Shown here piece after piece: positions 1-64,000 of a DNA stretch of 64,000 nucleotides. Under the pieces are notes generated by a model. That model was not told where the DNA came from, did not search any database, and worked only from the letters and a program-made list of their open reading frames with translations. Position 1 is the first letter of the stretch. Each line of letters begins with the position of its first letter. The position numbers were made by a program, and so were the translations under genes. This stretch comes from an uncultured Oscillibacter sp. (GTDB taxonomy: Bacteria > Bacillota > Clostridia > Oscillospirales > Oscillospiraceae). The DNA is taken from positions 17,505 through 81,504 of the forward strand of contig NZ_CANTJS010000005.1 of assembly GCF_947654275.1 (NCBI RefSeq), written 5' to 3'.

Positions 1-132
1 ATGGGCGGGAATTTTTCCTGCCAGACAAGGAGATTTTCTGCCGCAATCCTGACGGATTGCAAGGGAAATCGACGCAGTATGGCAGGAAAAAGGCCGTTCA
101 GACAGCGTTCGACGGTTGTGAATACAGGTTCT
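1..132 (+). repeat. MITE-like palindromic repeat, copy A (5' end cut by window)
   Basis: Shares most of its sequence with 1220-1386 and with the reverse complement of 3938-4106. It has nested inverted repeats: TTTTTCCTGCC at 12-22 pairs with GGCAGGAAAAA at 81-91, and GCAATCC (43-49) with GGATTGC (54-60) around a 4-base loop. The right end (RC reads AGAACCTGTATTCACAACCG, with small differences) matches the terminal repeat of the other copies and touches the spoIVB stop codon. It has no coding capacity. Confidence 0.85.
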
Positions 133-1139
133 TAATCCGCGCCGCTCTCCGCCGCTTTCAGCATATTTTCAATTAAAATTCCATACCCTTTTTGGGGATC
201 GTTTAAAAGAACATGGGTCACCGCGCCCACCAGCTTTCCGCTTTGAAGAATCGGGCTGCCGCTCATCCCCTGCACGATGCCGCCGGTGGCGGCCAGAAGC
301 TCCGGGTCCGTAACCGAGAGAACCAGATCCCGCCCGTCGGCGGAGCCGGAGACCACTTTCAGAATCTCCACACGGTACTCCCGGACCTCATCTCCCCGGA
401 CGTTGGCCCGGATTACCGCCGGGCCGGGCAGCGCTGTTCCCACCGGTACCGCTTCCTCCTCCGGCGGCGTCTCCAGAATTCCAAAAATGCCGCTGGTGGT
501 GTTGGCGTACAGGGTTCCCACGTCCCGGCTCAGGTCAAAATCTCCCCGGAGCTCTCCGGCGGCTCCCGCCTCGCCCCGCTTCACCGCCTTGACGGTGGAG
601 GGCAGGATGGCGCCGTTGGAGAAGGGCATCAGCATGGCCGTGTCCGTGTCGGTGATGCCGTGGCCCAGAGCGCCGAAGGCGCCGGTGGCCGGGTCATAAT
701 AGGTCATAGTGCCGATGCCCGCCATGCTGTCCCGAATCCAGGCGCCAATACAGTAAACGCCCTGGTCGTTTTGCTCCGGTTCCACGGACAGCGTCACGCT
801 GCCGCCGTCCCGGCGGACCTGGAGGTCCGCGGCTCCCTTCGCTCCGCCTTCCTGCAAAAGCGTCTGAAACTGCTCTGTGGAAGTGACGGCGGTGCCGCCG
901 CATTTTACAATCACGTCGCCGGTCTGAAGGCCGCAGGCCCGGGCAGGCGTTCCGCCCTCGGAGAGCCTGACCACCAGCACGCCCCTGGAAAACAGCTTGA
1001 TGCCCACCGTGTGCCCTACCGGCACCAGCATCCGGGCCGACTCAGCCCTTACCGGCATGGAGGCGCAGAGCAGACATGCCAGCAGCAGGGCCGCCCCGCC
1101 TCGCAGAACCTGTTTTGCGATTTTTGAGGGTCCATACAA
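132..1139 (-). CDS. spoIVB: SpoIVB peptidase (S55 family sporulation serine protease)
   Basis: 335 residues. A hydrophobic N-terminal signal/anchor (about 11-32) is followed by a PDZ domain (about 40-125) and an S55 peptidase domain. The catalytic His is in ALGHGI (about H160) and the nucleophile Ser in QGMSGSPI (about 293-295). In Bacillus this protease is secreted by the forespore and triggers pro-sigma-K processing; that role is inferred here. It is shorter than the roughly 425-residue B. subtilis protein. The likely start is a TTG six bases after an AGGGGTG ribosome-binding site; the nearby ATG is out of frame. It lies downstream of ftsZ rather than in the recN/spo0A neighbourhood known from Bacillus. 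Confidence 0.93.
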   Translation of the reverse strand: MYGPSKIAKQVLRGGAALLLACLLCASMPVRAESARMLVPVGHTVGIKLFSRGVLVVRLSEGGTPARACGLQTGDVIVKCGGTAVTSTEQFQTLLQEGGAKGAADLQVRRDGGSVTLSVEPEQNDQGVYCIGAWIRDSMAGIGTMTYYDPATGAFGALGHGITDTDTAMLMPFSNGAILPSTVKAVKRGEAGAAGELRGDFDLSRDVGTLYANTTSGIFGILETPPEEEAVPVGTALPGPAVIRANVRGDEVREYRVEILKVVSGSADGRDLVLSVTDPELLAATGGIVQGMSGSPILQSGKLVGAVTHVLLNDPQKGYGILIENMLKAAESGAD

Positions 1140-1219
1140 TCAAATCACCCCTTTCTTAGAAATCACCGGACGGATTCCGCCATAAACACAGGATTTTTTA
1201 GACTCCGGTCCGGATTTTA

Positions 1220-1386
1220 AAAACCTGTATTCATAGTCGGGAGACGCCGGGTGTGCGAGAATCTTTCCTGCCGGACAGGGATATTTTCCGCGGCCCGCGG
1301 CAATCCTGACGGATTGCAGGGAAACCCGACGGGGCATGGCAGGAAAAAACCGCTCAGCCAGTGTTCAACGGTTATGCATACAGAAA
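1220..1386 (+). repeat. MITE-like palindromic repeat, copy B (complete)
   Basis: The left end (AAACCTGTATTCATAGTCGG, 1220-1240) and right end (RC GTTTCTGTATGCATAACCG) form imperfect terminal inverted repeats. The interior keeps the TTTCCTGCC/GGCAGGAAA pair and the GCAATCC-TGAC-GGATTGC hairpin of copies A and C. It is more diverged from A than C is, which suggests an older insertion. It lies in the ftsZ-spoIVB gap. Confidence 0.83.
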
Positions 1387-1708
1387 CGCGCCGGAGCCTC
1401 CTGAAATATATCCGGTGCAGAACCGGCACACTTGAAAACCGGTTTCAGACAGCGGCCAGTCCGCCGTCCGGATTTTTTCGCGTGGGGGCTGCGAAGTCTG
1501 CCGCGGGGTCCAAAAGAAGCGTCTGCCCCCTTCAACCGCGGCGGCTTCTAAACGGCTTCATGCGCGTCGGATTCTATCATCTGCGGAAAGAGAAAATTCA
1601 GCACAAGCAAAAAGCGGCAGCGCCTCCATGGAGGCGTCTGCCTTCCGGTCGCCCCGGGCCGCCAACGAGCCGCCGCCCATGGGCTTCAGACGGCGGCCCC
1701 GGAAACGG

Positions 1709-1741
1709 AAAAAGACCCCGAAGGCAAAAGCCTCCAGGGTC
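1709..1741 (-). terminator. Rho-independent terminator of ftsZ
   Basis: Read on the minus strand, a 12-bp stem (GACCCTGGAGGC/GCCTTCGGGGTC, two G-U pairs) with a TTTT loop is followed by TTTTT. It lies 34 bases past the ftsZ stop, so most dcw transcription should end here and leave spoIVB to its own promoter. Confidence 0.9.
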
Positions 1742-1774
1742 CTCCGAAGTTTTCCATGGAATCTCTTGGGATGC

Positions 1775-2884
<1,110 letters not shown>

Positions 2885-3083
2885 AGTGCTGCCTCCTGCT
2901 GTCATTTGTATGAACGGGGAGCATTCGTCTTCAATTTCCTGTTTTTTCCTGCTTCTCGCCCGATGCACGCAACATAATATCTCTTCTCATTGTAAGCCAC
3001 TTTTTCGTTCCGGTCAAGTGTTGTATTGACTTTTCGACGGAAATTCTCAAAAAAACAAGTGCACGTCCTGGGATTTTCCGCTC

Positions 3084-3857
3084 TCAGCGGACATTCTGAT
3101 AAAACAGCACCCGTTCGCTGTCCAGCTGCATGTCGATGGTTCCGGTCATGTTGCTCTGGATTTTCTCGCTGGCCAGAACGGCGGTCAGCTTCTGGAGCTC
3201 CAGGCCGTAGTCCGCGCCGTAAGCCATCCGCACGGTGAAGCGCTCCGCGTAATCCATGTTCAGGCAGGACAGGTCATCCAGACGGATGCCGTCCACCTCC
3301 TCCGTAAGGCCCGCTTCCTCCAGAGCCCCCAGCAGGTTCACCAGGCTGGACTGCTGGGCGGCGTACTCCGTGGCCAGGGCAATGGACTCCCCCACCGCCG
3401 GGGCCAGCAGCTGACAGCCGGTAATGGAGGCGTAGCCGCCGGCGGCGCTCTCCTCCGCCTGCTCCAGAATTTTGCCCTGGGGGCTGATGAGCCAGGCGAA
3501 GCCGTCCTGAACCAGGGCCATAGGGGGGCCGCACTCCCGCACCTCAATGCGCAGCGTATCCGGCAGCTTCCGGTTGATGCGGATGCTCTCCACATAGGGC
3601 AGCGCCTGCGTGATGCGGGCGGCGACCTCGTGCTTGTTCAGAAGATACAGATTGTCTCCGCTCTCCACGCCGCTGGCCTCCCGAATCTGGTCCTCGGTGT
3701 AGCGCCGCTGGCCGCTGACGGTGATGGTCTCCACCCGGAAAAACAGGGTCAGCGCCAGGACTATGGCGGTGCAGATCACCGCGACGGACAGCAGCTTATA
3801 AAGGAAGCCCAGGCTTCCCCGTCTCCGCCTCCGTTTGGAATGTTTCCGTCTCGCCAT
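3084..3857 (-). CDS. divIB: FtsQ/DivIB-type division protein
   Basis: 257 residues. A very basic cytoplasmic N-terminus (RRKHSKRRRRRG) precedes one transmembrane segment (about 20-42). A FtsQ-type POTRA domain follows (VETITVSGQRRYTEDQIREASG, then NLYLLNK), and then the extracellular beta domain. This bitopic protein belongs to the FtsL/DivIC-DivIB complex that controls septal PBP and FtsW activity. It sits between murA and ftsZ, the usual place in Clostridia. The start has GGAG eight bases upstream. The sequence does not let me choose between the names FtsQ and DivIB. Confidence 0.93.
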   Translation of the reverse strand: MARRKHSKRRRRRGSLGFLYKLLSVAVICTAIVLALTLFFRVETITVSGQRRYTEDQIREASGVESGDNLYLLNKHEVAARITQALPYVESIRINRKLPDTLRIEVRECGPPMALVQDGFAWLISPQGKILEQAEESAAGGYASITGCQLLAPAVGESIALATEYAAQQSSLVNLLGALEEAGLTEEVDGIRLDDLSCLNMDYAERFTVRMAYGADYGLELQKLTAVLASEKIQSNMTGTIDMQLDSERVLFYQNVR

Positions 3858-3937
3858 GCCCGCAGCTCCAGTCTTCCCGTTTCTTTCCCCGCCCTTTGTT
3901 GGGGGCGTCCTTCCGGCGGCGATGTCCGCCGTTTTTT

Positions 3938-4106
3938 AGAACCTGTATTCACAACCGCTGAACGCTGTCTGAACGGTCTTTTTCCCGCCATACCGCGTCG
4001 ATTTCCCTTGCAATCCATCAGGATTGCGGCGGGCGCAAAAGAACTCCTTGTCTGACAGGAAAAATCTCCGCCCATCCAGCATTCCCCGGCTATAAATGCA
4101 GGTTCT
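3938..4106 (-). repeat. MITE-like palindromic repeat, copy C (complete)
   Basis: The ends are clear inverted repeats: AGAACCTGTATTCACAACCG at the left and, reading the other strand, AGAACCTGCATTTATAGCCGG at the right. Internally it is a close match to copy A in reverse orientation, including GCAATCC/GGATTGC (4007-4025 region). It fills most of the murA-divIB gap, inside the transcribed dcw operon. No target-site duplication is obvious. Confidence 0.88.
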
Positions 4107-4113
4107 CAGTTCC

Positions 4114-5364
4114 TCAGACCCGAACCGCGTCCCCGCCAAGGGCCCGCAAATCCCGGGCAATATCCTCATAGCCCCGGTCAATGTGGCAGATTTCGGAGAT
4201 CCGGGTCTCTCCCTCCGCCGCCAGGGCCGCCACGCACAGCGCCGCCCCGCCCCGGAGATCCGTACAGCGCACCGGCGCGCCGTGGAGGGCGTCCACCCCC
4301 GTCACCACCGCCGCCCGGCCGGAAACCCGGATATGGGCCCCCATGCGGGTGAGCTCATCCACATGGCGGTAGCGGTTTTCAAAGATGTTTTCCTCAAACA
4401 GCGTGGCCCCCCGGCTCCGCAGCAGCGCCGCCATTAAAATCGCCTGGGCGTCGGTGGGGAAGCCGGGATAGGGGGCCGTCCGCACAGGCCGCACCGCCTG
4501 GAGCCGTTCCCCTGCGGAACAGGAGATGCCGGCGGCATCGGCGGAGACGGCGCAGCCCGCCTCCCGCAGGATCGCGGTAACGGTGGACAGGTGCTCCTCC
4601 CTGGCGTTCCGCAGGAAGATTTCCCCGCCGGCGGCAGCGGCAGCGCAGAGATAGGTGGCCGCCGCAATGCGGTCCGGCATCACCGTATAAGTACATCCGT
4701 GGAGCTTTTGCCCGCCCTCAACGGCCACCGTCGAGGTCCCGGCCCCCGAGACCCTCGCGCCGCAGGAGACCAGGAAATTCTGAAGGTCCACAATCTCCGG
4801 CTCCCGGGCGGCGTTGGCGATGGTGGTGACGCCGGATGCGCCGCAGGCCGCCAGCATCAGGTTCTCCGTGGCTCCCACGGACGGCAGGCTCAGCACGATT
4901 TCCCGTCCCCTCAGCCGGGAAGCCCGGCAATAGAGGGTGCCGCCGGCATCGTCAATCTCCGCTCCCAGGTCCCGCAGGCCCGAGAGGTGCAGGTCAATGG
5001 GCCGGGGTCCCAGCTCACAGCCGCCGGGGTAACTCAGCTCCGCCTGTCCCTGCCGGGCCAGAATGGCCCCCAGGAAGATGGCGGACGAGCGCATCTCCCG
5101 CATCAGCCTGTCGGAAATCTCACATCCCTTCAGCCCTGCGGTGTCCACCGACAGGCAGCCGCCCTCCCAATGGGCCTCGCAGCCCAGGGACTCCAGAATC
5201 CGGACGGAAGCGTCCACGTCCCGGAGGCGGGGACAGCCCCGCAGCTCCACCGTGTCCCCCGTCAGCAGCGTCGCCGCCAGAATGGGCAGGACGCTGTTCT
5301 TTGCCCCCTGGACGGTCACCTCGCCCCGCAGCCTGCCGCCGCCTCTGATGAATAGCTGGCTCAT
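4114..5364 (-). CDS. murA: UDP-N-acetylglucosamine 1-carboxyvinyltransferase
   Basis: Catalyses the first committed step of peptidoglycan synthesis, enolpyruvyl transfer from PEP to UDP-GlcNAc, in the cytoplasm. 416 residues, normal for the family. The N-terminal GAKNS (about 20-24) carries the conserved Lys-Asn. The catalytic Cys is in PGGCELGPRPIDLHL, so the enzyme should be fosfomycin-sensitive in principle. The start ATG follows GGAGGG by eight bases. It lies between murG and divIB in the dcw operon; its stop is next to repeat copy C. Confidence 0.97.
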   Translation of the reverse strand: MSQLFIRGGGRLRGEVTVQGAKNSVLPILAATLLTGDTVELRGCPRLRDVDASVRILESLGCEAHWEGGCLSVDTAGLKGCEISDRLMREMRSSAIFLGAILARQGQAELSYPGGCELGPRPIDLHLSGLRDLGAEIDDAGGTLYCRASRLRGREIVLSLPSVGATENLMLAACGASGVTTIANAAREPEIVDLQNFLVSCGARVSGAGTSTVAVEGGQKLHGCTYTVMPDRIAAATYLCAAAAAGGEIFLRNAREEHLSTVTAILREAGCAVSADAAGISCSAGERLQAVRPVRTAPYPGFPTDAQAILMAALLRSRGATLFEENIFENRYRHVDELTRMGAHIRVSGRAAVVTGVDALHGAPVRCTDLRGGAALCVAALAAEGETRISEICHIDRGYEDIARDLRALGGDAVRV

Positions 5365-5427
5365 ACCGTTTCCCTCCGCTCAACAGAATGGTTCACAATC
5401 CATCCTATGGGCAGGGAAACGCCGTGG

Positions 5428-6564
5428 TTACTTCTCAATCTCCAGAACAGTCTGATAAATCCGTTCCGCCGCGTCCCGGATACCCAGGGCGGACATGGCC
5501 CGCTCCATGGCCTCCCGGCGCCTTTCGTCGTGGAGGATGCCGCAGGCGGCCTGGAACAGCGCCGCCCCGGAGCATGCAGGCTCCGTCAGCACCACCGCGC
5601 CCCCGGCCTCCTCCAGGGCCCGGGCGTTCTTTTCCTGGTGATTGTTGGTGACGTAGGGGGAGGGAACCATCAGCGCCGGGACCCCCAGGGCCGTCAGCTC
5701 GCTGATGGTGGAGGCGCCCGCCCGGCAGATGACCAGATCCGCCGCCCGCATCACCGGGGCCATATCATAGATATATTCCCGCAGCTGGAGGGCCGGGCAG
5801 GCCTCCAGGTCCACGCCCTTCTCCTCCAGCCGGGCCCGCATCCGGGCACAGCCCTGCTTCCCCGCGCCGTGGATGTGGCGGAAGGGCTGCTTCGCCGCCT
5901 CCAGGGCCATGAACTCCGCCATCTGGCCGTTCATGCCCGCGGCCCCCAGGGAGCCCCAGAAGGAGACAATCAGAGGCCGGCCGTCGTCCAGGCCCAGACT
6001 CCTCTTGGCCTCCTCTTTTGTCTGGGCGAAGAAATCCGCCCGCACCGGCGTGCCGGTGACCACGACCTTTTCCGGATGCCGGTAGTGCTTCCGGCAGGAC
6101 TCAAAGCCCACCATAATCCGGTCCGCGTAGGGCTCCAGCATCTCCGTAGTCAGCCCCGGCACGGCGTTGGACTCGTGAACCGCCGTGGGGATGCCCGCCC
6201 TGGCGGCGGCCTTCACAATGGGATAGCTGGCATAGCCGCCGGTGCCGATGACCGCGTCGGGCCGGAACTCCCGCAGGATGCGCCGGGCCTCGCCAGGGGC
6301 CCGGGTGAGGTTATAGACAGAGATGAAATTATGCCGGAGCTCCCGGGGCCTGAGGGAACGGTGAAAGCTGGAGATGTGCACCGTCCGGAACTCATAGCCC
6401 GCCTTGGGCACCAGGTCCTTTTCCAGCCCCCGTTCCGCCCCTACGAAGAGGAATTCCGTCCCGGGGTCCCGCTCCGCCATGAGCTGGGCCAGGGCAATGG
6501 CCGGGTTGATGTGGCCCGCCGTGCCGCCGCAGGTGAAAATCACCCGCCGCAATGGCTTTGGCAT
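5428..6564 (-). CDS. murG: MurG, lipid II-forming N-acetylglucosaminyltransferase
   Basis: Adds GlcNAc to lipid I at the inner membrane face to make lipid II. 378 residues from the chosen ATG (MPKPLRR), which has GGGAGG eight bases upstream; an in-frame ATG five codons earlier sits inside that ribosome-binding site. The N-terminal FTCGGTAGHINPAIALAQ is the family glycine-rich loop. The C-terminal half has ICRAGASTISELTALGVPALMVP, the UDP-GlcNAc binding segment of GT28 enzymes. It is flanked by ftsW and murA. Confidence 0.97.
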   Translation of the reverse strand: MPKPLRRVIFTCGGTAGHINPAIALAQLMAERDPGTEFLFVGAERGLEKDLVPKAGYEFRTVHISSFHRSLRPRELRHNFISVYNLTRAPGEARRILREFRPDAVIGTGGYASYPIVKAAARAGIPTAVHESNAVPGLTTEMLEPYADRIMVGFESCRKHYRHPEKVVVTGTPVRADFFAQTKEEAKRSLGLDDGRPLIVSFWGSLGAAGMNGQMAEFMALEAAKQPFRHIHGAGKQGCARMRARLEEKGVDLEACPALQLREYIYDMAPVMRAADLVICRAGASTISELTALGVPALMVPSPYVTNNHQEKNARALEEAGGAVVLTEPACSGAALFQAACGILHDERRREAMERAMSALGIRDAAERIYQTVLEIEK

Positions 6565-6661
6565 ACAAGCGCCTCCCATTCAATCATGTTTGCGGCAGCG
6601 CGCCGCCGCCTCTCCCCGGGATACAGCCGCGGCGTCTCCCCTGCGGGGAAGGGTCTTCTCT

Positions 6662-8044
6662 CTATCCCGCCCGGGTGGGCTTCATCTGCCGGGAGACCGA
6701 CAGCACAATGCCCATTTCCGCCAGCTGTATCATCAGGGCCGTTCCGCCGTAGCTGAAGAAGGGGAGGGAGATGCCGGTGGTGGGCAGCAGGCCCGTCACC
6801 ACGCCGATGTTCAAAAAGGTCTGCATCGCCACCAGGGTGGTGACGCCCACCGCCAGAAGACTGCCGAAGCGGTTCCGGGCGTGGAGGGCAATCCAGTAGC
6901 CCCGGAGAATCAGCGCCGCAAAGAGCAGCATAATCACCGTGGCCCCCACCAGGCCCAGCTCCTCGCAGATGATGGCAAAGATAAAGTCGTTGTGCTCCTC
7001 GGGCAGGTACAGGAATTTCTGGCGGCTCTTCCCCAGACCCACGCCCAGCAGGCCCCCGGAGCCGATGGTAATCAGGCTCTGAGAGAGCTGATACCCCTTG
7101 TTCTGCATATCCGCCCAGGGATTGAGCCAATATTGGATGCGGGAAGCGTTGTAGCCAATTACAAACAGTGCGAAGTACAGCAGGCCGGCGGCAGCGCCGA
7201 TGGCGGCCACCACCCAGCCCCAGTTTATGCCGCCCACCAGCATCAGCGCCGCGCCGGCGCCCAGAATCAGAACCGCTCCGGACAGGTGGGGCTCCAGGGC
7301 CACCAGACCCGCCGTGACGCCCAGAATCATCACATAGGGGGCGATGCCGTAGCGGAAGGACTGCATCTTATCCATCTTCTTGGAAATACTGTCGGAAAAG
7401 TAGAGCACCACCGCCAGCTTCGCCACCTCGGAGGGCTGGAACTGGGCGGGCGTTCCCTTGATGCCCAGCCAGCGGGTGGCGTTGTTCACCGTGATGGCGA
7501 AGGGGTTGTGGGGAATCAGCACGAATACCAGAAGGACGATGGAAAAATACATCAGAAATTTCGCAACTCCCTCAAAGCGCTGGTAGTTGATTTTTCCGAT
7601 GAAGAACATCGCCGCCGTTCCGCCGGTGGCAAAGATGCCCTGACGGATGAAGTAGTAAAGGGGGTCCTGGGTTCGGGCCTCGTAATAGGCGGAGGGAAAA
7701 CTGGCGGACAGCAGCATCACCAGGCCGATGGCCGTCAGCAGCATCACCAGCAGACAGAAGGGCAGGTCGATGGGGCCCTTGGCCAGCTCCCGGCTCTCCG
7801 CCTCCCGTTCCTTCCGGCGGCGGATCAGCTCCTCCTTCCGGCGGCGGGCCTCCTCCCGGCGCTGGATTTCCTCACGGCTGAGGATCCGGCGCTTCCGCGC
7901 ATAGCCCGGAGGCGCGTATTGCTGGGGGCGGCGGCGTTCATAGTCCGGCCTCCGCTGTCCGCCGTACTGGGGACTCCGCCGGGCAGGCTCCGGCGTCCTC
8001 TGAGGCGCGGGCCGCCGGCGCGCCGCGCCGCTCTGTGCGCCCAT
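6662..8044 (-). CDS. ftsW: FtsW/SpoVE-family SEDS glycosyltransferase with long basic N-terminus
   Basis: SEDS-family peptidoglycan polymerase with about ten transmembrane segments. The C-terminal half carries the family sequence LPEEHNDFIFAIICEELG and ends in TTGISLPFFSYGGTALM. About 90 residues before the first membrane segment are unusually Arg/Pro/Glu-rich (RRRPAPQRTPEPARR, then EEARRRKEELIRRRKERE) and look disordered to coiled-coil. Two nearby ATGs exist; the second (8044) has the better spacing from AAGGAGG. It sits where either ftsW or spoVE occurs, so it may serve vegetative division, spore cortex synthesis or both. murD would normally lie just upstream but is absent. Confidence 0.93.
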   Translation of the reverse strand: MGAQSGAARRRPAPQRTPEPARRSPQYGGQRRPDYERRRPQQYAPPGYARKRRILSREEIQRREEARRRKEELIRRRKEREAESRELAKGPIDLPFCLLVMLLTAIGLVMLLSASFPSAYYEARTQDPLYYFIRQGIFATGGTAAMFFIGKINYQRFEGVAKFLMYFSIVLLVFVLIPHNPFAITVNNATRWLGIKGTPAQFQPSEVAKLAVVLYFSDSISKKMDKMQSFRYGIAPYVMILGVTAGLVALEPHLSGAVLILGAGAALMLVGGINWGWVVAAIGAAAGLLYFALFVIGYNASRIQYWLNPWADMQNKGYQLSQSLITIGSGGLLGVGLGKSRQKFLYLPEEHNDFIFAIICEELGLVGATVIMLLFAALILRGYWIALHARNRFGSLLAVGVTTLVAMQTFLNIGVVTGLLPTTGISLPFFSYGGTALMIQLAEMGIVLSVSRQMKPTRAG

Positions 8045-8080
8045 GGGCATCTCCCTCCTTTCCGTTTAAACCGGGGACCG

Positions 8081-9070
8081 TCAATAGCGGCCCTGAATTC
8101 CAAGCCAGGCCAGCACGCAGAAGACCAGCGTCACAGCGGAAAACACCGTCACCAGCTTCGCTTCGCTCCACCCAGAAAGCTCCAAATGGTGGTGCAGGGG
8201 GGCCATTTTGAAAAAGCGCTTGCCGTGGGTCAGCTTGAAATAGCCCACCTGAATGATGTCCGACAGGGTTTCCGCAATGTAGACGACGCCTACAGGAATC
8301 AGAATCAGGGGCATATCCATGGCAAAGGCCAGGGCCGCCACCGCGCCCCCCAGGAAGAGGCTGCCGGTGTCCCCCATGAAAACCTGGGCGGGGTGGTGAT
8401 TGTACAGGAAAAAGGCGGCCAGTCCCCCCGCCAGGGCCGCCGGAAACAGCGCCAGAGGCGTCAGCTTCCACAGGGCGGCGGCGCAGGTGAAGAACGCCAT
8501 AACCACAAAGGTGACCCCCGTGGCCTGGCCGTCGATGCCGTCCGTGAGGTTTACGGCGTTGACGCACCCCACAATCACAAAGGCCGCGAACATCAGGTAC
8601 ACAATCCAGTTAATTGCAAAGCTCACATTGAGAAACGGCACATAGAGCCGGTTGGTCAGCAGGGTTTCATAGCGCATCAGCGACAAAAAAACCACAGCCG
8701 CCGCCAATTGCAGCAGAAATTTCTGCCGGGCGGTAAGCCCCTCGTTCTGGTGCTGGCGGACCTTGCGGTAGTCGTCCACAAAGCCGATCAGCCCGAAGAT
8801 CAGGGCGAACAGATAGACGTACAGATGGGCAAACTGCCCCTCCAGCATCTGTTCCCACCCCAGAAGGAAAATGGTGACGCCTGTTCCGATGATGAACATC
8901 ACCCCTCCCATGGTGGGGGTGCCGGCCTTGCCGGCGTGCCAGGAGGGTCCGTCCTTCCGAATCTCCTGGCCGGCTTTGAGCTTCCTCAGCTCAGCGATGA
9001 CAAACCGCCCAATCACCAGCGTCAGGGCAAAGCTGATGCCCGCCGCCAGCAGCAATGATGTATATTCCAT
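8081..9070 (-). CDS. mraY: Phospho-N-acetylmuramoyl-pentapeptide-transferase MraY
   Basis: Integral membrane enzyme that transfers phospho-MurNAc-pentapeptide to undecaprenyl phosphate, giving lipid I. 329 residues with about ten hydrophobic segments. Family motifs are all present: DDYRKVRQHQNEGL, VNLTDGIDGQATG with catalytic Asp, FMGDTGSLFLGG and PLHHHLELSGWSE. It lies between murE and ftsW, with only 25 bases to murE, so there is no room for murF. Confidence 0.97.
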   Translation of the reverse strand: MEYTSLLLAAGISFALTLVIGRFVIAELRKLKAGQEIRKDGPSWHAGKAGTPTMGGVMFIIGTGVTIFLLGWEQMLEGQFAHLYVYLFALIFGLIGFVDDYRKVRQHQNEGLTARQKFLLQLAAAVVFLSLMRYETLLTNRLYVPFLNVSFAINWIVYLMFAAFVIVGCVNAVNLTDGIDGQATGVTFVVMAFFTCAAALWKLTPLALFPAALAGGLAAFFLYNHHPAQVFMGDTGSLFLGGAVAALAFAMDMPLILIPVGVVYIAETLSDIIQVGYFKLTHGKRFFKMAPLHHHLELSGWSEAKLVTVFSAVTLVFCVLAWLGIQGRY

Positions 9071-9095
9071 GCCTCTCCCTCTCTCCGCCCTTTTC

Positions 9096-10547
9096 TCAGG
9101 TCGTCTTTTTCAGGTGCTCCGCCACAATCTCCCGCTCGTCCATATGGCGTTTTTCATGGCCCACCTCCTGGTAGGTCTCGTGGCCCTTGCCGCAGAGGAC
9201 GACCACGTCCCCCGGTCCGGCGTGGTCCATGGCCCACCGGATGGCCTCCACCCGGTCCTCCACCACCGTATAGGGCGTTTGGGTCCCCTCCAGCCCCGGC
9301 AGAATCTCCGCGATGATGTCCGACGGGCGTTCCGTCCGGGGGTTGTCGGTGGTGACGATGACGAAATCCGCGTTTTCAGCGGCGGCCCGGCCCATTCTGG
9401 GCCGCTTCGTTTTGTCCCGGTCCCCGCCGCAGCCGAACAGGGCCACCGTGCGTCCCGCGGCAAAGTCCCGCACCGACCGCAGCACATTTTCCAGACTGTC
9501 GGGACTGTGGGCATAATCAATCAAAACCGTGAAGTCCTTTCCGGGTGTGGGGACCACCTCCACCCGTCCCTTTACATGGGGAACCGCCCGCAGCACAGCG
9601 GCGCTCTCCTCCAGGGAAATCCCCAGGGCCAGGGCCGCCCCCAGCACATCCAGGGTATTGTACACCATGAAGCGGCCGGGGATGTTCACACGAACCGGCG
9701 TCCGCGTTCCCTGATACACCGCCGTAAAGGCCACGTGGTCCGCCCCCAGCTCCACATCCTCCGCCCGGAGCTCCGCCGTCCCGCTCTCTCCATAGGTCAG
9801 CAGGCGGCAGGCGGCGTTCTTTGTCAGGCGGGGAGTCCAGGGATCGTCCGCGTTCACCGCGCCGGTGCGGCAGCGCTGAAACAGCAGGGCCTTGGCGTCG
9901 CAATAGGCCTCCATGGTCTGATGGAAGTCCAGATGGTCCTGGGTCAGGTTGGTGAAAACCCCCACGTCGTAGTCCACGCCATAGACCCGGTCCAGGGCCA
10001 GGGCATGGGAAGAGACCTCCATCACCACATGGGTGCAGCCCCCGTCCCGCATCCGGGCGAAGAGTCCCTGAAGCTCAAAGGACTCCGGCGTGGTCCGCTC
10101 CGTGGGCAGCGCCTCTGAGCCAATCATATTCTGATTGGTGCCGATCAATCCCACCTTTTTGCCCCGGGCCTCCAGAATGGCCTTCAGCAGATACGTGGTG
10201 GTGGTCTTTCCGTTGGTGCCGGTGACGCCAATCATGGTCATGGACTCTGCCGGGTGGCCGAAGAAATTCGCTCCAATGACTGCCAGGCAGCGGCGGCTGT
10301 CCGGCACCCGCACATGGGGAATAGCCGTGTCCTCCAGGCGCTCCTGACAGAGCACCGCCGCCGCCCCCGCCTCCATAGCCTGTGGGATGAATCGGTGGCC
10401 GTCCGCAGCGAAGCCGGTCATGGCCACAAAAAGGTCTCCAGGCCGCACCGTTCGGGAGTCCCAGCTGACGCCAGTAATCTCCAGCTCCAGAACATACGCC
10501 TCACAGGCAGAAAATTCCCAGCCCTTCAGCAATTCTTTGAGCTTCAT
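9096..10547 (-). CDS. murE: UDP-MurNAc-tripeptide synthetase MurE, DAP-type
   Basis: ATP-dependent ligase adding the third stem-peptide residue. 483 residues. The P-loop is GVTGTNGKTTTTYLL and the C-terminal recognition motif is TTDNPRTE. DNPR is the signature of meso-diaminopimelate-adding MurE, in keeping with the DAP biosynthesis genes at 51-56 kb. The chosen ATG (MKLKELLKG) follows GGGAGG; upstream in-frame codons lack family similarity. It lies downstream of spoVD across a short gap carrying an 18-bp tandem repeat. Confidence 0.97.
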   Translation of the reverse strand: MKLKELLKGWEFSACEAYVLELEITGVSWDSRTVRPGDLFVAMTGFAADGHRFIPQAMEAGAAAVLCQERLEDTAIPHVRVPDSRRCLAVIGANFFGHPAESMTMIGVTGTNGKTTTTYLLKAILEARGKKVGLIGTNQNMIGSEALPTERTTPESFELQGLFARMRDGGCTHVVMEVSSHALALDRVYGVDYDVGVFTNLTQDHLDFHQTMEAYCDAKALLFQRCRTGAVNADDPWTPRLTKNAACRLLTYGESGTAELRAEDVELGADHVAFTAVYQGTRTPVRVNIPGRFMVYNTLDVLGAALALGISLEESAAVLRAVPHVKGRVEVVPTPGKDFTVLIDYAHSPDSLENVLRSVRDFAAGRTVALFGCGGDRDKTKRPRMGRAAAENADFVIVTTDNPRTERPSDIIAEILPGLEGTQTPYTVVEDRVEAIRWAMDHAGPGDVVVLCGKGHETYQEVGHEKRHMDEREIVAEHLKKTT

Positions 10548-10633
10548 ATCGAAAACCTCCCATCTGTTTGTCACGGCTATTATAAACGGAGTGATTCGCA
10601 AAGTATACGGCCAATCCTGTCAAATAAACTGCA

Positions 10634-10687
10634 AAAGGTGCTTTAGCGGTGAAATGTGCTTTAGCGGCAAAATGTGCTTTGGCGCTT
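10634..10687 (-). repeat. 18-bp tandem repeat, three units
   Basis: Three adjacent 18-bp units (10634-10651, 10652-10669, 10670-10687) with core ATGTGCTTTAGCGGCAA and a few substitutions. They run from the spoVD stop codon into the gap on its downstream side (10602-10685 separates murE and spoVD). The unit length is a multiple of three, so a stop-codon loss would add six residues per unit. Confidence 0.85.
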
Positions 10688-13163
10688 AATCCCGAACCGA
10701 GCTGTCGCCAAACCGGACGGTGACCACGCTGCCGGGAGCCAGCTCCGTTCCCTCCGCCTTGTCCTGGGTAATGGCGTGGACGTTGCCGGAACCGGTGCTG
10801 GTGGTGCCCGTCACCCGCATAATCAGGCCCGCGTTGGTCAGGGCTGTGTTGGCCTCGGAGGCGGTCTTGCCCACCACATTGGGCACCGTGCTCATGCCGT
10901 CCGCCTTCTCCGCGCCCAGGTAGAGGACGATGGAGGCGTTATTGGGCACGATGGCTCCGCCGGCGGGGGTCTGGTCGGTGACGGTATCCCCGCTGCCCAC
11001 CGTGCGGCAGGAGAAGCCCGCGCCCTCCAGGCGGGCCCTGGCGCTCTCCAGGGTCTCGCCCACCACATAGGGCACGGCGGCGTCGGCCCCCGCCAGCTCC
11101 TCGGCGGTATAGTTGGGGCTGATGCCCAGGTCCGGCAGAATCTCGCTCATAATCTGGCTGGCGGTGGGGGCCACCATGTTGCCGCCGGAGGGGAAGGTCC
11201 CCGTGGTACGGCTGGGGGTATCCATGGTCAGCAGCATGATGTACTGGGGATCGTCCGCCGGGGCAAAGCACATGAAGGACACCACGATGTCGCCCTTGGG
11301 ATTCGAGGCCGTTTTGGTTCCGGTCTTGTCGGCGGTACCGGTTTTGCCGCCGATGCGGTAGCCCGCCACCTGGCCGTTTTTCCCGGTGCCGGAGGCCACC
11401 ACATACTCCAGGCACTCCCGCACCTTGGCGGAGGTCTCCTCGCTGATGACCTGGCGGATGGGGGTGGACTCGTGCTGCTCCACAATATTCCCCTCTTTGT
11501 CCAGCACCTGTTCCACCACGTAGGGCTCGTAGAGATAGCCGCCGTTGATACAGGCCGCCTGGGCCCGAATCAGCTCCAGAGGCGTGACGTTGAAGGTCTG
11601 GCCGAAGGAGTAGGAGGCCAGGGAAACCACGTTGGAGTTGAATTCCTTCTCCTTGGCGAAAATGCCCTGGACCTCACCGATCATGTCCACATTGGTCTTC
11701 TCCATCAGGCCGAAGGACTTCAGGTATTTGTAATAGGTCTGGGTGCCGATCTTCAGGCCGATGTTGATGAAGGCCGGGTTGCAGGAGTTGCCCACGGCCT
11801 CCTTCAGAATCTGGTGTCCGTGGCCGGGCGCGCCCCGGGAGCAGTTGAAGGGCTTATCCCAGCCCTGGACCATGACGGAACCGTTGCAGTTGAAGGTGGA
11901 GCTCATGTCGATGACCCCCTCCTCCAGCGCCGCCGCCAGGGTGATGGGCTTGAAGGTGGAGCCGGGCTCATAGGTGGAGTCGATGCATTTGTTCCGCCAC
12001 TGGGTTTTGACCGCGTTGGACCTGGTATCTTCCACCGCCTTGTCATAGTCCTCCTCGCTGGCAAAGTCCGTCCGCTTTTCCTCCAGCTCCAGAAGGGTCT
12101 TCTCCAGCTTGGCCTTCAGCTTCTCATCATACAGGGTGCCGCCCCTGTTGGAATCGTAATTCGGGTAGGAGGCCATCCCCAGAATGGCCCCGGAATTCAC
12201 GTCCATGACGATGCCGGTGCCTCCGTTGGCCGCGTCATATTTGCTGAGCATGCTTTCAATGCCCTTCTCCAGGGCAATCTGTACGTTGATGTCCAGGGTC
12301 AGCAGCAGGTCGTTCCCATTCTCCGCGTCGAAGTACTGGGAGTACTGAAAGGGCAGGGGCTGATTGATCCGGTTGACCTTGGCGGAGACCGTCATGCCCG
12401 CCGCGCCGGAGAGGTCCCCGTTGTATTTGGCTTCCAGGCCCACGCTGCCGTTGTTTTCCGAGTTGACAAAGCCGATGACATTGGCCGCCATGGTGTCGTA
12501 GGGGTAATAGCGCTTGGAGTCCGGGGTGAGGGACACGCCGGTAATGGCCCGCTGGTCCTCCTTGGGGACCTCGTTTCCGTTCTCGTCGATTTCCCCGTTG
12601 AGAAAGCGCCGGACCTCGTCGGCCATGTCCTTTTCCAGCTTGCTCCGGAGAATCTCGTACTGAGAATAGGTCCTCGTCATGCGCTCCTCTATTTTTTCCT
12701 GGTCAATGTTTAGAATGCGGCTGAGTCCCTGGGCCACATACGCCTCGTCCAGCAGCCTGGGCGGGGTGTAGCTCCGGCCCCTCTCGGCGGCCCGCCGGGC
12801 GTTTTCCTCCTGGGCCGTCTTCTGGCTGCTCACAAACTGGTTCAGCAGCAGGGGATTCAAAATCACCGTCTCCGCCGTGGCGGAGATGGCCAGGACGTTA
12901 TGATTCTGGTCGTAGATGGTGCCCCGGGCGGCTGTCACCGTGGTTTTCAGCGTTTGCTGGCTCACTGCGCGGTCCTGCATTTCCTCGTGGCGGTTGATCT
13001 GCAGATCCCAGAGCCGCCAGAACAGCAGTGAGAAGGTGACGATGCCCAGCACGCCCATCAGCAGCAGGGTCCGTCCCCGGATGACCTGATTGGCCCGCCG
13101 GGCGGCGTCGCTCTTTCTGCGGGACTGGCTGGATTCAGTTTGCCGTAAGGGCTGCTTCGCCAT
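10686..13163 (-). CDS. spoVD: Class B penicillin-binding protein with two PASTA domains (SpoVD/PBP2B type)
   Basis: 825 residues. A basic cytoplasmic start and one transmembrane anchor (about 30-50) are followed by the PBP dimerisation domain (about 60-330), the transpeptidase domain and two C-terminal PASTA repeats (VPYVVGETLESARARL and VPNVVGKTASEANTAL). Transpeptidase motifs are GSTFKP (SxxK), NSCNP (SxN) and GGKTGTADKTGT (KTG). It should crosslink peptidoglycan at the division septum or spore cortex with the SEDS partner FtsW. Two PASTA domains fit PBP2B, while the name SpoVD is usual at this clostridial locus; the division of labour is unresolved. ATG preceded by AGGAGG. Confidence 0.95.
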   Translation of the reverse strand: MAKQPLRQTESSQSRRKSDAARRANQVIRGRTLLLMGVLGIVTFSLLFWRLWDLQINRHEEMQDRAVSQQTLKTTVTAARGTIYDQNHNVLAISATAETVILNPLLLNQFVSSQKTAQEENARRAAERGRSYTPPRLLDEAYVAQGLSRILNIDQEKIEERMTRTYSQYEILRSKLEKDMADEVRRFLNGEIDENGNEVPKEDQRAITGVSLTPDSKRYYPYDTMAANVIGFVNSENNGSVGLEAKYNGDLSGAAGMTVSAKVNRINQPLPFQYSQYFDAENGNDLLLTLDINVQIALEKGIESMLSKYDAANGGTGIVMDVNSGAILGMASYPNYDSNRGGTLYDEKLKAKLEKTLLELEEKRTDFASEEDYDKAVEDTRSNAVKTQWRNKCIDSTYEPGSTFKPITLAAALEEGVIDMSSTFNCNGSVMVQGWDKPFNCSRGAPGHGHQILKEAVGNSCNPAFINIGLKIGTQTYYKYLKSFGLMEKTNVDMIGEVQGIFAKEKEFNSNVVSLASYSFGQTFNVTPLELIRAQAACINGGYLYEPYVVEQVLDKEGNIVEQHESTPIRQVISEETSAKVRECLEYVVASGTGKNGQVAGYRIGGKTGTADKTGTKTASNPKGDIVVSFMCFAPADDPQYIMLLTMDTPSRTTGTFPSGGNMVAPTASQIMSEILPDLGISPNYTAEELAGADAAVPYVVGETLESARARLEGAGFSCRTVGSGDTVTDQTPAGGAIVPNNASIVLYLGAEKADGMSTVPNVVGKTASEANTALTNAGLIMRVTGTTSTGSGNVHAITQDKAEGTELAPGSVVTVRFGDSSVRD

Positions 13164-13353
13164 GAATCATTCCTCCTAAACTGGTCACGCCTGACGGCGC
13201 CGGAGCGGTTCGCGCCGGGGCAAACCGCAAGGGACCGGCGCGCCGCTTTGAGACGGAAACGGGGGAGCAAGAAGTCCCTTCTCACTCCCCACCGCAGCGT
13301 TCCCCCCTCGCCCTGGCGGAGAGAGACCGCGTCAGTCCATTGTAGTGCGGCAG

Positions 13354-13914
13354 TCAGTCAAAATATTCCACTACCGCGTAAACGCCGCCATGGAGAGACG
13401 AGAGCAGTCGGCTGAAAAAGCCGGGCTCTTCCTTCTGGTAAACCACCGCACTGTCTCCCCCGGAGAGGTCCAGAGGACAGATCTGGCTGGCGCTGGGCTT
13501 CCTCATGCCGGCGGCGGCCGCCGCCTCCTTCACGGAAGCCATATCAAACATCTGCTCATACTGAGCTGTCAGAACCACATTCTCCGTCTCCAGCGCGGCC
13601 AGCTCCTTCCGGAGCGCCGCCGTATCGGCGGCCAGCAGAGTCAGCTGCACATAGTGCAGCAACACCAGCACCGCCAGAGCGGCAACCACCGCCACCCCCA
13701 GCACCGCCATGGCAGACACATACTGCCGTTCCCGCACCTGAACATGAGGCGCGGCGTGGACCTTGGGCGCCGCCTTGGCCTGGTTTTTCTTTCTGGGGAG
13801 CTCGCCGGCATGGCGCAGCTCCCGTTCCCGAACCGCCCAGTCCAAGTCATAGGCTAGACTTCCCCCGACGGCCTGTTCCCCGCGATACCGCGGGTCTCGC
13901 CCAGCTGAGGTCAT
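13354..13914 (-). CDS. ftsL: FtsL-like septum protein
   Basis: 186 residues. A basic, Pro-rich cytoplasmic region (1-65) precedes one transmembrane helix (about 70-95) and a short coiled coil (LLAADTAALRKELAALETENVVLTA in its middle part). The C-terminus is non-conserved. Assignment rests on topology and on position between rsmH and the class B PBP, where ftsL always lies; sequence similarity within FtsL is low. An ATG eight bases after GGGAG is preferred to an upstream GTG. It is longer than typical FtsL (about 120) because of both tails. Confidence 0.82.
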   Translation of the reverse strand: MTSAGRDPRYRGEQAVGGSLAYDLDWAVRERELRHAGELPRKKNQAKAAPKVHAAPHVQVRERQYVSAMAVLGVAVVAALAVLVLLHYVQLTLLAADTAALRKELAALETENVVLTAQYEQMFDMASVKEAAAAAGMRKPSASQICPLDLSGGDSAVVYQKEEPGFFSRLLSSLHGGVYAVVEYFD

Positions 13915-14023
13915 AGAGGCCACTCCCTTCCTGTTTCATCCATACCTTCCAAACAACTCAACAATCCATAAATAAAGACGGCTCCGCCGGTGTGCCTGTC
14001 CGTCCGCCTGAAAATGCCTGTTC

Positions 14024-14965
14024 TCAGAGATCGAAGGGATCCAGCTTCTCCGCCGCCCGAAGCCGCGCGCTGCGGGCCCTGGGGTTCTCCGCCACCTCTG
14101 CGGGGCCGGGCGTTCTGGGCTTCAGCAGCCGCAGAACCGGTTTTTTGCCGCACACGCACACGGGAAAGCCCGGCGGGCAGGTGCAGCCCTGAGACAGCTC
14201 CCGCAGGGTCCGCTTCACGATGCGGTCCTCCAGGGAGTGAAAGGTGATGACGGCCAGCCGTCCGCCGGGAGCCAGTCCCGCCGCCGCCGCCCGCAGCATG
14301 GGGGGCAGAGCGTCCAGCTCGCCGTTGACCGCGATGCGGATGGCCTGAAAGCTCCGCTTCGCCGGGTGCTGCTTCTCCCGCAGAGCCGCGGGAGGCATGG
14401 CGGACCTGATGATATCCACCAGCTCCAGGGTGGTCTCAATGGGGCGGGTCTCCCTTCTCCGGAGAATGGCCCTGGCAATGGCCGGGGCATAGCGCTCCTC
14501 GCCGTATTCATAGAGGATGCGCCGCAGCTCCTCCCCGCTCCACTCATTGACCACCGTCCGGGCCGTCAGCGCCTCGGCGGTGTCCATCCGCATATCCAGC
14601 GGCGCGTCCTGCATGTAGGAAAATCCCCGGGATGCGTCGTCCAACTGCGGCGAGGACACCCCCAGGTCAAAGAGCATTCCGTCGACTTCGCCGGCCTCCG
14701 TCTGCCGCAGGACCTCCCCCAGCTCCGAAAAGTTGCTGTGGACCAGGGTCACCCGGTCCATCCAGGGCGCCAGCCGCTCTCTGGCGGCGGCGATGGCGGT
14801 CGGGTCCCGGTCTATGCAGATCAGCCGGCCGCCGTCAAGGCGGCGGACGATCTCCCGGGAATGCCCCGCCCGGCCCAGGGTGCCGTCGACATAGGTTCCT
14901 CCGGCGCGGATGTTCAGCGCCTCTATGCACTCGTCCAGCAGGACGGACTTGTGTGTGTATTCCAT
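14024..14965 (-). CDS. rsmH: 16S rRNA m4C1402 methyltransferase RsmH
   Basis: SAM-dependent N4-methylation of C1402 in the ribosomal P site. 313 residues from MEYTHKSVLLDECIEAL. SAM motif YVDGTLGRAGHS is near the N-terminus and the C-terminal signature GGRLAVITFHSLEDRIVKR is present. Longer in-frame upstream codons overlap mraZ and are not RsmH-like. The gene begins one base after the mraZ stop, giving tight coupling; mraZ-rsmH is the standard head of dcw operons. Confidence 0.97.
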   Translation of the reverse strand: MEYTHKSVLLDECIEALNIRAGGTYVDGTLGRAGHSREIVRRLDGGRLICIDRDPTAIAAARERLAPWMDRVTLVHSNFSELGEVLRQTEAGEVDGMLFDLGVSSPQLDDASRGFSYMQDAPLDMRMDTAEALTARTVVNEWSGEELRRILYEYGEERYAPAIARAILRRRETRPIETTLELVDIIRSAMPPAALREKQHPAKRSFQAIRIAVNGELDALPPMLRAAAAGLAPGGRLAVITFHSLEDRIVKRTLRELSQGCTCPPGFPVCVCGKKPVLRLLKPRTPGPAEVAENPRARSARLRAAEKLDPFDL

Positions 14966-14966
14966 C

Positions 14967-15410
14967 TTACCCCTTGTTCCTTCTGGCGCGGGCCAGGGCG
15001 TCCATGGCCGCGGCCATATCCCCCTCTTCCAGCATCTTCCGTTCCCGCTCGGTCCAGACGGACTCGTCCCAAATCTCCGCAAACGTATTCAGGCCCACTA
15101 TGGTGCAGGTTTTTTTCAGCCCCGCGTAGGTCCGAAGATTGGAGGGAATCAGCACCCGCCCCTGTCCGTCCGGCTCGCACTGGACGGCGTTGGCATACAG
15201 CAGCGTCAGAGCCCTGGCCTCGGTATAGGGCAGCTCGTCCATCTCGTCGGACATCTGCTCCCACTTGGCCTGAGGGTAGATTGTCAGGCAGTGCTCCGCG
15301 CCGATGGTGATATAAAAAGTATCGCCCAGGGCCTCCCGCATGGCGGAGGGAATCACAAGCCGGCCCTTGGCGTCAATGCTGTTATTGGATTTCCCCAGCA
15401 GTCTAGCCAT
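14967..15410 (-). CDS. mraZ: Transcriptional regulator MraZ
   Basis: AbrB-fold DNA-binding protein that represses the dcw operon from its own promoter. 147 residues from [21 protein letters not shown], close to the usual 143. Two MraZ/SpoVT-like half domains carry [14 protein letters not shown] and [13 protein letters not shown]. The ATG follows AAGGGGG. The codons upstream of this ATG overlap the promoter region and are not conserved in the family. First gene of the operon, with its target boxes immediately upstream. Confidence 0.97.
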
Positions 15411-15455
15411 GGAGCCGCCCCCTTTCCCCTCTTTTTGGGACAGGATGGGGTTTGG

Positions 15456-15491
15456 TCCCACTTATGTGTCTCAATCACCCACTTTTCCCCA
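15456..15491 (-). promoter_or_regulatory. MraZ boxes (three TGGGN repeats)
   Basis: On the minus strand, TGGGG (15487-15491), TGGGT (15477-15481) and TGGGA (15456-15460) are spaced 10 and 21 bases apart, about one and two helical turns. Direct TGGGN repeats at 10-base period are the established MraZ operator. They lie just downstream of the -10 box, so MraZ would occlude initiation. Confidence 0.85.
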
Positions 15492-15503
15492 CCTATGCTT
15501 TTG

Positions 15504-15532
15504 AGTATACGAAAATATCGCGGGAAAAGCAA
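15504..15532 (-). promoter_or_regulatory. Sigma-A promoter of the dcw operon
   Basis: TTGCTT (15527-15532) and TATACT (15504-15509) on the minus strand are separated by 17 bases, upstream of mraZ and its boxes. The rest of 15533-15644 is AT-rich and shows nothing else. Confidence 0.85.
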
Positions 15533-15644
15533 GGATTTTTTTTCGACAGAAAACAGGGGAAAAGCTGGGTTTTTCGCCAATTATCGCTCGATATCTGCAA
15601 AATAAAACATCTGTTCTACCGTTTTTCTTTACCCCCTCTGCGCA

Positions 15645-15692
15645 CAAAAAACCCCTGTTGACACAATATTTTGTGCCAACAAGGGGTTTTTT
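15645..15692 (-). terminator. Bidirectional-looking terminator
   Basis: Long stem (AACCCCTTGTTGGCACAA against TTGTGTCAACAGGGGTT, one bulge) flanked by A6 and T6, so it can work on both strands. It ends the rsmD-coaD operon about 78 bases past the 15770 stop and insulates the dcw promoter. Confidence 0.9.
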
Positions 15693-15769
15693 AGGGCTTT
15701 ATGGCCTATATCTATAGAGCCTTCCATATATTTCAATTCCGGCTTCGGCGTTTTTTACAAAATTTCAAA

Positions 15770-16291
15770 TCAGCGTTTCCCGTCCTCCGTGGGATTTTTC
15801 TGCTCCAGCTTCTCCCGCTGCTCCTGCATTTTCGTGCTGGAGGCCGTACGGAAACGCATCCGGGACTGCTTCACCTCGTCCAGAGCGGCCTGCACAGCCT
15901 CCTCCGTCCGGGCCAGGGCGTCCTCGGCGTACTCATTGGCCACCTGGTAGAGCTGGCGGGACCGCTCCTCCGCCCGGCTGACAATCTGACGGGCCCGCTC
16001 CCTGGCGGCATACATGACTTCACTCTCGGAGACCTTGGTCCTGGCCTCCAGCTCCGCCTGACGCATCATGCGCTCCACATCCCGTTTGGCGTCCTCCACA
16101 AATTTCTCACGGGCGGCCAGCAGGTCCTGGGCCCGCTTGATCTCCATGGGCAGCTGGGCCCGGAGCTCGTCCAGCAGGTCCAGCATCTCTTCGGCATCCA
16201 CAATCCGCATGCCGGGCTTCAGCGTTGGGGCCCGGGCCTCTTCAATTCGGGCATACAGCAGATCAATCAGGCGGTTGACGTCATTGGCCAT
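15770..16291 (-). CDS. Conserved coiled-coil protein (ATPase/F0-b-like), function unknown
   Basis: 173 residues, almost entirely charged helix (DLLAAREKFVEDAKRDVERM and onward) with no membrane segment or signal. The pattern resembles soluble parts of ATP-synthase b/H-type subunits and DivIVA-like coiled coils, which is why related genes carry vague ATPase labels. No catalytic motif is visible. It overlaps the end of coaD by 11 bases with its ribosome-binding site GAGGAGG inside coaD, so the two are translationally coupled. A role cannot be derived from sequence; a septum-associated or scaffold protein is possible. Confidence 0.8.
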   Translation of the reverse strand: MANDVNRLIDLLYARIEEARAPTLKPGMRIVDAEEMLDLLDELRAQLPMEIKRAQDLLAAREKFVEDAKRDVERMMRQAELEARTKVSESEVMYAARERARQIVSRAEERSRQLYQVANEYAEDALARTEEAVQAALDEVKQSRMRFRTASSTKMQEQREKLEQKNPTEDGKR

Positions 16292-16784
16292 GGTGTTCCT
16301 CCTCCCTTTTCCTCAGCTCCTCCACCAGAGGGATGATGGCCGGGGGCAGATATTTCTCCAGAGGCTGACGGTAGCGGATCATCTCCCGGGCCATGGAAGA
16401 GCTGAAATGCTGGTACTCCGGGCTGGCGGGCAGCAGGAGGCTTTCCAGTCCCGGGCGCAGCCCCCGGTTAATCTGGGCCATCTGATACTCCCCGTCGAAA
16501 TCCGAGACCCCCCGGACCCCCCGGACAATGGCCTGCGCCCCGTGGGCGGCGGCAAAATCCGCCAGCAGGCCGGGCCATAGCTCGGCTTTCACATTGGGAA
16601 GGGGCTCCACGGCCAGGCGCACCATCTGGAGCTTCCGTTCCGGGGAAAACATCTGATTCCGCTTTTCCGCGTTGGGGCTGACGCAGACCCATATCTCGTC
16701 AAAGCAGGCGGCGGCCCGCCGGATGATGTCCAGATGGCCCAAGGTAATGGGGTCAAAGCTGCCGGAGCAGATGGCTGTCTTCAT
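16281..16784 (-). CDS. coaD: Phosphopantetheine adenylyltransferase
   Basis: Fourth step of coenzyme A synthesis: adenylates 4'-phosphopantetheine with ATP. 167 residues, normal size. N-terminal nucleotidyltransferase motif GSFDPITLGHLDII contains the TxGH signature; the C-terminal SSSMAREMIRY is the ISSTxVR-like motif. Start ATG overlaps the rsmD stop (ATGA). The rsmD-coaD pairing is common across Firmicutes. Confidence 0.97.
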   Translation of the reverse strand: MKTAICSGSFDPITLGHLDIIRRAAACFDEIWVCVSPNAEKRNQMFSPERKLQMVRLAVEPLPNVKAELWPGLLADFAAAHGAQAIVRGVRGVSDFDGEYQMAQINRGLRPGLESLLLPASPEYQHFSSSMAREMIRYRQPLEKYLPPAIIPLVEELRKREEEHHGQ

Positions 16785-17356
16785 GGGTCATTCCTCGTTT
16801 TGTTCATTTCGTCCCGCCGGAACAGGGTCACGGCGATTTTGCCGTACCGGTAGGTCCGCAGAAGGCGGTACGGCGGCGGCAGAACCGGCAGCGTCTTTTC
16901 CGCCGGATGTTCCGCTACGATTATACCATAAGGCCGAAGAATGTCAAACCCCGGCGCGGCGATCCGCTCCAGGAGCTCCTCCAGCCAGTCCGACTCATAG
17001 GGCGGGTCCAGAAAAATCAGGTCGAAGCGCTCCCCGGTCCGGGTGATGAAATCCCGGGCGTCTCCGCAGACAACCCGCGCCCGGTCCTGGAGCTCCGTCA
17101 GCGCCAGGTTCTCCCGCACCAGCCCCGCGGCGTCCTTCCGCCGGTCCACGAAGACGGCGGAGGCCGCGCCCCGGCTGAGGCATTCGATGCCCAGCTGTCC
17201 GGTTCCGGCAAAGAGGTCCAGGACGTCTCTTCCCTCGATATCGAATTGCAGGGCGCTGAACAGCCCCTCCTTCACCCGGTCGGTGGTGGGACGGGTCTCC
17301 TGACCCTCCAGCTCCTTCAGACGGCGGCCCCTGGCGGAGCCCGTAATGACACGCAT
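16781..17356 (-). CDS. rsmD: 16S rRNA guanine-N2 methyltransferase RsmD
   Basis: Methylates G966 of 16S rRNA. 191 residues. Rossmann SAM site VLDLFAGTGQLGIECLSRGA and catalytic DLIFLDPPYESD are intact. ATG preceded by AGGGAGGG. First gene of a three-gene operon with coaD and the coiled-coil gene; a sigma-A promoter lies about 60 bases upstream. Confidence 0.96.
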   Translation of the reverse strand: MRVITGSARGRRLKELEGQETRPTTDRVKEGLFSALQFDIEGRDVLDLFAGTGQLGIECLSRGAASAVFVDRRKDAAGLVRENLALTELQDRARVVCGDARDFITRTGERFDLIFLDPPYESDWLEELLERIAAPGFDILRPYGIIVAEHPAEKTLPVLPPPYRLLRTYRYGKIAVTLFRRDEMNKTRNDP

Positions 17357-17416
17357 GGCGTCCCTCCCTCTCCGTCCGGCGGCGGCAAAGCCCGCAGACC
17401 GGCGGCATACTTGTTT

Positions 17417-17445
17417 ATTCTACGGCATATCCTCCCGCATTTCAA
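17417..17445 (-). promoter_or_regulatory. Sigma-A promoter of rsmD-coaD operon
   Basis: Minus strand TTGAAA (17440-17445), 17-base spacer, TAGAAT (17417-17422), ending 61 bases upstream of the rsmD start. Confidence 0.75.
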
Positions 17446-17562
17446 TAGTTTTTTCCTGCAAAAACGGAAGAAATTACAAAAGTCCCTTTGGAGGCCGTCA
17501 CAGTCCGCCGGCGGGCTCCGGCAGAGGCGGCGGCAGACGCCTCTGCGCCGCCGCCGCCGAAC

Positions 17563-18420
17563 TCAGAACGTATGGGTCCGCAGGTAATCCAGCCAGATGC
17601 GGCAGCCTGCGGGATTCAGGTGCACCCCGTCAAAATTCAGGTTGGCAGGGAGGCAGCCGTCCTCGCCGGTAACGGCCTCCGCCACGTTGACAAAGGCGCA
17701 GCCCTTTTCCTCCGCCAGGGCGGCGATAACCTGGTTATACGCCTCGATGCGCCGGTTGTTCACATAGGTCCCTTTCGCCTCCTGCCGGGAGCTGACAGGC
17801 AGAATGGACTGGAGGGCGATCTCCGCCTCCGGGTGGTCCTCCCGAATGCGGTCAATCACCAGGGCATACTGGTCATGGAAATTCTCGATTTTCGACCAGC
17901 CCAGTTCATTGACCCCCAGCATCAGGTAAACCCGGCGGCAGTCCAGCTCCGCCAGGGCGTCCAGCAGAGAAACCTTCTCTGTCCCCCGGTCCCAGACGGG
18001 CTTTGAGAACACGGATTCCACCGTGGCCCCCACGGCATAGAGATACTGCCCGGTTTTCAAACCGCTGTACAGGTAAAAGCCCTCGGTCCTGGAGTCCCCC
18101 AGGAACACCGCGCCGTCGAAATATGTATCCGCCGCCGGCTCCGACTCCGGCACCGGTCCCGCGGGAACCGTCCTCTCCGGCTCCTCCGTTTCCCCTTCTT
18201 CCTCCGGCAGGGGCCCCTCCGACAGGGGGGCCGCCGGCCCGGTTACCTCCGCCGGTTTCTCCGTCCTTAAAAGCGCCGCCGGTTCCTCCAAAGGAGAAAC
18301 AGGCGAACTCACCGCCGACCCTCTGGAACCCTCGGTGCTCACAAGGACCAGCATGGCCGCCATGACCACCGCCAGGGCCCCCGGTCTCCTTCCCGCTTTC
18401 TTCTCCCGCTTTCCCGCCAT
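17563..18420 (-). CDS. Membrane-anchored SGNH/GDSL-family hydrolase
   Basis: 285 residues. A basic start plus one hydrophobic segment (about 13-28) acts as signal or anchor. A Pro/Glu/Ala-rich linker (about 45-98) precedes an SGNH domain with GDSRTEG (nucleophile Ser, about 107), a Gly in LMLGVNELG (block III Asn motif) and DGVHLNPAGC (Asp-His, near 265). This is an extracytoplasmic esterase/lipase fold; similar proteins de-acetylate cell-wall polymers or glycans, but the substrate is unknown. The ribosome-binding site is weak (GGAG). It is transcribed alone; a GCAGAGGCG/CGCCTCTGC hairpin follows at 17521-17547. Confidence 0.85.
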   Translation of the reverse strand: MAGKREKKAGRRPGALAVVMAAMLVLVSTEGSRGSAVSSPVSPLEEPAALLRTEKPAEVTGPAAPLSEGPLPEEEGETEEPERTVPAGPVPESEPAADTYFDGAVFLGDSRTEGFYLYSGLKTGQYLYAVGATVESVFSKPVWDRGTEKVSLLDALAELDCRRVYLMLGVNELGWSKIENFHDQYALVIDRIREDHPEAEIALQSILPVSSRQEAKGTYVNNRRIEAYNQVIAALAEEKGCAFVNVAEAVTGEDGCLPANLNFDGVHLNPAGCRIWLDYLRTHTF

Positions 18421-18921
18421 CTATGCTCCGCCTCTCCGCCGTCTCCGGCCTCACGCAAACCTCTCCGCAGCAGATTCCGCTTGCTCCCCGCGCTGCCGCC
18501 GGGGCAAACAGACTCCCGTCTTTATTATAGACGAAGACTGTCAAAAAAAGTCGAAACAATTTGTTAAAAATTTGGCGTCAAATTGTATCAATTTCCCGGC
18601 AGTTTCCCCAAAGCCCGAAAACGGGCCTCGGAGACCGGCGGCTCTGGCCGCGCCGGACAGGTCTGCCGAAAAAAACCGGACAGGACGGAAAGCGGGCAGC
18701 CCGTTCGGACTGCCCGCCTTCCTATAGATAAGAGAAAGGAGAGGGAAAATGGTGTGGGTCAAACAAGCGGTTTCGCTTGATGAGGCTATCATAGCGGCAG
18801 GCCACAGAAATGTCAACCGCTTTCTCGGAACATTCACAATTAGTTTACAAGCGGCCGGAAACAGGCCTGTTCATTCATAAAATATTCAAACTATGTTCAA
18901 ACTTTCAGGGCCGTCCCGCCC
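18421..18921. other. Gene-free region between SGNH hydrolase and marR
   Basis: No gene recognised. A TATAAT reading leftwards (RC near 18522-18527) may serve the SGNH gene but lacks a good -35. A stable hairpin GCGGGCAG/CTGCCCGC (18692-18699 with 18710-18717) has no U-tract on either side. Past it the sequence turns AT-rich towards the marR promoter. Confidence 0.5.
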
Positions 18922-18950
18922 TTGACAGGACCTGTAGAATGTGTTAATAT
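18922..18950 (+). promoter_or_regulatory. Sigma-A promoter of marR-ABC operon
   Basis: TTGACA (18922-18927), 17-base spacer, TAATAT (18945-18950). The -35 is the exact consensus, so transcription should be strong unless repressed; operator palindromes start at the next base. Confidence 0.9.
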
Positions 18951-18977
18951 TTAGCGCGCTAACCTTTAGCGGGCTAA
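18951..18977 (+). promoter_or_regulatory. Tandem palindromic operators, probably for the MarR protein
   Basis: TTAGCGCGCTAA (18951-18962, perfect 12-bp palindrome) and TTAGCGGGCTAA (18966-18977, one central mismatch), centres 15 bases apart, start directly after the -10. A MarR dimer bound here would block transcription start of its own operon. Confidence 0.82.
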
Positions 18978-19083
18978 CCAAGCCGGGTCCCCCGGACGCC
19001 GGGCAGACGCGCAGAAGGACACAGGCCCGCGAAAAGCACAAAAAGCGCAGAAAAGCGCGAAAAAACGGAAAAGAGGCTTTTCC

Positions 19084-19527
19084 ATGGATTCGAAAAACAA
19101 CGGCCTTGGCCCCCTGCTGGGCCATGTCGCCCAGCTCTCCAAGGCCTGCATGGACAACCGGGTGTCCCGCTGGGGCGTGACCCCCGTTCAGGCCCACGTG
19201 CTGCTCTATCTGCACTGCCGGGGCGGGCAGGCCTCTCAGCGGGAGCTGACGGGTCTGCGGCGGGTGAAGCCCTCCACCATGAACGGCGTGCTGGACCGGC
19301 TGGAGGAAAAGGGCTTTGTGCGCCGGTCCGTCAGCGGCAGCGACGCCCGCAGCCGCCTGATTACGCTGACGGAAAAGGGCGCGGAGCAGCAGGCGCTGTT
19401 CCGGAAGAGCTTTCTGGAGGTGGAACAGGTGATGCTCCGGGGATTTACCGATGAGGAGCGGGCCCTTCTGCCCGGTCTGCTGGAGCGCGTCATTCAAAAT
19501 CTTGAGGAGGATCAGACACTATGCTGA
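19084..19527 (+). CDS. MarR-family transcriptional repressor
   Basis: 147 residues. Winged helix-turn-helix typical of MarR: QRELTGLRRVKPSTMNGVLDRLEEKGFVRR (helix-turn-helix and recognition helix, about 55-85), then wing SGSDARSRLITLTEKG. Dimerisation helices lie at both ends. It heads an operon with two ABC exporter genes, overlapping the first by seven bases. Family precedent is repression relieved by a toxic ligand that the exporter removes; the ligand is unknown. Confidence 0.93.
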   Translation: MDSKNNGLGPLLGHVAQLSKACMDNRVSRWGVTPVQAHVLLYLHCRGGQASQRELTGLRRVKPSTMNGVLDRLEEKGFVRRSVSGSDARSRLITLTEKGAEQQALFRKSFLEVEQVMLRGFTDEERALLPGLLERVIQNLEEDQTLC

Positions 19528-21269
19528 AAAAGTTGTGGCCCCATGCCCGGCCCTTCACGCCCTGGATTCTGGCCGGTGTGGCGTGCAGCGCCATGGAGGC
19601 GGTTTTCGAGCTGCTGATTCCGCTGGTGATGAGCGACATTGTGGACGTTGGCATCGCCGGCGGCGACCAGGCCTATATTCTGCGCAAGGGGGCCCTGATG
19701 GTGGCGATGGCCCTGGTGTCCCTGGCCTTCGGCCTGGGCAGCGCTGTGTTTTCCTCGGTGGCGGGCCAGGGCTTCGGCGCCAATGTCCGCCGGGCGGAGT
19801 ACGAGCATATTCAGACCTTCGCCTTTTCCAATATTGAGAAATTTTCCACCGCCTCCCTGGTGACCCGGCTCACCAACGACGTGAACAATCTCCAGATGTC
19901 CCTGATGATGTCCATGCGCCTGCTGGTCCGGGCTCCGGTGATGCTGGTGTCCGCCCTGTTCTTCTCCATCCGCATCAGCTACCGGCTGAGCAATGTCTTT
20001 CTGGTGGCTCTGCCGCTGCTGCTGGTTGTGGTCATTGTGATCCTGACCCGGGTGGGGCCCATGTTCCGTTCCCTTCAGGAGAAAACCGACGGGCTGAACC
20101 TGGTGGTTCAGGAAAATCTGGCGGGCATCCGGGTGGTGAAGTCCTTCGTCCAGGGGGACTATGAGCGGGAGAAATTTGCTGAGCGGAACGACGATTTGAA
20201 AAACACCTCCCAGCGGGCCTTCGGCGCGGTGGTCATCAACATGCCGGTGATGATGCTGATTGTCTACGGCACCATCATCGCCGTCATGTGGTTCGGCGGC
20301 CGTATGGTCTACTCCGGCGACCTGGAGGCTGGAAAGCTCATCACCTATTTCACCTATATCAGCCAAATCATGATGTCCCTGATGATGGTTTCTATGATCT
20401 TCATGATGCTGACCCGGACCATCGCCTGCGGCCGCCGGGTGGCGGAGGTACTGGAGGAGCGGCCCGCCATGGACGACGGCGGGGCCCTCCGGGACGAAAG
20501 CGGCCCTGTGGCTGTGGAGACCGGCAGCATCGACTTTGACCACGTTTCCTTCAAATACAATTCGGACAGTACGGAATGGATATTACAGGATGTAACCGTT
20601 CATATCCCCGCCGGAGCCACCGTGGGCATTCTGGGGGGCACCGGCAGCGGCAAAACTTCCCTGGTCTCCCTGATTCCCCGGCTCTATGAGGCCCAGGAGG
20701 GCACGGTCTCCGTGGGGGGCCGGCCGGTTCAGGCGTACACCATGGAGCGACTCCGGGACGCTGTGAGCATGGTGCTGCAAAAGAACACCCTCTTCTCCGG
20801 CTCCATCCGGGAAAACCTCCTCTGGGGCAATCCCGACGCCTCGGAAGAACAGCTTCAGGCCGCATGCCGGGCCGCCTGCGCCGACGAATTTCTGGAGCGG
20901 ATGCCCGACGGTCTGGACACCGACCTGGGTCAGGGGGGCGTCAACGTCTCCGGCGGGCAGAAGCAGCGGCTCTGCATCGCCCGGGCCATTCTGAAGCAGC
21001 CCAAGGTGCTGATTCTGGACGACTCCACCAGCGCCGTGGACACCGCCACAGACGCCAGAATCCGCGCCGCCTTCGCCCGGGAGCTGGGGAACGCCACCAA
21101 GCTCATCATCGCACAGCGGGTGGCCTCCGTCCGGGACGCGGACATGATTCTGGTGATGGACGGCGGAAAAATCGCGGCCCAGGGCACCCATGACGAATTG
21201 ATGAAGACCTGCGCCATTTATCAGGAGGTCTGGCAGTCTCAGCAGGAAGGAGTGAGCATTGATGGCTGA
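19521..21269 (+). CDS. ABC exporter half-transporter with degenerate ATPase site (heterodimer subunit 1)
   Basis: 582 residues: six-helix exporter domain (1-315), then nucleotide-binding domain. Walker A GGTGSGKTSLV, signature NVSGGQKQRLCIARA and Walker B VLILDDST. The residue after the Walker B Asp is Asp instead of the catalytic Glu, the hallmark of the degenerate subunit in heterodimeric exporters such as TM287/288 and BmrC/D. The partner is the next gene (8-base overlap). Likely exports drugs or lipids, controlled by the upstream MarR. GAGGAGG lies ten bases before the ATG, inside marR. Confidence 0.94.
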   Translation: MLKKLWPHARPFTPWILAGVACSAMEAVFELLIPLVMSDIVDVGIAGGDQAYILRKGALMVAMALVSLAFGLGSAVFSSVAGQGFGANVRRAEYEHIQTFAFSNIEKFSTASLVTRLTNDVNNLQMSLMMSMRLLVRAPVMLVSALFFSIRISYRLSNVFLVALPLLLVVVIVILTRVGPMFRSLQEKTDGLNLVVQENLAGIRVVKSFVQGDYEREKFAERNDDLKNTSQRAFGAVVINMPVMMLIVYGTIIAVMWFGGRMVYSGDLEAGKLITYFTYISQIMMSLMMVSMIFMMLTRTIACGRRVAEVLEERPAMDDGGALRDESGPVAVETGSIDFDHVSFKYNSDSTEWILQDVTVHIPAGATVGILGGTGSGKTSLVSLIPRLYEAQEGTVSVGGRPVQAYTMERLRDAVSMVLQKNTLFSGSIRENLLWGNPDASEEQLQAACRAACADEFLERMPDGLDTDLGQGGVNVSGGQKQRLCIARAILKQPKVLILDDSTSAVDTATDARIRAAFARELGNATKLIIAQRVASVRDADMILVMDGGKIAAQGTHDELMKTCAIYQEVWQSQQEGVSIDG

Positions 21270-23133
21270 ACACAAGCACGGTCCCCACGGTCCCGGCGGC
21301 TTCCGAAAGCCCAGGGATTTCCGGGGCACCCTGGGAAAGCTGATGGGCTATCTGGGCCGGTACAGGGCGCTGCTCTTTGTGGTGGCGGTTCTGCTGGTGG
21401 TGAGCTCCGCCTGCACCGTGGGAGGGTCCTACCTCATCAAGCCCCTGATTAACAATTATATCCTCCCCGGCGACTTCCCGGGCCTTGCCAGGATGCTGGC
21501 GCTGATGGCCCTGGTGTATATCGCCGGCGCCGCCTGCTCCTTCGGCTATGCCCGCATCATGGTCCACATCTCCCAGAACACCGTGGCGAAAATCCGGGCG
21601 GAGCTCTTCGGGAAAATGCAGGACCTGCCCCTGAAATTCTTCGACGCCCACACCCACGGCGAACTTATGAGCCGGTATACCAACGATATTGAAACCGTCT
21701 CCGAGGCTCTGAACAACAGCTTCGGCAGTCTCGTCTCCTGCACGCTGAACTTCACCGGCACCATTCTGATGATGCTGGTCCTCAGTCCCCTGCTGAGCCT
21801 CATCACCTTCGCCACCCTGGCGGTGATGCTGCTGGTGGTGAAGCACGTGGGTTCCCGCAGCCGCCGCTACTTTGCGGCCCAGCAGAAGGCCGTGGGGGAG
21901 GTCAACGGCTATATTGAGGAAATGATCGAGGGCCAGAAGGTCATCAAGGTGTTCAACCACGAGCAGGCGGCGAAGGAGGGTTTTCGCGTCCGGAACGACG
22001 CTTACCGTCAGGCGGGCGCCCGGGCCCAGATTTACGCCGGCGTCATGATGCCCGCCATGGGCAACCTGAACTATGTCAACTACGCCGTCACCTGCTGCGT
22101 GGGGGCCATGCTGGCCATTCACGGCGGCAGCTTCCGGCTGGGAGACCTGGCGGCCTTCCTCCAGTATACCCGGCAGGTGGGCCAGCCCGTCACCCAGATT
22201 TCCCAGCAGGTGAACACCATCCTCTCCGCCGTGGCCGGCGCGGAGCGCATTTTCGAAATCATGGAGATGCAGCCGGAGTCCGACGAGGGCAGGGTGCGGC
22301 TGGTCCGGGCAGAGGCGGACGAGACCGGCGCGGTCACCCGGGTGCACCGGGACACCAACGCATGGGCCTGGATGAAGCCCGACGGGACCCTGGTTCCCCT
22401 CCGGGGCGACGTGCGCTTTGACCATGTGGTCTTTGGCTATGACGAAAACCGCACCATTCTCCATGACATCTCTCTCTTTGCCAAGCCGGGGCAGAAAATC
22501 GCCTTCGTGGGCTCCACCGGCGCGGGCAAAACCACCATCACCAGCCTCATCAACCGGTTCTACGAAATCCAGGGCGGAACCATCACCTATGACGGCATCG
22601 ACATCCGGGACATCGCCAAGGAGTCCCTCCGCCGGTCCCTGGGCGTGGTGCTCCAGGACACCCGCCTGTTCACAGGCACCGTGGCGGACAACATCCGCTA
22701 CGGCCGCCGGGACGCCACGGATGAGGAGGTGGAGGCCGCCGCCCGCCTGGCGGGAGCCGACGCCTTCATCCGCCGTCTGCCCCAGGGCTATCGGACGGAG
22801 CTCTCCGGCGACGGCGGCAGTCTCAGCCAGGGGGAACGGCAGCTGCTGAATATCGCCCGGGCCGCCTGCGCCAACCCGCCGGTTCTGATTCTGGATGAGG
22901 CCACCAGCTCCATCGACACCCGGACGGAAAAAATCATCGAAAAGGGCATGGACCGCCTTATGGCGGGCCGGACGGTCTTCGTCATCGCCCACCGGCTGTC
23001 CACCGTCCGCAACGCCCGGGCCATCATGGTTCTGGAGCAGGGGGAAATCATTGAGCGGGGAGACCACGAGGATCTCCTGGCCCAGCGGGGCAGGTATTAC
23101 CAGCTCTACACCGGTCAGGCAGAGCTGTCCTGA
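21262..23133 (+). CDS. ABC exporter half-transporter with canonical Walker B (heterodimer subunit 2)
   Basis: 623 residues from the ATG that follows AAGGAG. The N-terminal tail (about 30 residues) is followed by six transmembrane helices and a nucleotide-binding domain with Walker A GSTGAGKTTI, signature SLSQGERQLL and Walker B VLILDEATSSID. The Glu is kept here while the signature is LSQGE instead of LSGGQ. That combination complements the defective Walker B of the previous gene and predicts one active and one degenerate ATP site. An insertion at about 345-375 between membrane and ATPase domains (ETGAVTRVHRDTNAWAWMKP) is longer than usual. Confidence 0.94.
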   Translation: MAEHKHGPHGPGGFRKPRDFRGTLGKLMGYLGRYRALLFVVAVLLVVSSACTVGGSYLIKPLINNYILPGDFPGLARMLALMALVYIAGAACSFGYARIMVHISQNTVAKIRAELFGKMQDLPLKFFDAHTHGELMSRYTNDIETVSEALNNSFGSLVSCTLNFTGTILMMLVLSPLLSLITFATLAVMLLVVKHVGSRSRRYFAAQQKAVGEVNGYIEEMIEGQKVIKVFNHEQAAKEGFRVRNDAYRQAGARAQIYAGVMMPAMGNLNYVNYAVTCCVGAMLAIHGGSFRLGDLAAFLQYTRQVGQPVTQISQQVNTILSAVAGAERIFEIMEMQPESDEGRVRLVRAEADETGAVTRVHRDTNAWAWMKPDGTLVPLRGDVRFDHVVFGYDENRTILHDISLFAKPGQKIAFVGSTGAGKTTITSLINRFYEIQGGTITYDGIDIRDIAKESLRRSLGVVLQDTRLFTGTVADNIRYGRRDATDEEVEAAARLAGADAFIRRLPQGYRTELSGDGGSLSQGERQLLNIARAACANPPVLILDEATSSIDTRTEKIIEKGMDRLMAGRTVFVIAHRLSTVRNARAIMVLEQGEIIERGDHEDLLAQRGRYYQLYTGQAELS

Positions 23134-23482
23134 TCTATAGCAATCTTCAAAATTACGAGCAAAGGGCCGCCGAAGGCGGCGGTTCTTGGCCGGCCCGCCT
23201 GCCGGGGATTCTGATGTCTGCTGTAATTTCTCTATTAAAGCGATAGCCCGGCCCCCTCCCTGTTCTTCAGCGAAGCGGCCCGGCAGCCAAGAAAGCCTTT
23301 CACAAAGCCGCCCGGCCGAAGGGACCCCATGGGGTTCCTTCGGCCGGGCGGCTTTACGGGGGAAACGTGCAGATGAGGGCCCAGCGGGGCCGGGCGCGCC
23401 GGGGCCCCGCGGAAGGCCTGCCGGCGGTTCTCCCCTTCCTTTCACGCGGCAGGCGGAGCCGGGCGAATCGGGCGAATAAGGC
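23134..23482. other. Hairpin-rich intergenic cluster A
   Basis: Gene-free. Contains a GCCGCC-gaa-GGCGGC hairpin (23166-23180), a CCGGC/GCCGG hairpin (about 23190-23204) and outer AT-rich arms AAATTAC/GTAATTT (about 23155 and 23223). CTATAGC/GCGATAG lies outside these, and a 52-bp palindrome sits at 23304-23355. It may terminate the exporter operon but has no proper U-tract. Confidence 0.6.
23304..23355. repeat. 52-bp near-perfect palindrome
   Basis: The left arm AAAGCCGCCCGGCCGAAGG (23304-23322) pairs fully with CCTTCGGCCGGGCGGCTTT (23337-23355), and the middle GACCCC/GGGGTT also pairs with one G-T. About 25 bp of stem closes on a two-base loop. It can be a bidirectional terminator, although only three T follow. 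Confidence 0.8.
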
Positions 23483-23511
23483 TTGATAATTTTCCCGCGG
23501 AATGATACAAT
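23483..23511 (+). promoter_or_regulatory. Sigma-A promoter of the FapA-like gene
   Basis: TTGATA (23483-23488), 17-base spacer, TACAAT (23506-23511). The 5' leader then carries a CGCGGGCC/GGCCCGCG hairpin (23530-23550) before the ribosome-binding site. Confidence 0.75.
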
Positions 23512-23587
23512 GCAGGTGATTCGGCAAAGCGCGGGCCTTCACGGCCCGCGTAAAACCGCCGCTTACACGACGTTTCGGAAGGAGGGG

Positions 23588-25180
23588 ATGAAGGTGTCGA
23601 TTTTTGATCGTCTGATTTCAAGGGAACCAGGCGGGCAGGAACGGAAAGCATTTCACTCCATCCCCTACAGAAGAATGTTCTCGGAGCTGGATGAAAGCGG
23701 CGGGGAGGCCAGAGAGCGGTATCCCGGAGACGAAAAGACGGTGGAAGCCTTCATCCGGGTTTTAAAAGAGGCGTGCAGGGCGCGGCACAAAAAGGCGCTG
23801 GACGGCGTGATGCCTCCCATCCATGCGGAGGCCCGTTTTTTTCTGTCGGAGGACCGGATGTGCGCCTATGGGTGCCTGCTTCCGCCGGAGAACGGCGGCG
23901 AGGGAATCAGCCTGGAAAAATTCCTGGGCGACCTCCACTATGAGGGCGTCCGCTACGGCGTTTTACAGGAGGACATCCCCCGGGAATTTGAACGCGGATA
24001 CCTTCACATCTTCCCGGTGGCCCGGGGCAAGCCGCCCCTGGCGGGAGAGGACGGCAAGGTGACCGAGCTCTTCCAGCGGCGCAGGAACATGCGCCTGGAG
24101 GTGCAGAATGGAAGTGAGGCGGATTTCAGCCGGGACGTCCAGCTCCAGCCCATCCGGAAGGGCGCCGTCATCTGCCTGATTCGGGCCCCCAAGGCCGGGT
24201 CGGACGGCACCGACGTCACGGGGCAGCCCCTTTCCCCGCCGCAGGTCTTCAGCGCCCGGGCGCCCCAGGGGAAGAACACGGAGCTGGGCCGGGGCGGGCA
24301 GGCCCTCATCGCCGGGACGGACGGCATCCTCTACATTGAGAACGACCTGTTCTGCATCCACGAGCAGAAAATCATTGACGGCAGTCTGGACCAGTTTCAG
24401 GGGACTCTCCGGATTTCCGGCAATCTCTACATCGGCGGAAACGTGGACGGAGGCGTGGAGATTGAGGCCACCGGCGAAATCGTCATCAACGGGGCGATGG
24501 GAGAGGCCCGGGTCACCTCCTCAGGGGGGACCATCCGCGTGCAGCGGGGCATCTACGGCGCCGCCGGCAAAACCGTACTGCGGGCAGCGCATCAGATTCA
24601 GTCGCCGGTGGTGGAGTGGGCGGACATTGACGCCGGGACCAGCGTGATTTCGGAGACCATCTCCAACAGCGCCATCCGCTGCGGCGGCACGGTCTATGTC
24701 ATGAACGGCCGGGGCATGATTGTGGACAGCCTGATTCAGGCGGGGGACAGCGTACTGTGCCTGCGGGTGGGCAATCTGGCCGGAGGCCGCAGCCGGTTTT
24801 CGGTGGGCTATCCCCCGAATCTTCCGGAGACCTGGAAGCAGCTCAAGGGAGAGCTGGCAGAAACGCAGTCGACGCTGGATAAGCTGTGGGACCACGTCTC
24901 CGCCCTGCGGCGGAAGGGGCCCCGCCTCTCGGAGACGGAGCGGGTTCTGCTGGAGCAGCTCGTAGAGCAGAGGGAGCTGTACACCCAAAAGCGGGAGGCG
25001 CTGACAGCGGAGCTGAGAACGGCCAACCAGGCGCTGAACAAAAAGACCAAGGGACGTATCCGGTGTGAAAAGCTGTTCCCCTTTTTGGACGTCCAAATCG
25101 GCAGGCTGTCCGAGGAGGTCATCACGATTGAGGAGAACTGCGACATTCACGTGGAAGAAAATAAAATCGTTCTGGAGTAA
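23588..25180 (+). CDS. FapA-family (DUF342) polymer-forming protein
   Basis: 530 residues from this ATG. The N-terminal region resembles the FapA N domain. The central right-handed beta-helix is built of repeated IGGNVDGGVEIEATGEIVINGAMGEARV-type turns (about 285-400). A long C-terminal coiled coil follows (LAETQSTLDKLWDHVSALRR and on). Proteins of this family are linked to flagellar assembly or polar localisation, but no flagellar gene lies nearby, so the role is open. Start is ambiguous: GGAGG is only three bases before this ATG but eight before an in-frame GTG at 23594, which may be the true start. Confidence 0.88.
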   Translation: MKVSIFDRLISREPGGQERKAFHSIPYRRMFSELDESGGEARERYPGDEKTVEAFIRVLKEACRARHKKALDGVMPPIHAEARFFLSEDRMCAYGCLLPPENGGEGISLEKFLGDLHYEGVRYGVLQEDIPREFERGYLHIFPVARGKPPLAGEDGKVTELFQRRRNMRLEVQNGSEADFSRDVQLQPIRKGAVICLIRAPKAGSDGTDVTGQPLSPPQVFSARAPQGKNTELGRGGQALIAGTDGILYIENDLFCIHEQKIIDGSLDQFQGTLRISGNLYIGGNVDGGVEIEATGEIVINGAMGEARVTSSGGTIRVQRGIYGAAGKTVLRAAHQIQSPVVEWADIDAGTSVISETISNSAIRCGGTVYVMNGRGMIVDSLIQAGDSVLCLRVGNLAGGRSRFSVGYPPNLPETWKQLKGELAETQSTLDKLWDHVSALRRKGPRLSETERVLLEQLVEQRELYTQKREALTAELRTANQALNKKTKGRIRCEKLFPFLDVQIGRLSEEVITIEENCDIHVEENKIVLE

Positions 25181-25194
25181 TCAGGAACACAAGA

Positions 25195-25231
25195 GCACGG
25201 AAGGGGGGCACAGCGCCCTTCCGTGCTTTTT
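25195..25231 (+). terminator. Terminator of the FapA-like gene
   Basis: GCACGGAAGGG (25195-25205) pairs with CCCTTCCGTGC (25216-25226), followed by TTTTT; 14 bases past the stop codon. Confidence 0.9.
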
Positions 25232-25267
25232 GTATTCAGCCCGGGCCTCCAGCCGCAAAAACGCCCC

Positions 25268-26437
25268 TCAGCGCCGCCTTTTTCCCGGCAGCTTATCGGC
25301 CAAGACGCACAGCGCCGCCACCAGAACCATATCCGCCAGGGTACAGCCCAGGGGAAAATCCAGTCTCATCAATCCCCGGTAGGCCCCGAAGCCCACCGCC
25401 CAAATCACCAGATTCCGCCTGTCGAAGTCCGCCTGGAACCGGTCCCGGCGCAGCAGGAAAAAGTCCGTGATTTGAATGGCGGTCATGGGCGCGAAGACGG
25501 AGCCAATCAGGTAGAGGAACCCGGTGATGTCGTCCATGGGGAACAGGACCGCCCCGGCGCAGCCCAGCAGTGCGGCTCCGGCGGCCATCCATCTGCCCTT
25601 CAGCCGGGGGCTGAGGGACTCGGCTGAGACGCCGGCGGACCACGCATCCAGGAAGGTGGTGGTGACAGTGGACAGAATCAGAATCACCAGTGCGGCGGCC
25701 CCCAGGCCCGCCTTGACCATGATGGCGGCAATATTGGACTCCCCGGTAAACAGTGCCGCGCCCATGCCGATGACATACATCCAGACGGAAACCAGACCGT
25801 AGACCACCGCGCTGGCCAGGGACGCCTGAACGGGCTTTTCCGCCTCCCGGGTGTAGTCGCTGATGAGGGGCAGCCAGCTCAGGGGCATGGCCGCCGCCAG
25901 CTCCACCGCCGCGCCGAAGCTCATAGCCTCTCCCAGCCCCCCGCCTGCAGGCGTCCCCGCGCCGAAGACAACCCGGCTCAGCACCAGCGTCAGCAGGAAC
26001 AGCGCCGCCATGGAAAGCCGGTTGAGCCAGCCCAGATTGGTGACGCCCACCAGAATCCAGACCAGAATCAGCCCGCCGATTACCAGGCACCAGACCCAAT
26101 GCCCCGCCGGGAAGACGCCGCCTGCGGCCAGCGCCCCGTCATAAATCATGATGGCCGTCCAGCCCGCCAGCTGGAGGATGTTCAGGGCGGCGAAAAGCAG
26201 CCCGCCCCTCTGGCCGAAGCTCATTTTCACCGTCTCCATGGCGCTCCTGCCGCTCCGCCCGCCGATGAGCCCCGTCAGAAACAGCAGGATGCAGCCAATC
26301 ACATGGCCGGCGACAATGGCGGCGAGGCCCCGGGCAAACCCCAGAGGCGCGAAGCTGGAGCCGGTGAGAATCTCCACCAGGGAGACGCCGGCCCCGAACC
26401 AGATCAGGCCGTTCTGTACCGTTGTGGTCTTCTTCAC
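25268..26437 (-). CDS. cytX: NCS1-family permease, probable hydroxymethylpyrimidine transporter CytX
   Basis: 389 residues with about twelve hydrophobic segments; NCS1 nucleobase:cation symporter pattern (FGAGVSLVEILTGSSFAPLGF at the N-terminus). Together with thiD and thiE under a TPP riboswitch, the likely substrate is the thiamine precursor HMP; CytX is the name used for such thiamine-regulated members. The start is a GTG (MKKTTTVQN) six bases after GGAGGG and two bases after the thiD stop; an upstream in-frame ATG lies inside thiD. Confidence 0.87.
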   Translation of the reverse strand: MKKTTTVQNGLIWFGAGVSLVEILTGSSFAPLGFARGLAAIVAGHVIGCILLFLTGLIGGRSGRSAMETVKMSFGQRGGLLFAALNILQLAGWTAIMIYDGALAAGGVFPAGHWVWCLVIGGLILVWILVGVTNLGWLNRLSMAALFLLTLVLSRVVFGAGTPAGGGLGEAMSFGAAVELAAAMPLSWLPLISDYTREAEKPVQASLASAVVYGLVSVWMYVIGMGAALFTGESNIAAIMVKAGLGAAALVILILSTVTTTFLDAWSAGVSAESLSPRLKGRWMAAGAALLGCAGAVLFPMDDITGFLYLIGSVFAPMTAIQITDFFLLRRDRFQADFDRRNLVIWAVGFGAYRGLMRLDFPLGCTLADMVLVAALCVLADKLPGKRRR

Positions 26438-26439
26438 TC

Positions 26440-27249
26440 TCAGCCCTCCCCGCCGGTGAAGCGGCTGCGGAGATCCCACATGTGGTCCATGGGCCCGGAG
26501 CCCTTCCCCAGGTCCAGCATCGCGGAGAGCGCACCGAATATGTACTGCTTGGCCCGCTGAATCGAGTCCTCCAGAGAATAGCCCTTGGCCAGATTGGATG
26601 CAATGGCGCTGGAGAGAGTGCAGCCGGTGCCGTGGGTATTGGGGTTGTCCACACGCTCCGAGGTGAAGAAGCAGACGGAGCCGTCCCGGTCAATCAGCAC
26701 GTCGTTTGCGTCATGGACATTGTGCCCGCCCTTGCAGAGGACGGCGCAGCCGAACCGCTCCCGAATCTCCTTCCCGGCGAAGACCATGTCGTCATATGTC
26801 CGGATTTCCCTGCCGGAGAGGATTTCGGCCTCGGGAACATTGGGGGTGAGGACCGCGGCCAGAGGCAACAGGCGGCGCTTCAGGGTCTCCAGGGCGTCCT
26901 CCGAAATCAGCCGGTCCCCGGAGGTAGCCACCATCACCGGGTCCACCACGATGTTCCTCGCCTGATACTGCGTGAGCTTGTCCGCGATGACCTCGATGAG
27001 GGGAACGCTGGCCACCATGCCTGTTTTCACCGCGTCGGGGAAGATGTCGGTGAAGACGCAGTCCAGCTGCTGGGCCAGGAATTCCGGCGTGGATTCCTGG
27101 ATGCTTTTGACGCCGGTGGTATTCTGGGCCACCAGGGCCGTGACGGCGGTGAGGGCAAACACCCCGTTGGCGGTCATGGTCTTGATGTCGGCCTGGATAC
27201 CGGCGCCTCCGCTGGGGTCGGTCCCGGCGACCGTCAATGCTGTTTTCAT
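26440..27249 (-). CDS. thiD: Hydroxymethylpyrimidine/phosphomethylpyrimidine kinase
   Basis: Two successive phosphorylations turn HMP into HMP-PP, the pyrimidine half of thiamine phosphate. 269 residues. Substrate motif VAGTDPSGGAGIQADIKT at the N-terminus and ATP/anion-hole motif NTHGTGCTLSSAIAS near 205-220 are complete. ATG preceded by AAGGAGA. Sits between thiE (291 bases upstream across a hairpin array) and cytX. Confidence 0.96.
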   Translation of the reverse strand: MKTALTVAGTDPSGGAGIQADIKTMTANGVFALTAVTALVAQNTTGVKSIQESTPEFLAQQLDCVFTDIFPDAVKTGMVASVPLIEVIADKLTQYQARNIVVDPVMVATSGDRLISEDALETLKRRLLPLAAVLTPNVPEAEILSGREIRTYDDMVFAGKEIRERFGCAVLCKGGHNVHDANDVLIDRDGSVCFFTSERVDNPNTHGTGCTLSSAIASNLAKGYSLEDSIQRAKQYIFGALSAMLDLGKGSGPMDHMWDLRSRFTGGEG

Positions 27250-27317
27250 GTTCAGTTCTCCTTTTCGCATTGAAGTTTTATAGCGCGGCAAAAGGTGGTA
27301 CCCCCGATTTACCGCAA

Positions 27318-27539
27318 GAAAAACGCCCGCAGGCGGTTTTCCTGCTGAATATCAGACCGCCGCTTATAGTCAAACAAGTTGAAAAGAATCAACTGATTCT
27401 TTTCAACTCTGCGGCGATACACCGCCGCAGATGGCCGCATTTACGGCCATTGTTTGGCTTCATAGAGAATAAAGCGTGTTTCACACGCCAGCGGGCCGCG
27501 GCCCGCTGGTTGAAAACGTACAATTTGCACGTTTTCAAC
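27318..27539. repeat. Hairpin-array intergenic cluster B (seven consecutive hairpins)
   Basis: Back-to-back perfect or near-perfect stems: 27318-27341 (10 bp, one mismatch), 27377-27408 (15 bp, arm AGTTGAAAAGAATCA), 27408-27431 (TCTGCGGCG/CGCCGCAGA), 27431-27450 (ATGGCCG/CGGCCAT), 27474-27488 (GCGTG/CACGC), 27488-27509 (CCAGCGGGCC/GGCCCGCTGG) and 27509-27539 (GTTGAAAACGT/ACGTTTTCAAC). The array fills the thiE-thiD gap, which holds no gene. Confidence 0.85.
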
Positions 27540-27540
27540 T

Positions 27541-28185
27541 TTATTCACTATACAGCTGTTCCACCAGGGCCCGCAGCTCCCGGGCGGCGGCCTCCGGATG
27601 CTTCTGCCCGAAGATTCCGGAGACCACGGCCACGCCCGCCAGACCCAGCCCCCTCAGCTCCAGAATGTTCTCCCGGCTCACCCCGCCGATGGCTACGGCA
27701 GGGATATCCACCGCCGCCGTAATGGCCCGGATGGTCTCCCGGGAAATGGGTCTGGCGTCGGCCTTGGTGCCCGTGGCGAAGGCCGCCCCCACGCCCAGAT
27801 AGTCCGCCCCCGCCGCCCGGGCCCGGAGGGCCTCCGTCCGCGAGTGGGCGGAGACGCCCAGAAGCTTTCCCGGCCCCAGCAGCGCCCGGGCACGGCCCGC
27901 GGCCAGGTCGTCCTGGCCCACGTGAACGCCGTCGGCCCCCGCCGCCAGGGCGATGTCCGGCCGGTCGTTGATGATGCTGACGGCCCCCAGCTCACGGCAG
28001 AGCGCGGCGAAGCGCCGGGCCTCCGCCAGGAAAGCATCGTCCTCCAGCCGCTTTTCCCGGAGCTGGACAATGGCCGCGCCGCCCCGGACGGCGGCCTCGA
28101 TCTGGTGAAAAAAATCCTCCTCATCCGCCGCCCAGGCCCGGTCGGTGACGGCATAAAGCCGGAATGTTTCGGGGCTGATACCCAT
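27541..28185 (-). CDS. thiE: Thiamine-phosphate synthase
   Basis: Couples HMP-PP with thiazole phosphate to make thiamine phosphate. 214 residues, TIM barrel. Family motifs AVTDR, VQLREKR, INDRPDIALAAGADGVHVGQDDL and YLGVGAAFATGTKAD are all seen. ATG eight bases after GGGAGG. First gene of a TPP-riboswitch-controlled transcription unit continuing into thiD and cytX. Confidence 0.97.
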   Translation of the reverse strand: MGISPETFRLYAVTDRAWAADEEDFFHQIEAAVRGGAAIVQLREKRLEDDAFLAEARRFAALCRELGAVSIINDRPDIALAAGADGVHVGQDDLAAGRARALLGPGKLLGVSAHSRTEALRARAAGADYLGVGAAFATGTKADARPISRETIRAITAAVDIPAVAIGGVSRENILELRGLGLAGVAVVSGIFGQKHPEAAARELRALVEQLYSE

Positions 28186-28257
28186 GGCAAAATCCTCCCA
28201 AATTCCGAAAATATAAAATCCGCAGACAAACCAACCCGGTTCATCTGCGGTAAGACG

Positions 28258-28350
28258 TCCGCTATTTCCCTACGTTGGCATGATCCAAATCAGGTTCCGG
28301 GTCGGGACCTTCACGGTCCCCTCTCAGCCCGCGCCAGCGGACTCCCCTTT
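28258..28350 (-). ncRNA. TPP riboswitch upstream of thiE
   Basis: Minus strand: GGGGAGTCC start, GGGCTGAGAGG (pyrimidine-sensor THI box half), then ACCCGGAACCTGATTTGG and ATCATGCCAACGTAGGGAA, which match the conserved THI-box core in order. Only about 70 bases separate it from thiE, so translational control or a compact attenuator is likely. Confidence 0.95.
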
Positions 28351-28398
28351 TTGATTGTGAGCTTATCATACTCCCTTTTCCCCGGATTTGCAAGTCCC

Positions 28399-28427
28399 TT
28401 GACAAACTTTCGTCACGGTGGTATTCT
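28399..28427 (+). promoter_or_regulatory. Sigma-A promoter of thiW-thiM
   Basis: TTGACA (28399-28404), 17-base spacer, TATTCT (28422-28427), about ten bases upstream of the second TPP riboswitch. Confidence 0.85.
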
Positions 28428-28437
28428 GGTCCCGAAA

Positions 28438-28524
28438 AGCAGGGGAGCCGGAAGGATGAGAGGAAGCGCAAGCTTCGACCCTTTACCTGATGCGGGTCAT
28501 GCCGCCGTAGGGAGTCGATAGGGG
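28438..28524 (+). ncRNA. TPP riboswitch upstream of thiW
   Basis: Plus strand: GGGGAGCC, GATGAGAGG, ACCCTTTACCTGATGCGG and GTCATGCCGCCGTAGGGA reproduce the THI core (ACCUGA...AGGGA). It is followed by a terminator hairpin, so control is probably by transcription attenuation. Confidence 0.95.
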
Positions 28525-28533
28525 ACTTTTGAC

Positions 28534-28568
28534 GGCGGTGCGCTCAGGTGCGCGCCGCCTTGCTTTTT
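28534..28568 (+). terminator. Attenuator terminator of the thiW riboswitch
   Basis: GGCGGTGCGC (28534-28543) pairs with GCGCGCCGCC (28550-28559), then TTGCTTTTT. It starts ten bases past the aptamer. Confidence 0.88.
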
Positions 28569-28820
28569 GAAATTTCTTTGCGGAGGAGGGGGAAACACGA
28601 CAGGCGTCCCGGCGGCAGCCCGCCGGGAACCGGCCGAGGGGGAGCGCCCTGGGTCCGGGCCCTATGCGCAGCGATGGGAAGCCGTGTTCCGGCGTGAGAG
28701 GAGGCCAGTCAGCCTCGACCGAATTTCCCTGGGCGGAAGGCCCCAGCCTGGTCAGGCATGGGGAAAACGCTGCGGTTCGTTTTCTCCCTGCAATCTGTGA
28801 AAACGCAAAGGAGTTTCAGC
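28569..28820 (+). other. Unassigned structured leader between riboswitch terminator and thiW
   Basis: About 250 bases without a gene. Strong local stems include TCCCGGCGG/CCGCCGGGA (about 28605-28626) and GAGGC/GCCTC (about 28698-28714). GGAAACACG near 28590 could pair with CGTGTTCC near 28685 and enclose the middle. It does not fit TPP or cobalamin consensus well enough to name. Confidence 0.45.
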
Positions 28821-29339
28821 ATGAAAAACAATTCCGTCAAAAAACTGGCCCTGGCCGGCGTGCTCTGCGCCGTGGCTGTCGCGGGCAGCATGTTTTCCTT
28901 CCCGGTGTTCGGCAGCAAGTGCGCCCCGGTTCAGCACATGGTCAACATCCTGTGCGCCGTGTTCCTGGGCCCCTGGTACAGCGTGGCCGCCGCCTTTGCC
29001 GCCAGCCTGCTGCGCAACCTCATGGGGCTGGGGAGTCTGCTGGCCTTCCCCGGCAGCATGTGCGGCGCGCTGCTCTGCGGCCTGGCCTTCCGGAAAACCA
29101 GGAGCCTCCCGGCGGCGCTCGCCGCCGAGGTCCTGGGCACCGGCGTTGTGGGGGGACTGGCCGCCTACCCCGTGGCCGTCGCCTTTATGGGCAAAAGCGC
29201 CGGGGACATCGCCTTTACCGCCTATGTGGTCCCCTTCCTGATTTCCACGGCGGCGGGAGCCCTTCTGGCGGGGGCGCTGGTGTTCGCCCTTCAGAGAAGC
29301 GGGGCCCTGAAAGTCATGCAGGCCGCACTGGAGTCCTGA
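28821..29339 (+). CDS. thiW: ThiW, substrate-binding S component of an ECF transporter (thiazole precursor)
   Basis: 172 residues, about six hydrophobic helices with the short N-terminal KKLALAGVLCAVAVAGS typical of ECF S components. ThiW is predicted in the literature to import the thiazole moiety for ThiM; position directly before thiM and under a TPP riboswitch supports that. It needs a shared EcfA/EcfT energising module, which is not in this window. ATG follows AAAGGAG. Confidence 0.9.
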   Translation: MKNNSVKKLALAGVLCAVAVAGSMFSFPVFGSKCAPVQHMVNILCAVFLGPWYSVAAAFAASLLRNLMGLGSLLAFPGSMCGALLCGLAFRKTRSLPAALAAEVLGTGVVGGLAAYPVAVAFMGKSAGDIAFTAYVVPFLISTAAGALLAGALVFALQRSGALKVMQAALES

Positions 29340-29359
29340 AAAGCCGGAGGTATTTGACC

Positions 29360-30151
29360 ATGACGCCTGACTTCTCTCTGCTGGAGGCGGTCCGCCGGAC
29401 CCGCCCCCTGGTCCACTGCGTCAGCAATTTCGTCTCCGCCAACGACTGCGCCAATCTGGCTCTGGCGGTGGGGGCCAGTCCCATCATGGCCTGTGCGCCC
29501 CAGGAGATGGAGGCTGTCGCCGCCATATCCCGCGCCGCCGTGCTGAACACCGGCACGCCGGAGGAGGACAAATTCCGCGCCTGCCTCCTCCGGGGACAGG
29601 CCGCCGGAAGGCTGGGCCAGCCGGTGGTTCTGGACCCCGTGGGGGTCGGGGCCAGCCCCTGGCGGCTGGCCTGGACGGAACGGCTGCTGGAACAGTTCAC
29701 CCCCGCTCTGCTGCGGGTCAATTCAGGCGAGGCCAGGGCCCTTCTGCACCTGGACAGCCGGGCCCAAGGGGTGGACGCCGCCCCGGACCCTGACCGGCGG
29801 GGAACTCTGGCGCTGCGTCTGGCCCGGAAGCTGAACACGACCGTTCTCCTCTCCGGACCGGAGGATTTCGTCTCGGACGAAGCCGCTCTGTGGAGAATCT
29901 CCGGCGGCAGTCCCCTGATGACCGGCGTAACCGGCACGGGCTGTATGCTCTCCGTCCTCTGCGGCGTCTTCGCGGCAGTGGAGCCGGACATCCTCACCGC
30001 CGCCGTCACCGCCGCCGCCTTTTGGAAGGCCTGCGCCGCACAGGCGGAGGGCAGGGCCGGAGGACTGGGCAGCTTCCGGACCGCCCTTCTGGACGCCGCC
30101 GGGTCGCTGACAGCGGCGGACTGCGCCGGAATACCGGTTACACAGCTCTGA
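29360..30151 (+). CDS. thiM: Hydroxyethylthiazole kinase
   Basis: Phosphorylates 4-methyl-5-(2-hydroxyethyl)thiazole for ThiE. 263 residues. Motifs HCVSNFVSANDCANLALAVG (substrate loop), VVLDPVGVGAS, NSGEARALL and VTGTGCMLS (catalytic Cys region) are intact. Twenty bases after thiW with GGAGG ahead of the ATG, so co-transcribed. Salvage kinase; with ThiW, ThiD, ThiE and CytX it completes a salvage route. Confidence 0.95.
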   Translation: MTPDFSLLEAVRRTRPLVHCVSNFVSANDCANLALAVGASPIMACAPQEMEAVAAISRAAVLNTGTPEEDKFRACLLRGQAAGRLGQPVVLDPVGVGASPWRLAWTERLLEQFTPALLRVNSGEARALLHLDSRAQGVDAAPDPDRRGTLALRLARKLNTTVLLSGPEDFVSDEAALWRISGGSPLMTGVTGTGCMLSVLCGVFAAVEPDILTAAVTAAAFWKACAAQAEGRAGGLGSFRTALLDAAGSLTAADCAGIPVTQL

Positions 30152-30154
30152 AAA

Positions 30155-30188
30155 CCCCGCCTGCCGTCTCCGGCAGGCGGGGCTTTTT
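30155..30188 (+). terminator. Terminator of thiW-thiM
   Basis: CCCCGCCTGCC (30155-30165) pairs with GGCAGGCGGGG (30172-30182), then CTTTTT; directly after the thiM stop. Confidence 0.93.
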
Positions 30189-30247
30189 GTAATTTTGCAA
30201 TTTTGTAATTTTGCATTGACTGGATTCCGGCGGGCTTCCCGCCTCGC

Positions 30248-30877
30248 TCAGTCCGTAAACCGGGCGGGGTCCCGGAGGGCCTCCGCCGTCTCCGCCGGAA
30301 CGGCGACGGTGAAGGTCAGGAAGTCTCCCACATCCACCCCCAGCAGGGAGGGCAGATCCTCCAGAATCACTAGGGTCACGATGTCCGCATCGGCGGAGAC
30401 GGTGAAGCGCACCAGCTCCTCATATTCCCGGTCCTCCTCCTTCTGCCATGCCTTCAGGGTCTCCTGCTGGCAGTAGATGTAGCTGTAGGAGGGCTGGCCG
30501 GGGTCCTCATCCGTCGGGACGCCCCAGCCGTCGTCATCGCTGAGGAGATCGTCCAGGATTTTGACCTGCTCCCCGTCCGTGACGGTCCCAACCTCCACAA
30601 TGGCGGACTCTTCGTCTGACACATCTATAATTTTCCAGTAGTGATCCTTTTCCACGCCGTTCTCGTCCTGGGTGCTCCAGGCCTTCGCGGCTCTCTCAGC
30701 CTCGTCCTCCCAGTCCTGGGCCCAATCCTCGGCGGCGTCCTCTATGGAATCCGCCAAATCCCTCTGAAACGCTTCGTCACTGGGGGCGGTGATGACCATA
30801 CCGGGCATACAGCCCGCCAGACTTCCCATCAGCACAGCCGCCAGGGCCAAGCCGAAAAATATACGCATCGTTTTCAT
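30248..30877 (-). CDS. Putative secreted lipoprotein, function unknown
   Basis: 209 residues. N-terminal signal ends in lipobox GSLAGC (Cys about 23), so it should be lipid-anchored outside the membrane. The mature part is very acidic (DSIEDAAEDWAQDWEDEAE) with Trp/Asp-rich helix followed by a mixed domain. I recognise no family. It stands alone between thiM (convergent) and the membrane protein at 30928; AAGGAG lies before the ATG. Confidence 0.8.
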   Translation of the reverse strand: MKTMRIFFGLALAAVLMGSLAGCMPGMVITAPSDEAFQRDLADSIEDAAEDWAQDWEDEAERAAKAWSTQDENGVEKDHYWKIIDVSDEESAIVEVGTVTDGEQVKILDDLLSDDDGWGVPTDEDPGQPSYSYIYCQQETLKAWQKEEDREYEELVRFTVSADADIVTLVILEDLPSLLGVDVGDFLTFTVAVPAETAEALRDPARFTD

Positions 30878-30927
30878 AGCAGCTCCTTATTCAAACAATG
30901 TAATCAAAAGGGGTATATCTCAGGCCC

Positions 30928-31407
30928 TCACAGCAGCTGGAACAGGCCCATGGTGACGGCGGCGGTGATGCCCGCAGCCATCAGCAGCCCCGCGAAAATG
31001 GCGGGCAGGGCGTGCCGCATCCGGATATCCAGCACCGAGGCCACCAGCGCGCCGGTCCAGGCCCCCGTCCCCGGCAGGGGGATACCCACCAGAATCATCA
31101 GGCCCAAAAGGCGGTATTTCCGCACCAGCCGCCCCTTGAGATGGGCCCGCCGCTCCAGCCAGGCGATTTTCGGGCCGAAAAAACGGGTCCCCCGGAGCCA
31201 GTTGGCCACCCGCCGCCCCAGCAGGATGATGAAGGGCGCCGGGACCAGGTTCCCCGCCACGGCAATGGCCGCCGCCTCTCCCAGGGGCAGCCCCGCAGCC
31301 GCGCCCAGGGGAATGGCCCCCCGCAGCTCCAGCACGGGGACCATGGCGGCGGCAAAGGTGAGGACCTCAGCGGGGATATCGGAAATAAAATTTGCTGCAA
31401 ACGGCAT
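30928..31407 (-). CDS. Small multi-drug export family membrane protein (PF06695-like)
   Basis: 159 residues from MPFAANF. Four to five hydrophobic segments with ELRGAIPLGAAAGLPLGEA and GTRFFGPKIAWLERRAHLKGRL, resembling the small COG2426 membrane family named for drug export. Transport has not been shown in general for such proteins. An upstream ATG (31419) is in frame, but the internal ATG has GGAGG five bases before it. Single gene. Confidence 0.82.
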   Translation of the reverse strand: MPFAANFISDIPAEVLTFAAAMVPVLELRGAIPLGAAAGLPLGEAAAIAVAGNLVPAPFIILLGRRVANWLRGTRFFGPKIAWLERRAHLKGRLVRKYRLLGLMILVGIPLPGTGAWTGALVASVLDIRMRHALPAIFAGLLMAAGITAAVTMGLFQLL

Positions 31408-31442
31408 AGGGACCTCCATAACCAGTTTTCGTTATGGACAGT

Positions 31443-32255
31443 TTACTCCAGGTTCAGGTGTCTTTTCAAGAAAAATGTGGTGACGGCGTAAAAAATCGCG
31501 CCATAGACCACCACGACGCCGATGGACATCAGGAGTCCCACATGGATGGCGGCAATGGGCGTGGGGTCCCAATCCAAAAAGCGGGACAATTCCAGCTTGT
31601 TGAGGCCAATCAGCAGCATGGACCCGCCGAATTGCAGAACCGCCTGGAAGCCGAAGAAGCAGCCCACCGACCAGAGCATTTTATGATTGGGCTGGCTGTG
31701 CCCCGCCGCCAGGGCGGCATAGAACTGGAGGGAAAAGGCCACCAGACACAAAAACATCAGCACTGCCAGCTCCGCCAGTACCACGGTGCCGTTGAGGGCC
31801 TCGCTGATTTTCAGCTTTTGCAGGCCCCCCAGCAGCTGGCCCAGGAAGTCGAAGAACTGCCGCCAGAAGCCCCCCTCATAGGCCACCAGCAGACACGCGC
31901 CGATGATGACCAGCACCGTGGCGATGAACCACACGGCGGACACAATCACCTTGGCCCAGATGTGCTGATGGACGGAGACGGGCAGGGTGAACATCAGATA
32001 GCCCTCGTCCTGGAGCAGGTTCTTGTAAAACCGCTGAATCATCAGTACAAAGGACATCAGCAGCACGCCGAAAATGGCGAAACCGAAGGCCACGACAATC
32101 AGCGTCCCCAGGACGCTCAGGGCGCTGCGGCTGCTGCCCAGCATCCACCGGCCCGACAGGTTGGAGCCCACGGCGGTGGCCAGCAGCACCAGATACATGG
32201 GCAGCATGACACGGCCAGTGGCCCGGAATTCATGCTTGATGAGTTTTCCTAACAT
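31443..32255 (-). CDS. ABC-2-type permease subunit
   Basis: 270 residues with six predicted membrane helices (starts MLGKLIKHEFRATGRVMLPMY). The N-terminal KLIKHEFR pattern is frequent in GntR-linked ABC permeases of Firmicutes. Overlaps the ATPase gene upstream by seven bases and has GGGAGG ahead of its ATG. Forms one transporter with 32249-32944; substrate unknown, with antibiotic or cell-envelope stress the usual context for YtrA-type operons. Confidence 0.88.
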   Translation of the reverse strand: MLGKLIKHEFRATGRVMLPMYLVLLATAVGSNLSGRWMLGSSRSALSVLGTLIVVAFGFAIFGVLLMSFVLMIQRFYKNLLQDEGYLMFTLPVSVHQHIWAKVIVSAVWFIATVLVIIGACLLVAYEGGFWRQFFDFLGQLLGGLQKLKISEALNGTVVLAELAVLMFLCLVAFSLQFYAALAAGHSQPNHKMLWSVGCFFGFQAVLQFGGSMLLIGLNKLELSRFLDWDPTPIAAIHVGLLMSIGVVVVYGAIFYAVTTFFLKRHLNLE

Positions 32256-32944
32256 TTGAATACCTCCCGGAACAGGGCGTCCACGCTCATGCCCTTCTCC
32301 TCCCGAATCCCGTCCACGGAGGACTGAAGCATAATCCGCCCCTGATTGATGAAAATGACCTCGTCCAGCACCTTTTCCACATCGGCAATCAGGTGGGTGG
32401 AAATGACCACCGCCGCCTCGGGGTTGTAGCTGCCGATGATGGTGGACAGGATATAGTCCCGGGTGGCCGGGTCCACACCGCCGATGGGCTCATCCAGCAG
32501 GTACAGCTTCGCCGCCCGGCTCATGACCATAATCAGCTGCACCTTTTCCCGGGTGCCCTTGGACATCTGCTTGATAACCTGCCTGGGGTGAATATTCAGA
32601 TGGCCCAGCATCTCTTCCGCCGCCTCCCGGCGGAAGTCGGTATAGAAATCCCCGTAGAAGTCCAGCAGCTGGCCGGCGGACATCCAGAGGGGAATGGCCG
32701 TCCGCTCCGGCAGATAGCTCACAAGACTCCGGCTCTCCCGGCCCGGCGCCATGTCACAGACGCTGATATACCCCGCGTCGGGGGTCAGCAGACCGTTGGC
32801 CAGCTTGATGAGGGTGGTTTTGCCGCTGCCGTTGGGGCCCAGCAGCCCCACGATGCGCCCCGGCTCCACGGTGAAGCTCAGGCCCTCCAGCGCGGCGGTC
32901 CGGCCATAGCGCTTGCAGAGCTCCTTACATTCCAGTACTGACAT
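32249..32944 (-). CDS. ABC transporter ATP-binding protein
   Basis: 231 residues from MSVLECKELCKRYG. Walker A GLLGPNGSGKTTLIK is intact. The signature SKGTREKVQLIM departs from LSGGQ (S-K-G-T-R), and the Walker B reads LYLLDEPIGGVDPATR. Such SxGxR-type signatures recur in BcrA/YtrB-like ATPases. Start overlaps the end of the GntR gene by 20 bases. Translationally coupled module gntR-ATPase-permease. Confidence 0.93.
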   Translation of the reverse strand: MSVLECKELCKRYGRTAALEGLSFTVEPGRIVGLLGPNGSGKTTLIKLANGLLTPDAGYISVCDMAPGRESRSLVSYLPERTAIPLWMSAGQLLDFYGDFYTDFRREAAEEMLGHLNIHPRQVIKQMSKGTREKVQLIMVMSRAAKLYLLDEPIGGVDPATRDYILSTIIGSYNPEAAVVISTHLIADVEKVLDEVIFINQGRIMLQSSVDGIREEKGMSVDALFREVFKC

Positions 32945-33314
32945 CCCTTGTTCCCTCCTCAATCTCCTGTTTCAGCAGGGCGACAATCTCCTCCTGCCGG
33001 AAGCCAAGCCGAAGCATAGCCTCAATAAAGCTCTTGACGTGCCGCTGGGCCAGGCCCCGCTTGGCGGCTTGAATCATGATCTCATCCTCCGTTACAAATC
33101 TCCCAGCGGTCCGCTGGCTGTACACCAGACCGTCCCGCTCCAGCTCCGCCAGAGCCCTCTGCATGGTATTGGGATTCACCCCCGCCTCCGTAGCCAGCTC
33201 CCGCACCGAGGGCAATCGTTCCCCCGGCGGGAAGATCCCGGCCACGATGCCTACCTTGACCTGCTGGATCAGCTGCGTATAGATGGGGGCGTCATTGGAA
33301 AACTCCCATCGCAT
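32925..33314 (-). CDS. GntR-family regulator, YtrA subfamily
   Basis: 129 residues. N-terminal winged helix PIYTQLIQQVKVGIVAGIF, then PPGERLPSVRELATEAGVNPNTMQRALAELERDGL (helix-turn-helix), and a short C-terminal helical dimerisation tail with no ligand-binding domain, typical of YtrA. It is the first gene of the operon and should repress it. Two direct ATAAGACA repeats lie in its leader (about 33340-33356, minus strand). Confidence 0.93.
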   Translation of the reverse strand: MRWEFSNDAPIYTQLIQQVKVGIVAGIFPPGERLPSVRELATEAGVNPNTMQRALAELERDGLVYSQRTAGRFVTEDEIMIQAAKRGLAQRHVKSFIEAMLRLGFRQEEIVALLKQEIEEGTRDVSTGM

Positions 33315-33361
33315 ATCCGCACCTCCTCACATCTTGTGTCTTATTGTCTTATGCACCTAAT

Positions 33362-33389
33362 ACAATATCACATTTTTCCCATTTGTCAA
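33362..33389 (-). promoter_or_regulatory. Sigma-A promoter of gntR-ABC operon
   Basis: Minus strand TTGACA (33384-33389), 16-base spacer, TATTGT (33362-33367). Direct repeats ATAAGACA ATAAGACA follow within the next 25 bases and may be operator half-sites. Confidence 0.75.
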
Positions 33390-33496
33390 GAGATTTTTTC
33401 ATAAAATTTTTTTGTCCAACCACGACAGGCCCCAAATTTTCAAGCGCAGTGCATAAAATGTACCGCAATTTGATTGGGGCACAAAATTTTGGGTAC

Positions 33497-33527
33497 AAAA
33501 ATCCCCGTCCATGTGAGATGGACGGGG
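33497..33527 (-). terminator. Terminator of the Sel1-repeat gene
   Basis: Minus strand CCCCGTCCAT, CTCAC loop, ATGGACGGGG, then ATTTTT; 20 bases past the stop. Confidence 0.9.
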
Positions 33528-33547
33528 TTTTTGAAGGGGGTATCTCA

Positions 33548-36025
33548 TCAATCGTGCTTACCGAAGAACTTCTTCAGGAAGCCCGGTTTTTTGCCGGCAT
33601 CCTGTTTCCTGGCGTCTCCCTTACCGGAGACGTCCCGTTTGCCGGCTTCGGGCTTCCTTCCGGCTTCCCCGGCTTCGGGTTTTTTGATGGTTTTGACGGG
33701 CTCCGGCGGAGTCTGTCCGTTCAGCCGGTCCAGGGCCTCCTTCGCCCCCTCATAGTCCTGTTCCGCCGACTTGCCGTAGAGCTCGGCGGCTTTTTTCAGG
33801 TCCCGCTCCACGCCCTTGCCGTGCTCATAGCACCAGGCCAGGTGATACAGGGCCCGGGCGTGGTCCCGGTCCGCCGCCTGGCGGTAGAACCGGACCGCGT
33901 CCTTCCAGCTCTGGGGCACGCCCTTTCCGATTTCATAGAGGTAGCCCAGATTGCAGGCGCCTGTGCTGTCTCCCTGCTCGGCGGCCTTCCGGTACCATTT
34001 TGCCGCCTGTTCCGGGTCCTCGCCGGCGGCATCCATGCCGTGGCCGTTTTCAAAGCAGCAGCCGTAATTGCACATGGCCCTGGGATAGCCGGCCTCGGCA
34101 GATTGGCTGTACCACCGGACGGCCTCCGCCCAGCTCTGTTCCACGCCCTTTCCAATCTCGTACAGATAGCCCAGGTTGCACTGGGCCACCGCGTCGCCCT
34201 CTTCCGCCGCCTGACGGTAGAGCTCCGCCGCCCTGGACAGGTCCATCTCCACGCCCTCGCCGAACTCATAGCACAGTCCCAGATTGCACATGGCTCTGGG
34301 ATAGCCGGCGTCCGCCGCCTTCTGGTAGCACTCAGCGGCGGCCTTGTAATCCCGCTCTACGCCCCGGCCGTTTTTGTAGAAGACGCCCAGGCAGAACAGG
34401 CCCCTGGGGTCGTCCTGTTCCGCGGCCTTGCGGTACCAGTGGAGGGCCCGGGTCAGGTTGACCTCCACACCCTTGCCGAACTCATAGCACCAGGCCAGAT
34501 TGCACTGGGCTCTGGGGAAGCCCTGCTGGGCGGCGGCACTGTACCACTTGACCGCCTTCTCCCAGCTCTGTTCCACGCCTTGGCCGCTTTCGTACATATA
34601 GCCCAGGTTGCACTGGCCCGGCGCATTGCCCAGCTCCGCCGCCTTCTGATAGAGCTCCACAGCCTTTTCAAAGCTCTGCTCCACGCCCTCGCCCCGTTCG
34701 TAGCACACGCCCAGGTCGCACATGGCGGGGGCCGAACCGGCGTCCGCCGCCCTCTGGTACCAGCGGGCGGCCTCCTCGGCGTTCTGCTCCACGCCGATGC
34801 CGTAGTCATAGTTTCTCGCTACGCTGAACAGGCCTCTGGGGTCCCCCTGCTCCGCGGCCTTCATATACCAGCTGAAAGAGGCGGCGGGGTCCTTTTCCAC
34901 GCCCTTGCCGTGCTCATAGCACCAGGCCAGATTGCACTGGCCCCGGCTCAGACCGGCCTCGGCGGCCTTCTGATACCACTCCACGGCCTTCTCCCAGCTC
35001 TGCTCCACGCCCTCGCCGGTCTCGTACATGAAGCCCAGGCAGCAGGCGCCGTCCTCGTCGCCCTCCTCCGCCGCCTTGCGGTACCATTCCACGGCTTCCT
35101 TCTTGTTCAGGGGCACGCCCCGGCCCCGCTCATAGCACAGGCCCAGGCAGAGATAGCCTCTGGGATATTCCTGGTCTGCCGCCTCCCTGTAGAGGCGGAC
35201 GGCCTCGGCATAGTCCCGCTTGACGCCGCACTCGTGTTCATAGCACCAGGCCAGGTTGCACAGGGCCCTGGGATAGCCCTTGTCCGCAGCCCTGCGGTAC
35301 CACTTGACGGCCTCCTCCCAGCTCTGTTCCACGCCCCGTCCGGCCTCATAGCAAAAGCCCAGACAGCACATGCCCGGCGCGTTGCCCTGCTCGGCGGCAG
35401 CGGTGTACCACTTCACGGCCTGCTCCAGGTCCTCCTCCACGCCGCTGCCGAACTCCAGGCAGCGGCCCAGCTCCGTCTGCGCGCCGGGGTAGCCCAGCCA
35501 GGCGGCGGACTGATACCACTTGGCCGCCTCCTCCTCGCTCCGCTCCACGCCGCTGCCCCGGCGGTAGGCCTCTCCCAGAAGGAACTGGGCCCTGGGAAAG
35601 CCCTGTTCCGCACCCTTCTGGAAGCACTCCAGGGCCTTGGCGTAGTCCACTTCCACGCCGATGCCGTATGTATAGCAGTAGCCCAGATTGGTCAGGGCGG
35701 GCATGTACTCCTTGGAGGCCGCCTGGGCATAGAGCAGCACCGCCTGCCGGGGGTCCGCCTCCACGCCGATGCCGGCCTCCAGACACCAGCCCAGATTCGT
35801 CAGGCCCAGCGCGTCGTCCATGGCCGCCGCCCGCTGGTAGCAGGCCAGGGCGTCGGTCTCCCGCTTTTCGTCCACGGCCTGGTTGCCCAGGCCCACCCAG
35901 TCCCCGGCGGAGAGCTCCTCTTCCGTCATGGCGTTGAAAAAGGTGCCGCCGCAGCGGGGGCAAACGTCCGGCTCATCTTCCGCGATAAAGCCACAGTCCG
36001 GATTTTCACAGCGATAGTAGTCCAT
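33548..36025 (-). CDS. Giant Sel1-like repeat protein with N-terminal zinc ribbon
   Basis: 825 residues, no signal peptide. N-terminal zinc-ribbon Cys pairs CENPDC (6, 11) and CPRC (22, 25) precede about 19 Sel1-like repeats of about 36 residues, each with A.....LG.CYE.G.GVE....EAV.WY..AAE.G. The repeats form a TPR-like alpha solenoid for protein binding. The C-terminal tail (about 775-825) is basic and Pro/Gly/Lys-rich (KKPGFLKKFFGKHD). Repeats starting with GVEQSW recur at positions 5, 8, 12, 16 and 18, so blocks of about four repeats seem to have duplicated. Target proteins are unknown. It is transcribed just downstream of the TtcA-like gene? No: it ends 23 bases before the ttcA stop side, with ttcA upstream on the same strand. 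Confidence 0.92.
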   Translation of the reverse strand: MDYYRCENPDCGFIAEDEPDVCPRCGGTFFNAMTEEELSAGDWVGLGNQAVDEKRETDALACYQRAAAMDDALGLTNLGWCLEAGIGVEADPRQAVLLYAQAASKEYMPALTNLGYCYTYGIGVEVDYAKALECFQKGAEQGFPRAQFLLGEAYRRGSGVERSEEEAAKWYQSAAWLGYPGAQTELGRCLEFGSGVEEDLEQAVKWYTAAAEQGNAPGMCCLGFCYEAGRGVEQSWEEAVKWYRRAADKGYPRALCNLAWCYEHECGVKRDYAEAVRLYREAADQEYPRGYLCLGLCYERGRGVPLNKKEAVEWYRKAAEEGDEDGACCLGFMYETGEGVEQSWEKAVEWYQKAAEAGLSRGQCNLAWCYEHGKGVEKDPAASFSWYMKAAEQGDPRGLFSVARNYDYGIGVEQNAEEAARWYQRAADAGSAPAMCDLGVCYERGEGVEQSFEKAVELYQKAAELGNAPGQCNLGYMYESGQGVEQSWEKAVKWYSAAAQQGFPRAQCNLAWCYEFGKGVEVNLTRALHWYRKAAEQDDPRGLFCLGVFYKNGRGVERDYKAAAECYQKAADAGYPRAMCNLGLCYEFGEGVEMDLSRAAELYRQAAEEGDAVAQCNLGYLYEIGKGVEQSWAEAVRWYSQSAEAGYPRAMCNYGCCFENGHGMDAAGEDPEQAAKWYRKAAEQGDSTGACNLGYLYEIGKGVPQSWKDAVRFYRQAADRDHARALYHLAWCYEHGKGVERDLKKAAELYGKSAEQDYEGAKEALDRLNGQTPPEPVKTIKKPEAGEAGRKPEAGKRDVSGKGDARKQDAGKKPGFLKKFFGKHD

Positions 36026-36048
36026 TTTGTTATTCCTCCTCTATGCGT

Positions 36049-36924
36049 CTATGCCTCGTCTCCGCCCGGCTCCAGGCCGGCAGAGCCGTTATATGCGTCA
36101 GTCAGTGTATAGGTCCGGCCACGGTGCTTGAAGCCGGGAAAGGTGTCCAGCTGCACACCGTGAATGGCCCGGAAAATACTCTTTTCAATGTTGGGATTGG
36201 TCTTTTTCAGCTCCCGCAGCAGCAGCTTCATTTCCTGGCGCTTGCTGTCCCCCACGCCGTCGCCGGAGGCGTCCCGATTCTCGGTGAACCGGCAGGCGCA
36301 CTGGAGGAAGCGGAGTTGGTTGTAATTCCGCCAGTTCAGGATGGCGTCCTCATGGACGCAGTACAACGGGCGGATCAGCTCCATGCCGGGAAAGTTTTTG
36401 CTGCGGAGCTTGGGCGGCATGGCCTGGAGCTGAGCGCCGTAAAACAGGCCCAGCAGTGTGGTCTCCACCACGTCGGAAAAGTGGTGACCCAGGGCAATCT
36501 TATTGCAGCCCCGCTCCTGCGCCCTGGCGTAAAGACAGCCCCGGCGCATCCGGGCGCAGAGATAGCAGGGATTTTTGTCCACCTGCACGGTGACGTCGAA
36601 AATATCGCTCTCGAAAATGTCAATGGGGATGCCCAGGGTCCGGGCATTTTCCTCGATGAGCCGCCGGTTTTCCGGATTGTAGCCCGGGTCCATCACCAGA
36701 AAAACCAGTTCGAAGGGCCGGTCCGTGTGCCGCCGGAGCTCCTGCATCAGCTTGGCCAGAACGAAGGAATCCTTCCCGCCAGAGACGCAGACGGCGATGC
36801 AGTCCCCCGGCTCCACCAGCTCATAGCGCTTCACCGCGGCGATGAAGGGATTCCAGATGCTCTTGCGGTAGGTTTTAATCAGACTGCGCTCGGCGGTCTC
36901 CTGGGGTGTGAGTGTTCGGGACAT
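36049..36924 (-). CDS. TtcA/TilS-like PP-loop tRNA-modifying enzyme
   Basis: 291 residues from MSRTLTPQE. PP-loop ATP pyrophosphatase motif VSGGKDS (about 47-53) adenylates a tRNA base; PCYLCARMRRG supplies a Cys pair as in TtcA (2-thiocytidine) enzymes, and GHHFSDVVETTLLGLFYG matches the family. Most likely a tRNA 2-thiolation protein; substrate position uncertain. The second ATG is preferred (AGGAG eight bases upstream). The Sel1-repeat gene lies 23 bases downstream on the same strand, suggesting an operon. Confidence 0.88.
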   Translation of the reverse strand: MSRTLTPQETAERSLIKTYRKSIWNPFIAAVKRYELVEPGDCIAVCVSGGKDSFVLAKLMQELRRHTDRPFELVFLVMDPGYNPENRRLIEENARTLGIPIDIFESDIFDVTVQVDKNPCYLCARMRRGCLYARAQERGCNKIALGHHFSDVVETTLLGLFYGAQLQAMPPKLRSKNFPGMELIRPLYCVHEDAILNWRNYNQLRFLQCACRFTENRDASGDGVGDSKRQEMKLLLRELKKTNPNIEKSIFRAIHGVQLDTFPGFKHRGRTYTLTDAYNGSAGLEPGGDEA

Positions 36925-37006
36925 GGGCATTTCTCCTAACGGCAAAAGGGGTCCAGAGGCAAAGCCTCCGGTTTCTCTGTTGAAGCGGAACGATACATTC
37001 AAATCA

Positions 37007-37035
37007 TTTTTGTGACGACATGCGCGTCACAAAAA
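37007..37035. terminator. Symmetric hairpin downstream of cls
   Basis: TTTTTGTGACG (37007-37017) pairs with CGTCACAAAAA (37025-37035), A and T tracts on both sides. It can terminate cls transcription coming from the right (150 bases past its stop) and is the AT-rich end of intergenic hairpin cluster C. Confidence 0.7.
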
Positions 37036-37168
37036 TACCGCGGCCTGTGGTTCCTTGGGGGCACGCACCAGTCCGCAGACTGGCGGGGTGGAATCCACTT
37101 CGCAGCCGTTGGCGGCTCCGCCGCCTTACGGATGCGGCGTCCCCCCGCGGGGAAAGGGGGGGGGGGGG
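37036..37168. repeat. Intergenic hairpin cluster C with 13-G homopolymer
   Basis: Gene-free. Hairpins CCAGTC/GACTGG (37068-37083), AGCCG/CGGCT (37104-37117), CGCCGC/GCGGCG (37119-37139) and CCCCGCGGGG (37143-37152), ending in a run of 13 G (37156-37168). The G tract is just past the cls stop codon. Confidence 0.7.
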
Positions 37169-37189
37169 CAAATTCCCCTCTATGAGCCA

Positions 37190-38755
37190 TTACAGCCAGA
37201 TAGCCCCCAGCCGGAACACCGACGCGCACATCTTCCGAAACCAGGACCGGCGGCCCCAGTCCTCCAGCGTGTAGGGGGCGCTCTGGGTCATGATGCCGTC
37301 CAGGTCCTCCAAAAGCTCCTCCACTACCGGCATATGATACAGCAGTACGCCGCATTCGTAGTGAAGCTGAAAGGTGCGGTAATCCATATTGGTGCTGCCG
37401 ACCAGGGCTACCTCCCGGTCCACCATGACGCTCTTGGCATGGAGAAAGCCGGGAGTGTATTTGTAGATTTTCACGCCGTGGCTCAGCAGCTCCCCCCAAT
37501 AGGTCTCCGCCACCATATAGGTGAATTTGTGGTGGTCCGGCACGCCGGGGATAAACAGGCGCACGTCCACCCCCGCATCGGCGGCAATGCACAGGGCCCG
37601 CTGCATGGACTCCTCCACGGCGTAATAGGGCGTGGTGAGATACAGCATGCTTTGGGCAGAGGCAATCAGCTGGAGGTAAATCTCCTCAATGGGATTGTCC
37701 GGGTTATTCAGGGGTCCATCGGTAAAGGGCTGACAGTAGCCGGCAGTCCCGGGCTCCTCATGGCGGGGGCGGTAGTAGTCGTCCTCGTTGAGAAAGGTCC
37801 CGCCCATCATCTTCCACATCTGCATGAACTGTGTTGCGAAGCCCCACACGCCGTCCCCCTGGATGCGGACGGCGGTATCCTTCCAGTGGCCGAAGCGGAC
37901 AATCAGATTGGCGTATTCATCTGCGATGTTAATACCGCCCGTATAGGCGTACTGCCCGTCAATCACCGCAATCTTCCGGTGGTCCCGGTAGTTGAAGTAG
38001 ATACGGTTCACATAACGGTGCACCGGGTTGAAGACCTTCACCTCAATGCCGGCATCCCGCAGGGCCTGAAGGCTCTCCCCGGAGAAGCGGGTGAGGTTCC
38101 CGAAATCGTCAAAGGTGACGTGGACCTCCACACCGGCGGCGGCCCGGTCCTTCAGGACGGCAAAGATGCGGTCCCACAGCCGGCCTTCCGCCAAAATATA
38201 ATACTCCAGAAAGATATAGATTTCAGCCCTCTGGAGGTGGGCGATCAGGTCCTCGAAGAAGTCCGCGCCCTCGCTGAAATACCTGGCATTGGTATTGCGG
38301 TACAGCAGGAAGCCCCGCTTCTGGAGATAGGCCGCCAGGCGGCCCCAGGCCGGGGACTGCCGTTTCAGCCGGGCCAGGCTGATTTCGCTGTCCATCTTCT
38401 GGCTCTCCCGCTGGGGAATGGGCGGCGTGGTCCGAAGGCTCAGCTGCTTGGCCTGATGGGTGCCTCCCCAGAGGCAGAAGAGAATCATGCCGGACACCGG
38501 CAGCGCCAGCAGCAGGCACATCCACACCAGCTTATAGGTGGGGCTGCCCGGCCTCTGGTACACCCGGATGGCGAATATGGCGCCGGCCAGCACCAGCAGG
38601 GCATAGACCAGGGAGGATATTTCTTTCAGAAAGCGGGTCAGCAGCAGCGTGACGGCAATCTGGGCCAGCACGGTCAGCGCGCACATGGACAGGCTGGTGG
38701 CCGCCGAAATTCTCCGCTCGGTCCCCTCTTCAACATGAATGGTTTTCCGTGACAT
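37190..38755 (-). CDS. cls: Cardiolipin synthase (phospholipase D family)
   Basis: Condenses two phosphatidylglycerols into cardiolipin at the membrane. 521 residues. Two N-terminal transmembrane helices (about 15-65), then two PLD domains with HKD motifs: YRDHRKIAVIDG (about residue 255) and FLHAKSVMVDRE (about 435), each followed by the family GGIN and GSTNMD. ATG nine bases after GAGGAGG; an upstream ATG lacks a site. Single gene. Confidence 0.95.
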   Translation of the reverse strand: MSRKTIHVEEGTERRISAATSLSMCALTVLAQIAVTLLLTRFLKEISSLVYALLVLAGAIFAIRVYQRPGSPTYKLVWMCLLLALPVSGMILFCLWGGTHQAKQLSLRTTPPIPQRESQKMDSEISLARLKRQSPAWGRLAAYLQKRGFLLYRNTNARYFSEGADFFEDLIAHLQRAEIYIFLEYYILAEGRLWDRIFAVLKDRAAAGVEVHVTFDDFGNLTRFSGESLQALRDAGIEVKVFNPVHRYVNRIYFNYRDHRKIAVIDGQYAYTGGINIADEYANLIVRFGHWKDTAVRIQGDGVWGFATQFMQMWKMMGGTFLNEDDYYRPRHEEPGTAGYCQPFTDGPLNNPDNPIEEIYLQLIASAQSMLYLTTPYYAVEESMQRALCIAADAGVDVRLFIPGVPDHHKFTYMVAETYWGELLSHGVKIYKYTPGFLHAKSVMVDREVALVGSTNMDYRTFQLHYECGVLLYHMPVVEELLEDLDGIMTQSAPYTLEDWGRRSWFRKMCASVFRLGAIWL

Positions 38756-38956
38756 GCCCCTTGGCCTCCTCACTTACCGCCGCAGAATAACAGATGACCC
38801 CAGACCGGTCCGGAAAGCCGGGGTCTCTCCGTCCTGACGTCCCTCCTTCTATTATAGCGAATGCCGCCCCTGTCTTCAACAGCAAATTTTCAGCAGGCGC
38901 GTCTGAACCTATGTTTTACGGCTTACTACGGGAATCCGTCCCGGACGGAGGCGCGG

Positions 38957-40405
38957 TCACTCGCTCTGCCGCAGCAGGGACTGCTTGATGTCCCAGAGCC
39001 TCTGACTGAGGTCCACATAATAGGTGTGGGGATTCTCGAAGCGCTTGACCTCGTCCCACAGCGTGTCCACCTGCTGCCTGCAATAGGCCTGGATTTCCTT
39101 TAGAGAGGGCTGCCGGTATACCAGCTCGCCCCCCTGGAAAATGGGGACCTGGAGAGGCACCGCCCTGAAGCCGGTATAGGTCTTCCGCTTCCAGGTGGCC
39201 TTAGGGTCGAAGAGCTCCAGCGGGCGGGAATCGTCCACCGTCTCATCCCAGACGGTGATATAGTCCGCCTCGGCCTTTCCCGTCGCCCTGTCGAAAATCC
39301 GATAGACTTTTTTATAGTGGGGGTTCGTAATCTTGTCCACGTTTTCGCTGACCTTGATTTTGGGAACAATGGTCCCGTCCCCGTCCTCCACCGCCGCCAG
39401 CTTGTACACGCCGCCGAATACCGGCTGGCTGCTGGCGGTAATCATCCGCTCGCCTACGCCGAACATGTCGATCTGGGCCCCCTGGTGCAGCAGGTCCCGG
39501 ATGATGTACTCATCCAGAGAGTTGGACGCGGAAATCTGGCACTCGGTCCAGCCCGCGTCGTCCAGCATCTTCCGGGCCTTCTGCGTGAGATAGGCGATGT
39601 CGCCGGAGTCCAGGCGGATGCCGCACTTTTTGATGCCCAGGGGCTTCAGCACCGCGTCAAAGGCCCGGATGGCGTCGGGAATGCCGGATTTCAGCGTGTT
39701 ATAGGTATCCACCAGGAGGGTCGCGTTGTTGGGATAGAGACGGCAGTAGGTCTCAAAGGCCTCATACTGGGTGTCGAACATCTGGACCCAGGCATGGGCC
39801 ATGGTCCCCCCGGCGGGCACGCCGAAGAGCTGGTCGGAGATGGTGCAGGCCGTGCCGGCGCAGCCGCCGATATAGGCCGCCCGTGCGCCGGAGATGGCGC
39901 CGTCGGTGCCCTGGGCCCGGCGGGAGCCGAATTCCAGCACCGTCCTGCCCTGGGCCGCCCGGACGATGCGGTTGGCCTTGGTGGCAATCAGGCTCTGATG
40001 GTTCAGGGTCAGCAGGGTAAAGGTCTCAATCAGCTGGGCCTGAATGGCAGGGGCCCGGACCGTTATCACCGGCTCATAGGGGAAAATCGGCGTTCCCTCG
40101 GGAATGGCCCAGATATCCCCGGTGAAGCGGAACTTCCTGAGATAGTCCAGAAAGTCCTCGGGGAAGAGATTCCGGCCCCGGAGGTAGGCGATATCCTCCT
40201 CGCTGAAATGCAGGTCCTGAATATACTCAATCAGCTGAGCCAGGCCCGCGCAGATGGCGAAGCCCCCCTTGTCGGGCACGTCCCGGAAAAATACGTCAAA
40301 ATAGGTAATCCGGTCCTGATATCCGGCATGAAAATAGCCGCTGCCCATGGTCAGCTCGTAGAAATCGCAGAGCATGGTCATATTCAGCTTTTGTTCGGTG
40401 TTCAT
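38957..40405 (-). CDS. pncB: Nicotinate phosphoribosyltransferase
   Basis: Makes nicotinate mononucleotide from nicotinate and PRPP in the NAD salvage pathway. 482 residues. N-terminal MTMLCDFYELTMGSGYF and the phosphoribosyl-binding GIRLDSGDIAYLTQKAR, plus EFGSRRAQGTDGAI (family active-site segment), are clear. The gene is divergent from the nucleotidyltransferase gene at 40683, with a 277-base gap. Ribosome-binding site AGAGGCG is moderate. Confidence 0.95.
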   Translation of the reverse strand: MNTEQKLNMTMLCDFYELTMGSGYFHAGYQDRITYFDVFFRDVPDKGGFAICAGLAQLIEYIQDLHFSEEDIAYLRGRNLFPEDFLDYLRKFRFTGDIWAIPEGTPIFPYEPVITVRAPAIQAQLIETFTLLTLNHQSLIATKANRIVRAAQGRTVLEFGSRRAQGTDGAISGARAAYIGGCAGTACTISDQLFGVPAGGTMAHAWVQMFDTQYEAFETYCRLYPNNATLLVDTYNTLKSGIPDAIRAFDAVLKPLGIKKCGIRLDSGDIAYLTQKARKMLDDAGWTECQISASNSLDEYIIRDLLHQGAQIDMFGVGERMITASSQPVFGGVYKLAAVEDGDGTIVPKIKVSENVDKITNPHYKKVYRIFDRATGKAEADYITVWDETVDDSRPLELFDPKATWKRKTYTGFRAVPLQVPIFQGGELVYRQPSLKEIQAYCRQQVDTLWDEVKRFENPHTYYVDLSQRLWDIKQSLLRQSE

Positions 40406-40580
40406 TTCAAACGCCTCTTTTCGATTTGGTTCTCTTGATTATACGCAGAACGCCAAAGAAAAGCAATCCCTTTTTCATTTTTCTCCCCCCTCCGGCGGCA
40501 GGCGGCGGAGGGGCGAACGCCGCGGCGGGCCGGTCTTTTGACTGAGTGCGTAAAAGGCCGCTCCCAATGGGAAAGCCGGG

Positions 40581-40609
40581 TTGCAAATATGTGAAAAATG
40601 CGGTATCAT
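40581..40609 (+). promoter_or_regulatory. Sigma-A promoter of nucleotidyltransferase-tetR
   Basis: TTGCAA (40581-40586), 17-base spacer, TATCAT (40604-40609); 73 bases upstream of the ATG at 40683. Confidence 0.72.
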
Positions 40610-40682
40610 AAGGAAAATATTCCGGCCCATGGGCAGCGCCCACACAGCATACCGGGACAGATTAAATAAGGAGAGCGACGGC

Positions 40683-41630
40683 ATGAGCAACGGCAGACAG
40701 GTCTCCCTGGTTATTATGGCGGCGGGACTGGGGTCCCGCTACGGCGGGGACAAGCAGGTGGACGGCATCGGCCCCCACAACGAAATCCTGATGGAATACT
40801 CCATCTGCGACGCCCTTCGGGCGGGCTTCGGCAAGGTGGTATTCATCGTCAAGCCGGAGATGGCGGAGACGGTGGAGGGCCTCTGCGGCGGTTATCTCCG
40901 GCGGAAAACCGCCCTGGACGGCCGGCCGGTGGAAGTGGCCTTCGCCTGTCAGGATTTTTCCTCCATACCGGATTTCTATACCATTCCGGCGGAGCGGTCC
41001 AGACCCTTCGGCACGGTGCACGCCCTGCTGTGCGCAGAATCCTGCGTCCAGGGGCCCTGCTGCGTCATCAACGCCGACGACTACTATGGCGCGGACGCCT
41101 ACCGGACGATGTACAGGGCCCTGAACACCCTGCCGGAGACGGGCCGGGCAGCGATGGTAGGCTACCTGCTGAAAAACACCGCCAGCCTTCACGGCTCGGT
41201 GTCCCGGGGCGTGTGCACCATGGAGGACGGACGGCTGCGGGCCATTCACGAGACGAAAAAAATCCGGCTCTGCGCCGACGGCTCCCTCCGGGACCTGACG
41301 GCGGACCGGCTCCTGAATCCGGAGGCGGTGGTCTCCATGAACTTCTGGGGCTTCATGCCCTCTGTTTTCCCGGCCCTCCGCCGGTACTTCGAGGACTTTT
41401 TGAGGGACCTGCTCCAGGCCCGCCGGGAAGGCCGGGAGGATCTGGCGGCGGAATGCCTGCTGCCGGTGATGGTGGACCACCTGATTCGGACAGGGGCGCT
41501 GGAGGTGAACGTGCTCCGGTCGGCAGACCGGTGGTTCGGCATGACCTACCAGGAGGACCGCGCCCTTGTGGCCGGGGAGCTGCGGCGGCTCCACGGGGAA
41601 GGCGTCTACCCGGAGAGCCTGCGGACCTGA
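40683..41630 (+). CDS. Nucleotidyltransferase-fold protein (sugar-phosphate type)
   Basis: 315 residues from the ATG with AAGGAGAG upstream. N-terminal VIMAAGLGSRYGGDKQVDGIGP is the NTP-transferase signature, with the metal-binding Asp pair in VINADDYYGAD (about 125). Substrate cannot be named from sequence: relatives activate sugars (UTP/GTP sugar-1-phosphates) or choline-type groups. Thirty-nine bases before tetR on the same strand, so possibly co-transcribed. Confidence 0.82.
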   Translation: MSNGRQVSLVIMAAGLGSRYGGDKQVDGIGPHNEILMEYSICDALRAGFGKVVFIVKPEMAETVEGLCGGYLRRKTALDGRPVEVAFACQDFSSIPDFYTIPAERSRPFGTVHALLCAESCVQGPCCVINADDYYGADAYRTMYRALNTLPETGRAAMVGYLLKNTASLHGSVSRGVCTMEDGRLRAIHETKKIRLCADGSLRDLTADRLLNPEAVVSMNFWGFMPSVFPALRRYFEDFLRDLLQARREGREDLAAECLLPVMVDHLIRTGALEVNVLRSADRWFGMTYQEDRALVAGELRRLHGEGVYPESLRT

Positions 41631-41669
41631 GAACCCATACGCGCCCCCACAGCGAAAGGAGGCCGGCCC

Positions 41670-42320
41670 ATGCCCAGAAAAAACGCCCGCAACACCAAAA
41701 ACCGCATCATCTCCGCCGCCTGGAAGCTCTTCTACGACCAGGGCTACGAGGACACCACGGTGGAGGACATCATCTTCGAATCCGAGACCTCCAGAGGCTC
41801 CTTTTACCACTATTTTGACGGCAAGGACGCCCTCCTCGGCACCCTGGCCAACGTCTTCGACGAGAAGTATGAGGAGCTGATTCCCGCCATGGACCCCGGC
41901 CTGTCTGCCATGGACAAGCTCATTTTCCTGAACCATGAGCTCTTCGCCATGATTGACGGCGGCATCTCCCTGGACCTGCTGGCCCGGCTTCTCTCCACCC
42001 AGCTGCTGGCCCGGGGGGAAAAGCATCTGCTGGACCGGAACCGCACCTATTTCCGCCTCCTGCGGAAGATTGCCGTCGAGGGCCAGCGGGCGGGGCAGCT
42101 GCGGACGGACCTCACCGCCAATGAAATCGTCAAGGCCTACGCCCTGTGGGAGCGGGCCCTGCTGTATGACTGGTGCCTCTGCGGCGGGGAGTATTCCCTG
42201 GTGGCCTGCACCGACCAGATGACCCCCATGTTCCTCCGGAGCTATCTGCCGGAAGATGGAAAAAGCGCACAGGAAGTGCCGAAACAGATTCCTAAAAACC
42301 GTCCGGCGGAAAATGACTGA
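41670..42320 (+). CDS. TetR-family transcriptional regulator
   Basis: 216 residues. N-terminal helix-turn-helix: IISAAWKLFYDQGYEDTTVEDIIFESETSRGSFYHYF in its typical pattern, followed by a ligand/dimer domain of helices. GGAGG lies upstream of the ATG. A 34-bp palindrome in the 130-base gap to the sodium symporter is a candidate operator. Likely represses that symporter or its own operon; effector unknown. Confidence 0.9.
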   Translation: MPRKNARNTKNRIISAAWKLFYDQGYEDTTVEDIIFESETSRGSFYHYFDGKDALLGTLANVFDEKYEELIPAMDPGLSAMDKLIFLNHELFAMIDGGISLDLLARLLSTQLLARGEKHLLDRNRTYFRLLRKIAVEGQRAGQLRTDLTANEIVKAYALWERALLYDWCLCGGEYSLVACTDQMTPMFLRSYLPEDGKSAQEVPKQIPKNRPAEND

Positions 42321-42348
42321 GACATAAGAGATACAGGAAAACAACAAG

Positions 42349-42382
42349 GAACGGTGTATAGAATTCATTCTGTACACCGTTC
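42349..42382 (+). promoter_or_regulatory. 34-bp palindrome, candidate TetR operator
   Basis: GAACGGTGTA (42349-42358) pairs with TACACCGTTC (42373-42382). The inner AGAAT/ATTCT also pairs, with a T-G wobble between, so almost the whole 34 bases is symmetric around GAATTC-like centre. Ends four bases before the -35 of the next promoter. No U-tract, so an operator is likelier than a terminator. Confidence 0.65.
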
Positions 42383-42386
42383 TATC

Positions 42387-42415
42387 TTGCGTTCCGGCGG
42401 AAAATGTGGTATGAT
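42387..42415 (+). promoter_or_regulatory. Sigma-A promoter of the sodium/solute symporter
   Basis: TTGCGT (42387-42392), 17-base spacer, TATGAT (42410-42415), 37 bases upstream of the ATG at 42453. Confidence 0.72.
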
Positions 42416-42452
42416 GCCACACATTGAACTTCGAAAAGGAGAGAGAACTTAC

Positions 42453-43985
42453 ATGTCTACTGCACAAATCTGCATCATGGCCACCATCATCCTGTATCTG
42501 TGTTTCGTCATTTTCACAGGGGTGATGATTGGCCGCCGTTCCAAGAAGAGCGCCGAGGGCTTCTATCTGGGAGGCCGGGGCATCGGTCCCCTGGTCACCG
42601 CCATGAGTGCCGAGGCCAGCGACATGAGCAGCTATCTGCTCATGGGCATCCCGGGCCTTGCCTACCTCAGCGGCGTGGCCGACGCCAGCTGGACCGCCAT
42701 CGGCCTGGCCGCGGGCACCTATCTGAACTTCCTGCTGGTGGCCAAAAAGCTCCGCCGGTACAGCGTGAAGCTGGACGCCATCACCATCCCCAGCTTCATT
42801 TCCAAGCGCTATGACGAGAAAAAACCGGTGATTATGTGCATCTCCGCCCTGATTATCCTGATTTTCTTCGTGCCTTATGTGGCCTCCGGTCTGGCCGCCA
42901 TCGGCAAGCTGTTCAACAGCCTCTTCGGCTGGGACTACATGGCGGCGGTGGTCGTCGGCGCCATCGTCATCATCAGCTACACTTCTATCGGCGGATTTTC
43001 CGCCGTGGCCACCATGGACCTGATCCAGTCCGTCATCATGACCACCGCCCTGGCCATCATCGTGGTCTTCGGCGTGGTCCAGGCCGGCGGCATGGACGCG
43101 GTGATTGCCCACGCCCAGACCCTCCCCGGCTTTTTCAGCTTCTCCGAGACCTATAATGTTTCCACCGGCTCCGCCGAGCCCTACGGCTTCATCCGCATCA
43201 TCTCCATGATGGCCTGGGGCCTGGGCTACTTCGGAATGCCCCACATCCTGGTCCGCTTCATGGCCATTCGGAACGAGGACGAGTTGACCCTCTCCCGCCG
43301 CATCGCCGCCATCTGGGTAGTGATTTCCATGGGCGTGGCGGTGTTCATCGGCATCGTGGGCCATGCGGTGTCCTCTGTGGGCCGGGCGCCCTTCCTGGAG
43401 GGCAGCGCCACCGAAACCATCATTGTGAAGCTCTCCGATCTGCTGTCCACTTACGGCATCTTCCCCGCCATTGTGGCGGGCTGCATCCTGGCGGGCATCC
43501 TGGCCGCCACCATGTCCACCGCCGACAGCCAGCTTCTGGCCGCCTCCTCCGCCTTCTCCGAGAACCTGGTGCAGGACGTGTTCGGCGTGAAGCTGACGGA
43601 GAAACAGACCATGCTCATCGCCCGGCTCACCGTGGTGGTCATCGCCATCATCGCCCTGTTCCTGGCCCGGGACCCGGACAGCAACGTGTTCCAGATCGTC
43701 TCCTTCGCCTGGGCGGGCTTCGGCGCCACCTTCGGCCCCGCCATTCTCTGCGCCCTGTTCTGGAAGCGCAGCAACCGTCAGGGCATCATGGCGGGTCTGG
43801 TGGCCGGCAGCATCATGATCTTCGTGTGGAAATTTCAGATCAAGCCCCTGGGCGGCATCTGGAACATCTATGAGCTGCTTCCCGCCTTCGTGGTGGGTCT
43901 GGCCGCCATTGTCATCGTGAGCCTCCTCACCCCGGCCCCCGGCGCGGCGGTGGAAAAGGTCTTCGACGAGGTCAACCGCAAATAA
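42453..43985 (+). CDS. putP: Sodium/proline-type solute symporter (SSS family, PutP-like)
   Basis: 510 residues with about thirteen transmembrane helices. SSS-family segments: FYLGGRGIGPLVTAMSAEASDMSSYLLMG (helix 2) and ALIIL; the Na+-site region near AGILAATMSTADSQLLAASS (helix 8) is typical of PutP and PanF-like sodium symporters. Proline is the closest guess; other amino acids are possible. ATG with AAGGAG. Strong terminator follows; transcribed alone, with a palindrome and promoter upstream. Confidence 0.9.
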   Translation: MSTAQICIMATIILYLCFVIFTGVMIGRRSKKSAEGFYLGGRGIGPLVTAMSAEASDMSSYLLMGIPGLAYLSGVADASWTAIGLAAGTYLNFLLVAKKLRRYSVKLDAITIPSFISKRYDEKKPVIMCISALIILIFFVPYVASGLAAIGKLFNSLFGWDYMAAVVVGAIVIISYTSIGGFSAVATMDLIQSVIMTTALAIIVVFGVVQAGGMDAVIAHAQTLPGFFSFSETYNVSTGSAEPYGFIRIISMMAWGLGYFGMPHILVRFMAIRNEDELTLSRRIAAIWVVISMGVAVFIGIVGHAVSSVGRAPFLEGSATETIIVKLSDLLSTYGIFPAIVAGCILAGILAATMSTADSQLLAASSAFSENLVQDVFGVKLTEKQTMLIARLTVVVIAIIALFLARDPDSNVFQIVSFAWAGFGATFGPAILCALFWKRSNRQGIMAGLVAGSIMIFVWKFQIKPLGGIWNIYELLPAFVVGLAAIVIVSLLTPAPGAAVEKVFDEVNRK

Positions 43986-44000
43986 ACAGCTCCCAGCTGA

Positions 44001-44034
44001 AACAGCCTGCCGCGAAAGCGGCAGGCTGTTTTGC
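44001..44034 (+). terminator. Terminator of the symporter gene
   Basis: AACAGCCTGCCGC, GAAA loop, GCGGCAGGCTGTT (44001-44030), followed by TTGCGG; the outer A-T pairs supply the weak U-tract. Confidence 0.85.
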
Positions 44035-44187
44035 GGTTTGCCCCGGATATTTTCCGCCGGACGCCGTCCCGGACGCCTTGCCGTGCATCCTTCAGGTTCC
44101 GGATGGGGTCTCACGGGAAATCATCCCCTTGTCCGGGTCCTTCCGAAGGCCGGACTTTTTCGCCTCCGGCTGTGTCCCTGTCCTGGA

Positions 44188-45117
44188 TTATGCGTCTCCG
44201 CCGTCCCCGCCTGCGGCCCGGATGATGATCTCCTCGCCGTTCTCCGTCTCGTGGCGCTCAATGTCCCAATCCTCTTCCGGGTCCCAACCCTCTTCCGGGG
44301 TGCTGCGCTCGTTGGTCCAGCCCATGGGATTCTCAGCCAGGAAGGCCTCTGCCGCCGCCGGGTCCGCCTTGGCGGGGTCCAGGGGCAGGGTGAACAGGGC
44401 CTGAACGCCGGTGAAGTCGTCGCAGAACCGGATGGTCCCGTCGTCGTTCACATAGAAAATGGAGTTGTTGGGCGCGCTGCCCTCGTAGAAGGCCATATAG
44501 ACCGTGCGGTCCGCGAACATCTCGATGCTCTGGGTATCCAGCAGGTAGTAGTAAACGCCGTCCTTAGCCAGGCCGGACGCTCCGGCTCCCAGCGTCCAGT
44601 TGTTCACCGCCGTAGGGGAGCAGCCCGCCGCCAGGGGTGTCATGGTGTAGGAGATGAAATCAAAATCCTGATTCGTCAGGGCCGTCCCGTCCAGGCGGCG
44701 GAGGGCCAGGACGGAATAGGTGTGGTCCTTCTCCAGGTCCGGGTTCAAAACGTCCAGGTTCCGCCCGGACACCAGACCCAGCAGGGTGATGGAGAAGTCC
44801 CCGCTCTCCACGGTCTCGTCAATCAGAATGGCGTCGGGGCCCTGGAAGGCCTCCGCCAGCAGAGGCTGGTTGTGCTCCTCCGCCACCTGGGCGGGAGTCA
44901 TCAGCAGCACGGCGGCGGACACGGACACCGCCAGCAGGGCGATGCAGGCGGCAATCAGCACCGCCATTTTCTTAGGTTTCGCAAACATCATTTCAGTACG
45001 CTCCTTTTCCAGTTCACGGGCGCGTGTTCGCAGCAGCTCCGCTGTCCGCTCCTGAAAATCCGCGGAAAAGGAGAGTTCATCAAAGGCGGACCGGTACTCG
45101 TCCCGATTCAGGCTCAT
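44188..45117 (-). CDS. Membrane-bound anti-sigma-type partner of the ECF sigma factor
   Basis: 309 residues. Cytoplasmic N-terminus (about 1-45), one transmembrane helix (AVLIAACIALLAVSVSAAVLL, about 51-71), and a long extracellular domain of the DUF4179/anti-sigma type. Start ATG overlaps the sigma-factor stop (ATGA) and the AGGAGG site lies inside the sigma gene, fixing the start and showing tight coupling. The architecture predicts sequestration of the sigma factor until an envelope signal is sensed; no zinc-binding ZAS motif (HxxxCxxC) is seen. Confidence 0.8.
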   Translation of the reverse strand: MSLNRDEYRSAFDELSFSADFQERTAELLRTRARELEKERTEMMFAKPKKMAVLIAACIALLAVSVSAAVLLMTPAQVAEEHNQPLLAEAFQGPDAILIDETVESGDFSITLLGLVSGRNLDVLNPDLEKDHTYSVLALRRLDGTALTNQDFDFISYTMTPLAAGCSPTAVNNWTLGAGASGLAKDGVYYYLLDTQSIEMFADRTVYMAFYEGSAPNNSIFYVNDDGTIRFCDDFTGVQALFTLPLDPAKADPAAAEAFLAENPMGWTNERSTPEEGWDPEEDWDIERHETENGEEIIIRAAGGDGGDA

Positions 45118-45602
45118 AAACATTCCTCCTTCAGCATCTGCCGCAGCCGCTCCCGGCCGCGGGCCAGGCGGGTGCCCACCGTGGGGGCGGGCAGACCCAG
45201 CAGTCTGGCAATTTCCTTCATGGAATAGCCCTCGTAATAATAGAGGTGGATGACAGAGGCGTATTTCTCCGGCAGGGCCTGGACGGCCTCCCGGACAGCG
45301 CGCCCCCGGTCCGCCGTTTCTTCGCCGGCGGACTCGGAAACATCCTCCAGGGGGACATTCCGGCGCTCCGCCTGGCGGCGGAGATCGCTGGCACGGTGAA
45401 GAGTGGTGCGGATCAGCCAGGCCTTTTCGTGTTCGGCGTCCCGGAACACAGGCGCGGCGGTGAGCAGCCGCAGAAACGCCTCCTGCACCGCGTCCTCTGC
45501 GTCGGCGGCAGACTGGAGACGGGCGGCGGCCAGACGCAGCAGCATGGGGCTGTAGGCCTCCACGACCCGGCTGATGGTTTCATCGGTACCAAATGGAACC
45601 AC
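45114..45602 (-). CDS. ECF-type RNA polymerase sigma factor
   Basis: 162 residues from the chosen GTG. Region 2 (EDAVQEAFLRLLTAAPVFRD, DEKAWL-like AEHEKAWLIRTTLHRASDLR) and region 4 (ALPEKYASVIHLYYYEGYSMKEIARLLGLPAPTVGTRLARGRERL) are complete. Several in-frame GTGs exist; 45602 has AAGGGAG eight bases upstream, while 45629 has none. Forms a two-gene unit with the membrane anti-sigma. It probably autoregulates, but I cannot recognise the target promoter. Confidence 0.9.
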   Translation of the reverse strand: MVPFGTDETISRVVEAYSPMLLRLAAARLQSAADAEDAVQEAFLRLLTAAPVFRDAEHEKAWLIRTTLHRASDLRRQAERRNVPLEDVSESAGEETADRGRAVREAVQALPEKYASVIHLYYYEGYSMKEIARLLGLPAPTVGTRLARGRERLRQMLKEECL

Positions 45603-45743
45603 GTTCCTCACTCCCTTCACCCTAAACACGTCTCAGCCCGGCAGAATTTTTCAACGCTGGAAAAAAGAATAAGCATCATAGCAGAAGAGGCCTCCGCCGG
45701 ACAGGGAAAACGGAAAAATTTTGGAAAAAAGCCGCAGAAGGGG

Positions 45744-45771
45744 CTGACAAGCGGACAGAAATCTGTATAAT
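45744..45771 (+). promoter_or_regulatory. Sigma-A promoter of glgX
   Basis: CTGACA (45744-45749), 16-base spacer, consensus TATAAT (45766-45771); 63 bases upstream of the GTG start. Confidence 0.78.
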
Positions 45772-45833
45772 AGAAATGTACTTCATTTAATTTATGATGC
45801 GTCTTGCCCCGGAGGCGCGGGAAGGAGACCGCA

Positions 45834-47945
45834 GTGGAAACAAAAGAGATCACCATGCAGACGGAGGAGAGCGGCGGCGTCGTGGCGCTGCCCCGCACCA
45901 TCCACCTGGTTCCCATGGACCACATCAACGGCTTTGATGTGCGTCCCGGCTTCTATGAAATCAACGGCGCCACCGCCATCCCCGGCGGCGTGAACTTCAC
46001 TGTCCACTCCCACGGAGCCACGGCCATTGAACTGCTGCTGTTCCACCGGACGGAAGAGGAGCCCTATGCCATTCTCCGATTCCCGGAGCGCTACCGTATC
46101 GGCAACGTGTATTCCATGATTGTGTTCAAGCTGAACATTGAGGAATTTGAATACGCCTACCGGGTCTACGGGCCCAACGACCCGGAGAAAGGCCTGATTT
46201 TCGACCCCTCCAAGTACCTGCTGGACCCCTATGCCCGGGCGGTGACGGGGCAGAGCAAGTGGGGCGTCTCCACCTCCCACGGCCAGCACTACAAGGCCCG
46301 GGTGGTGAAGGATGATTTTGACTGGGGCAACATGGAGCGGCCCCGCATCCCCATGGAGGACCTGGTCATCTACGAGCTCCACGTCCGGGGCTTTACCCGG
46401 CATGAGTCCTCCGGCGTGGTCCATCCCGGCACCTTTGACGGGCTCCGGGAGAAAATCCCCTACCTGAAGGAGCTGGGCGTCAACGCCGTGGAGCTCATGC
46501 CCATCTTCGAGTTCGACGAGATGCAGGACGACCGCGTCTATGAGGGCAGGCAGCTCTATAACTACTGGGGATACAGCACCGTCAGCTTCTTCGCCCCCAA
46601 CACCAGCTATGCCGCCGGCGTGGAATACAACCGGGAGGGCAACGAGCTCAAACGCCTCATCAAAGAGCTGAACGAAAACGGCATCGAGGTTTTTCTGGAC
46701 GTGGTATTCAACCACACGGCGGAGGGCAATGAGGACGGCCCCTTCTTCTCCTTCAAGGGCTTTGACAACAATATCTATTACCTGCTCACTCCCGAGGGAA
46801 CCTACTACAATTTCAGCGGCTGCGGCAACACCCTGAACTGCAACCACCCCATTGTCCACCAGATGATTCTGGACTGCCTGCGCTACTGGGTCACCACCTA
46901 CCGGGTCAACGGCTTCCGCTTCGACCTGGCCTCCATCCTGGGCCGCAACGAGGACGGCACCCCCATGAACAAGCCCCCCCTGCTCCAGGCCATGGCCTTC
47001 GACCCCATTCTGGGCGATGTGAAGCTGATTGCCGAGGCCTGGGACGCCGGCGGGCTCTATCAGGTGGGCACCTTCCCCGCCTGGAACCGCTGGGCGGAGT
47101 GGAACGGCCGCTACCGGGACGACCTGCGGCGCTACCTCAAGGGGGACGGGGGCTGCGCCCAGGCGGCGGCCCAGCGGATCATCGGCTCCAAGGACATCTA
47201 TGAGGAGAAGAGCCGGAAAGACGCCTCCATCAATTTCCTCACCTGCCACGACGGATTCACCCTCTATGACCTCTATGCCTATAATGAAAAACACAATCTG
47301 CTGAACGGATGGAACAACACAGACGGCTCCAGCGACAACCACAGCTGGAACTGCGGGGCGGAGGGAGAAACCGGGGACCCGGAGATCAACGCCCTGCGGC
47401 TGAGGATGTGCCGCAACGCCTTCGCCCTGCTGATGTGCAGCCGGGGCATCCCCATGTTCCTGGCGGGAGACGAGTTCTGCAACACCCAATTCGGAAACAA
47501 TAACGCCTATTGTCAGGACAATGTCACCTCCTGGCTGGACTGGAGCCTCCTGGCGCGGCATCAGGACATGTTCCAATTTTTTCAGTACATGATCGCCCTG
47601 CGGAAGGAATACCGCATCCTTCGGGCCAATCTCAGCGACGGCTATTATGGCTTCCCCGACGTCAGCTTCCACGGCGTGGAGCCCTGGCGGGGCCAGTTCG
47701 AGGACCACGAGCGCTATGTCGGCGTCCTCTTCGCCGGTCAGGAACGGGGCAGCGCCCCCCAGGTGGTTTATGTCGCCTCCAACGCGTGGTGGGAGCCCCT
47801 TACCGTGGAGCTGCCCCGCCTGCCCTACCGGATGCGCTGGCACAAGATCGCCGACACCTGGGCGGCGGAACAGACTCCGGAGGTCCTGGATGAGGGCCGG
47901 TTCACCATCGGGCCCCGGAGCGTCATGGTCTTCGCCGCGAAGTGA
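45834..47945 (+). CDS. glgX: Glycogen-debranching enzyme GlgX / isoamylase-type GH13
   Basis: 703 residues. CBM48-like N-terminal domain followed by the GH13 barrel: DVVFNH (about 287), FRFDLAS with nucleophile Asp (about 363), IAEAWDAGG with acid Glu (about 400) and TCHDGFTLYDL (about 470). It cleaves alpha-1,6 branches of glycogen or starch dextrins. The GTG (METKEITM) with AAGGAG six bases upstream is chosen; a longer in-frame ATG has no site. No glycogen synthesis genes nearby; a small membrane protein follows ten bases later. Confidence 0.93.
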   Translation: METKEITMQTEESGGVVALPRTIHLVPMDHINGFDVRPGFYEINGATAIPGGVNFTVHSHGATAIELLLFHRTEEEPYAILRFPERYRIGNVYSMIVFKLNIEEFEYAYRVYGPNDPEKGLIFDPSKYLLDPYARAVTGQSKWGVSTSHGQHYKARVVKDDFDWGNMERPRIPMEDLVIYELHVRGFTRHESSGVVHPGTFDGLREKIPYLKELGVNAVELMPIFEFDEMQDDRVYEGRQLYNYWGYSTVSFFAPNTSYAAGVEYNREGNELKRLIKELNENGIEVFLDVVFNHTAEGNEDGPFFSFKGFDNNIYYLLTPEGTYYNFSGCGNTLNCNHPIVHQMILDCLRYWVTTYRVNGFRFDLASILGRNEDGTPMNKPPLLQAMAFDPILGDVKLIAEAWDAGGLYQVGTFPAWNRWAEWNGRYRDDLRRYLKGDGGCAQAAAQRIIGSKDIYEEKSRKDASINFLTCHDGFTLYDLYAYNEKHNLLNGWNNTDGSSDNHSWNCGAEGETGDPEINALRLRMCRNAFALLMCSRGIPMFLAGDEFCNTQFGNNNAYCQDNVTSWLDWSLLARHQDMFQFFQYMIALRKEYRILRANLSDGYYGFPDVSFHGVEPWRGQFEDHERYVGVLFAGQERGSAPQVVYVASNAWWEPLTVELPRLPYRMRWHKIADTWAAEQTPEVLDEGRFTIGPRSVMVFAAK

Positions 47946-47954
47946 GGACGCGGT

Positions 47955-48362
47955 ATGGAGTGGAAAGATTTCCTGCTGATGACGCTTCTCATATTCGGGA
48001 TGACGGTGGCCGGCGGCGCGTTTTGCGTCTGGATGATGAAAAAGGCGGGCATCCCGCTGACCGGGCTGGGCTATTATCAGAAGCTGCTCTATGACAACTG
48101 CACCTCCGTCCCCGGCTCCGGGCGGCGGACGCCGGACCGGTACCGGAGCCGCTGGTATTCCAAAAAGGGCGGCAAGCTCTCCGTGGAGCTCACCCACACC
48201 CGGGGCACGATGGTGCTGGAATTCTACACCGAGGACGATCGGGTCCTCCAGCGCTGGGAACCCGGGGACCCCCTTGCGTTCACGGTGGAGCTCCCGCCCA
48301 AAACGGAGGTCTGGTGGCGGGCGGACATGAACCACTTCAGCGGCAGCATCTGCTTCCGCTGA
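47955..48362 (+). CDS. Small membrane-anchored protein, function unknown
   Basis: 135 residues. One N-terminal transmembrane helix (FLLMTLLIFGMTVAGGAF, about 6-27) and a soluble, Trp-rich beta-like C-terminal part (VLQRWEPGDPLAFTVELPPKTEVWWRAD). It begins ten bases after glgX with GAGG before the ATG, so likely co-transcribed. I recognise no family. Confidence 0.75.
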   Translation: MEWKDFLLMTLLIFGMTVAGGAFCVWMMKKAGIPLTGLGYYQKLLYDNCTSVPGSGRRTPDRYRSRWYSKKGGKLSVELTHTRGTMVLEFYTEDDRVLQRWEPGDPLAFTVELPPKTEVWWRADMNHFSGSICFR

Positions 48363-48443
48363 CGGAGGGCGGACCGTCGGCAGTCCCCCATTGCCAAACA
48401 TGACAAAAGAGCCGAAAGCATCGAAAGCATCGGAATACAGCGA

Positions 48444-48477
48444 AGCGCCCCTGCCAACCACGGCAGGGGCGCTTTTT
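48444..48477 (+). terminator. Terminator after glgX unit
   Basis: AGCGCCCCTGCC, AACCAC loop, GGCAGGGGCGCT, then TTTTT; 82 bases past the 48362 stop. Reads towards the convergent chemoreceptor gene. Confidence 0.92.
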
Positions 48478-48505
48478 GAAAGGAACCGCTTTTTCCGGTC
48501 TTCCC

Positions 48506-50470
48506 TCAGTCCTTGGCCAGAGTGAAGCGGTCCACCAGCTGTTTCAGGCTGGCTGCCTCGGCAGAGAGCTCCTGGCTGGCGGCGGCGCTCTCCTGGGCGG
48601 TGGCGCTGTTGGTCTGCACCACCGAGGAAATCTGCTCGACGCCCTCCGTGACCTGGGTGATGGCGACGGTCTGCTTTTCCACAGCCTCCACCACGACGCC
48701 CATCTGGGTGGTTACATGACCGGCGTAAACACTGGTCTGCTCCAGGGATTCCGTCACCAGGTTCACCGCCTGGCTGCCCTCGGCAACGGCGGCGATGGAG
48801 CTCTCAATCAGCTCCTTGGTGGCCTTGGCCGCCTCGTCGGACTTGGAGGCCAGATTCCGCACCTCGTCGGCCACCACCGCAAAGCCCTTGCCGGCGCTGC
48901 CCGCCCGGGCCGCCTCCACGGCGGCGTTCAGCGCCAGGATGTTGGTCTGGAAGGCGATGTTTTCAATGGCGGCGATGATCTTGGAAATCTCCTCGGAGGC
49001 CCTGGAAATCTTCTCCATCGCGTCGTTCAGCTCTTTGACGTGCTCCACACTGACGCCCAGCATGCCGCCGGCCTGGTTGACATACTGGCCCGCCTCCTCA
49101 GCGGCGGCGGAGGTCTTTTTCGCGCTGTTGGAGATATCCATAATGGTGGCCGCCAGCTCTTCCACGGAGCTGGCCTGCATCATGGACCCCTGGCTCAGGG
49201 TCTGGGCCCCGGTGGAAACCTGGCCGCTGGCGGAGGAGACCTGACTGGCGGAGGCGTCGATCTGGCGCATGGTATTGCTCAGCTCCAGCTTCAGGTTACG
49301 CATGGACCGCAGAATGCTCTGGAAGCCGCCCACATAGGCCTCCCGATGGGCCGACTGAATATCGAAATTCTGGCTGGCCATTTCGGTCAGCAAATAGTCG
49401 ATGTCCTTGATGATGGTATTCAGACCCGTCACCATCTCCGCCGTGGAGCGGGTCAGCTCCGCGGTCTCGTCCTTTCCTGTGGTCTGGGGCACCGGAGAGT
49501 CCAGGTCTCCCTGCACCAGCAGCTTCATCCGCTTGGCGCAGGCCTGCATGGGTGCGCTGATGTTGCTGGACAGCTTCAGCGCCACCACGACGGATGCCAG
49601 AATGGACGCCACGATCACCAGCACATTGATAAGCATTCCAAAATATGTATCCGCCAGATAATCCTTTTTCATGGCGGTGACGGCCACGCTCCAGCCGTCC
49701 GTCCCGCCCACCGGCGCATAGGCGGCAAACCGGGGGCCGTCCACGGCGCGGAAGCTGCCGAAGCCGACTTTCCCCTGCCGCATGTCCGCGTGGATGGCGG
49801 CCAGCTGCTTCAGGGAAGAATCCTCCTGGGCCTCCCGCTCCACATTCTGTGTTGTGATGGTTTCCAGCGTCACATCCGCGATGGTATCACCGTTTTTGTT
49901 AATCATATAAGTCCGGCTGTTTTCGCTGACCTTGACCGCAGACACGATGTTGTTCAAAAAAGTCTCCGGCGGCACGAAATAGACCACGCCTGCAATCCGT
50001 CCCCTCTCGGAATAGAGGGGCGCGGCCACCATGATGGACAGCTCGCCTGTGATTTTGCTGACCAGGGGCTCGGACACGTAGACGTTGCCCGCCATGGCCT
50101 GTTTGACATATTCCCGGTCAGAGTAATCTTTTCCGTCAAAGATGCTGATGCCGTCCATGCCGATGATATTGCCCCGCTGAAATCCGTGGAGGCTGACCCG
50201 CTCGTTGATGATGGCCTGTTTTTCCTCCAGAGAGACCATGGTACTGGACAGCTGGGAAATGCGGCCCGTGTCCATCGCCACGTTTTTATAGGCCGTCAGC
50301 TCCTGTTCGATGCGGCCCGCCGCCAGCACGGCCGTCTCGCTCATCATCTGGTCCACCGTGGCGATGGTGCTCCTGTAGTTCAGCGCGATGCTGGAAATAC
50401 CCACAAACGCAAGGGCGGCCAGAACCGTCGCCATCAGACAGACCGTGATTTTTTTCCGAATACTGTTCAT
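48506..50470 (-). CDS. Methyl-accepting chemotaxis protein
   Basis: 654 residues. Transmembrane helix 1 (about 8-30), an extracellular dCACHE-type sensor (about 40-280), helix 2 ([20 protein letters not shown]), HAMP, and a cytoplasmic signalling domain with the conserved tip [20 protein letters not shown] and the following [20 protein letters not shown]. It relays a small ligand to CheA/CheW; no che gene is in this window. Chosen ATG is the codon after GAGGTGGAGAGAG. The upstream promoter is a perfect sigma-A consensus rather than sigma-D. Confidence 0.93.
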
Positions 50471-50533
50471 CTCTCTCCACCTCAATATCATCATAGCTGA
50501 TCGGGATTCCCTGCCCGGGATTCCATTGCCTCT

Positions 50534-50562
50534 ATTATATGAGCTGACCTCCCGCCTGTCAA
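50534..50562 (-). promoter_or_regulatory. Consensus sigma-A promoter of the chemoreceptor gene
   Basis: Minus strand TTGACA (50557-50562), 17-base spacer, TATAAT (50534-50539): both hexamers perfect. No sigma-D (flagellar) motif is seen, so this receptor is not obviously in the motility regulon. Confidence 0.88.
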
Positions 50563-50901
50563 CGGCCTTCCGCTCTTTTGCGGAGTATTTCACCAAAGAA
50601 AAACCGCTTCCAGCGCCGCCGGCTGGGACAGCGCGCCGCGGCCCGCCCGGGAAAATGGGGTCCGTTTCCATTTTTATGAAAGCGGCCCCTGTTTCACGCC
50701 TGATTTTTTGCCCCAGTCTTCAAAAACCGGCGGCGGTTCCGGTTTGCACGGAAGCCGTACCGCCGCCGCCGCGGTCCGGAGGAATTCGCCGGACTCTTTC
50801 CCATTGGCCGGCCAGCCCGGCCAAAAGAAGATTGACAGGAAACTTTTCCCCCTCCCCTGCATAGACTGACCAATAGCACGCAGAGCAAGGAGGACACCGC
50901 C
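50563..50901. other. Gene-free stretch upstream of the small ORF
   Basis: Holds a CGGCGGCGGT/ACCGCCGCCG hairpin (about 50729-50775) with an inner TTCCGG.../CGGAA. TTGACA at 50832-50837 has no well-placed -10 (GCATAGACT lies 24 bases on). No gene recognised. Confidence 0.5.
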
Positions 50902-50979
50902 ATGAAACACTTCGGGACCGGCGTTGGCGACGTCGACGACCTGATTTTTCAGGACTGCTGGATGCCCAGCGACCGCTGA
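50902..50979 (+). CDS. Candidate 25-residue small protein
   Basis: Reads MKHFGTGVGDVDDLIFQDCW then MPSDR, ending in TGA. The ATG is preceded by a strong AAGGAGGACACCGCC ribosome-binding site with good spacing, and a GGGACGCCGC/GCGGCGTCCC hairpin follows eight bases after the stop (50987-51010). It is too short for statistical coding evidence. One Cys, one Trp, acidic centre, no signal peptide; it could be a small regulator, a peptide precursor, or simply chance. No similarity recognised. Confidence 0.45.
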   Translation: MKHFGTGVGDVDDLIFQDCWMPSDR

Positions 50980-51032
50980 ACACGGGGACGCCGCGCCTGC
51001 GGCGTCCCGCCCGGCGGCGGGGCGGGAAACAG

Positions 51033-51061
51033 TTGACAAGCGTCTCCTTTCCGCATATACT
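51033..51061 (+). promoter_or_regulatory. Sigma-A promoter of patA
   Basis: TTGACA (51033-51038), 17-base spacer, TATACT (51056-51061), about 145 bases upstream of the ATG at 51207. The leader shows no recognised riboswitch. Confidence 0.85.
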
Positions 51062-51206
51062 GTGCTCATATTGACGGGGACCGCGCTTTGCGCATATTCG
51101 AGGGGGACATGCCCCCGCCGCGGCACTCCCGCCTCCGCCCGGAGGCTGTCTGCATATCCCCCGGAAATTCTCCGTAAACCCTATTCCAAAAAGGAGCGTG
51201 AACCCC

Positions 51207-52343
51207 ATGGACCTGACTCTGAACAGCGCCGTGCTGGGCGTGGAGCTCTCCGGCATCCGCCGTTTTACCTTCCTGGTGCGGGATACCCCCGGCGCCGTGG
51301 CCATGACCATCGGTGAACCGGACCAGAATTCCCCCGAAGCGGTCAAGGAGGCCGCCAAGGCCGCCCTGGACGCCAACGACACCCACTATCCTCCCGGCAA
51401 CGGCTACCCCTATCTGCTGGAGGCCGTCTCCCGATTTGAGGAACGGGTCCACGGCCTCCGCTACAGCCCTGATGAAATCATTCTGACCATCGGCGCCACA
51501 GAGAGCCTGTTCATCGCCCTCTCCACCGTGCTGAATCCCGGCGATGAGGTCATCATTCCCACGCCGGCCTTCAGCCTCTACGAATCCATCACCCAGCTCT
51601 GCCGGGGCGTGCCGGTGGCCCTGCCCACAGAAAACAGCCAATTCCAAATCAGCCCGGAGGCGCTGAAAGCGGCCATCACCCCCAAAACCAAGGCCATCGT
51701 CCTCACCTCCCCCAACAACCCCACCGGCTGTATCTACACCCGGGAGACCCTGGACGGCATCCATGAAATTTTGAAGGACAAGCCCATCTTCGTCCTCTGC
51801 GATGATGTATACCGGGCCCTGATTTATACGGACTGTTATCACAGCTTTGCCGAATATCAGGACATGCGGGACCGGATCATCGTGATCCAGAGCTTTTCCA
51901 AGCCCTACGCCATGACGGGCTGGCGGCTGGGCTACTGCATGGCCGACGCCCCCATCCGGGACCGGATGCAGATTTTCCACCAGTATTCTGTGGTCTCCGC
52001 CCCCGCCTTCGTCCAGCCCGCCTGCGTGGCCGCCCTGGAGAGCGACACCGCCCCCGTCACGGCTCTTTTCCAAAAGCGCCGGGACTATGTATACCGGCGT
52101 CTGCGGGACATGGGTCTGGAGGTTCAAAAGCCGGAGGGCGCTTTCTATATGTTCATCAACATTCAGAAATTCGGCATGGACTCCCTCTCCTTCTGCGAAA
52201 AGATGCTGAAGGAGGGTCTGGTAGGCCTCATCCCCGGCGTATATTTCGGCGCCGAGGGATATATGCGCCTGTCCTACTGCTATTCCGACGAGGACCTGAA
52301 GGAGGGCCTGGATCGGATTCAGCGGTTCATCGCAGCCCTGTAA
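51207..52343 (+). CDS. patA: PLP aminotransferase, probable N-acetyl-LL-diaminopimelate aminotransferase PatA
   Basis: 378 residues from MDLTLNSAVLG. Fold-type I aminotransferase: PNNPTG, then SFSKPYAMTGWRLGY with the PLP Lys. Resembles B. subtilis PatA in the N-terminal ELSGIRRF.L and in the C-terminal KPEGAFYMFINIQKFGM and GYMRLSY patterns (recalled, not computed). With DapH and the M20 deacetylase nearby, the likely step is transamination of N-acetyl-2-amino-6-ketopimelate in the acetyl branch. AAGGAG is ten bases before the ATG; an earlier GTG is too close to it. Confidence 0.82.
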   Translation: MDLTLNSAVLGVELSGIRRFTFLVRDTPGAVAMTIGEPDQNSPEAVKEAAKAALDANDTHYPPGNGYPYLLEAVSRFEERVHGLRYSPDEIILTIGATESLFIALSTVLNPGDEVIIPTPAFSLYESITQLCRGVPVALPTENSQFQISPEALKAAITPKTKAIVLTSPNNPTGCIYTRETLDGIHEILKDKPIFVLCDDVYRALIYTDCYHSFAEYQDMRDRIIVIQSFSKPYAMTGWRLGYCMADAPIRDRMQIFHQYSVVSAPAFVQPACVAALESDTAPVTALFQKRRDYVYRRLRDMGLEVQKPEGAFYMFINIQKFGMDSLSFCEKMLKEGLVGLIPGVYFGAEGYMRLSYCYSDEDLKEGLDRIQRFIAAL

Positions 52344-52404
52344 GGCGAAAAAGCTGAAAAAGCCGCAAAAGTTCTGAAAAAGCCGCCAAAAGCGGAAAAA
52401 GGCC

Positions 52405-52440
52405 AAAAAAGCGCTGTGCCCTCCGGCACAGCGCTTTTTT
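52405..52440. terminator. Bidirectional terminator between patA and the M20 gene
   Basis: AAAAAAGCGCTGTGCC, CTCC loop, GGCACAGCGCTTTTTT: a perfect 16-bp stem whose A and T tracts serve both convergent genes. The A-rich stretch just before it (52349-52405) repeats GAAAAAGC-like words. Confidence 0.93.
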
Positions 52441-52450
52441 CCCTCCATCC

Positions 52451-53557
52451 TCACATCAGCAGCAGCTTTTTCAGAAATTCCACGCCCCGGGGCAGGACGG
52501 CCTCGTCGTCAAAGCAAAACTCCGGCGCGTGAAGCTCCGGCGTATCTCCCAGACCCAGGAAGAAAAAGACACCGGGGACCCGTTTCTGATAGAAGGAAAA
52601 ATCCTCCGCCGCCAGAGCCGGGCGCTCCAGAGTCCGGGGGGCGTCCGGGCCCAGAGCGGCCCGGAGGGCGGCATAGAGCCCCTCGTCGTTCCACACGGCG
52701 GGATAGCCCTCGCTGAGATGGACCTGAACGGCGCAGCCGGTCTCCGTCTCAATGGCCCGGCCCAGCGCCTCCAGCCCCTGCCGCAGAAGGATATGGACCT
52801 CCTCCCGATAGGTCCGGAGACTGCCCTCCAGCACCGTTTTCCCGCTGACGGTGTTGCGGACGGTCCCGGAGACCATTTTGCCGAAGCGCAGCACCCTGGG
52901 CTCCTCCGGAGGCATACACTCCTCCGCCAGAGCATAGGCCCGCCGGAGGAACTCCGCCCCGGCGGTCAGGGCGTCCCGCCCCTCCGCCGCCCGGCTGAGG
53001 TGGACGCTCTTCCCGGAAACCGTCACCGTGACCTCGCTGGACCGGGCCATCAGAGGACCGGGCCGGGAGAAAATCCCGCCCCGCTCCAGCCCCGGCCAGA
53101 GGTGGAGCCCGAAGACCCGGGATACCCGGCGCTCCTCCAGAATGCCGGTCTCACAGAGCCGCCCGGCCCCGCCGGTGGTTTCCTCGGCGGGCTGGAAGAG
53201 AAAGAGGACGTTCCGGGGCAGCTCCGGCCTGTGGGCGGCGGCGTACTCCGCCAGCGCCAGGGCCATGGCGGTATGGCCGTCGTGTCCGCAGGCGTGCATT
53301 CTCCCGGGATGGACGGAGGCATAGGGCAGGCCGGTGGCCTCCTCCACCGGAAGCGCGTCCATGTCCGCCCGGAAGGCGGCGGTCTCCGGCCGGCCCGCGT
53401 CCACAAAGGCGCAGACACTGCCGGGAATGGGGGAAAACGGCGTCAGGCCGAAGCGCTCCAGCCGGCTCCGGACATAGCCGGCGGTCTCCGTCAGCTGATC
53501 GTCCAGCTCCGGAATCCGGTGGAGCGCGCGGCGGTATTCAACGACAGACTGTGTCAT
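52451..53557 (-). CDS. M20D amidohydrolase, probable N-acetyl-diaminopimelate deacetylase
   Basis: 368 residues. M20 peptidase motifs RADMDALPVEE, MHACGHDGHTAMALA (zinc ligand Cys-Gly-His) and LFLFQPAEETTGG (general base Glu-Glu) are intact. Closest functional candidates are YkuR-type N-acetyl-DAP deacetylases or hippurate-type hydrolases; the context (patA on one side, dapA-dapB-dapH on the other) favours the deacetylase. Divergent from the lysine-riboswitch operon, convergent with patA. ATG preceded by GGAGGGAG. Confidence 0.85.
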   Translation of the reverse strand: MTQSVVEYRRALHRIPELDDQLTETAGYVRSRLERFGLTPFSPIPGSVCAFVDAGRPETAAFRADMDALPVEEATGLPYASVHPGRMHACGHDGHTAMALALAEYAAAHRPELPRNVLFLFQPAEETTGGAGRLCETGILEERRVSRVFGLHLWPGLERGGIFSRPGPLMARSSEVTVTVSGKSVHLSRAAEGRDALTAGAEFLRRAYALAEECMPPEEPRVLRFGKMVSGTVRNTVSGKTVLEGSLRTYREEVHILLRQGLEALGRAIETETGCAVQVHLSEGYPAVWNDEGLYAALRAALGPDAPRTLERPALAAEDFSFYQKRVPGVFFFLGLGDTPELHAPEFCFDDEAVLPRGVEFLKKLLLM

Positions 53558-53692
53558 AAACAGCTCCCTCCTGTTGAGGTATTTTTCCCATCATAGCACG
53601 CCGCAGCCCCCCGGAACAGGGGTCCGGGGGACTTTTTGGCACTTTTCACAAGAGCCCCTTCCAAATTCCGGCCCCTTTTTCAAAAATTCCTC

Positions 53693-53721
53693 TTGCAACG
53701 CCGGAAGGAAGATGATATGAT
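53693..53721 (+). promoter_or_regulatory. Sigma-A promoter of dapA operon
   Basis: TTGCAA (53693-53698), 17-base spacer, TATGAT (53716-53721), about 11 bases before the lysine riboswitch. Confidence 0.85.
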
Positions 53722-53732
53722 AGCGAAAACTG

Positions 53733-53893
53733 AGATAGAGGCGCGGATGCGAAGATGTTCCGGGAGCCGGCGGGCTGAGAAGGGAACGGAGGCAATTCCG
53801 CCGAACTCTCCGTTCAGGTATGGGCGGAGGGTGGGGCTTGGGGAAATACCTCCGGCACTGTCTGCGGCGCATCCGCCGCAGGGGCGCTATCCG
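53733..53893 (+). ncRNA. Lysine riboswitch
   Basis: Matches the L-box core: AGATAGAGGCGCGGATGCGAAGA at the start (AGATAGAGGYGC), GAGAAGGGAACGGAGG then CCGCCGAA, GGGCTTGGGG, GCACTGTCTGC, and closing GGCGCTATCC that pairs with GATAGAGGCGC. Sits between a sigma-A promoter and a terminator ahead of dapA, so lysine should shut off DAP synthesis genes. Confidence 0.92.
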
Positions 53894-53935
53894 CTTACAG
53901 AGAGGCACACCTGTTCAGGGGGTGCAGGGACTGTC

Positions 53936-53967
53936 GGCCGGAGCGCGCTCCGCCGGCTGTTTTTTTC
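53936..53967 (+). terminator. Lysine riboswitch attenuator terminator
   Basis: GCCGG...CCGGC stem with inner GAGCG/CGCTC, followed by TGTTTTTTT; begins about 40 bases past the aptamer and 52 bases before the dapA start. Confidence 0.85.
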
Positions 53968-54019
53968 ACCCAGCGGGTTCTGATCTTCAAATTTATTGAA
54001 AATACTGGAGGACGTCAAC

Positions 54020-54907
54020 ATGAAATTCGATCAACTGAAGGGTTCTATCGTCGCCATGATTACCCCGTTCCAGGAGGACGGCAGCGTCAATTTCAGCGTG
54101 CTCACCGATTTGCTGGAGCGCCAGATTGCCGCCGGCACCGACGGCATTCTGGTGCTGGGTACCACCGGCGAGTATCCCACCATGAGCCACGAGGAGGACG
54201 CCTCCGTGGTGGCCCACACCATCCGCGTGGTCAACGGCCGGGTGCCCGTGATGGTGGGCAGCGGATCCAACTGCACCGCCACCCAGATTGAAAAGAGCCT
54301 GGAATATCAGGATATGGGCGCGGACGCCCTGCTGCTGATCTCCCCCTATTACAACAAGGCCAATCCCGAAGGCATGTACCGCCATTTTGCCGAGACGGCC
54401 AACCGTGTGAACGTCCCCTGCATTCTCTACAACGTTCCCGGCCGCACCGGCTGTTCCATCCCCGTCTCTGTTGTGGAAAAGCTCAGCAAGCACCCCAACA
54501 TTGCCGGCATCAAGGAAGCAAGCGGCGATATGTCCTATGCCATGAAAATCGCCCACTGTGTCGGCCCCAGCTTTGCCCTCTACTCCGGCAACGACGACAT
54601 CACACTGCCCCTGATGAGCATTGGCGGCAGCGGCGTGATCTCGGTCTATGCCAACGTCATGCCCGCCATGTGCCATCAGATTGTGTCCGACTACCTCAGC
54701 GGCAATCAGGCCCAGGCCCTGGCCAATCATCTCAAATACCTCAGGCTGATGAACGACCTCTTTATGGAGGTAAACCCCATCCCCGTCAAGAGCGCCATGA
54801 ACATGATGGGGCTGAACGTGGGCCCCATGCGCCTGCCCCTGTGTGAGATGAGCCCGGAGCACACCGCTGCCCTCCAGGCCACCCTGAAGGAGGCGGGACT
54901 GCTGTGA
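54020..54907 (+). CDS. dapA: 4-hydroxy-tetrahydrodipicolinate synthase
   Basis: Condenses aspartate semialdehyde and pyruvate, the first step specific to lysine/DAP. 295 residues from MKFDQLKGSIVAM (GGAGG seven bases upstream). Schiff-base Lys165 in IAGIKEASGD, Tyr137 in YNVPGRTG and Thr48-Thr49 of GTTGEYPT are the catalytic set. Under a lysine riboswitch and overlapping dapB by four bases. Confidence 0.97.
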   Translation: MKFDQLKGSIVAMITPFQEDGSVNFSVLTDLLERQIAAGTDGILVLGTTGEYPTMSHEEDASVVAHTIRVVNGRVPVMVGSGSNCTATQIEKSLEYQDMGADALLLISPYYNKANPEGMYRHFAETANRVNVPCILYNVPGRTGCSIPVSVVEKLSKHPNIAGIKEASGDMSYAMKIAHCVGPSFALYSGNDDITLPLMSIGGSGVISVYANVMPAMCHQIVSDYLSGNQAQALANHLKYLRLMNDLFMEVNPIPVKSAMNMMGLNVGPMRLPLCEMSPEHTAALQATLKEAGLL

Positions 54908-55623
54908 GATATCTTCTGATTGGACGGGGCAGGATGGGCCGTCTCATTCAGGAGACTGCCCAGGCCGCCGGGGACGAGATTCAGGCCTCCTTTGGCCGGA
55001 ACGACCTGGACCGGCTGGGGCAGCTGGGCCGTGTGGCCGACGTGGTTATCGACTTCTCCCGACCCGAGACCCTGCCGGAGATCGTCTCCTATGTCCGCCG
55101 CACCGGCACCCCCCTGCTCTCCGGCACCACCGGCTTCACCCCCGCCCAGATGGTCCAGGTCGAGGCCCTGGGGGCGTACACCCCGGTGCTGTGGGCGGCC
55201 AACTTCTCTCTGGGCATGGCGGTTTTGTACCGGGCCCTGCGGGAAATCTCCGGCGTTCTGAAGCCTGATTTTGACATTGAGTTGGTGGAGGCCCACCACA
55301 ACCAGAAGGAGGACGCCCCCAGCGGCTCCGCCAAGCTGCTGCTGGAGGCCATCGACCCCCGGCACGAACAGCCCCTGAACTATGGCCGTGAGGGCGTCAC
55401 CGGAAAGCGGCCCAAGGGTGAAATCGGCGTCCACGCCCTCCGGGGCGGCACCGTGGCCGGGACCCACACCGTCCACTTCTTCGGCCCCGACGAAGAGCTG
55501 TCCTTTACCCACCGGGCGGCCAGCCGCCAGATCTTCGTCAACGGAGCGCTGCATATGGCCCGGATGCTGCCGGGGAAGCCCAACGGGGTCTATGATTTGC
55601 AGAAGATACTTTTCGGCGGCTGA
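54904..55623 (+). CDS. dapB: 4-hydroxy-tetrahydrodipicolinate reductase
   Basis: NAD(P)H-dependent second step of the DAP pathway. 239 residues. Dinucleotide loop LIGRGRMGRLIQ at the N-terminus; catalytic VEAHHNQKEDAPSGSA is conserved (Ser replaces the usual Thr near the end). Starts at GTG overlapping the dapA stop (GTGA). Slightly shorter than the typical 250-270 residues. An AT-rich inverted repeat separates it from dapH. Confidence 0.95.
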   Translation: MRYLLIGRGRMGRLIQETAQAAGDEIQASFGRNDLDRLGQLGRVADVVIDFSRPETLPEIVSYVRRTGTPLLSGTTGFTPAQMVQVEALGAYTPVLWAANFSLGMAVLYRALREISGVLKPDFDIELVEAHHNQKEDAPSGSAKLLLEAIDPRHEQPLNYGREGVTGKRPKGEIGVHALRGGTVAGTHTVHFFGPDEELSFTHRAASRQIFVNGALHMARMLPGKPNGVYDLQKILFGG

Positions 55624-55626
55624 ACT

Positions 55627-55706
55627 GAATTAGGAATTAGAAATTAGAAATGAGGAATTTTTCCGGTTTCGGCAATTCCTAACTCCTAATTCCTCATTTC
55701 TAATTC
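55627..55706. repeat. AT-rich inverted repeat in the dapB-dapH gap
   Basis: Left arm rich in GAATTAGGAATTAGAAATTA and right arm in AATTCCTCATTTCTAATTC; the arms are largely complementary and internally repetitive. Composition differs sharply from the GC-rich genes around it, and it ends 16 bases before dapH, so it may shape translation or expression of dapH within the operon. Confidence 0.7.
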
Positions 55707-55722
55707 GACACAGGAGGTTTTT

Positions 55723-56418
55723 ATGAACGCTCAGGAAATCATCGACTATATCGCCAATTCCGAAAAGAAAACCCCGGTGAAGGTCTACGTAAACCTGACG
55801 GAGGACGTGGACTTCGGCTCCGCCAAGGTCTACGGCACACGCCTGAGCCAGATTGTATTTGGGGACTGGGAGGAGCTCCGCCCCATTCTGGAGGCCAATA
55901 CAGACAAAATCGTGGACCTGGTGGTGGAGAACGACCGGCGGAATTCCGGCGTGCCCCTGCTGGACATGAAGGGCATAAAGGCCCGGATTGAGCCCGGTTC
56001 CATCATCCGGGAGAAGGTGGAAATCGGTGAGGGAGCCGTCATTATGATGGGGGCTGTCATCAACATCGGGGCCATGGTCGGCCGGGGCACCATGATTGAC
56101 ATGGGGGCCGTGCTGGGAGGCCGGGCCATTGTGGGGGACCACTGCCACATCGGCGCGGGCACCGTCCTGGCCGGCGTGGTGGAGCCCGCCTCGGCCACGC
56201 CGGTGGTCGTTGAAGACGGCGTGATGATCGGAGCCAACGCCGTGGTCATCGAGGGGGTCCGGGTGGGCCGGAACGCCGTGGTGGCCGCCGGGGCCGTGGT
56301 CATCGAGGACGTGCCGGAAAACGCCGTGGTGGCCGGCAGTCCCGCCCGGGTCGTCAAGATGAAGGACGAGAAAACAGAGAGCAAAACCGCGCTGGTGGAC
56401 GCGCTGCGGAAGCTGTAA
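55723..56418 (+). CDS. dapH: Tetrahydrodipicolinate N-acetyltransferase
   Basis: Transfers acetyl from acetyl-CoA to tetrahydrodipicolinate, opening the acetyl branch. 231 residues. Left-handed beta-helix of hexapeptide repeats ([31 protein letters not shown]), N-terminal domain [19 protein letters not shown] typical of DapH/YkuQ. Last gene of the lysine-riboswitch operon; AGGAGG upstream. Its final 55 bases plus stop are repeated exactly at 56540-56594. Confidence 0.95.
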
Positions 56419-56594
56419 GATCGGAAAGGAGGATAGCTCGAAAGGGACCCATCAGGGGTCCCTTTCGCTTTCAATAGCCCCGCCACAGCGGACGCTTTGC
56501 CACAGGCAAAGCGGAGAGTCGACGGTTTGCCGCCGGCTCGACGAGAAAACAGAGAGCAAAACCGCGCTGGTGGACGCGCTGCGGAAGCTGTAAG
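56365..56594 (+). repeat. 55-bp direct duplication of the dapH 3' end
   Basis: 56365-56419 and 56540-56594 are identical across 55 bases (starting GACGAGAAAACAGAGAGC, ending in TGTAAG), offset 175. The intervening 120 bases contain the dapH terminator, an orphan AAGGAGGATAG, and a CGCTTTGCC/GGCAAAGCG hairpin (around 56490-56512). Confidence 0.9.
56439..56472 (+). terminator. Terminator of dapA-dapB-dapH operon
   Basis: CGAAAGGGACCC, ATCAG, then GGGTCCCTTTCG, followed by CTTTC. Lies 21 bases past the stop and within the segment framed by the duplicated tail. Confidence 0.82.
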
Positions 56595-56611
56595 GGCGCA
56601 TCCCTGATATG

Positions 56612-56663
56612 AAAAAGAGGAATCCGGCGTTTCCGGCTGCGGAACGCTTCGGATTCCTTTTTC
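56612..56663. terminator. Bidirectional hairpin terminator between dapH and abrB
   Basis: AAAAAGAGGAATCCG (from 56612) pairs with CGGATTCCTTTTT, enclosing a GTTTCCG/CGGAAC inner stem. Both flanks are A/T tracts, so it can end the rightward dap and leftward abrB transcripts. Confidence 0.82.
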
Positions 56664-56784
56664 CTGCACCGAAAATGTTAAAATTTTCCTCTCCCAGCTC
56701 ACAGGCCCAAAGGGCAAAAAGAAACGGCCGGAGCAGCGCTCCGGCCAGCGTACGCTGGGAAAAAATTCTCTGTGTTCGCTGGTT

Positions 56785-57027
56785 TTACAAGCTCTTCAGC
56801 TCTTTCATACATTTGGGGCAGATGTTTTTCCCCTTGAAAATGGTGATATCCTTGGTGGCGTCACAAAAAATGCAGCTGGGCTTGTACTTCTTCAGAATAA
56901 CAGACGAGCCATCCACATAGATTTCCAATGCGTCCCGCTCAGCGATGTCCAGGGTGCGGCGCATTTCGATTGGAAGAACGATTCGCCCCAGCTCATCCAC
57001 CTTTCTCACGATACCAGTCGCTTTCAC
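56785..57027 (-). CDS. abrB: AbrB-family transition-state regulator with C-terminal zinc-binding Cys
   Basis: 80 residues. N-terminal swapped-hairpin DNA-binding domain VKATGIVRKVDELGRIVLPIEMRRTLDIAERDALEIYV (close to B. subtilis AbrB). C-terminal part differs: CIFC (52, 55) and CPKC (70, 73) form a probable zinc ribbon. The GTG with AAGGAG eight bases upstream is chosen; an ATG further upstream is preceded by no site. Likely autoregulates through an inverted repeat over its promoter. Confidence 0.93.
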   Translation of the reverse strand: MKATGIVRKVDELGRIVLPIEMRRTLDIAERDALEIYVDGSSVILKKYKPSCIFCDATKDITIFKGKNICPKCMKELKSL

Positions 57028-57073
57028 TGTGGTTCTCCTTTCCCTCATTTTTTTACTCACATTCAAAGCTAAA

Positions 57074-57106
57074 GAGACAATATCATAACTTGTCTCTATT
57101 TGTCAA
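57074..57106 (-). promoter_or_regulatory. abrB promoter with overlapping inverted-repeat operator
   Basis: Minus strand TTGACA (57101-57106), 18-base spacer, TATTGT (57077-57082). AGAGACAA (57074-57081) and TTGTCTCT (57091-57098) form a perfect 8-bp inverted repeat over the -10 and spacer, a good place for self-repression. Confidence 0.7.
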
Positions 57107-57164
57107 TTGCTTAAGCAAAAATTAAAAAGATGTTCATAAATGAAGCAAAAGGAGGAATTTTCCT

Positions 57165-57752
57165 GTGGCAATGACCTGGGTGTGGACCGGAATGGTAGTA
57201 CTTTCGCTGCTGTTTGGAATGGTCTCCGGAAATCTGGACGCGGTGGCCAACGCCGCCCTGGAGGGGGCCCGTTCCGCCATAGACTTGAGCATCTCCATGG
57301 CGGGCATTCTCTGCCTCTGGAGCGGCGTCATGGAAATCATGAACGCCTGCGGCATCTCCGCGGGGCTGGCCAAGGCGTTCCGGCCCCTTCTGAGGCGGCT
57401 GCTGCCGGACGCCAGCCGGGACAGGGAGACGCTGGCGGCGGTATCCGCCAATGTCTCCGCCAATCTCCTGGGCCTTGGCAACGCCGCCACGCCTCTGGGC
57501 ATTCAGGCCGCCCGGCGGATGGCCCTGGGCTGCGGCGGCACAGCCAGCGACGAGCTGTGCCTGCTGGTGGTGCTGAATACCGCCTCCATCCAGCTCCTGC
57601 CCACCACCGTCGCCTCGGTCCGGGCCGCCGCCGGAAGCCGGACGCCCTTTGACATTCTGCCGGCGGTATGGCTGACCTCGGTGCTGTCGGTGGCGGCGGG
57701 GCTTCTGACGGCCTGGCTTCTCTCCCGCCGGAGGGGAAGGAGGGCGGCATGA
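57165..57752 (+). CDS. spmA: Spore maturation protein SpmA
   Basis: 195 residues. Membrane protein with about five helices; MNACGISAGLAKAFRPLLRRLLPD and the nucleoside-recognition-like Gate domain (NLLGLGNAATPLGIQAARRM) are typical. Together with SpmB it is needed for spore core dehydration in Bacillus. GTG start with GGAGG nine bases upstream is preferred to the ATG two codons later. Overlaps spmB (ATGA). Confidence 0.94.
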   Translation: MAMTWVWTGMVVLSLLFGMVSGNLDAVANAALEGARSAIDLSISMAGILCLWSGVMEIMNACGISAGLAKAFRPLLRRLLPDASRDRETLAAVSANVSANLLGLGNAATPLGIQAARRMALGCGGTASDELCLLVVLNTASIQLLPTTVASVRAAAGSRTPFDILPAVWLTSVLSVAAGLLTAWLLSRRRGRRAA

Positions 57753-58273
57753 ATCTCAGCGCGTATGTCATCCCCGTGCTGCTGGCGTCGGTGGCTGTCT
57801 ACGGCATGGGGCGGCATGTGGACGTCTACAGCGCCCTGACCCATGGAGCGGAGGAGGGCCTGACGGTGCTGCTGCGGGTGGTGCCGGCCCTGGTGGGCCT
57901 GCTGACGGCGGTATCCATGTTCCGGGTCTCCGGGGCCATGGAATGGCTGTCGGGCCTGTTCGCGCCTGTTCTGGAGCTGCTGGGCGTGCCGCCGGAGACC
58001 GCCCCGCTGATGCTGGTGCGTCCGGTATCCGGCAGCGGGGCCCTGGCCGTGGCCACCGACCTGATGGCCGCCCACGGACCGGACAGCTACATTGGCCGGG
58101 TGGCGGCGGTGATGCTGGGCAGCACCGAAACCACCTTTTACACCATTGCCGTCTACTTCGGGTCCGCCGGCATTCACAAAACCCGCCATACCGTTCCCGC
58201 CGCTCTGGCGGCGGACCTGACCGGGTTCGTTGCCGCAGCCTTTGCGGTGCGTCTGCTCTTCGGCGGGGCATAA
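57749..58273 (+). CDS. spmB: Spore maturation protein SpmB
   Basis: 174 residues, Gate-domain membrane protein partner of SpmA. RPVSGSGALAVATDLMAAHGPDSYIGRVAAVMLGSTETTFYT is the conserved core. ATG overlaps the spmA stop and follows AAGGAGG inside spmA, so the pair is coupled. Expected in the sporulation sigma-G/K regulon; no promoter of that type can be assigned with confidence here. Confidence 0.94.
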   Translation: MNLSAYVIPVLLASVAVYGMGRHVDVYSALTHGAEEGLTVLLRVVPALVGLLTAVSMFRVSGAMEWLSGLFAPVLELLGVPPETAPLMLVRPVSGSGALAVATDLMAAHGPDSYIGRVAAVMLGSTETTFYTIAVYFGSAGIHKTRHTVPAALAADLTGFVAAAFAVRLLFGGA

Positions 58274-58290
58274 CGGAAGCCGGGGGCTGT

Positions 58291-58416
58291 TATTCCTTCC
58301 GAACTGAAAGGCCGGAAGGAATATGTGCCATATTTTGCGGTTGCCGCCGTTTACGGCGGCGAGCAGAACGGCTCAGATCAAATGTATGATTTCCGAATTT
58401 TTAATTCGGAAATCAT
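58291..58416. repeat. Intergenic hairpin cluster D (three hairpins)
   Basis: TATTCCTTCCG/CGGAAGGAATA (58291-58301 with 58313-58323, 11 bp), GCCGCCG-TTTA-CGGCGGC (58343-58360) and ATGATTTCCGAATT/AATTCGGAAATCAT (58386-58416, 14 bp on a three-base loop). Fills most of the spmB-NlpC gap, which has no gene. Same plan as clusters A-C: AT-rich palindromes next to GCCGCC hairpins. Confidence 0.8.
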
Positions 58417-58463
58417 AATACCCACAGCGGCATCCAGGGCGTTTTCAAGCCGTGCAGCGGCAG

Positions 58464-58494
58464 AAAAAATCCTGCCCGCAATGCGGACAGGATT
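58464..58494 (-). terminator. Terminator of the NlpC/P60 gene
   Basis: Minus strand AATCCTGTCCGC, ATT, GCGGGCAGGATT, then TTTT; 15 bases past the stop. Confidence 0.87.
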
Positions 58495-58509
58495 TGGAGG
58501 GAAGCATTC

Positions 58510-59406
58510 TTACATGTGAATACCGCCGATGAAATATGTATTGTAATAGCCGCTGGTCAGATCGCTGTAAATCACGCCGCCGCTCCGGGAGGAGGAGGAA
58601 TGAATGATCTGGCCGCCGCCGACATAGATGCCGGCGTGAGAGCAGGCCTTGCCGGCGTTGCGGGCGGGATCGTTAAAGAAAACCAGGTCGCCGGGCTGGA
58701 GCTCACCGATGCTGTAGACTCTGGTGCCCATGCCGCTCTGCCACTGGCCGGTGGCCGTGTGGGGCAGGGAGTAGCCAAACTGGCCGTAGACATACATGGT
58801 GAAGCCGGAGCAGTCAAAGCCGCTGGGGGACGCGCCGCCGTAGCGGTAGCGGGTGCCCAGGTACTGCTTGGCCAGGTCCACGATGCCGCCGTTGGAGCTG
58901 GAACTGGAACTGGTCAGATCCAGGAAGTCGCTGCGGATATAACCCTCGGTGCCATAGGTGCAGGTAACGCTGTACCAGCCATCGGCCAGAGCCGTGGCGG
59001 TGACGACGTCGCCGGTGCCAAGGGAGGCCAGAACCTCGCCGTCGGTGGAGGGGGTGGCACGGACATTGACGCCGCTGGCGTTGACCCGTCCATAGCTTTC
59101 AAACACGCCGTCGGTATGAATCTCCAGGAATTCAGCGGAGACATAGCCGGTCTTGCCGTTGTAGGCCACCTGATACCAGCCGTCTGTAGAGTCGTCCAGA
59201 ATGGCCAGCGTCACGTCCTTGCCCAGAGTGGAGACGATTCCCGCCTCGGTGGAGGGCTCGGAGCGGAGCCGCAGGCCGGAGCCGGTGGTCACGCCGGTAT
59301 CCACAGCCAGTCCCGCCTCGGCGGCGAAGGCGCCGGCGGTCAGAAACAGGACGGAGAGGGTGGTCAGCACCAGGACCCGGAGGGTCTTTCCCGCGAAGTA
59401 TGTCAT
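58510..59406 (-). CDS. Secreted NlpC/P60 endopeptidase with SH3 domains
   Basis: 298 residues from MTYFAGKTLRVLVL. Signal peptide (about 1-28), two bacterial SH3 domains (about 38-92 and 106-165), a Ser linker, then NlpC/P60 with catalytic Cys in GFDCSGFTMYVYG, His in KACSHAGIYVGGG and third residue His in IIHSS. Cleaves peptidoglycan stem peptides in the wall. AAAGGAAG precedes the ATG; an in-frame upstream ATG has no site. Monocistronic with its own terminator. Confidence 0.94.
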   Translation of the reverse strand: MTYFAGKTLRVLVLTTLSVLFLTAGAFAAEAGLAVDTGVTTGSGLRLRSEPSTEAGIVSTLGKDVTLAILDDSTDGWYQVAYNGKTGYVSAEFLEIHTDGVFESYGRVNASGVNVRATPSTDGEVLASLGTGDVVTATALADGWYSVTCTYGTEGYIRSDFLDLTSSSSSSNGGIVDLAKQYLGTRYRYGGASPSGFDCSGFTMYVYGQFGYSLPHTATGQWQSGMGTRVYSIGELQPGDLVFFNDPARNAGKACSHAGIYVGGGQIIHSSSSRSGGVIYSDLTSGYYNTYFIGGIHM

Positions 59407-59502
59407 AAGTAAGCTTCCTTTCGTGATCATTTGTAGAGAGAGGGGACTTGCTTCCGGTTTGTGCCGCTTGACGCCGTCAGGCGGCACGGTCCGCATGGGA
59501 GC

Positions 59503-59811
59503 CTATTTCTCCTTCCCCGACAAAGCCCGGCTCAGCCAGACAGCGGCGATGTCCATTGCGGAATAGAGGCTGGCCTTCTCGCTTTTCTTGATCACGCGGT
59601 CCCGGGATTTCAGATCCGGGTCGGTGAGCTGAAGCTGAATGGAGACTTTGGTGGCCAGGTCCAGATCCTGTTCCTTTTTGGTTTCCAGAACCTGCATCAT
59701 GATGATATATTTATCCGCCATTGAACCGTAGTAAATGAGGTTGCCGGCACGGCGGAGCGGGTGCCCCTTATAGACAAGACCTTCTGTTTTCGTGTTCTTG
59801 TTTCCTGCCAT
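59503..59811 (-). CDS. Conserved small cytoplasmic protein, function unknown
   Basis: 102 residues from MAGNKNTKTEGLVYKGHPLRR. No signal or membrane helix. Ends in the helix AMDIAAVWLSRALSGKEK. ATG follows AAGGAGGG. Family not recognised by me; it lies between the NlpC/P60 gene and ireB on the same strand. A large open region of low charge bias suggests a small partner protein, but no function can be inferred. Confidence 0.72.
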   Translation of the reverse strand: MAGNKNTKTEGLVYKGHPLRRAGNLIYYGSMADKYIIMMQVLETKKEQDLDLATKVSIQLQLTDPDLKSRDRVIKKSEKASLYSAMDIAAVWLSRALSGKEK

Positions 59812-59934
59812 GAAAACCCTCCTTGTAAAATTGTAACCAAATTGTAACATCTTTTTTCCGATTTGTCAACATCTGAAATTGGTCAAACCGACGGAAAAAT
59901 AATGTCGATTTTCTGCGGTTATGTCAAAAACAGC

Positions 59935-59990
59935 AAAAATCCCATGGAGAGGAACCGGCGCGCCCGCAGGCGGCTGGTCCCCTTCCATGG
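59935..59990 (-). terminator. Terminator of ireB
   Basis: Minus strand TCCCATGGA...TCCATGGGA arms with GG/CC extension, followed by TTTTT (59935-59939 as A on plus). About 50 bases past the ireB stop. Confidence 0.8.
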
Positions 59991-60039
59991 GAATGGAGGC
60001 AAATTGCGGTTACAGACTGTAACTTTTGTTACTCACGCA

Positions 60040-60285
60040 TCACTGCGCCAGGTATTTCCGCACCAGAACCTGAAGCAGCTCATCACGGTCAATCTTGCGG
60101 ATCAGAGTCCGGGCATTGTTGTGGTTGGTGATATACGTGGGGTCTTCGGACAGAATGTAGCCTACAATCTGATTGATGGGATTATAGCCCTTTTCCTCCA
60201 ATGACTGATAGACCGACGAGAGAATCTGATGAATCTCCTCGTCCTTTTCCCTGGCTAGGCTGAACTTCCTGGTGAAATCGTCCAT
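60040..60285 (-). CDS. ireB: IreB-family regulatory phosphoprotein (UPF0297)
   Basis: 81 residues. Conserved [40 protein letters not shown] identifies UPF0297, in which IreB is a phosphorylation substrate of the PASTA kinase IreK/PrkC and affects cell-wall antibiotic tolerance in Enterococcus. The usual alaS/ruvX neighbours are absent. A promoter lies upstream and a terminator downstream, so monocistronic. Confidence 0.94.
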
Positions 60286-60327
60286 CCGAATATCACCTTC
60301 CTTTCCCGGCTCTTGCCGTTACTGTAT

Positions 60328-60356
60328 AGTATACTCGATTTCAAGGAGACTGTAAA
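60328..60356 (-). promoter_or_regulatory. Sigma-A promoter of ireB
   Basis: Minus strand TTTACA (60351-60356), 17-base spacer, TATACT (60328-60333), about 43 bases before the ATG. Confidence 0.78.
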
Positions 60357-60487
60357 GAGGTTCCGGGGGAATTTTACGAAAGATTTTTACTCACGGCTGT
60401 TCCCGCCCCGGATTTTTTTGGCTTCGGCCCCTCAACACCTGTGCCGGCAGCGTCCGGCGGGCCCTTTGTCCCCCCGGGTGAATACAG

Positions 60488-60530
60488 GAAAACAGCGGCA
60501 GCCTGCCGAAAGCATATTCCGGCAGGCCGC
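60488..60530 (-). terminator. Terminator of the SCIFF operon (after ferredoxin)
   Basis: Minus strand stem around GCCTGCCG/CGGCAGGC with flanking GC extension, then GTTTTC; about 20 bases past the ferredoxin stop. Confidence 0.78.
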
Positions 60531-60548
60531 GTTCAGGAGAAAAGGGAT

Positions 60549-60728
60549 TCAGCCGATGGAAATGGCGCTGACGGGACAGCCGTCCCGGGCCTCCTGGGCC
60601 AGTCCCATCTGGGCGTCCGGCACCTCGCCGCCGTGGGCAAAGCCGTCGTCTCCCATGGTGAAGACCTCGGGACAGGTCCCGGCGCACAGGCCGCAGCCGA
60701 TGCAGTTTTCATTGACGCTGGCGTTCAT
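60549..60728 (-). CDS. Single-cluster 4Fe-4S ferredoxin (in-frame C-terminal segment of a fused ORF)
   Basis: 59 residues: MNASVNENCIGCGLCAGTCP binds a 4Fe-4S cluster through CxxCxxC and a distal CP in DGCPVSAI. It has its own ATG with AGGAGG six bases before it, although no stop codon separates it from the upstream decarboxylase. It may be made both as a free ferredoxin and as a fusion. Candidate electron donor to the radical-SAM enzyme in the same operon. Confidence 0.85.
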   Translation of the reverse strand: MNASVNENCIGCGLCAGTCPEVFTMGDDGFAHGGEVPDAQMGLAQEARDGCPVSAISIG

Positions 60729-62174
60729 AGGCGTCCTCCTACCAAAGAAAGAATCGGCCCCGTCCCAAAGAAACGGGACCCCGGCACATAGTGTGTCTCC
60801 TTTTCCGATTTTTAAGCACGTTTGCGGCGGCTGCTCCCGAACCACATCCACCCGTTCCACATTGTAATATTGGAACAGCGCCAGGGCCTCGGGGCCGATG
60901 CGCTCCCCGGGCACGGCGATGGGAACCGCCGGGGGACAGCTCACCGTAGTCGCGCCGCAGATACGGCCCAGGCTTTTTTCCGCCGGGACGGTCTCCTGTG
61001 GGGCAAAGAGGGCCTGCCGGACGGACAGGACCCGATCCCCTTTGACCGGCGGCAGGACAGGCCGTGGAAGAGGCGCTTTGGGCCCAAGGGCCTCCAGCGC
61101 GTCCGACAGAAAAGAGATATCCTCCTCCGTATTTTCCGGCGAGACCATCAGCACGCAGAAATCCCGGTCCGCGTATTCCGGCTCTGCGCCTCCGGCCCGC
61201 AGACAGGCCGCCAGCTCCAGGCCGCTCCAGCCATACGGGGCGGCGCCCAGGGTGAGCTTCAAGGGCTCGCTCCCCACCAGCGGCCAGCCCCGGCAGGCCA
61301 GCTTCTCTTTCAGCGCCGTCAGACGGGCGGCGGCGGCGCGGATGTCCACGGGCCCCTCAGCCCCAAGGTACCCGTTGCACAGGTCCAGAGAGGCCAGCGT
61401 CAGATAGGACGGGCTGGTGGACCCGAAGAGGGACAGGGCCGCCCTGGCATTCTCCCGGAAGGCCGCCGGGGCGGCTTTGGAAATATGCAGGTAGGCCCCT
61501 CCCGTGAGGACCGGCAGGGTTTTGTGAGCGGAGTCGCAGCACAGGTCCGCCCCCAGGTCCATGGGATGCCGGGAGGACTCCAGAAACCGCAGATAGGCCC
61601 CGTGGGCGTTGTCCGCCAGGAGGGGGACGCCGTGAGCATGGCACACTGCCGCCAGAGCGGCGATATCCAGCATATTGCCCAAATAATCCGGGCTGGTGAC
61701 ATAGACGGCGGCAGGAGGTGCGGCCAGAGCGGACAGGGCCCGCTCCAGGCCCTCCGCCGTGATGGGACAGGTGCAGATGGACCTGGCCGCCTCCTCCGGC
61801 CACAGCCAGACCGGCTCAAAGTCCAGCAGGGCGGCGGCGTGGACAAAGGATTTATGGACGTTCCGGGCGGCCAGAACCACCGGCGGCGTGCCCAACCGGC
61901 GGTTTTGCAGGGCCAGGTACAGCATGGCCTTGACGCACTGGCTGGAGCCCTCCGTAGAATAGAAGGCGGCCCCGGAGCCGAAGAGGGCGGCGGCGTTTGC
62001 CTCGCTTTCCGCGATGATGCCCGCCGCCTCATAGAGAGAATCCGCCCCCTGGATTTCCGTGATGTCCCACTCCTCGCAGCCCAAGGGCCCAAACCCCTTG
62101 TGGCCCGGCATATGAAAGCGGCTCATGCCCTCCAGCTGGTAGCCCTGCAAAAAATCCCAGATAGGCGTGGTCAT
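60549..62174 (-). CDS. Orn/Lys/Arg decarboxylase-type PLP enzyme read in frame into a ferredoxin
   Basis: 541 codons from MTTPIWDFLQGYQLEGMSRFHMPGHKG; decarboxylase part about 482 residues. PLP Lys in CDSAHKTLPVLTGG, and YVTSPDYLGNMLDI and DNAHGAYL fit the small YaaO/SpeA-like group, whose reactions are mostly untested. The last about 59 residues are a ferredoxin with its own ribosome-binding site (see 60549-60728). ATG overlaps the scfB stop (ATGA), so the order scfB-decarboxylase-Fd is one transcript. Whether the enzyme truly ends before the ferredoxin cannot be told from one genome. Confidence 0.85.
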   Translation of the reverse strand: MTTPIWDFLQGYQLEGMSRFHMPGHKGFGPLGCEEWDITEIQGADSLYEAAGIIAESEANAAALFGSGAAFYSTEGSSQCVKAMLYLALQNRRLGTPPVVLAARNVHKSFVHAAALLDFEPVWLWPEEAARSICTCPITAEGLERALSALAAPPAAVYVTSPDYLGNMLDIAALAAVCHAHGVPLLADNAHGAYLRFLESSRHPMDLGADLCCDSAHKTLPVLTGGAYLHISKAAPAAFRENARAALSLFGSTSPSYLTLASLDLCNGYLGAEGPVDIRAAAARLTALKEKLACRGWPLVGSEPLKLTLGAAPYGWSGLELAACLRAGGAEPEYADRDFCVLMVSPENTEEDISFLSDALEALGPKAPLPRPVLPPVKGDRVLSVRQALFAPQETVPAEKSLGRICGATTVSCPPAVPIAVPGERIGPEALALFQYYNVERVDVVREQPPQTCLKIGKGDTLCAGVPFLWDGADSFFGRRTPMNASVNENCIGCGLCAGTCPEVFTMGDDGFAHGGEVPDAQMGLAQEARDGCPVSAISIG

Positions 62175-63556
62175 GCCTCGTCTTCCTCCGCCAGAGCGGC
62201 TTGCAGCATAATGGCGCACTCCATCCGCTTGCGGAACAGCTCGCAGCCCGTCTCATAGACGCCCCGGATGGAGCCGGTGGCGTGGAAGGCATTGGCGGCG
62301 CAGCCGCCGGAGCAGTACATCCGGGCCCAGCAGCCGGCGCAGTCCGGCCGGGCGTAGGCGTTGCAGGCCCGGAACTCCTCCCGGAGGGCCGGATTGACCA
62401 CGCCGTTCCAGACGTCTCCCAGCCTGTAGGCCTCCTCGCCCACAAACTGGTGGCAGGGGTACAGGTCCCCCCAGGGGGTAACGGCCATGTACTCGGTGCC
62501 GGAGCCGCAGCCGGAGATGCGCTTGTAGATGCAGGGGCCGCCGGTCAGGTCCAGCATGTAGTGATAGAAGGTAATGGGCCGGCCCTCTTTGTGCCGCTTC
62601 AGCATTTCCTTGGCCAGAAGCTCATACTGCTCCTTGACAGTCTCGATGTCCTCCGCCGTCAGAGCCGCCGGGTCGCCGGGGGAGCAGACCACCGGCTCCA
62701 TGGAGAGCTCGGTGAAGCCCAGGTCCGCCATGTGGAACAGGTCCTTTGTAAAATCAGGGTTCCGGTGGGTGAAGGTGCCCCGCATGTAGTACCGGGTTCC
62801 GCCTCTGGCCTGGACCAGCTGCTGAAATTTGGGGACTATGCGCTCATAGCTGCCGTTTCCGGCGTAATCCACCCGAAGCGCGTCATGGATTTCCTTCCGG
62901 CCGTCCAGAGAGAGCACCACGTTGTCCATTTCCCGGTTGGCGAAGTCAATCACGTCTCCGTCAATCAGCATGCCGTTGGTGGTCAGGGTAAAGCGGAACT
63001 TCTTGCGGCAGGGGCCCTCCTGGGTCCGGGCATAGGCCACCAGGTCCTTCACCACCTGCCAGTTCATCAGGGGTTCCCCGCCGAAGAAATCCACCTCCAG
63101 ATTGGTCCGGCTTCCCGAGTGTTCGATGAGGAAATCCAGAGCCCGTTTTCCGGTCTCGAAGCTCATGAGGGCCCGGTCGCCGTGATACCTGCCCTGACTG
63201 GCGAAGCAGTAGGAGCAGTTGAGGTTGCAGGTGTGGGCCACGTGGAGGCACAGGGCTTTCACCACGTCGCCGGAACACTCCTTAAAGGTCCCGGCCAGAT
63301 CTGCGAAGACGTCCGGGGCGAAGAGCTGGCCGGACTCCTTCAGGTCCTCCACATCGGACAGACATTCCCGCAGCTCCGCTTCGGTGATGTCGGGCCGGTC
63401 CCGGTATTTCTCCAGCAGGGCGGAGACGATTTCCTCCGGCGTGTGATCGGGGAAAAGGGCGATGACGTCATAGGCTACCTCGTCCACCACATGGACGCCT
63501 CCGGAGCAGGTGTCCAGAACGATGTTATAGCCGTTGAGCTTGTATTGATGTACCAT
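62171..63556 (-). CDS. scfB: SCIFF peptide radical-SAM maturase
   Basis: 461 residues. N-terminal peptide-recognition (RRE-like) region (about 1-85), radical-SAM motif CNLNCSYC (C110, C114, C117), and a C-terminal SPASM/auxiliary cluster set: GCGSGTEYMAVTPWGDLYPCHQF, CNAYARPDCAGCWARMYCSGGC and a final C in TGCELF. Installs thioether crosslinks in the SCIFF precursor encoded upstream. ATG preceded by GGAGG, 88 bases after scfA with a strong hairpin between them. Confidence 0.95.
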   Translation of the reverse strand: MVHQYKLNGYNIVLDTCSGGVHVVDEVAYDVIALFPDHTPEEIVSALLEKYRDRPDITEAELRECLSDVEDLKESGQLFAPDVFADLAGTFKECSGDVVKALCLHVAHTCNLNCSYCFASQGRYHGDRALMSFETGKRALDFLIEHSGSRTNLEVDFFGGEPLMNWQVVKDLVAYARTQEGPCRKKFRFTLTTNGMLIDGDVIDFANREMDNVVLSLDGRKEIHDALRVDYAGNGSYERIVPKFQQLVQARGGTRYYMRGTFTHRNPDFTKDLFHMADLGFTELSMEPVVCSPGDPAALTAEDIETVKEQYELLAKEMLKRHKEGRPITFYHYMLDLTGGPCIYKRISGCGSGTEYMAVTPWGDLYPCHQFVGEEAYRLGDVWNGVVNPALREEFRACNAYARPDCAGCWARMYCSGGCAANAFHATGSIRGVYETGCELFRKRMECAIMLQAALAEEDEA

Positions 63557-63608
63557 GGGAAAACCTCCTGTCAGATGGGAGCGCGGAAAACCGGGAATCC
63601 GGCGGAGA

Positions 63609-63637
63609 AAAAACGCCGCCAGGCGGCGGCGTTTTTC
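63609..63637 (-). terminator. Hairpin between scfA and scfB, likely partial terminator
   Basis: AAAACGCCGCC, AGGC, GGCGGCGTTTT reads as a stem with T tract on both strands. Placed right after the scfA stop, it may cap most transcripts so that scfA exceeds the maturase mRNA. Confidence 0.72.
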
Positions 63638-63644
63638 GGACGTC

Positions 63645-63785
63645 TCACTTCTTTTCGCACTTCTGGTTGGCGACGCCGCAGCTGGTTTTGCAGGCAGACT
63701 GGCAGGAGGTCTGGCACTCGCCGCAGCCGCCCTTTTTGGCGCTTTCGCAGAGATTCCGGGTTTTCAGAGTCTTGATTCTCTTCAT
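63645..63785 (-). CDS. scfA: SCIFF ribosomal peptide precursor
   Basis: 46 residues: MKRIKTLKTRN leader, then a Cys-rich C-terminus with Cys at 13, 21, 24, 28, 32, 36 and 43 in CGEC, TSC, SAC, TSC and NQKC, the SCIFF (six Cys in forty-five) pattern. The extra Cys13 is unusual next to the usual six. Precursor for thioether crosslinking by ScfB; function of mature SCIFF is not established. GGAG ten bases ahead of the ATG; own promoter upstream. Confidence 0.94.
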   Translation of the reverse strand: MKRIKTLKTRNLCESAKKGGCGECQTSCQSACKTSCGVANQKCEKK

Positions 63786-63886
63786 AATGGTATCGCTCCA
63801 ATCTGAAAAATTTGTGGATTTCGGATGCTTTGAGAGGAACCGGCAGGTCCCGTCCAACGGAGGCGCACCGGTCCGCAGTTTGCAAA

Positions 63887-63915
63887 AGTGTACCATAGGA
63901 GCAAAAAAAAGTCAA
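63887..63915 (-). promoter_or_regulatory. Sigma-A promoter of the SCIFF operon
   Basis: Minus strand TTGACT (63910-63915), 17-base spacer, TACACT (63887-63892), about 100 bases before the scfA ATG. The remaining stretch to 64000 shows no gene. Confidence 0.85.
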
Positions 63916-64000
63916 GGCAGAAACGGGAACCGGGCGTGTCCGCTCATGTAGGAGTACAATACATGTAGGACATTAAAGGAAGAAAACAGTAGAAGGATGA

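Follow-up and report, generated by a model that had tools for sequence, protein, structure and literature searches.

We consider it quite likely that the palindromic repeats found in the window, by which we mean the whole 64-kb stretch of DNA that was analysed, belong to a TNA-duplicating MITE of 161 to 167 bp that is likely moved in trans by an IS1031-type transposase and that contains a fold-conserved core of 108 nt, probably an RNA, which is also found between many other transposon-type ends.

Three related copies near the dcw genes had been described in a sequence-only reading, at 1-132, 1220-1386 and 3938-4106; all three are real and homologous, and their borders have been corrected. Copy A (window 1..134, plus strand) loses its 5′ part at the window edge; in full, it runs from window position -32 to 134, that is, contig bases 17472 to 17638 (G000:C5:17472-17638). 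It had been said to abut the stop codon of spoIVB (132..1139, minus strand; Peptidase_S55 and PDZ; Pfam PF05580, 243 bits), which is correct as to position, and the association is closer still, as the TTA that forms the right target duplication of the copy (132-134) is itself that stop codon. Copy B (1218..1385, plus strand) is older and eroded, with a left TAA at 1218-1220 and a damaged right end whose border is approximate; it is shared with the sister genome G034, in which the TAA/TAA duplication and the right end are intact. Copy C (3936..4108) has 167 bp at 3939-4105 flanked by TTA (3936-3938) and TCA (4106-4108); its best-folding strand is the minus strand, and it lies opposite to copies A and B, which share one direction. 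Between copies B and C lies ftsZ (1775..2884, minus strand; PF00091 and PF12327; start codon approximate), an ftsQ-type division protein gene with a POTRA_1 domain (3084..3857, minus strand; PF08478) precedes copy C, and the stop codon of a murA-type gene of the EPSP synthase family (4114..5364, minus strand; PF00275) is 5 bp from that copy. The statement that the window holds no further copy also stands: R1, a covariance model of the core, scores three places and no others in the 64 kb, at 1..106 (plus strand, 99.8 bits, 5′ end cut by the window edge), 1249..1362 (plus strand, 48.2 bits) and 3964..4077 (minus strand, 78.1 bits).

The genome from which the window comes (G000) contains at least 57 paired copies of the family, of which 21 are 161 bp and 14 are 167 bp long (35 together), and a genome-wide search in which 40 of 73 candidates were scored gave at least 40 places. 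The terminal ends read GAACCTGTATTCAYARCCG, and because this end pattern, with up to three mismatches, has 67 + 54 matches in the genome (121) against 0 + 0 for the reversed control, a chance origin can be excluded. The target duplications are TNA; of 44 pairs in this genome that are flanked by TNA at both ends, 34 have identical duplications (expected fraction 0.30, P 9e-11), as do 94 of 116 when four genomes are pooled. In G034, copies A and C are missing and empty sites are found in their place, as is the case for one copy upstream of the window; this upstream copy, at C5:15696, provides the only clean empty site (TTA/TTA reduced to TTA in G034), the junctions at A and C not being base-exact. 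By our judgement, the ORFs that overlap copies are short mechanical frames or parts of neighbouring genes. The elements are therefore short, non-coding, dispersed in many copies, bounded by terminal inverted repeats and associated with target duplications and empty sites, as MITEs are. The sequence-only reading had proposed a non-autonomous mobile element, to be checked by a search for more copies in the genome and for empty sites in relatives, and its proposal is supported by copy number, TNA duplications, empty sites and the occurrence, in relatives, of IS5-type elements whose ends match; what it had named as refuting it, a lack of both further copies and empty sites or a structure fixed at the window loci, is not what we observed. 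Some single genomes, G055 among them, carry near-identical copies, which suggests that active systems exist.

Mobilisation in trans by an IS5-family, IS1031-type transposase is likely, because relatives carry IS5-family elements of about 825 bp with the same ends. These have two overlapping frames or one joined frame, and the one element that was domain-scanned, from G048, contains DUF4096 and DDE_Tnp_1 and is of the IS5 family. Inward ends with no more than four mismatches in total were found at 17 of 71 transposase loci; two of the 17 (L321 and L330) are the source of query rows, and 11 of the 17 have identical TNA duplications. No match to the partner ORFB was obtained in the draft genome G000, which is 93% complete, and the three DUF4096 stretches present there all lack MITE-type ends nearby. 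Thus, the transposase with matching ends that the sequence-only reading had suggested looking for exists in relatives but was not found in the genome itself, and autonomous partners were located only in other genomes. Because paired ends of the GAACCTG type were absent from them, the PF13359 transposase loci were rejected as a source for the MITE end type; they do, however, contain elements of two other end types.

Members of the IS1031 subgroup of the IS5 family, such as ISLrh, use a TNA target, produce a 3-bp duplication and have ends that begin GAACCTGT (PMC12016507), and the window MITE resembles them in all three features. It differs from them in having no transposase and, judged by eye, shows no likeness to the insertion sequence (IS) beyond the terminal 15-19 bp. 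Several MITEs of comparable type are described in the excerpts that we consulted, namely an ISMma12-derived MITE of 140 bp with 3-bp repeats in Methanosarcina acetivorans (PMC3852290), the IS5-derived BrickBuilt in Porphyromonas (PMC4596501) and MITEAba12, which has 9-bp duplications (PMC6382973). Like the window MITE, they are short and non-coding, with IS-like terminal repeats and duplications in some or most copies, but these excerpts describe no single structured core between different terminal repeats. The bcr1 element of the Bacillus cereus group is also presented as a multicopy intergenic, MITE-like and structured repeat of about 150 bp that has been suggested to be transcribed (PMC3446304, PMC2267715, PMC6542083); compared by description only, it differs in that its mobility is tied to a TTTAT motif instead of TNA and in being reportedly confined to its group. 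REP elements share with the window MITE a palindromic, extragenic and high-copy character, but they measure 20-40 bp and are associated with IS200/IS605-type (RAYT) transposases (PMC3733652), and the MITE is set apart from REP/BIME elements by its length of 161-167 bp and by its ends, with terminal repeats and TNA duplications. Our literature search, limited to partial texts, gave no account of a structured core common to MITEs with different ends, an absence that is not proof. The MITE family itself is a new representative of a known kind; the end-swapping hairpin core appears to be new.

The inner 108 nt of the MITE form a conserved structured module. Two-sided changes occur at 17 of 50 pairs in the MITE alignment and, across end types, at 28 of 34 pairs of the core, counted on a structure derived from one of the aligned sequences. 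The core has 138 two-sided cells as against 45 in controls (sd 5.4), a value reached in none of 500 shuffles, and slid versions of the structure gave 26-69; in a model-fitted alignment, there were 977 such cells as against 312 in shuffles. The covariation thus exceeds the controls, as expected of a structured-RNA fold. Unpaired letters of the internal loops are among the most conserved while the stems vary. The same strand folds better in 140 of 142 MITE copies (127 of 146 elements plus 15 from other genomes, those outside 150-175 bp being excluded), in 24 of 27 cores in alignment A6 and in 89 of 91 distinct cores in alignment A7, whose strand and end-pattern counts use the first 98 of 111 rows. 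In part, the strand asymmetry is inherited: counted by pair columns, G.U exceeds A.C by 21:6 in the MITE (P 0.006) but by only 12:4 in the core set (P 0.08). With RNAalifold, consensus energies are better for that same strand in G000, G055, G061 and a divergent set; G034 favours the other strand (-19.5 vs -31.0), and across all 142 copies the strands hardly differ (-9.2 vs -7.4). Rfam covariance models gave nothing near the gathering score in window positions 1-5000 and ten core loci. The alternative raised by the sequence-only reading, a structured RNA spread by a mobile element, is thus supported in its structure by covariation and strand-asymmetric folding. The core likely acts in a folded single strand, probably as RNA, and this would probably be the RNA of the best-folding strand.

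The same core is also found between many other end types, a result beyond what the sequence-only reading had expected. In searches with the covariance model, which scored just 2 or 9 candidates per genome at the levels of family, order and phylum, the core was recovered from 154 of the 394 genomes that represent the order (71 of 168 genera) and from 20 of 398 genomes of the phylum. Of 108 distinct core places, 76 have flanks that fit one of 19 terminal-repeat patterns (82 of 115 rows before 7 repeat-place rows were removed), as compared with 0 of 115 for flanks read backwards, and 12 of the 19 patterns occur at two or more core places. The other 32 places fit no end pattern; in G075, G087, G102 and G548, no terminal repeat was seen around the core. 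Readable target duplications differ in size between end types around the same core: identical 3-bp TNA duplications were found at 8 of 8 TACTAATATC loci, and identical 4-bp duplications at 7 of 10 GGAACC loci. The picture is less clear at other ends, with identical 4-bp duplications at 2 of 6 GGCAA loci and identical 3-bp duplications at 4 of 12 GAACCTGT loci of other genomes, another 4 of which had no pair. Four end patterns besides that of the window MITE match the ends of other IS5-type elements. When IS-length elements bounded by other ends were sought with loose criteria, many chance pairs also appeared; of 12 pairs that were inspected, 10 had good ends and 2 did not (L099 and L340).

An autonomous IS that contains the core was looked for at 85 loci, of which 84 are transposase loci and one is a viral contig. 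There were seven core matches, none of them inside delimited IS ends by coordinates, with the IS borders of L108 and L103 not set. With the whole MITE as query, one phage record and no plasmid record was found. The L511 element matched one Paenibacillus replicon among plasmid records, and the L516 element had a 50-bp match in two Streptomyces plasmid records, of which the one scored by R1 (L539) gave no core match. Neither the L413 core in plasmid records nor the L516 core in phage records was found, and in viral contigs the exact core pattern gave no match and two other patterns gave one contig each.

In a host-function reading, the hairpin would be a useful cis RNA, such as a terminator, an mRNA stabiliser or a processing site, that a transposon has spread and the host retains. 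There are descriptions of MITEs whose folding within mRNA changes its stability (PMC3733652), and none of 146 copies lies inside a called gene (using our own gene caller, seeded on known genes), with 29 of the 146 inserted exactly at a stop codon (28 at TAA or TGA and one at what is now TAG). However, two of the three window copies are missing in G034, the strand that folds well is transcribed in only 27 of 79 tandem gene settings, and private changes in the copies produce G.U about as often as A.C (8:8, 6:8, 11:9, 7:6 and 21:25), a neutral decay that weakens the host-function reading, which we regard as very unlikely. A preference of the insertion machinery for stop codons is equally hard to credit as the main account. 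TNA includes TAA and TGA, and the excess over the 17.1 insertions expected from local intergenic TNA sites (for the 118 copies flanked by called genes on either side) is real but modest; it is significant alone in one of four genomes (G000, P 0.0008), but not in G034, G055 and G061 (P 0.11, 0.58 and 0.12), and the survival of harmless insertions would explain a 1.7-fold excess.

The neutrality of private changes for pairing would suit an ordinary selfish MITE, in which nothing but the ends counts, the hairpin arises incidentally from a palindromic origin and from template-switch repair between the arms, and the likeness of cores reflects common descent; IS5-derived MITEs are also well known, as the excerpts cited above illustrate (PMC3852290, PMC4596501). 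We nevertheless find this unlikely, as arm repair would restore Watson-Crick pairs equally on both strands, yet 89 of 91 distinct cores favour one, unpaired loop letters are kept while stems change, and descent via the ends alone does not explain the persistence of the core between different ends. In the tree, G.U predominates over A.C on inner branches (43:28) but not at the tips (137:179; P 0.012, by parsimony on a short alignment), and thus the fold appears to be selected in source elements, where it would be required for spread, and not in resident copies as a host function. Selection of this kind, together with the usual linkage of the core to transposon-type ends, would also be consistent with a hairpin that one strand forms as single-stranded DNA, for instance on the lagging strand or as a recognition site in transposition or gap repair, and strand-specific folding and covariation suit a folded DNA strand too. 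We regard this possibility as rather doubtful, since G.U pairs are standard in RNA, whereas the G.T pair of DNA is weaker, and internal loops with GA opposite GA are common in RNA.

Returning to the RNA-like core in a transposon vehicle, the MITE, which has no genes, would be moved by a borrowed IS5-type transposase with the same ends, whose identity is suggested by the relatives, and each of the other end types may similarly be moved by its own IS5-type enzyme. The core would have been re-packaged between ends, rather than the ends having drifted around it. Because the paired shape is kept in many genera inside elements with quite different ends, we think it likely that the hairpin core is an RNA-like module whose spread involves switching from one transposon vehicle to another. 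A more far-reaching version, which we offer tentatively and would stop short of calling probable, is that the selfish unit is the RNA hairpin itself, a conserved and strand-specific structure of about 108 nt, which would spread through Bacillota, and perhaps beyond, by repeated re-packaging between the terminal repeats of different IS5-type transposons, each with its own transposase and duplication, and whose conserved internal loops would be read by some factor of host or transposon that is widely shared.

MITEs are commonly regarded as passive remnants that are defined by their ends. Here, the usual picture is reversed: the ends vary, whereas the middle persists, with covariation and conserved loops. 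This raises the question of which cell factor reads the hairpin and why so many transposon-like elements carry the core, for which the R1 model and the locus lists are direct starting material.

The copies form a mobile, non-autonomous family, and its members are numerous beyond the window. The three MITE copies named by the sequence-only reading (A at window positions 1-134, B at 1218-1385 and C at 3936-4108) are all present, and its statement that the 64 kb hold no other copy is borne out, as a covariance model of the core, the inner ~108-nt conserved hairpin module, finds just three places within the window (contig C5, 17505-81504). In our own genome, a 3.05-Mb draft that is 93% complete, a search with copy C returned 40 places (40 scored among 73 candidates), and the end pattern TNAGAACCTGTATTCAYARCYG, with up to three mismatches, occurred 67 times forward and 54 times in reverse, the reversed control giving 0 + 0. 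The stretches covered in this genome hold 57 inward-facing end pairs, which span 161 bp in 21 cases and 167 bp in 14, others being longer or shortened down to 50 bp. The same TNA was found on both sides in 34 of the 44 pairs having TNA on each side (expected fraction 0.30, P 9e-11), and identical TNA duplications reached 94 of 116 when four genomes were pooled.

Empty sites were found in the sister genome G034, whose FtsZ is 99% identical to our own and whose region aligns as blocks at 90-98% identity. Copies A and C are absent from it, with junctions that are inexact to the base, and so is a shortened 82-bp copy located 1.8 kb before the window start (contig C5, 15696-15783), for which our genome reads TTA-element-TTA and the sister TTA. 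Copy B is common to both genomes, its TAA/TAA duplication being intact in G034 and eroded in our own. Thus A and C, missing from the sister, are young copies, and B, present in both genomes, is an older one. The 82-bp copy gives the preceding gene a TAG stop, and in G034 the frame, read by eye, appears to extend about 18 codons further.

A stop codon is the exact insertion point for 29 of the 146 copies in four genomes (TAA or TGA in 28 cases and a present-day TAG in one). The target duplication restores the codon, and in 6 of the 146 a new TAG arises from TTA plus the element's first base. For instance, the spoIVB stop codon is itself the target duplication of copy A (window 132-134), and, given the empty site in G034, this stop predates the copy. 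Using gene calls from our own codon-usage script, the expectation from local TNA sites is 17.1 (for the 118 copies that are flanked on each side by a called gene); the excess gives P 0.0008 for our genome alone and is not significant in the other three (0.11, 0.58 and 0.12). The simplest reason for it is the survival of harmless insertions.

A possible mover is found in relatives, where DUF4096 transposase genes are bounded by ends similar to those of the MITE. The best examples are ~825-bp elements, one in G048 with two overlapping frames and an A-rich overlap, and one in G016 with a single 256-aa frame and a TTA/TTA duplication. The G048 frames score above the cut-offs of Pfam DUF4096 and DDE_Tnp_1, and match the NCBIfam IS5-family model as halves, below its cut-off. 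PMC12016507 describes the IS1031 subgroup of IS5 as having TNA targets, and its member ISLrh as having GAACCTGT... ends and two overlapping frames. Scanning named genomes, we obtained 71 loci, and a loose cut-off yields an inward pair of some kind at 39 of them, in many cases by chance; at 17 of the 71 the inward ends total four mismatches or fewer, and 11 of these 17 have identical TNA duplications. Three loci (L328, L329 and L360) start with GAACCTGTATTCACAA, as the MITE does, and another (L322) has GAACCTGTATTCA at both ends. Given that no transposase match was found in our own 93% complete draft, we infer that the MITE was probably moved in trans.

Among 119 relatives, copies of the MITE occur in 24 genomes, our own included, and these 24 all belong to one genus. 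In the relative G055, many copies are 93-99% identical to one of them, indicating recent spread in that genome. Both in G055 and in another relative, G061, several contigs start or stop inside the element. A family-wide sample, with just two candidates scored per genome, gave matches in 32 of 300 genomes and 22 of 106 genera, and some covered the inner part only, with cores alike and ends unlike (TACTAATATC, GGCCTTGTTTGAA, GAGCCTATCC, GGGAACCCCTGAATAAATG and others). A covariance model built from a 27-core alignment found the core in at least 154 of 394 genomes and 71 of 168 genera of the order, and in at least 20 of 398 genomes and 18 of 267 genera of the phylum (16 of these 20 genomes belong to other orders), these being lower bounds owing to stricter filters and nine candidates scored per genome.

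The same core occurs within many ends. In samples with short flanks, 76 of 108 distinct core places can be assigned by both of their flanks to one of 19 end patterns and 32 match none, the patterns having been derived from the same places on which they were counted; when the flanks are reversed as a control, 0 of 115 rows match. Twelve patterns occur at two or more places and seven at one only, and, some being alike, the unrelated end kinds are fewer, perhaps about a dozen. An identical 3-bp TNA duplication flanks 8 of 8 TACTAATATC loci and an identical 4-bp duplication 7 of 10 GGAACC loci, with less clear results for GGCAA (2 of 6, 4 bp) and for GAACCTGT in other genomes (4 of 12, 3 bp). Among transposase loci, IS-length elements bear four of the other end kinds. 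At DDE_Tnp_4 loci these are GGCAACACCGC (1125-1127 bp) and GGAACCTCTGA (1217 bp), the model's cut-off being exceeded at two of the four loci; at DUF4096 loci they are GGKCTTGTTTGAAAAA (846-847 bp), which differs from the MITE end GGCCTTGTTTGAA by one or two bases, and GAGCCTATCC (846-947 bp). One could read these ends as the slow drift of a single set, but this is unlikely, since the elements differ in length and transposase family and the duplications in size; re-packaging of the core between ends is the more likely reading.

Cores also appear in less usual settings. Phage or viral contigs carry core-bearing MITEs or parts with three different end kinds, namely a phage record from human faeces (MT835573.1, L538, 672-779) and IMG/VR contigs (L392 and L541), and such carriage is a possible route between genera. 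A Streptomyces sp. NBC_01766 plasmid (L539, about 540-710) has a longer hairpin with AGACCGGCCGGGAATTGGGGG-like ends and similar loop letters (CAAGGCGGAGGATTGAG ... GACGACAACGC), to which the covariance model gives no score; the module may reach Actinomycetota. At six loci (L507, L508, L509, L513, L481 and L527), two cores are adjacent in opposite orientation, with no DNA-type terminal repeats seen there, and at some the flank resembles a tRNA T-arm (GGTTCGACTCCCGC). At L494 and L495 (G447), a terminator-like hairpin replaces the terminal repeat on one core side. On contig C10 of G047 (L094), an IS5-type element with GGGCTTGTTTGAA ends (1429-2274) is separated by 10 bp from an expanded MITE that has GAACCTG ends and bears the core (2284-2616). 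Other repeats in the window include those of a gene at 33548-36025, in which a 108-bp (36-codon) unit recurs many times in diverged form, Sel1-like by impression only, and a perfect 55-bp direct repeat (56365-56419 and 56540-56594, 175 bp apart).

The core has a conserved fold with strand asymmetry. Copy C folds at -86 kcal/mol (z -7.8) on the minus strand and -57.5 (z -4.7) on the plus strand, and the better-folding strand is the same in 140 of 142 copies (mean -84.9 vs -63.8), as well as in 24 of 27 cores of a first set and 89 of 91 distinct cores of a second. Consensus folding favours the same strand for our genome, G055, G061 and 15 divergent copies, the opposite strand for the G034 copies (-19.5 vs -31.0), and hardly either when all 142 are pooled (-9.2 vs -7.4). 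Two-sided changes affect 17 of 50 pairs in 22 copies from 18 genomes (47 cells vs 16 in shuffles) and 28 of 34 pairs in the 27-core alignment, scored on the structure of one aligned member, where 138 cells compare with 45 (sd 5.4) when shuffled, 0 of 500 shuffles reach that count and slid versions give 26-69. Fitting 111 matches (103 distinct) to the model, which leans the alignment towards the structure, gave 977 cells vs 312 shuffled. The best-kept letters are largely internal loops or bulges (CAAGG, CGCAG, CAAG, AACGCAG and GA opposite GA), which stay while the stems vary freely.

In tandem gene pairs the transcribed strand is the well-folding one in 27 of 79 (P 0.0066), which argues against a useful mRNA element. 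The folded strand probably acts as RNA, or perhaps as single-stranded DNA. Changes private to a copy yield similar numbers of G.U and A.C in each of five sets, defined by genome or as divergent copies (8:8, 6:8, 11:9, 7:6 and 21:25), while on the tree G.U exceeds A.C on inner branches (43:28) and not on tips (137:179; P 0.012). Thus, inserted copies appear to decay freely, and the fold appears to be maintained in source elements.
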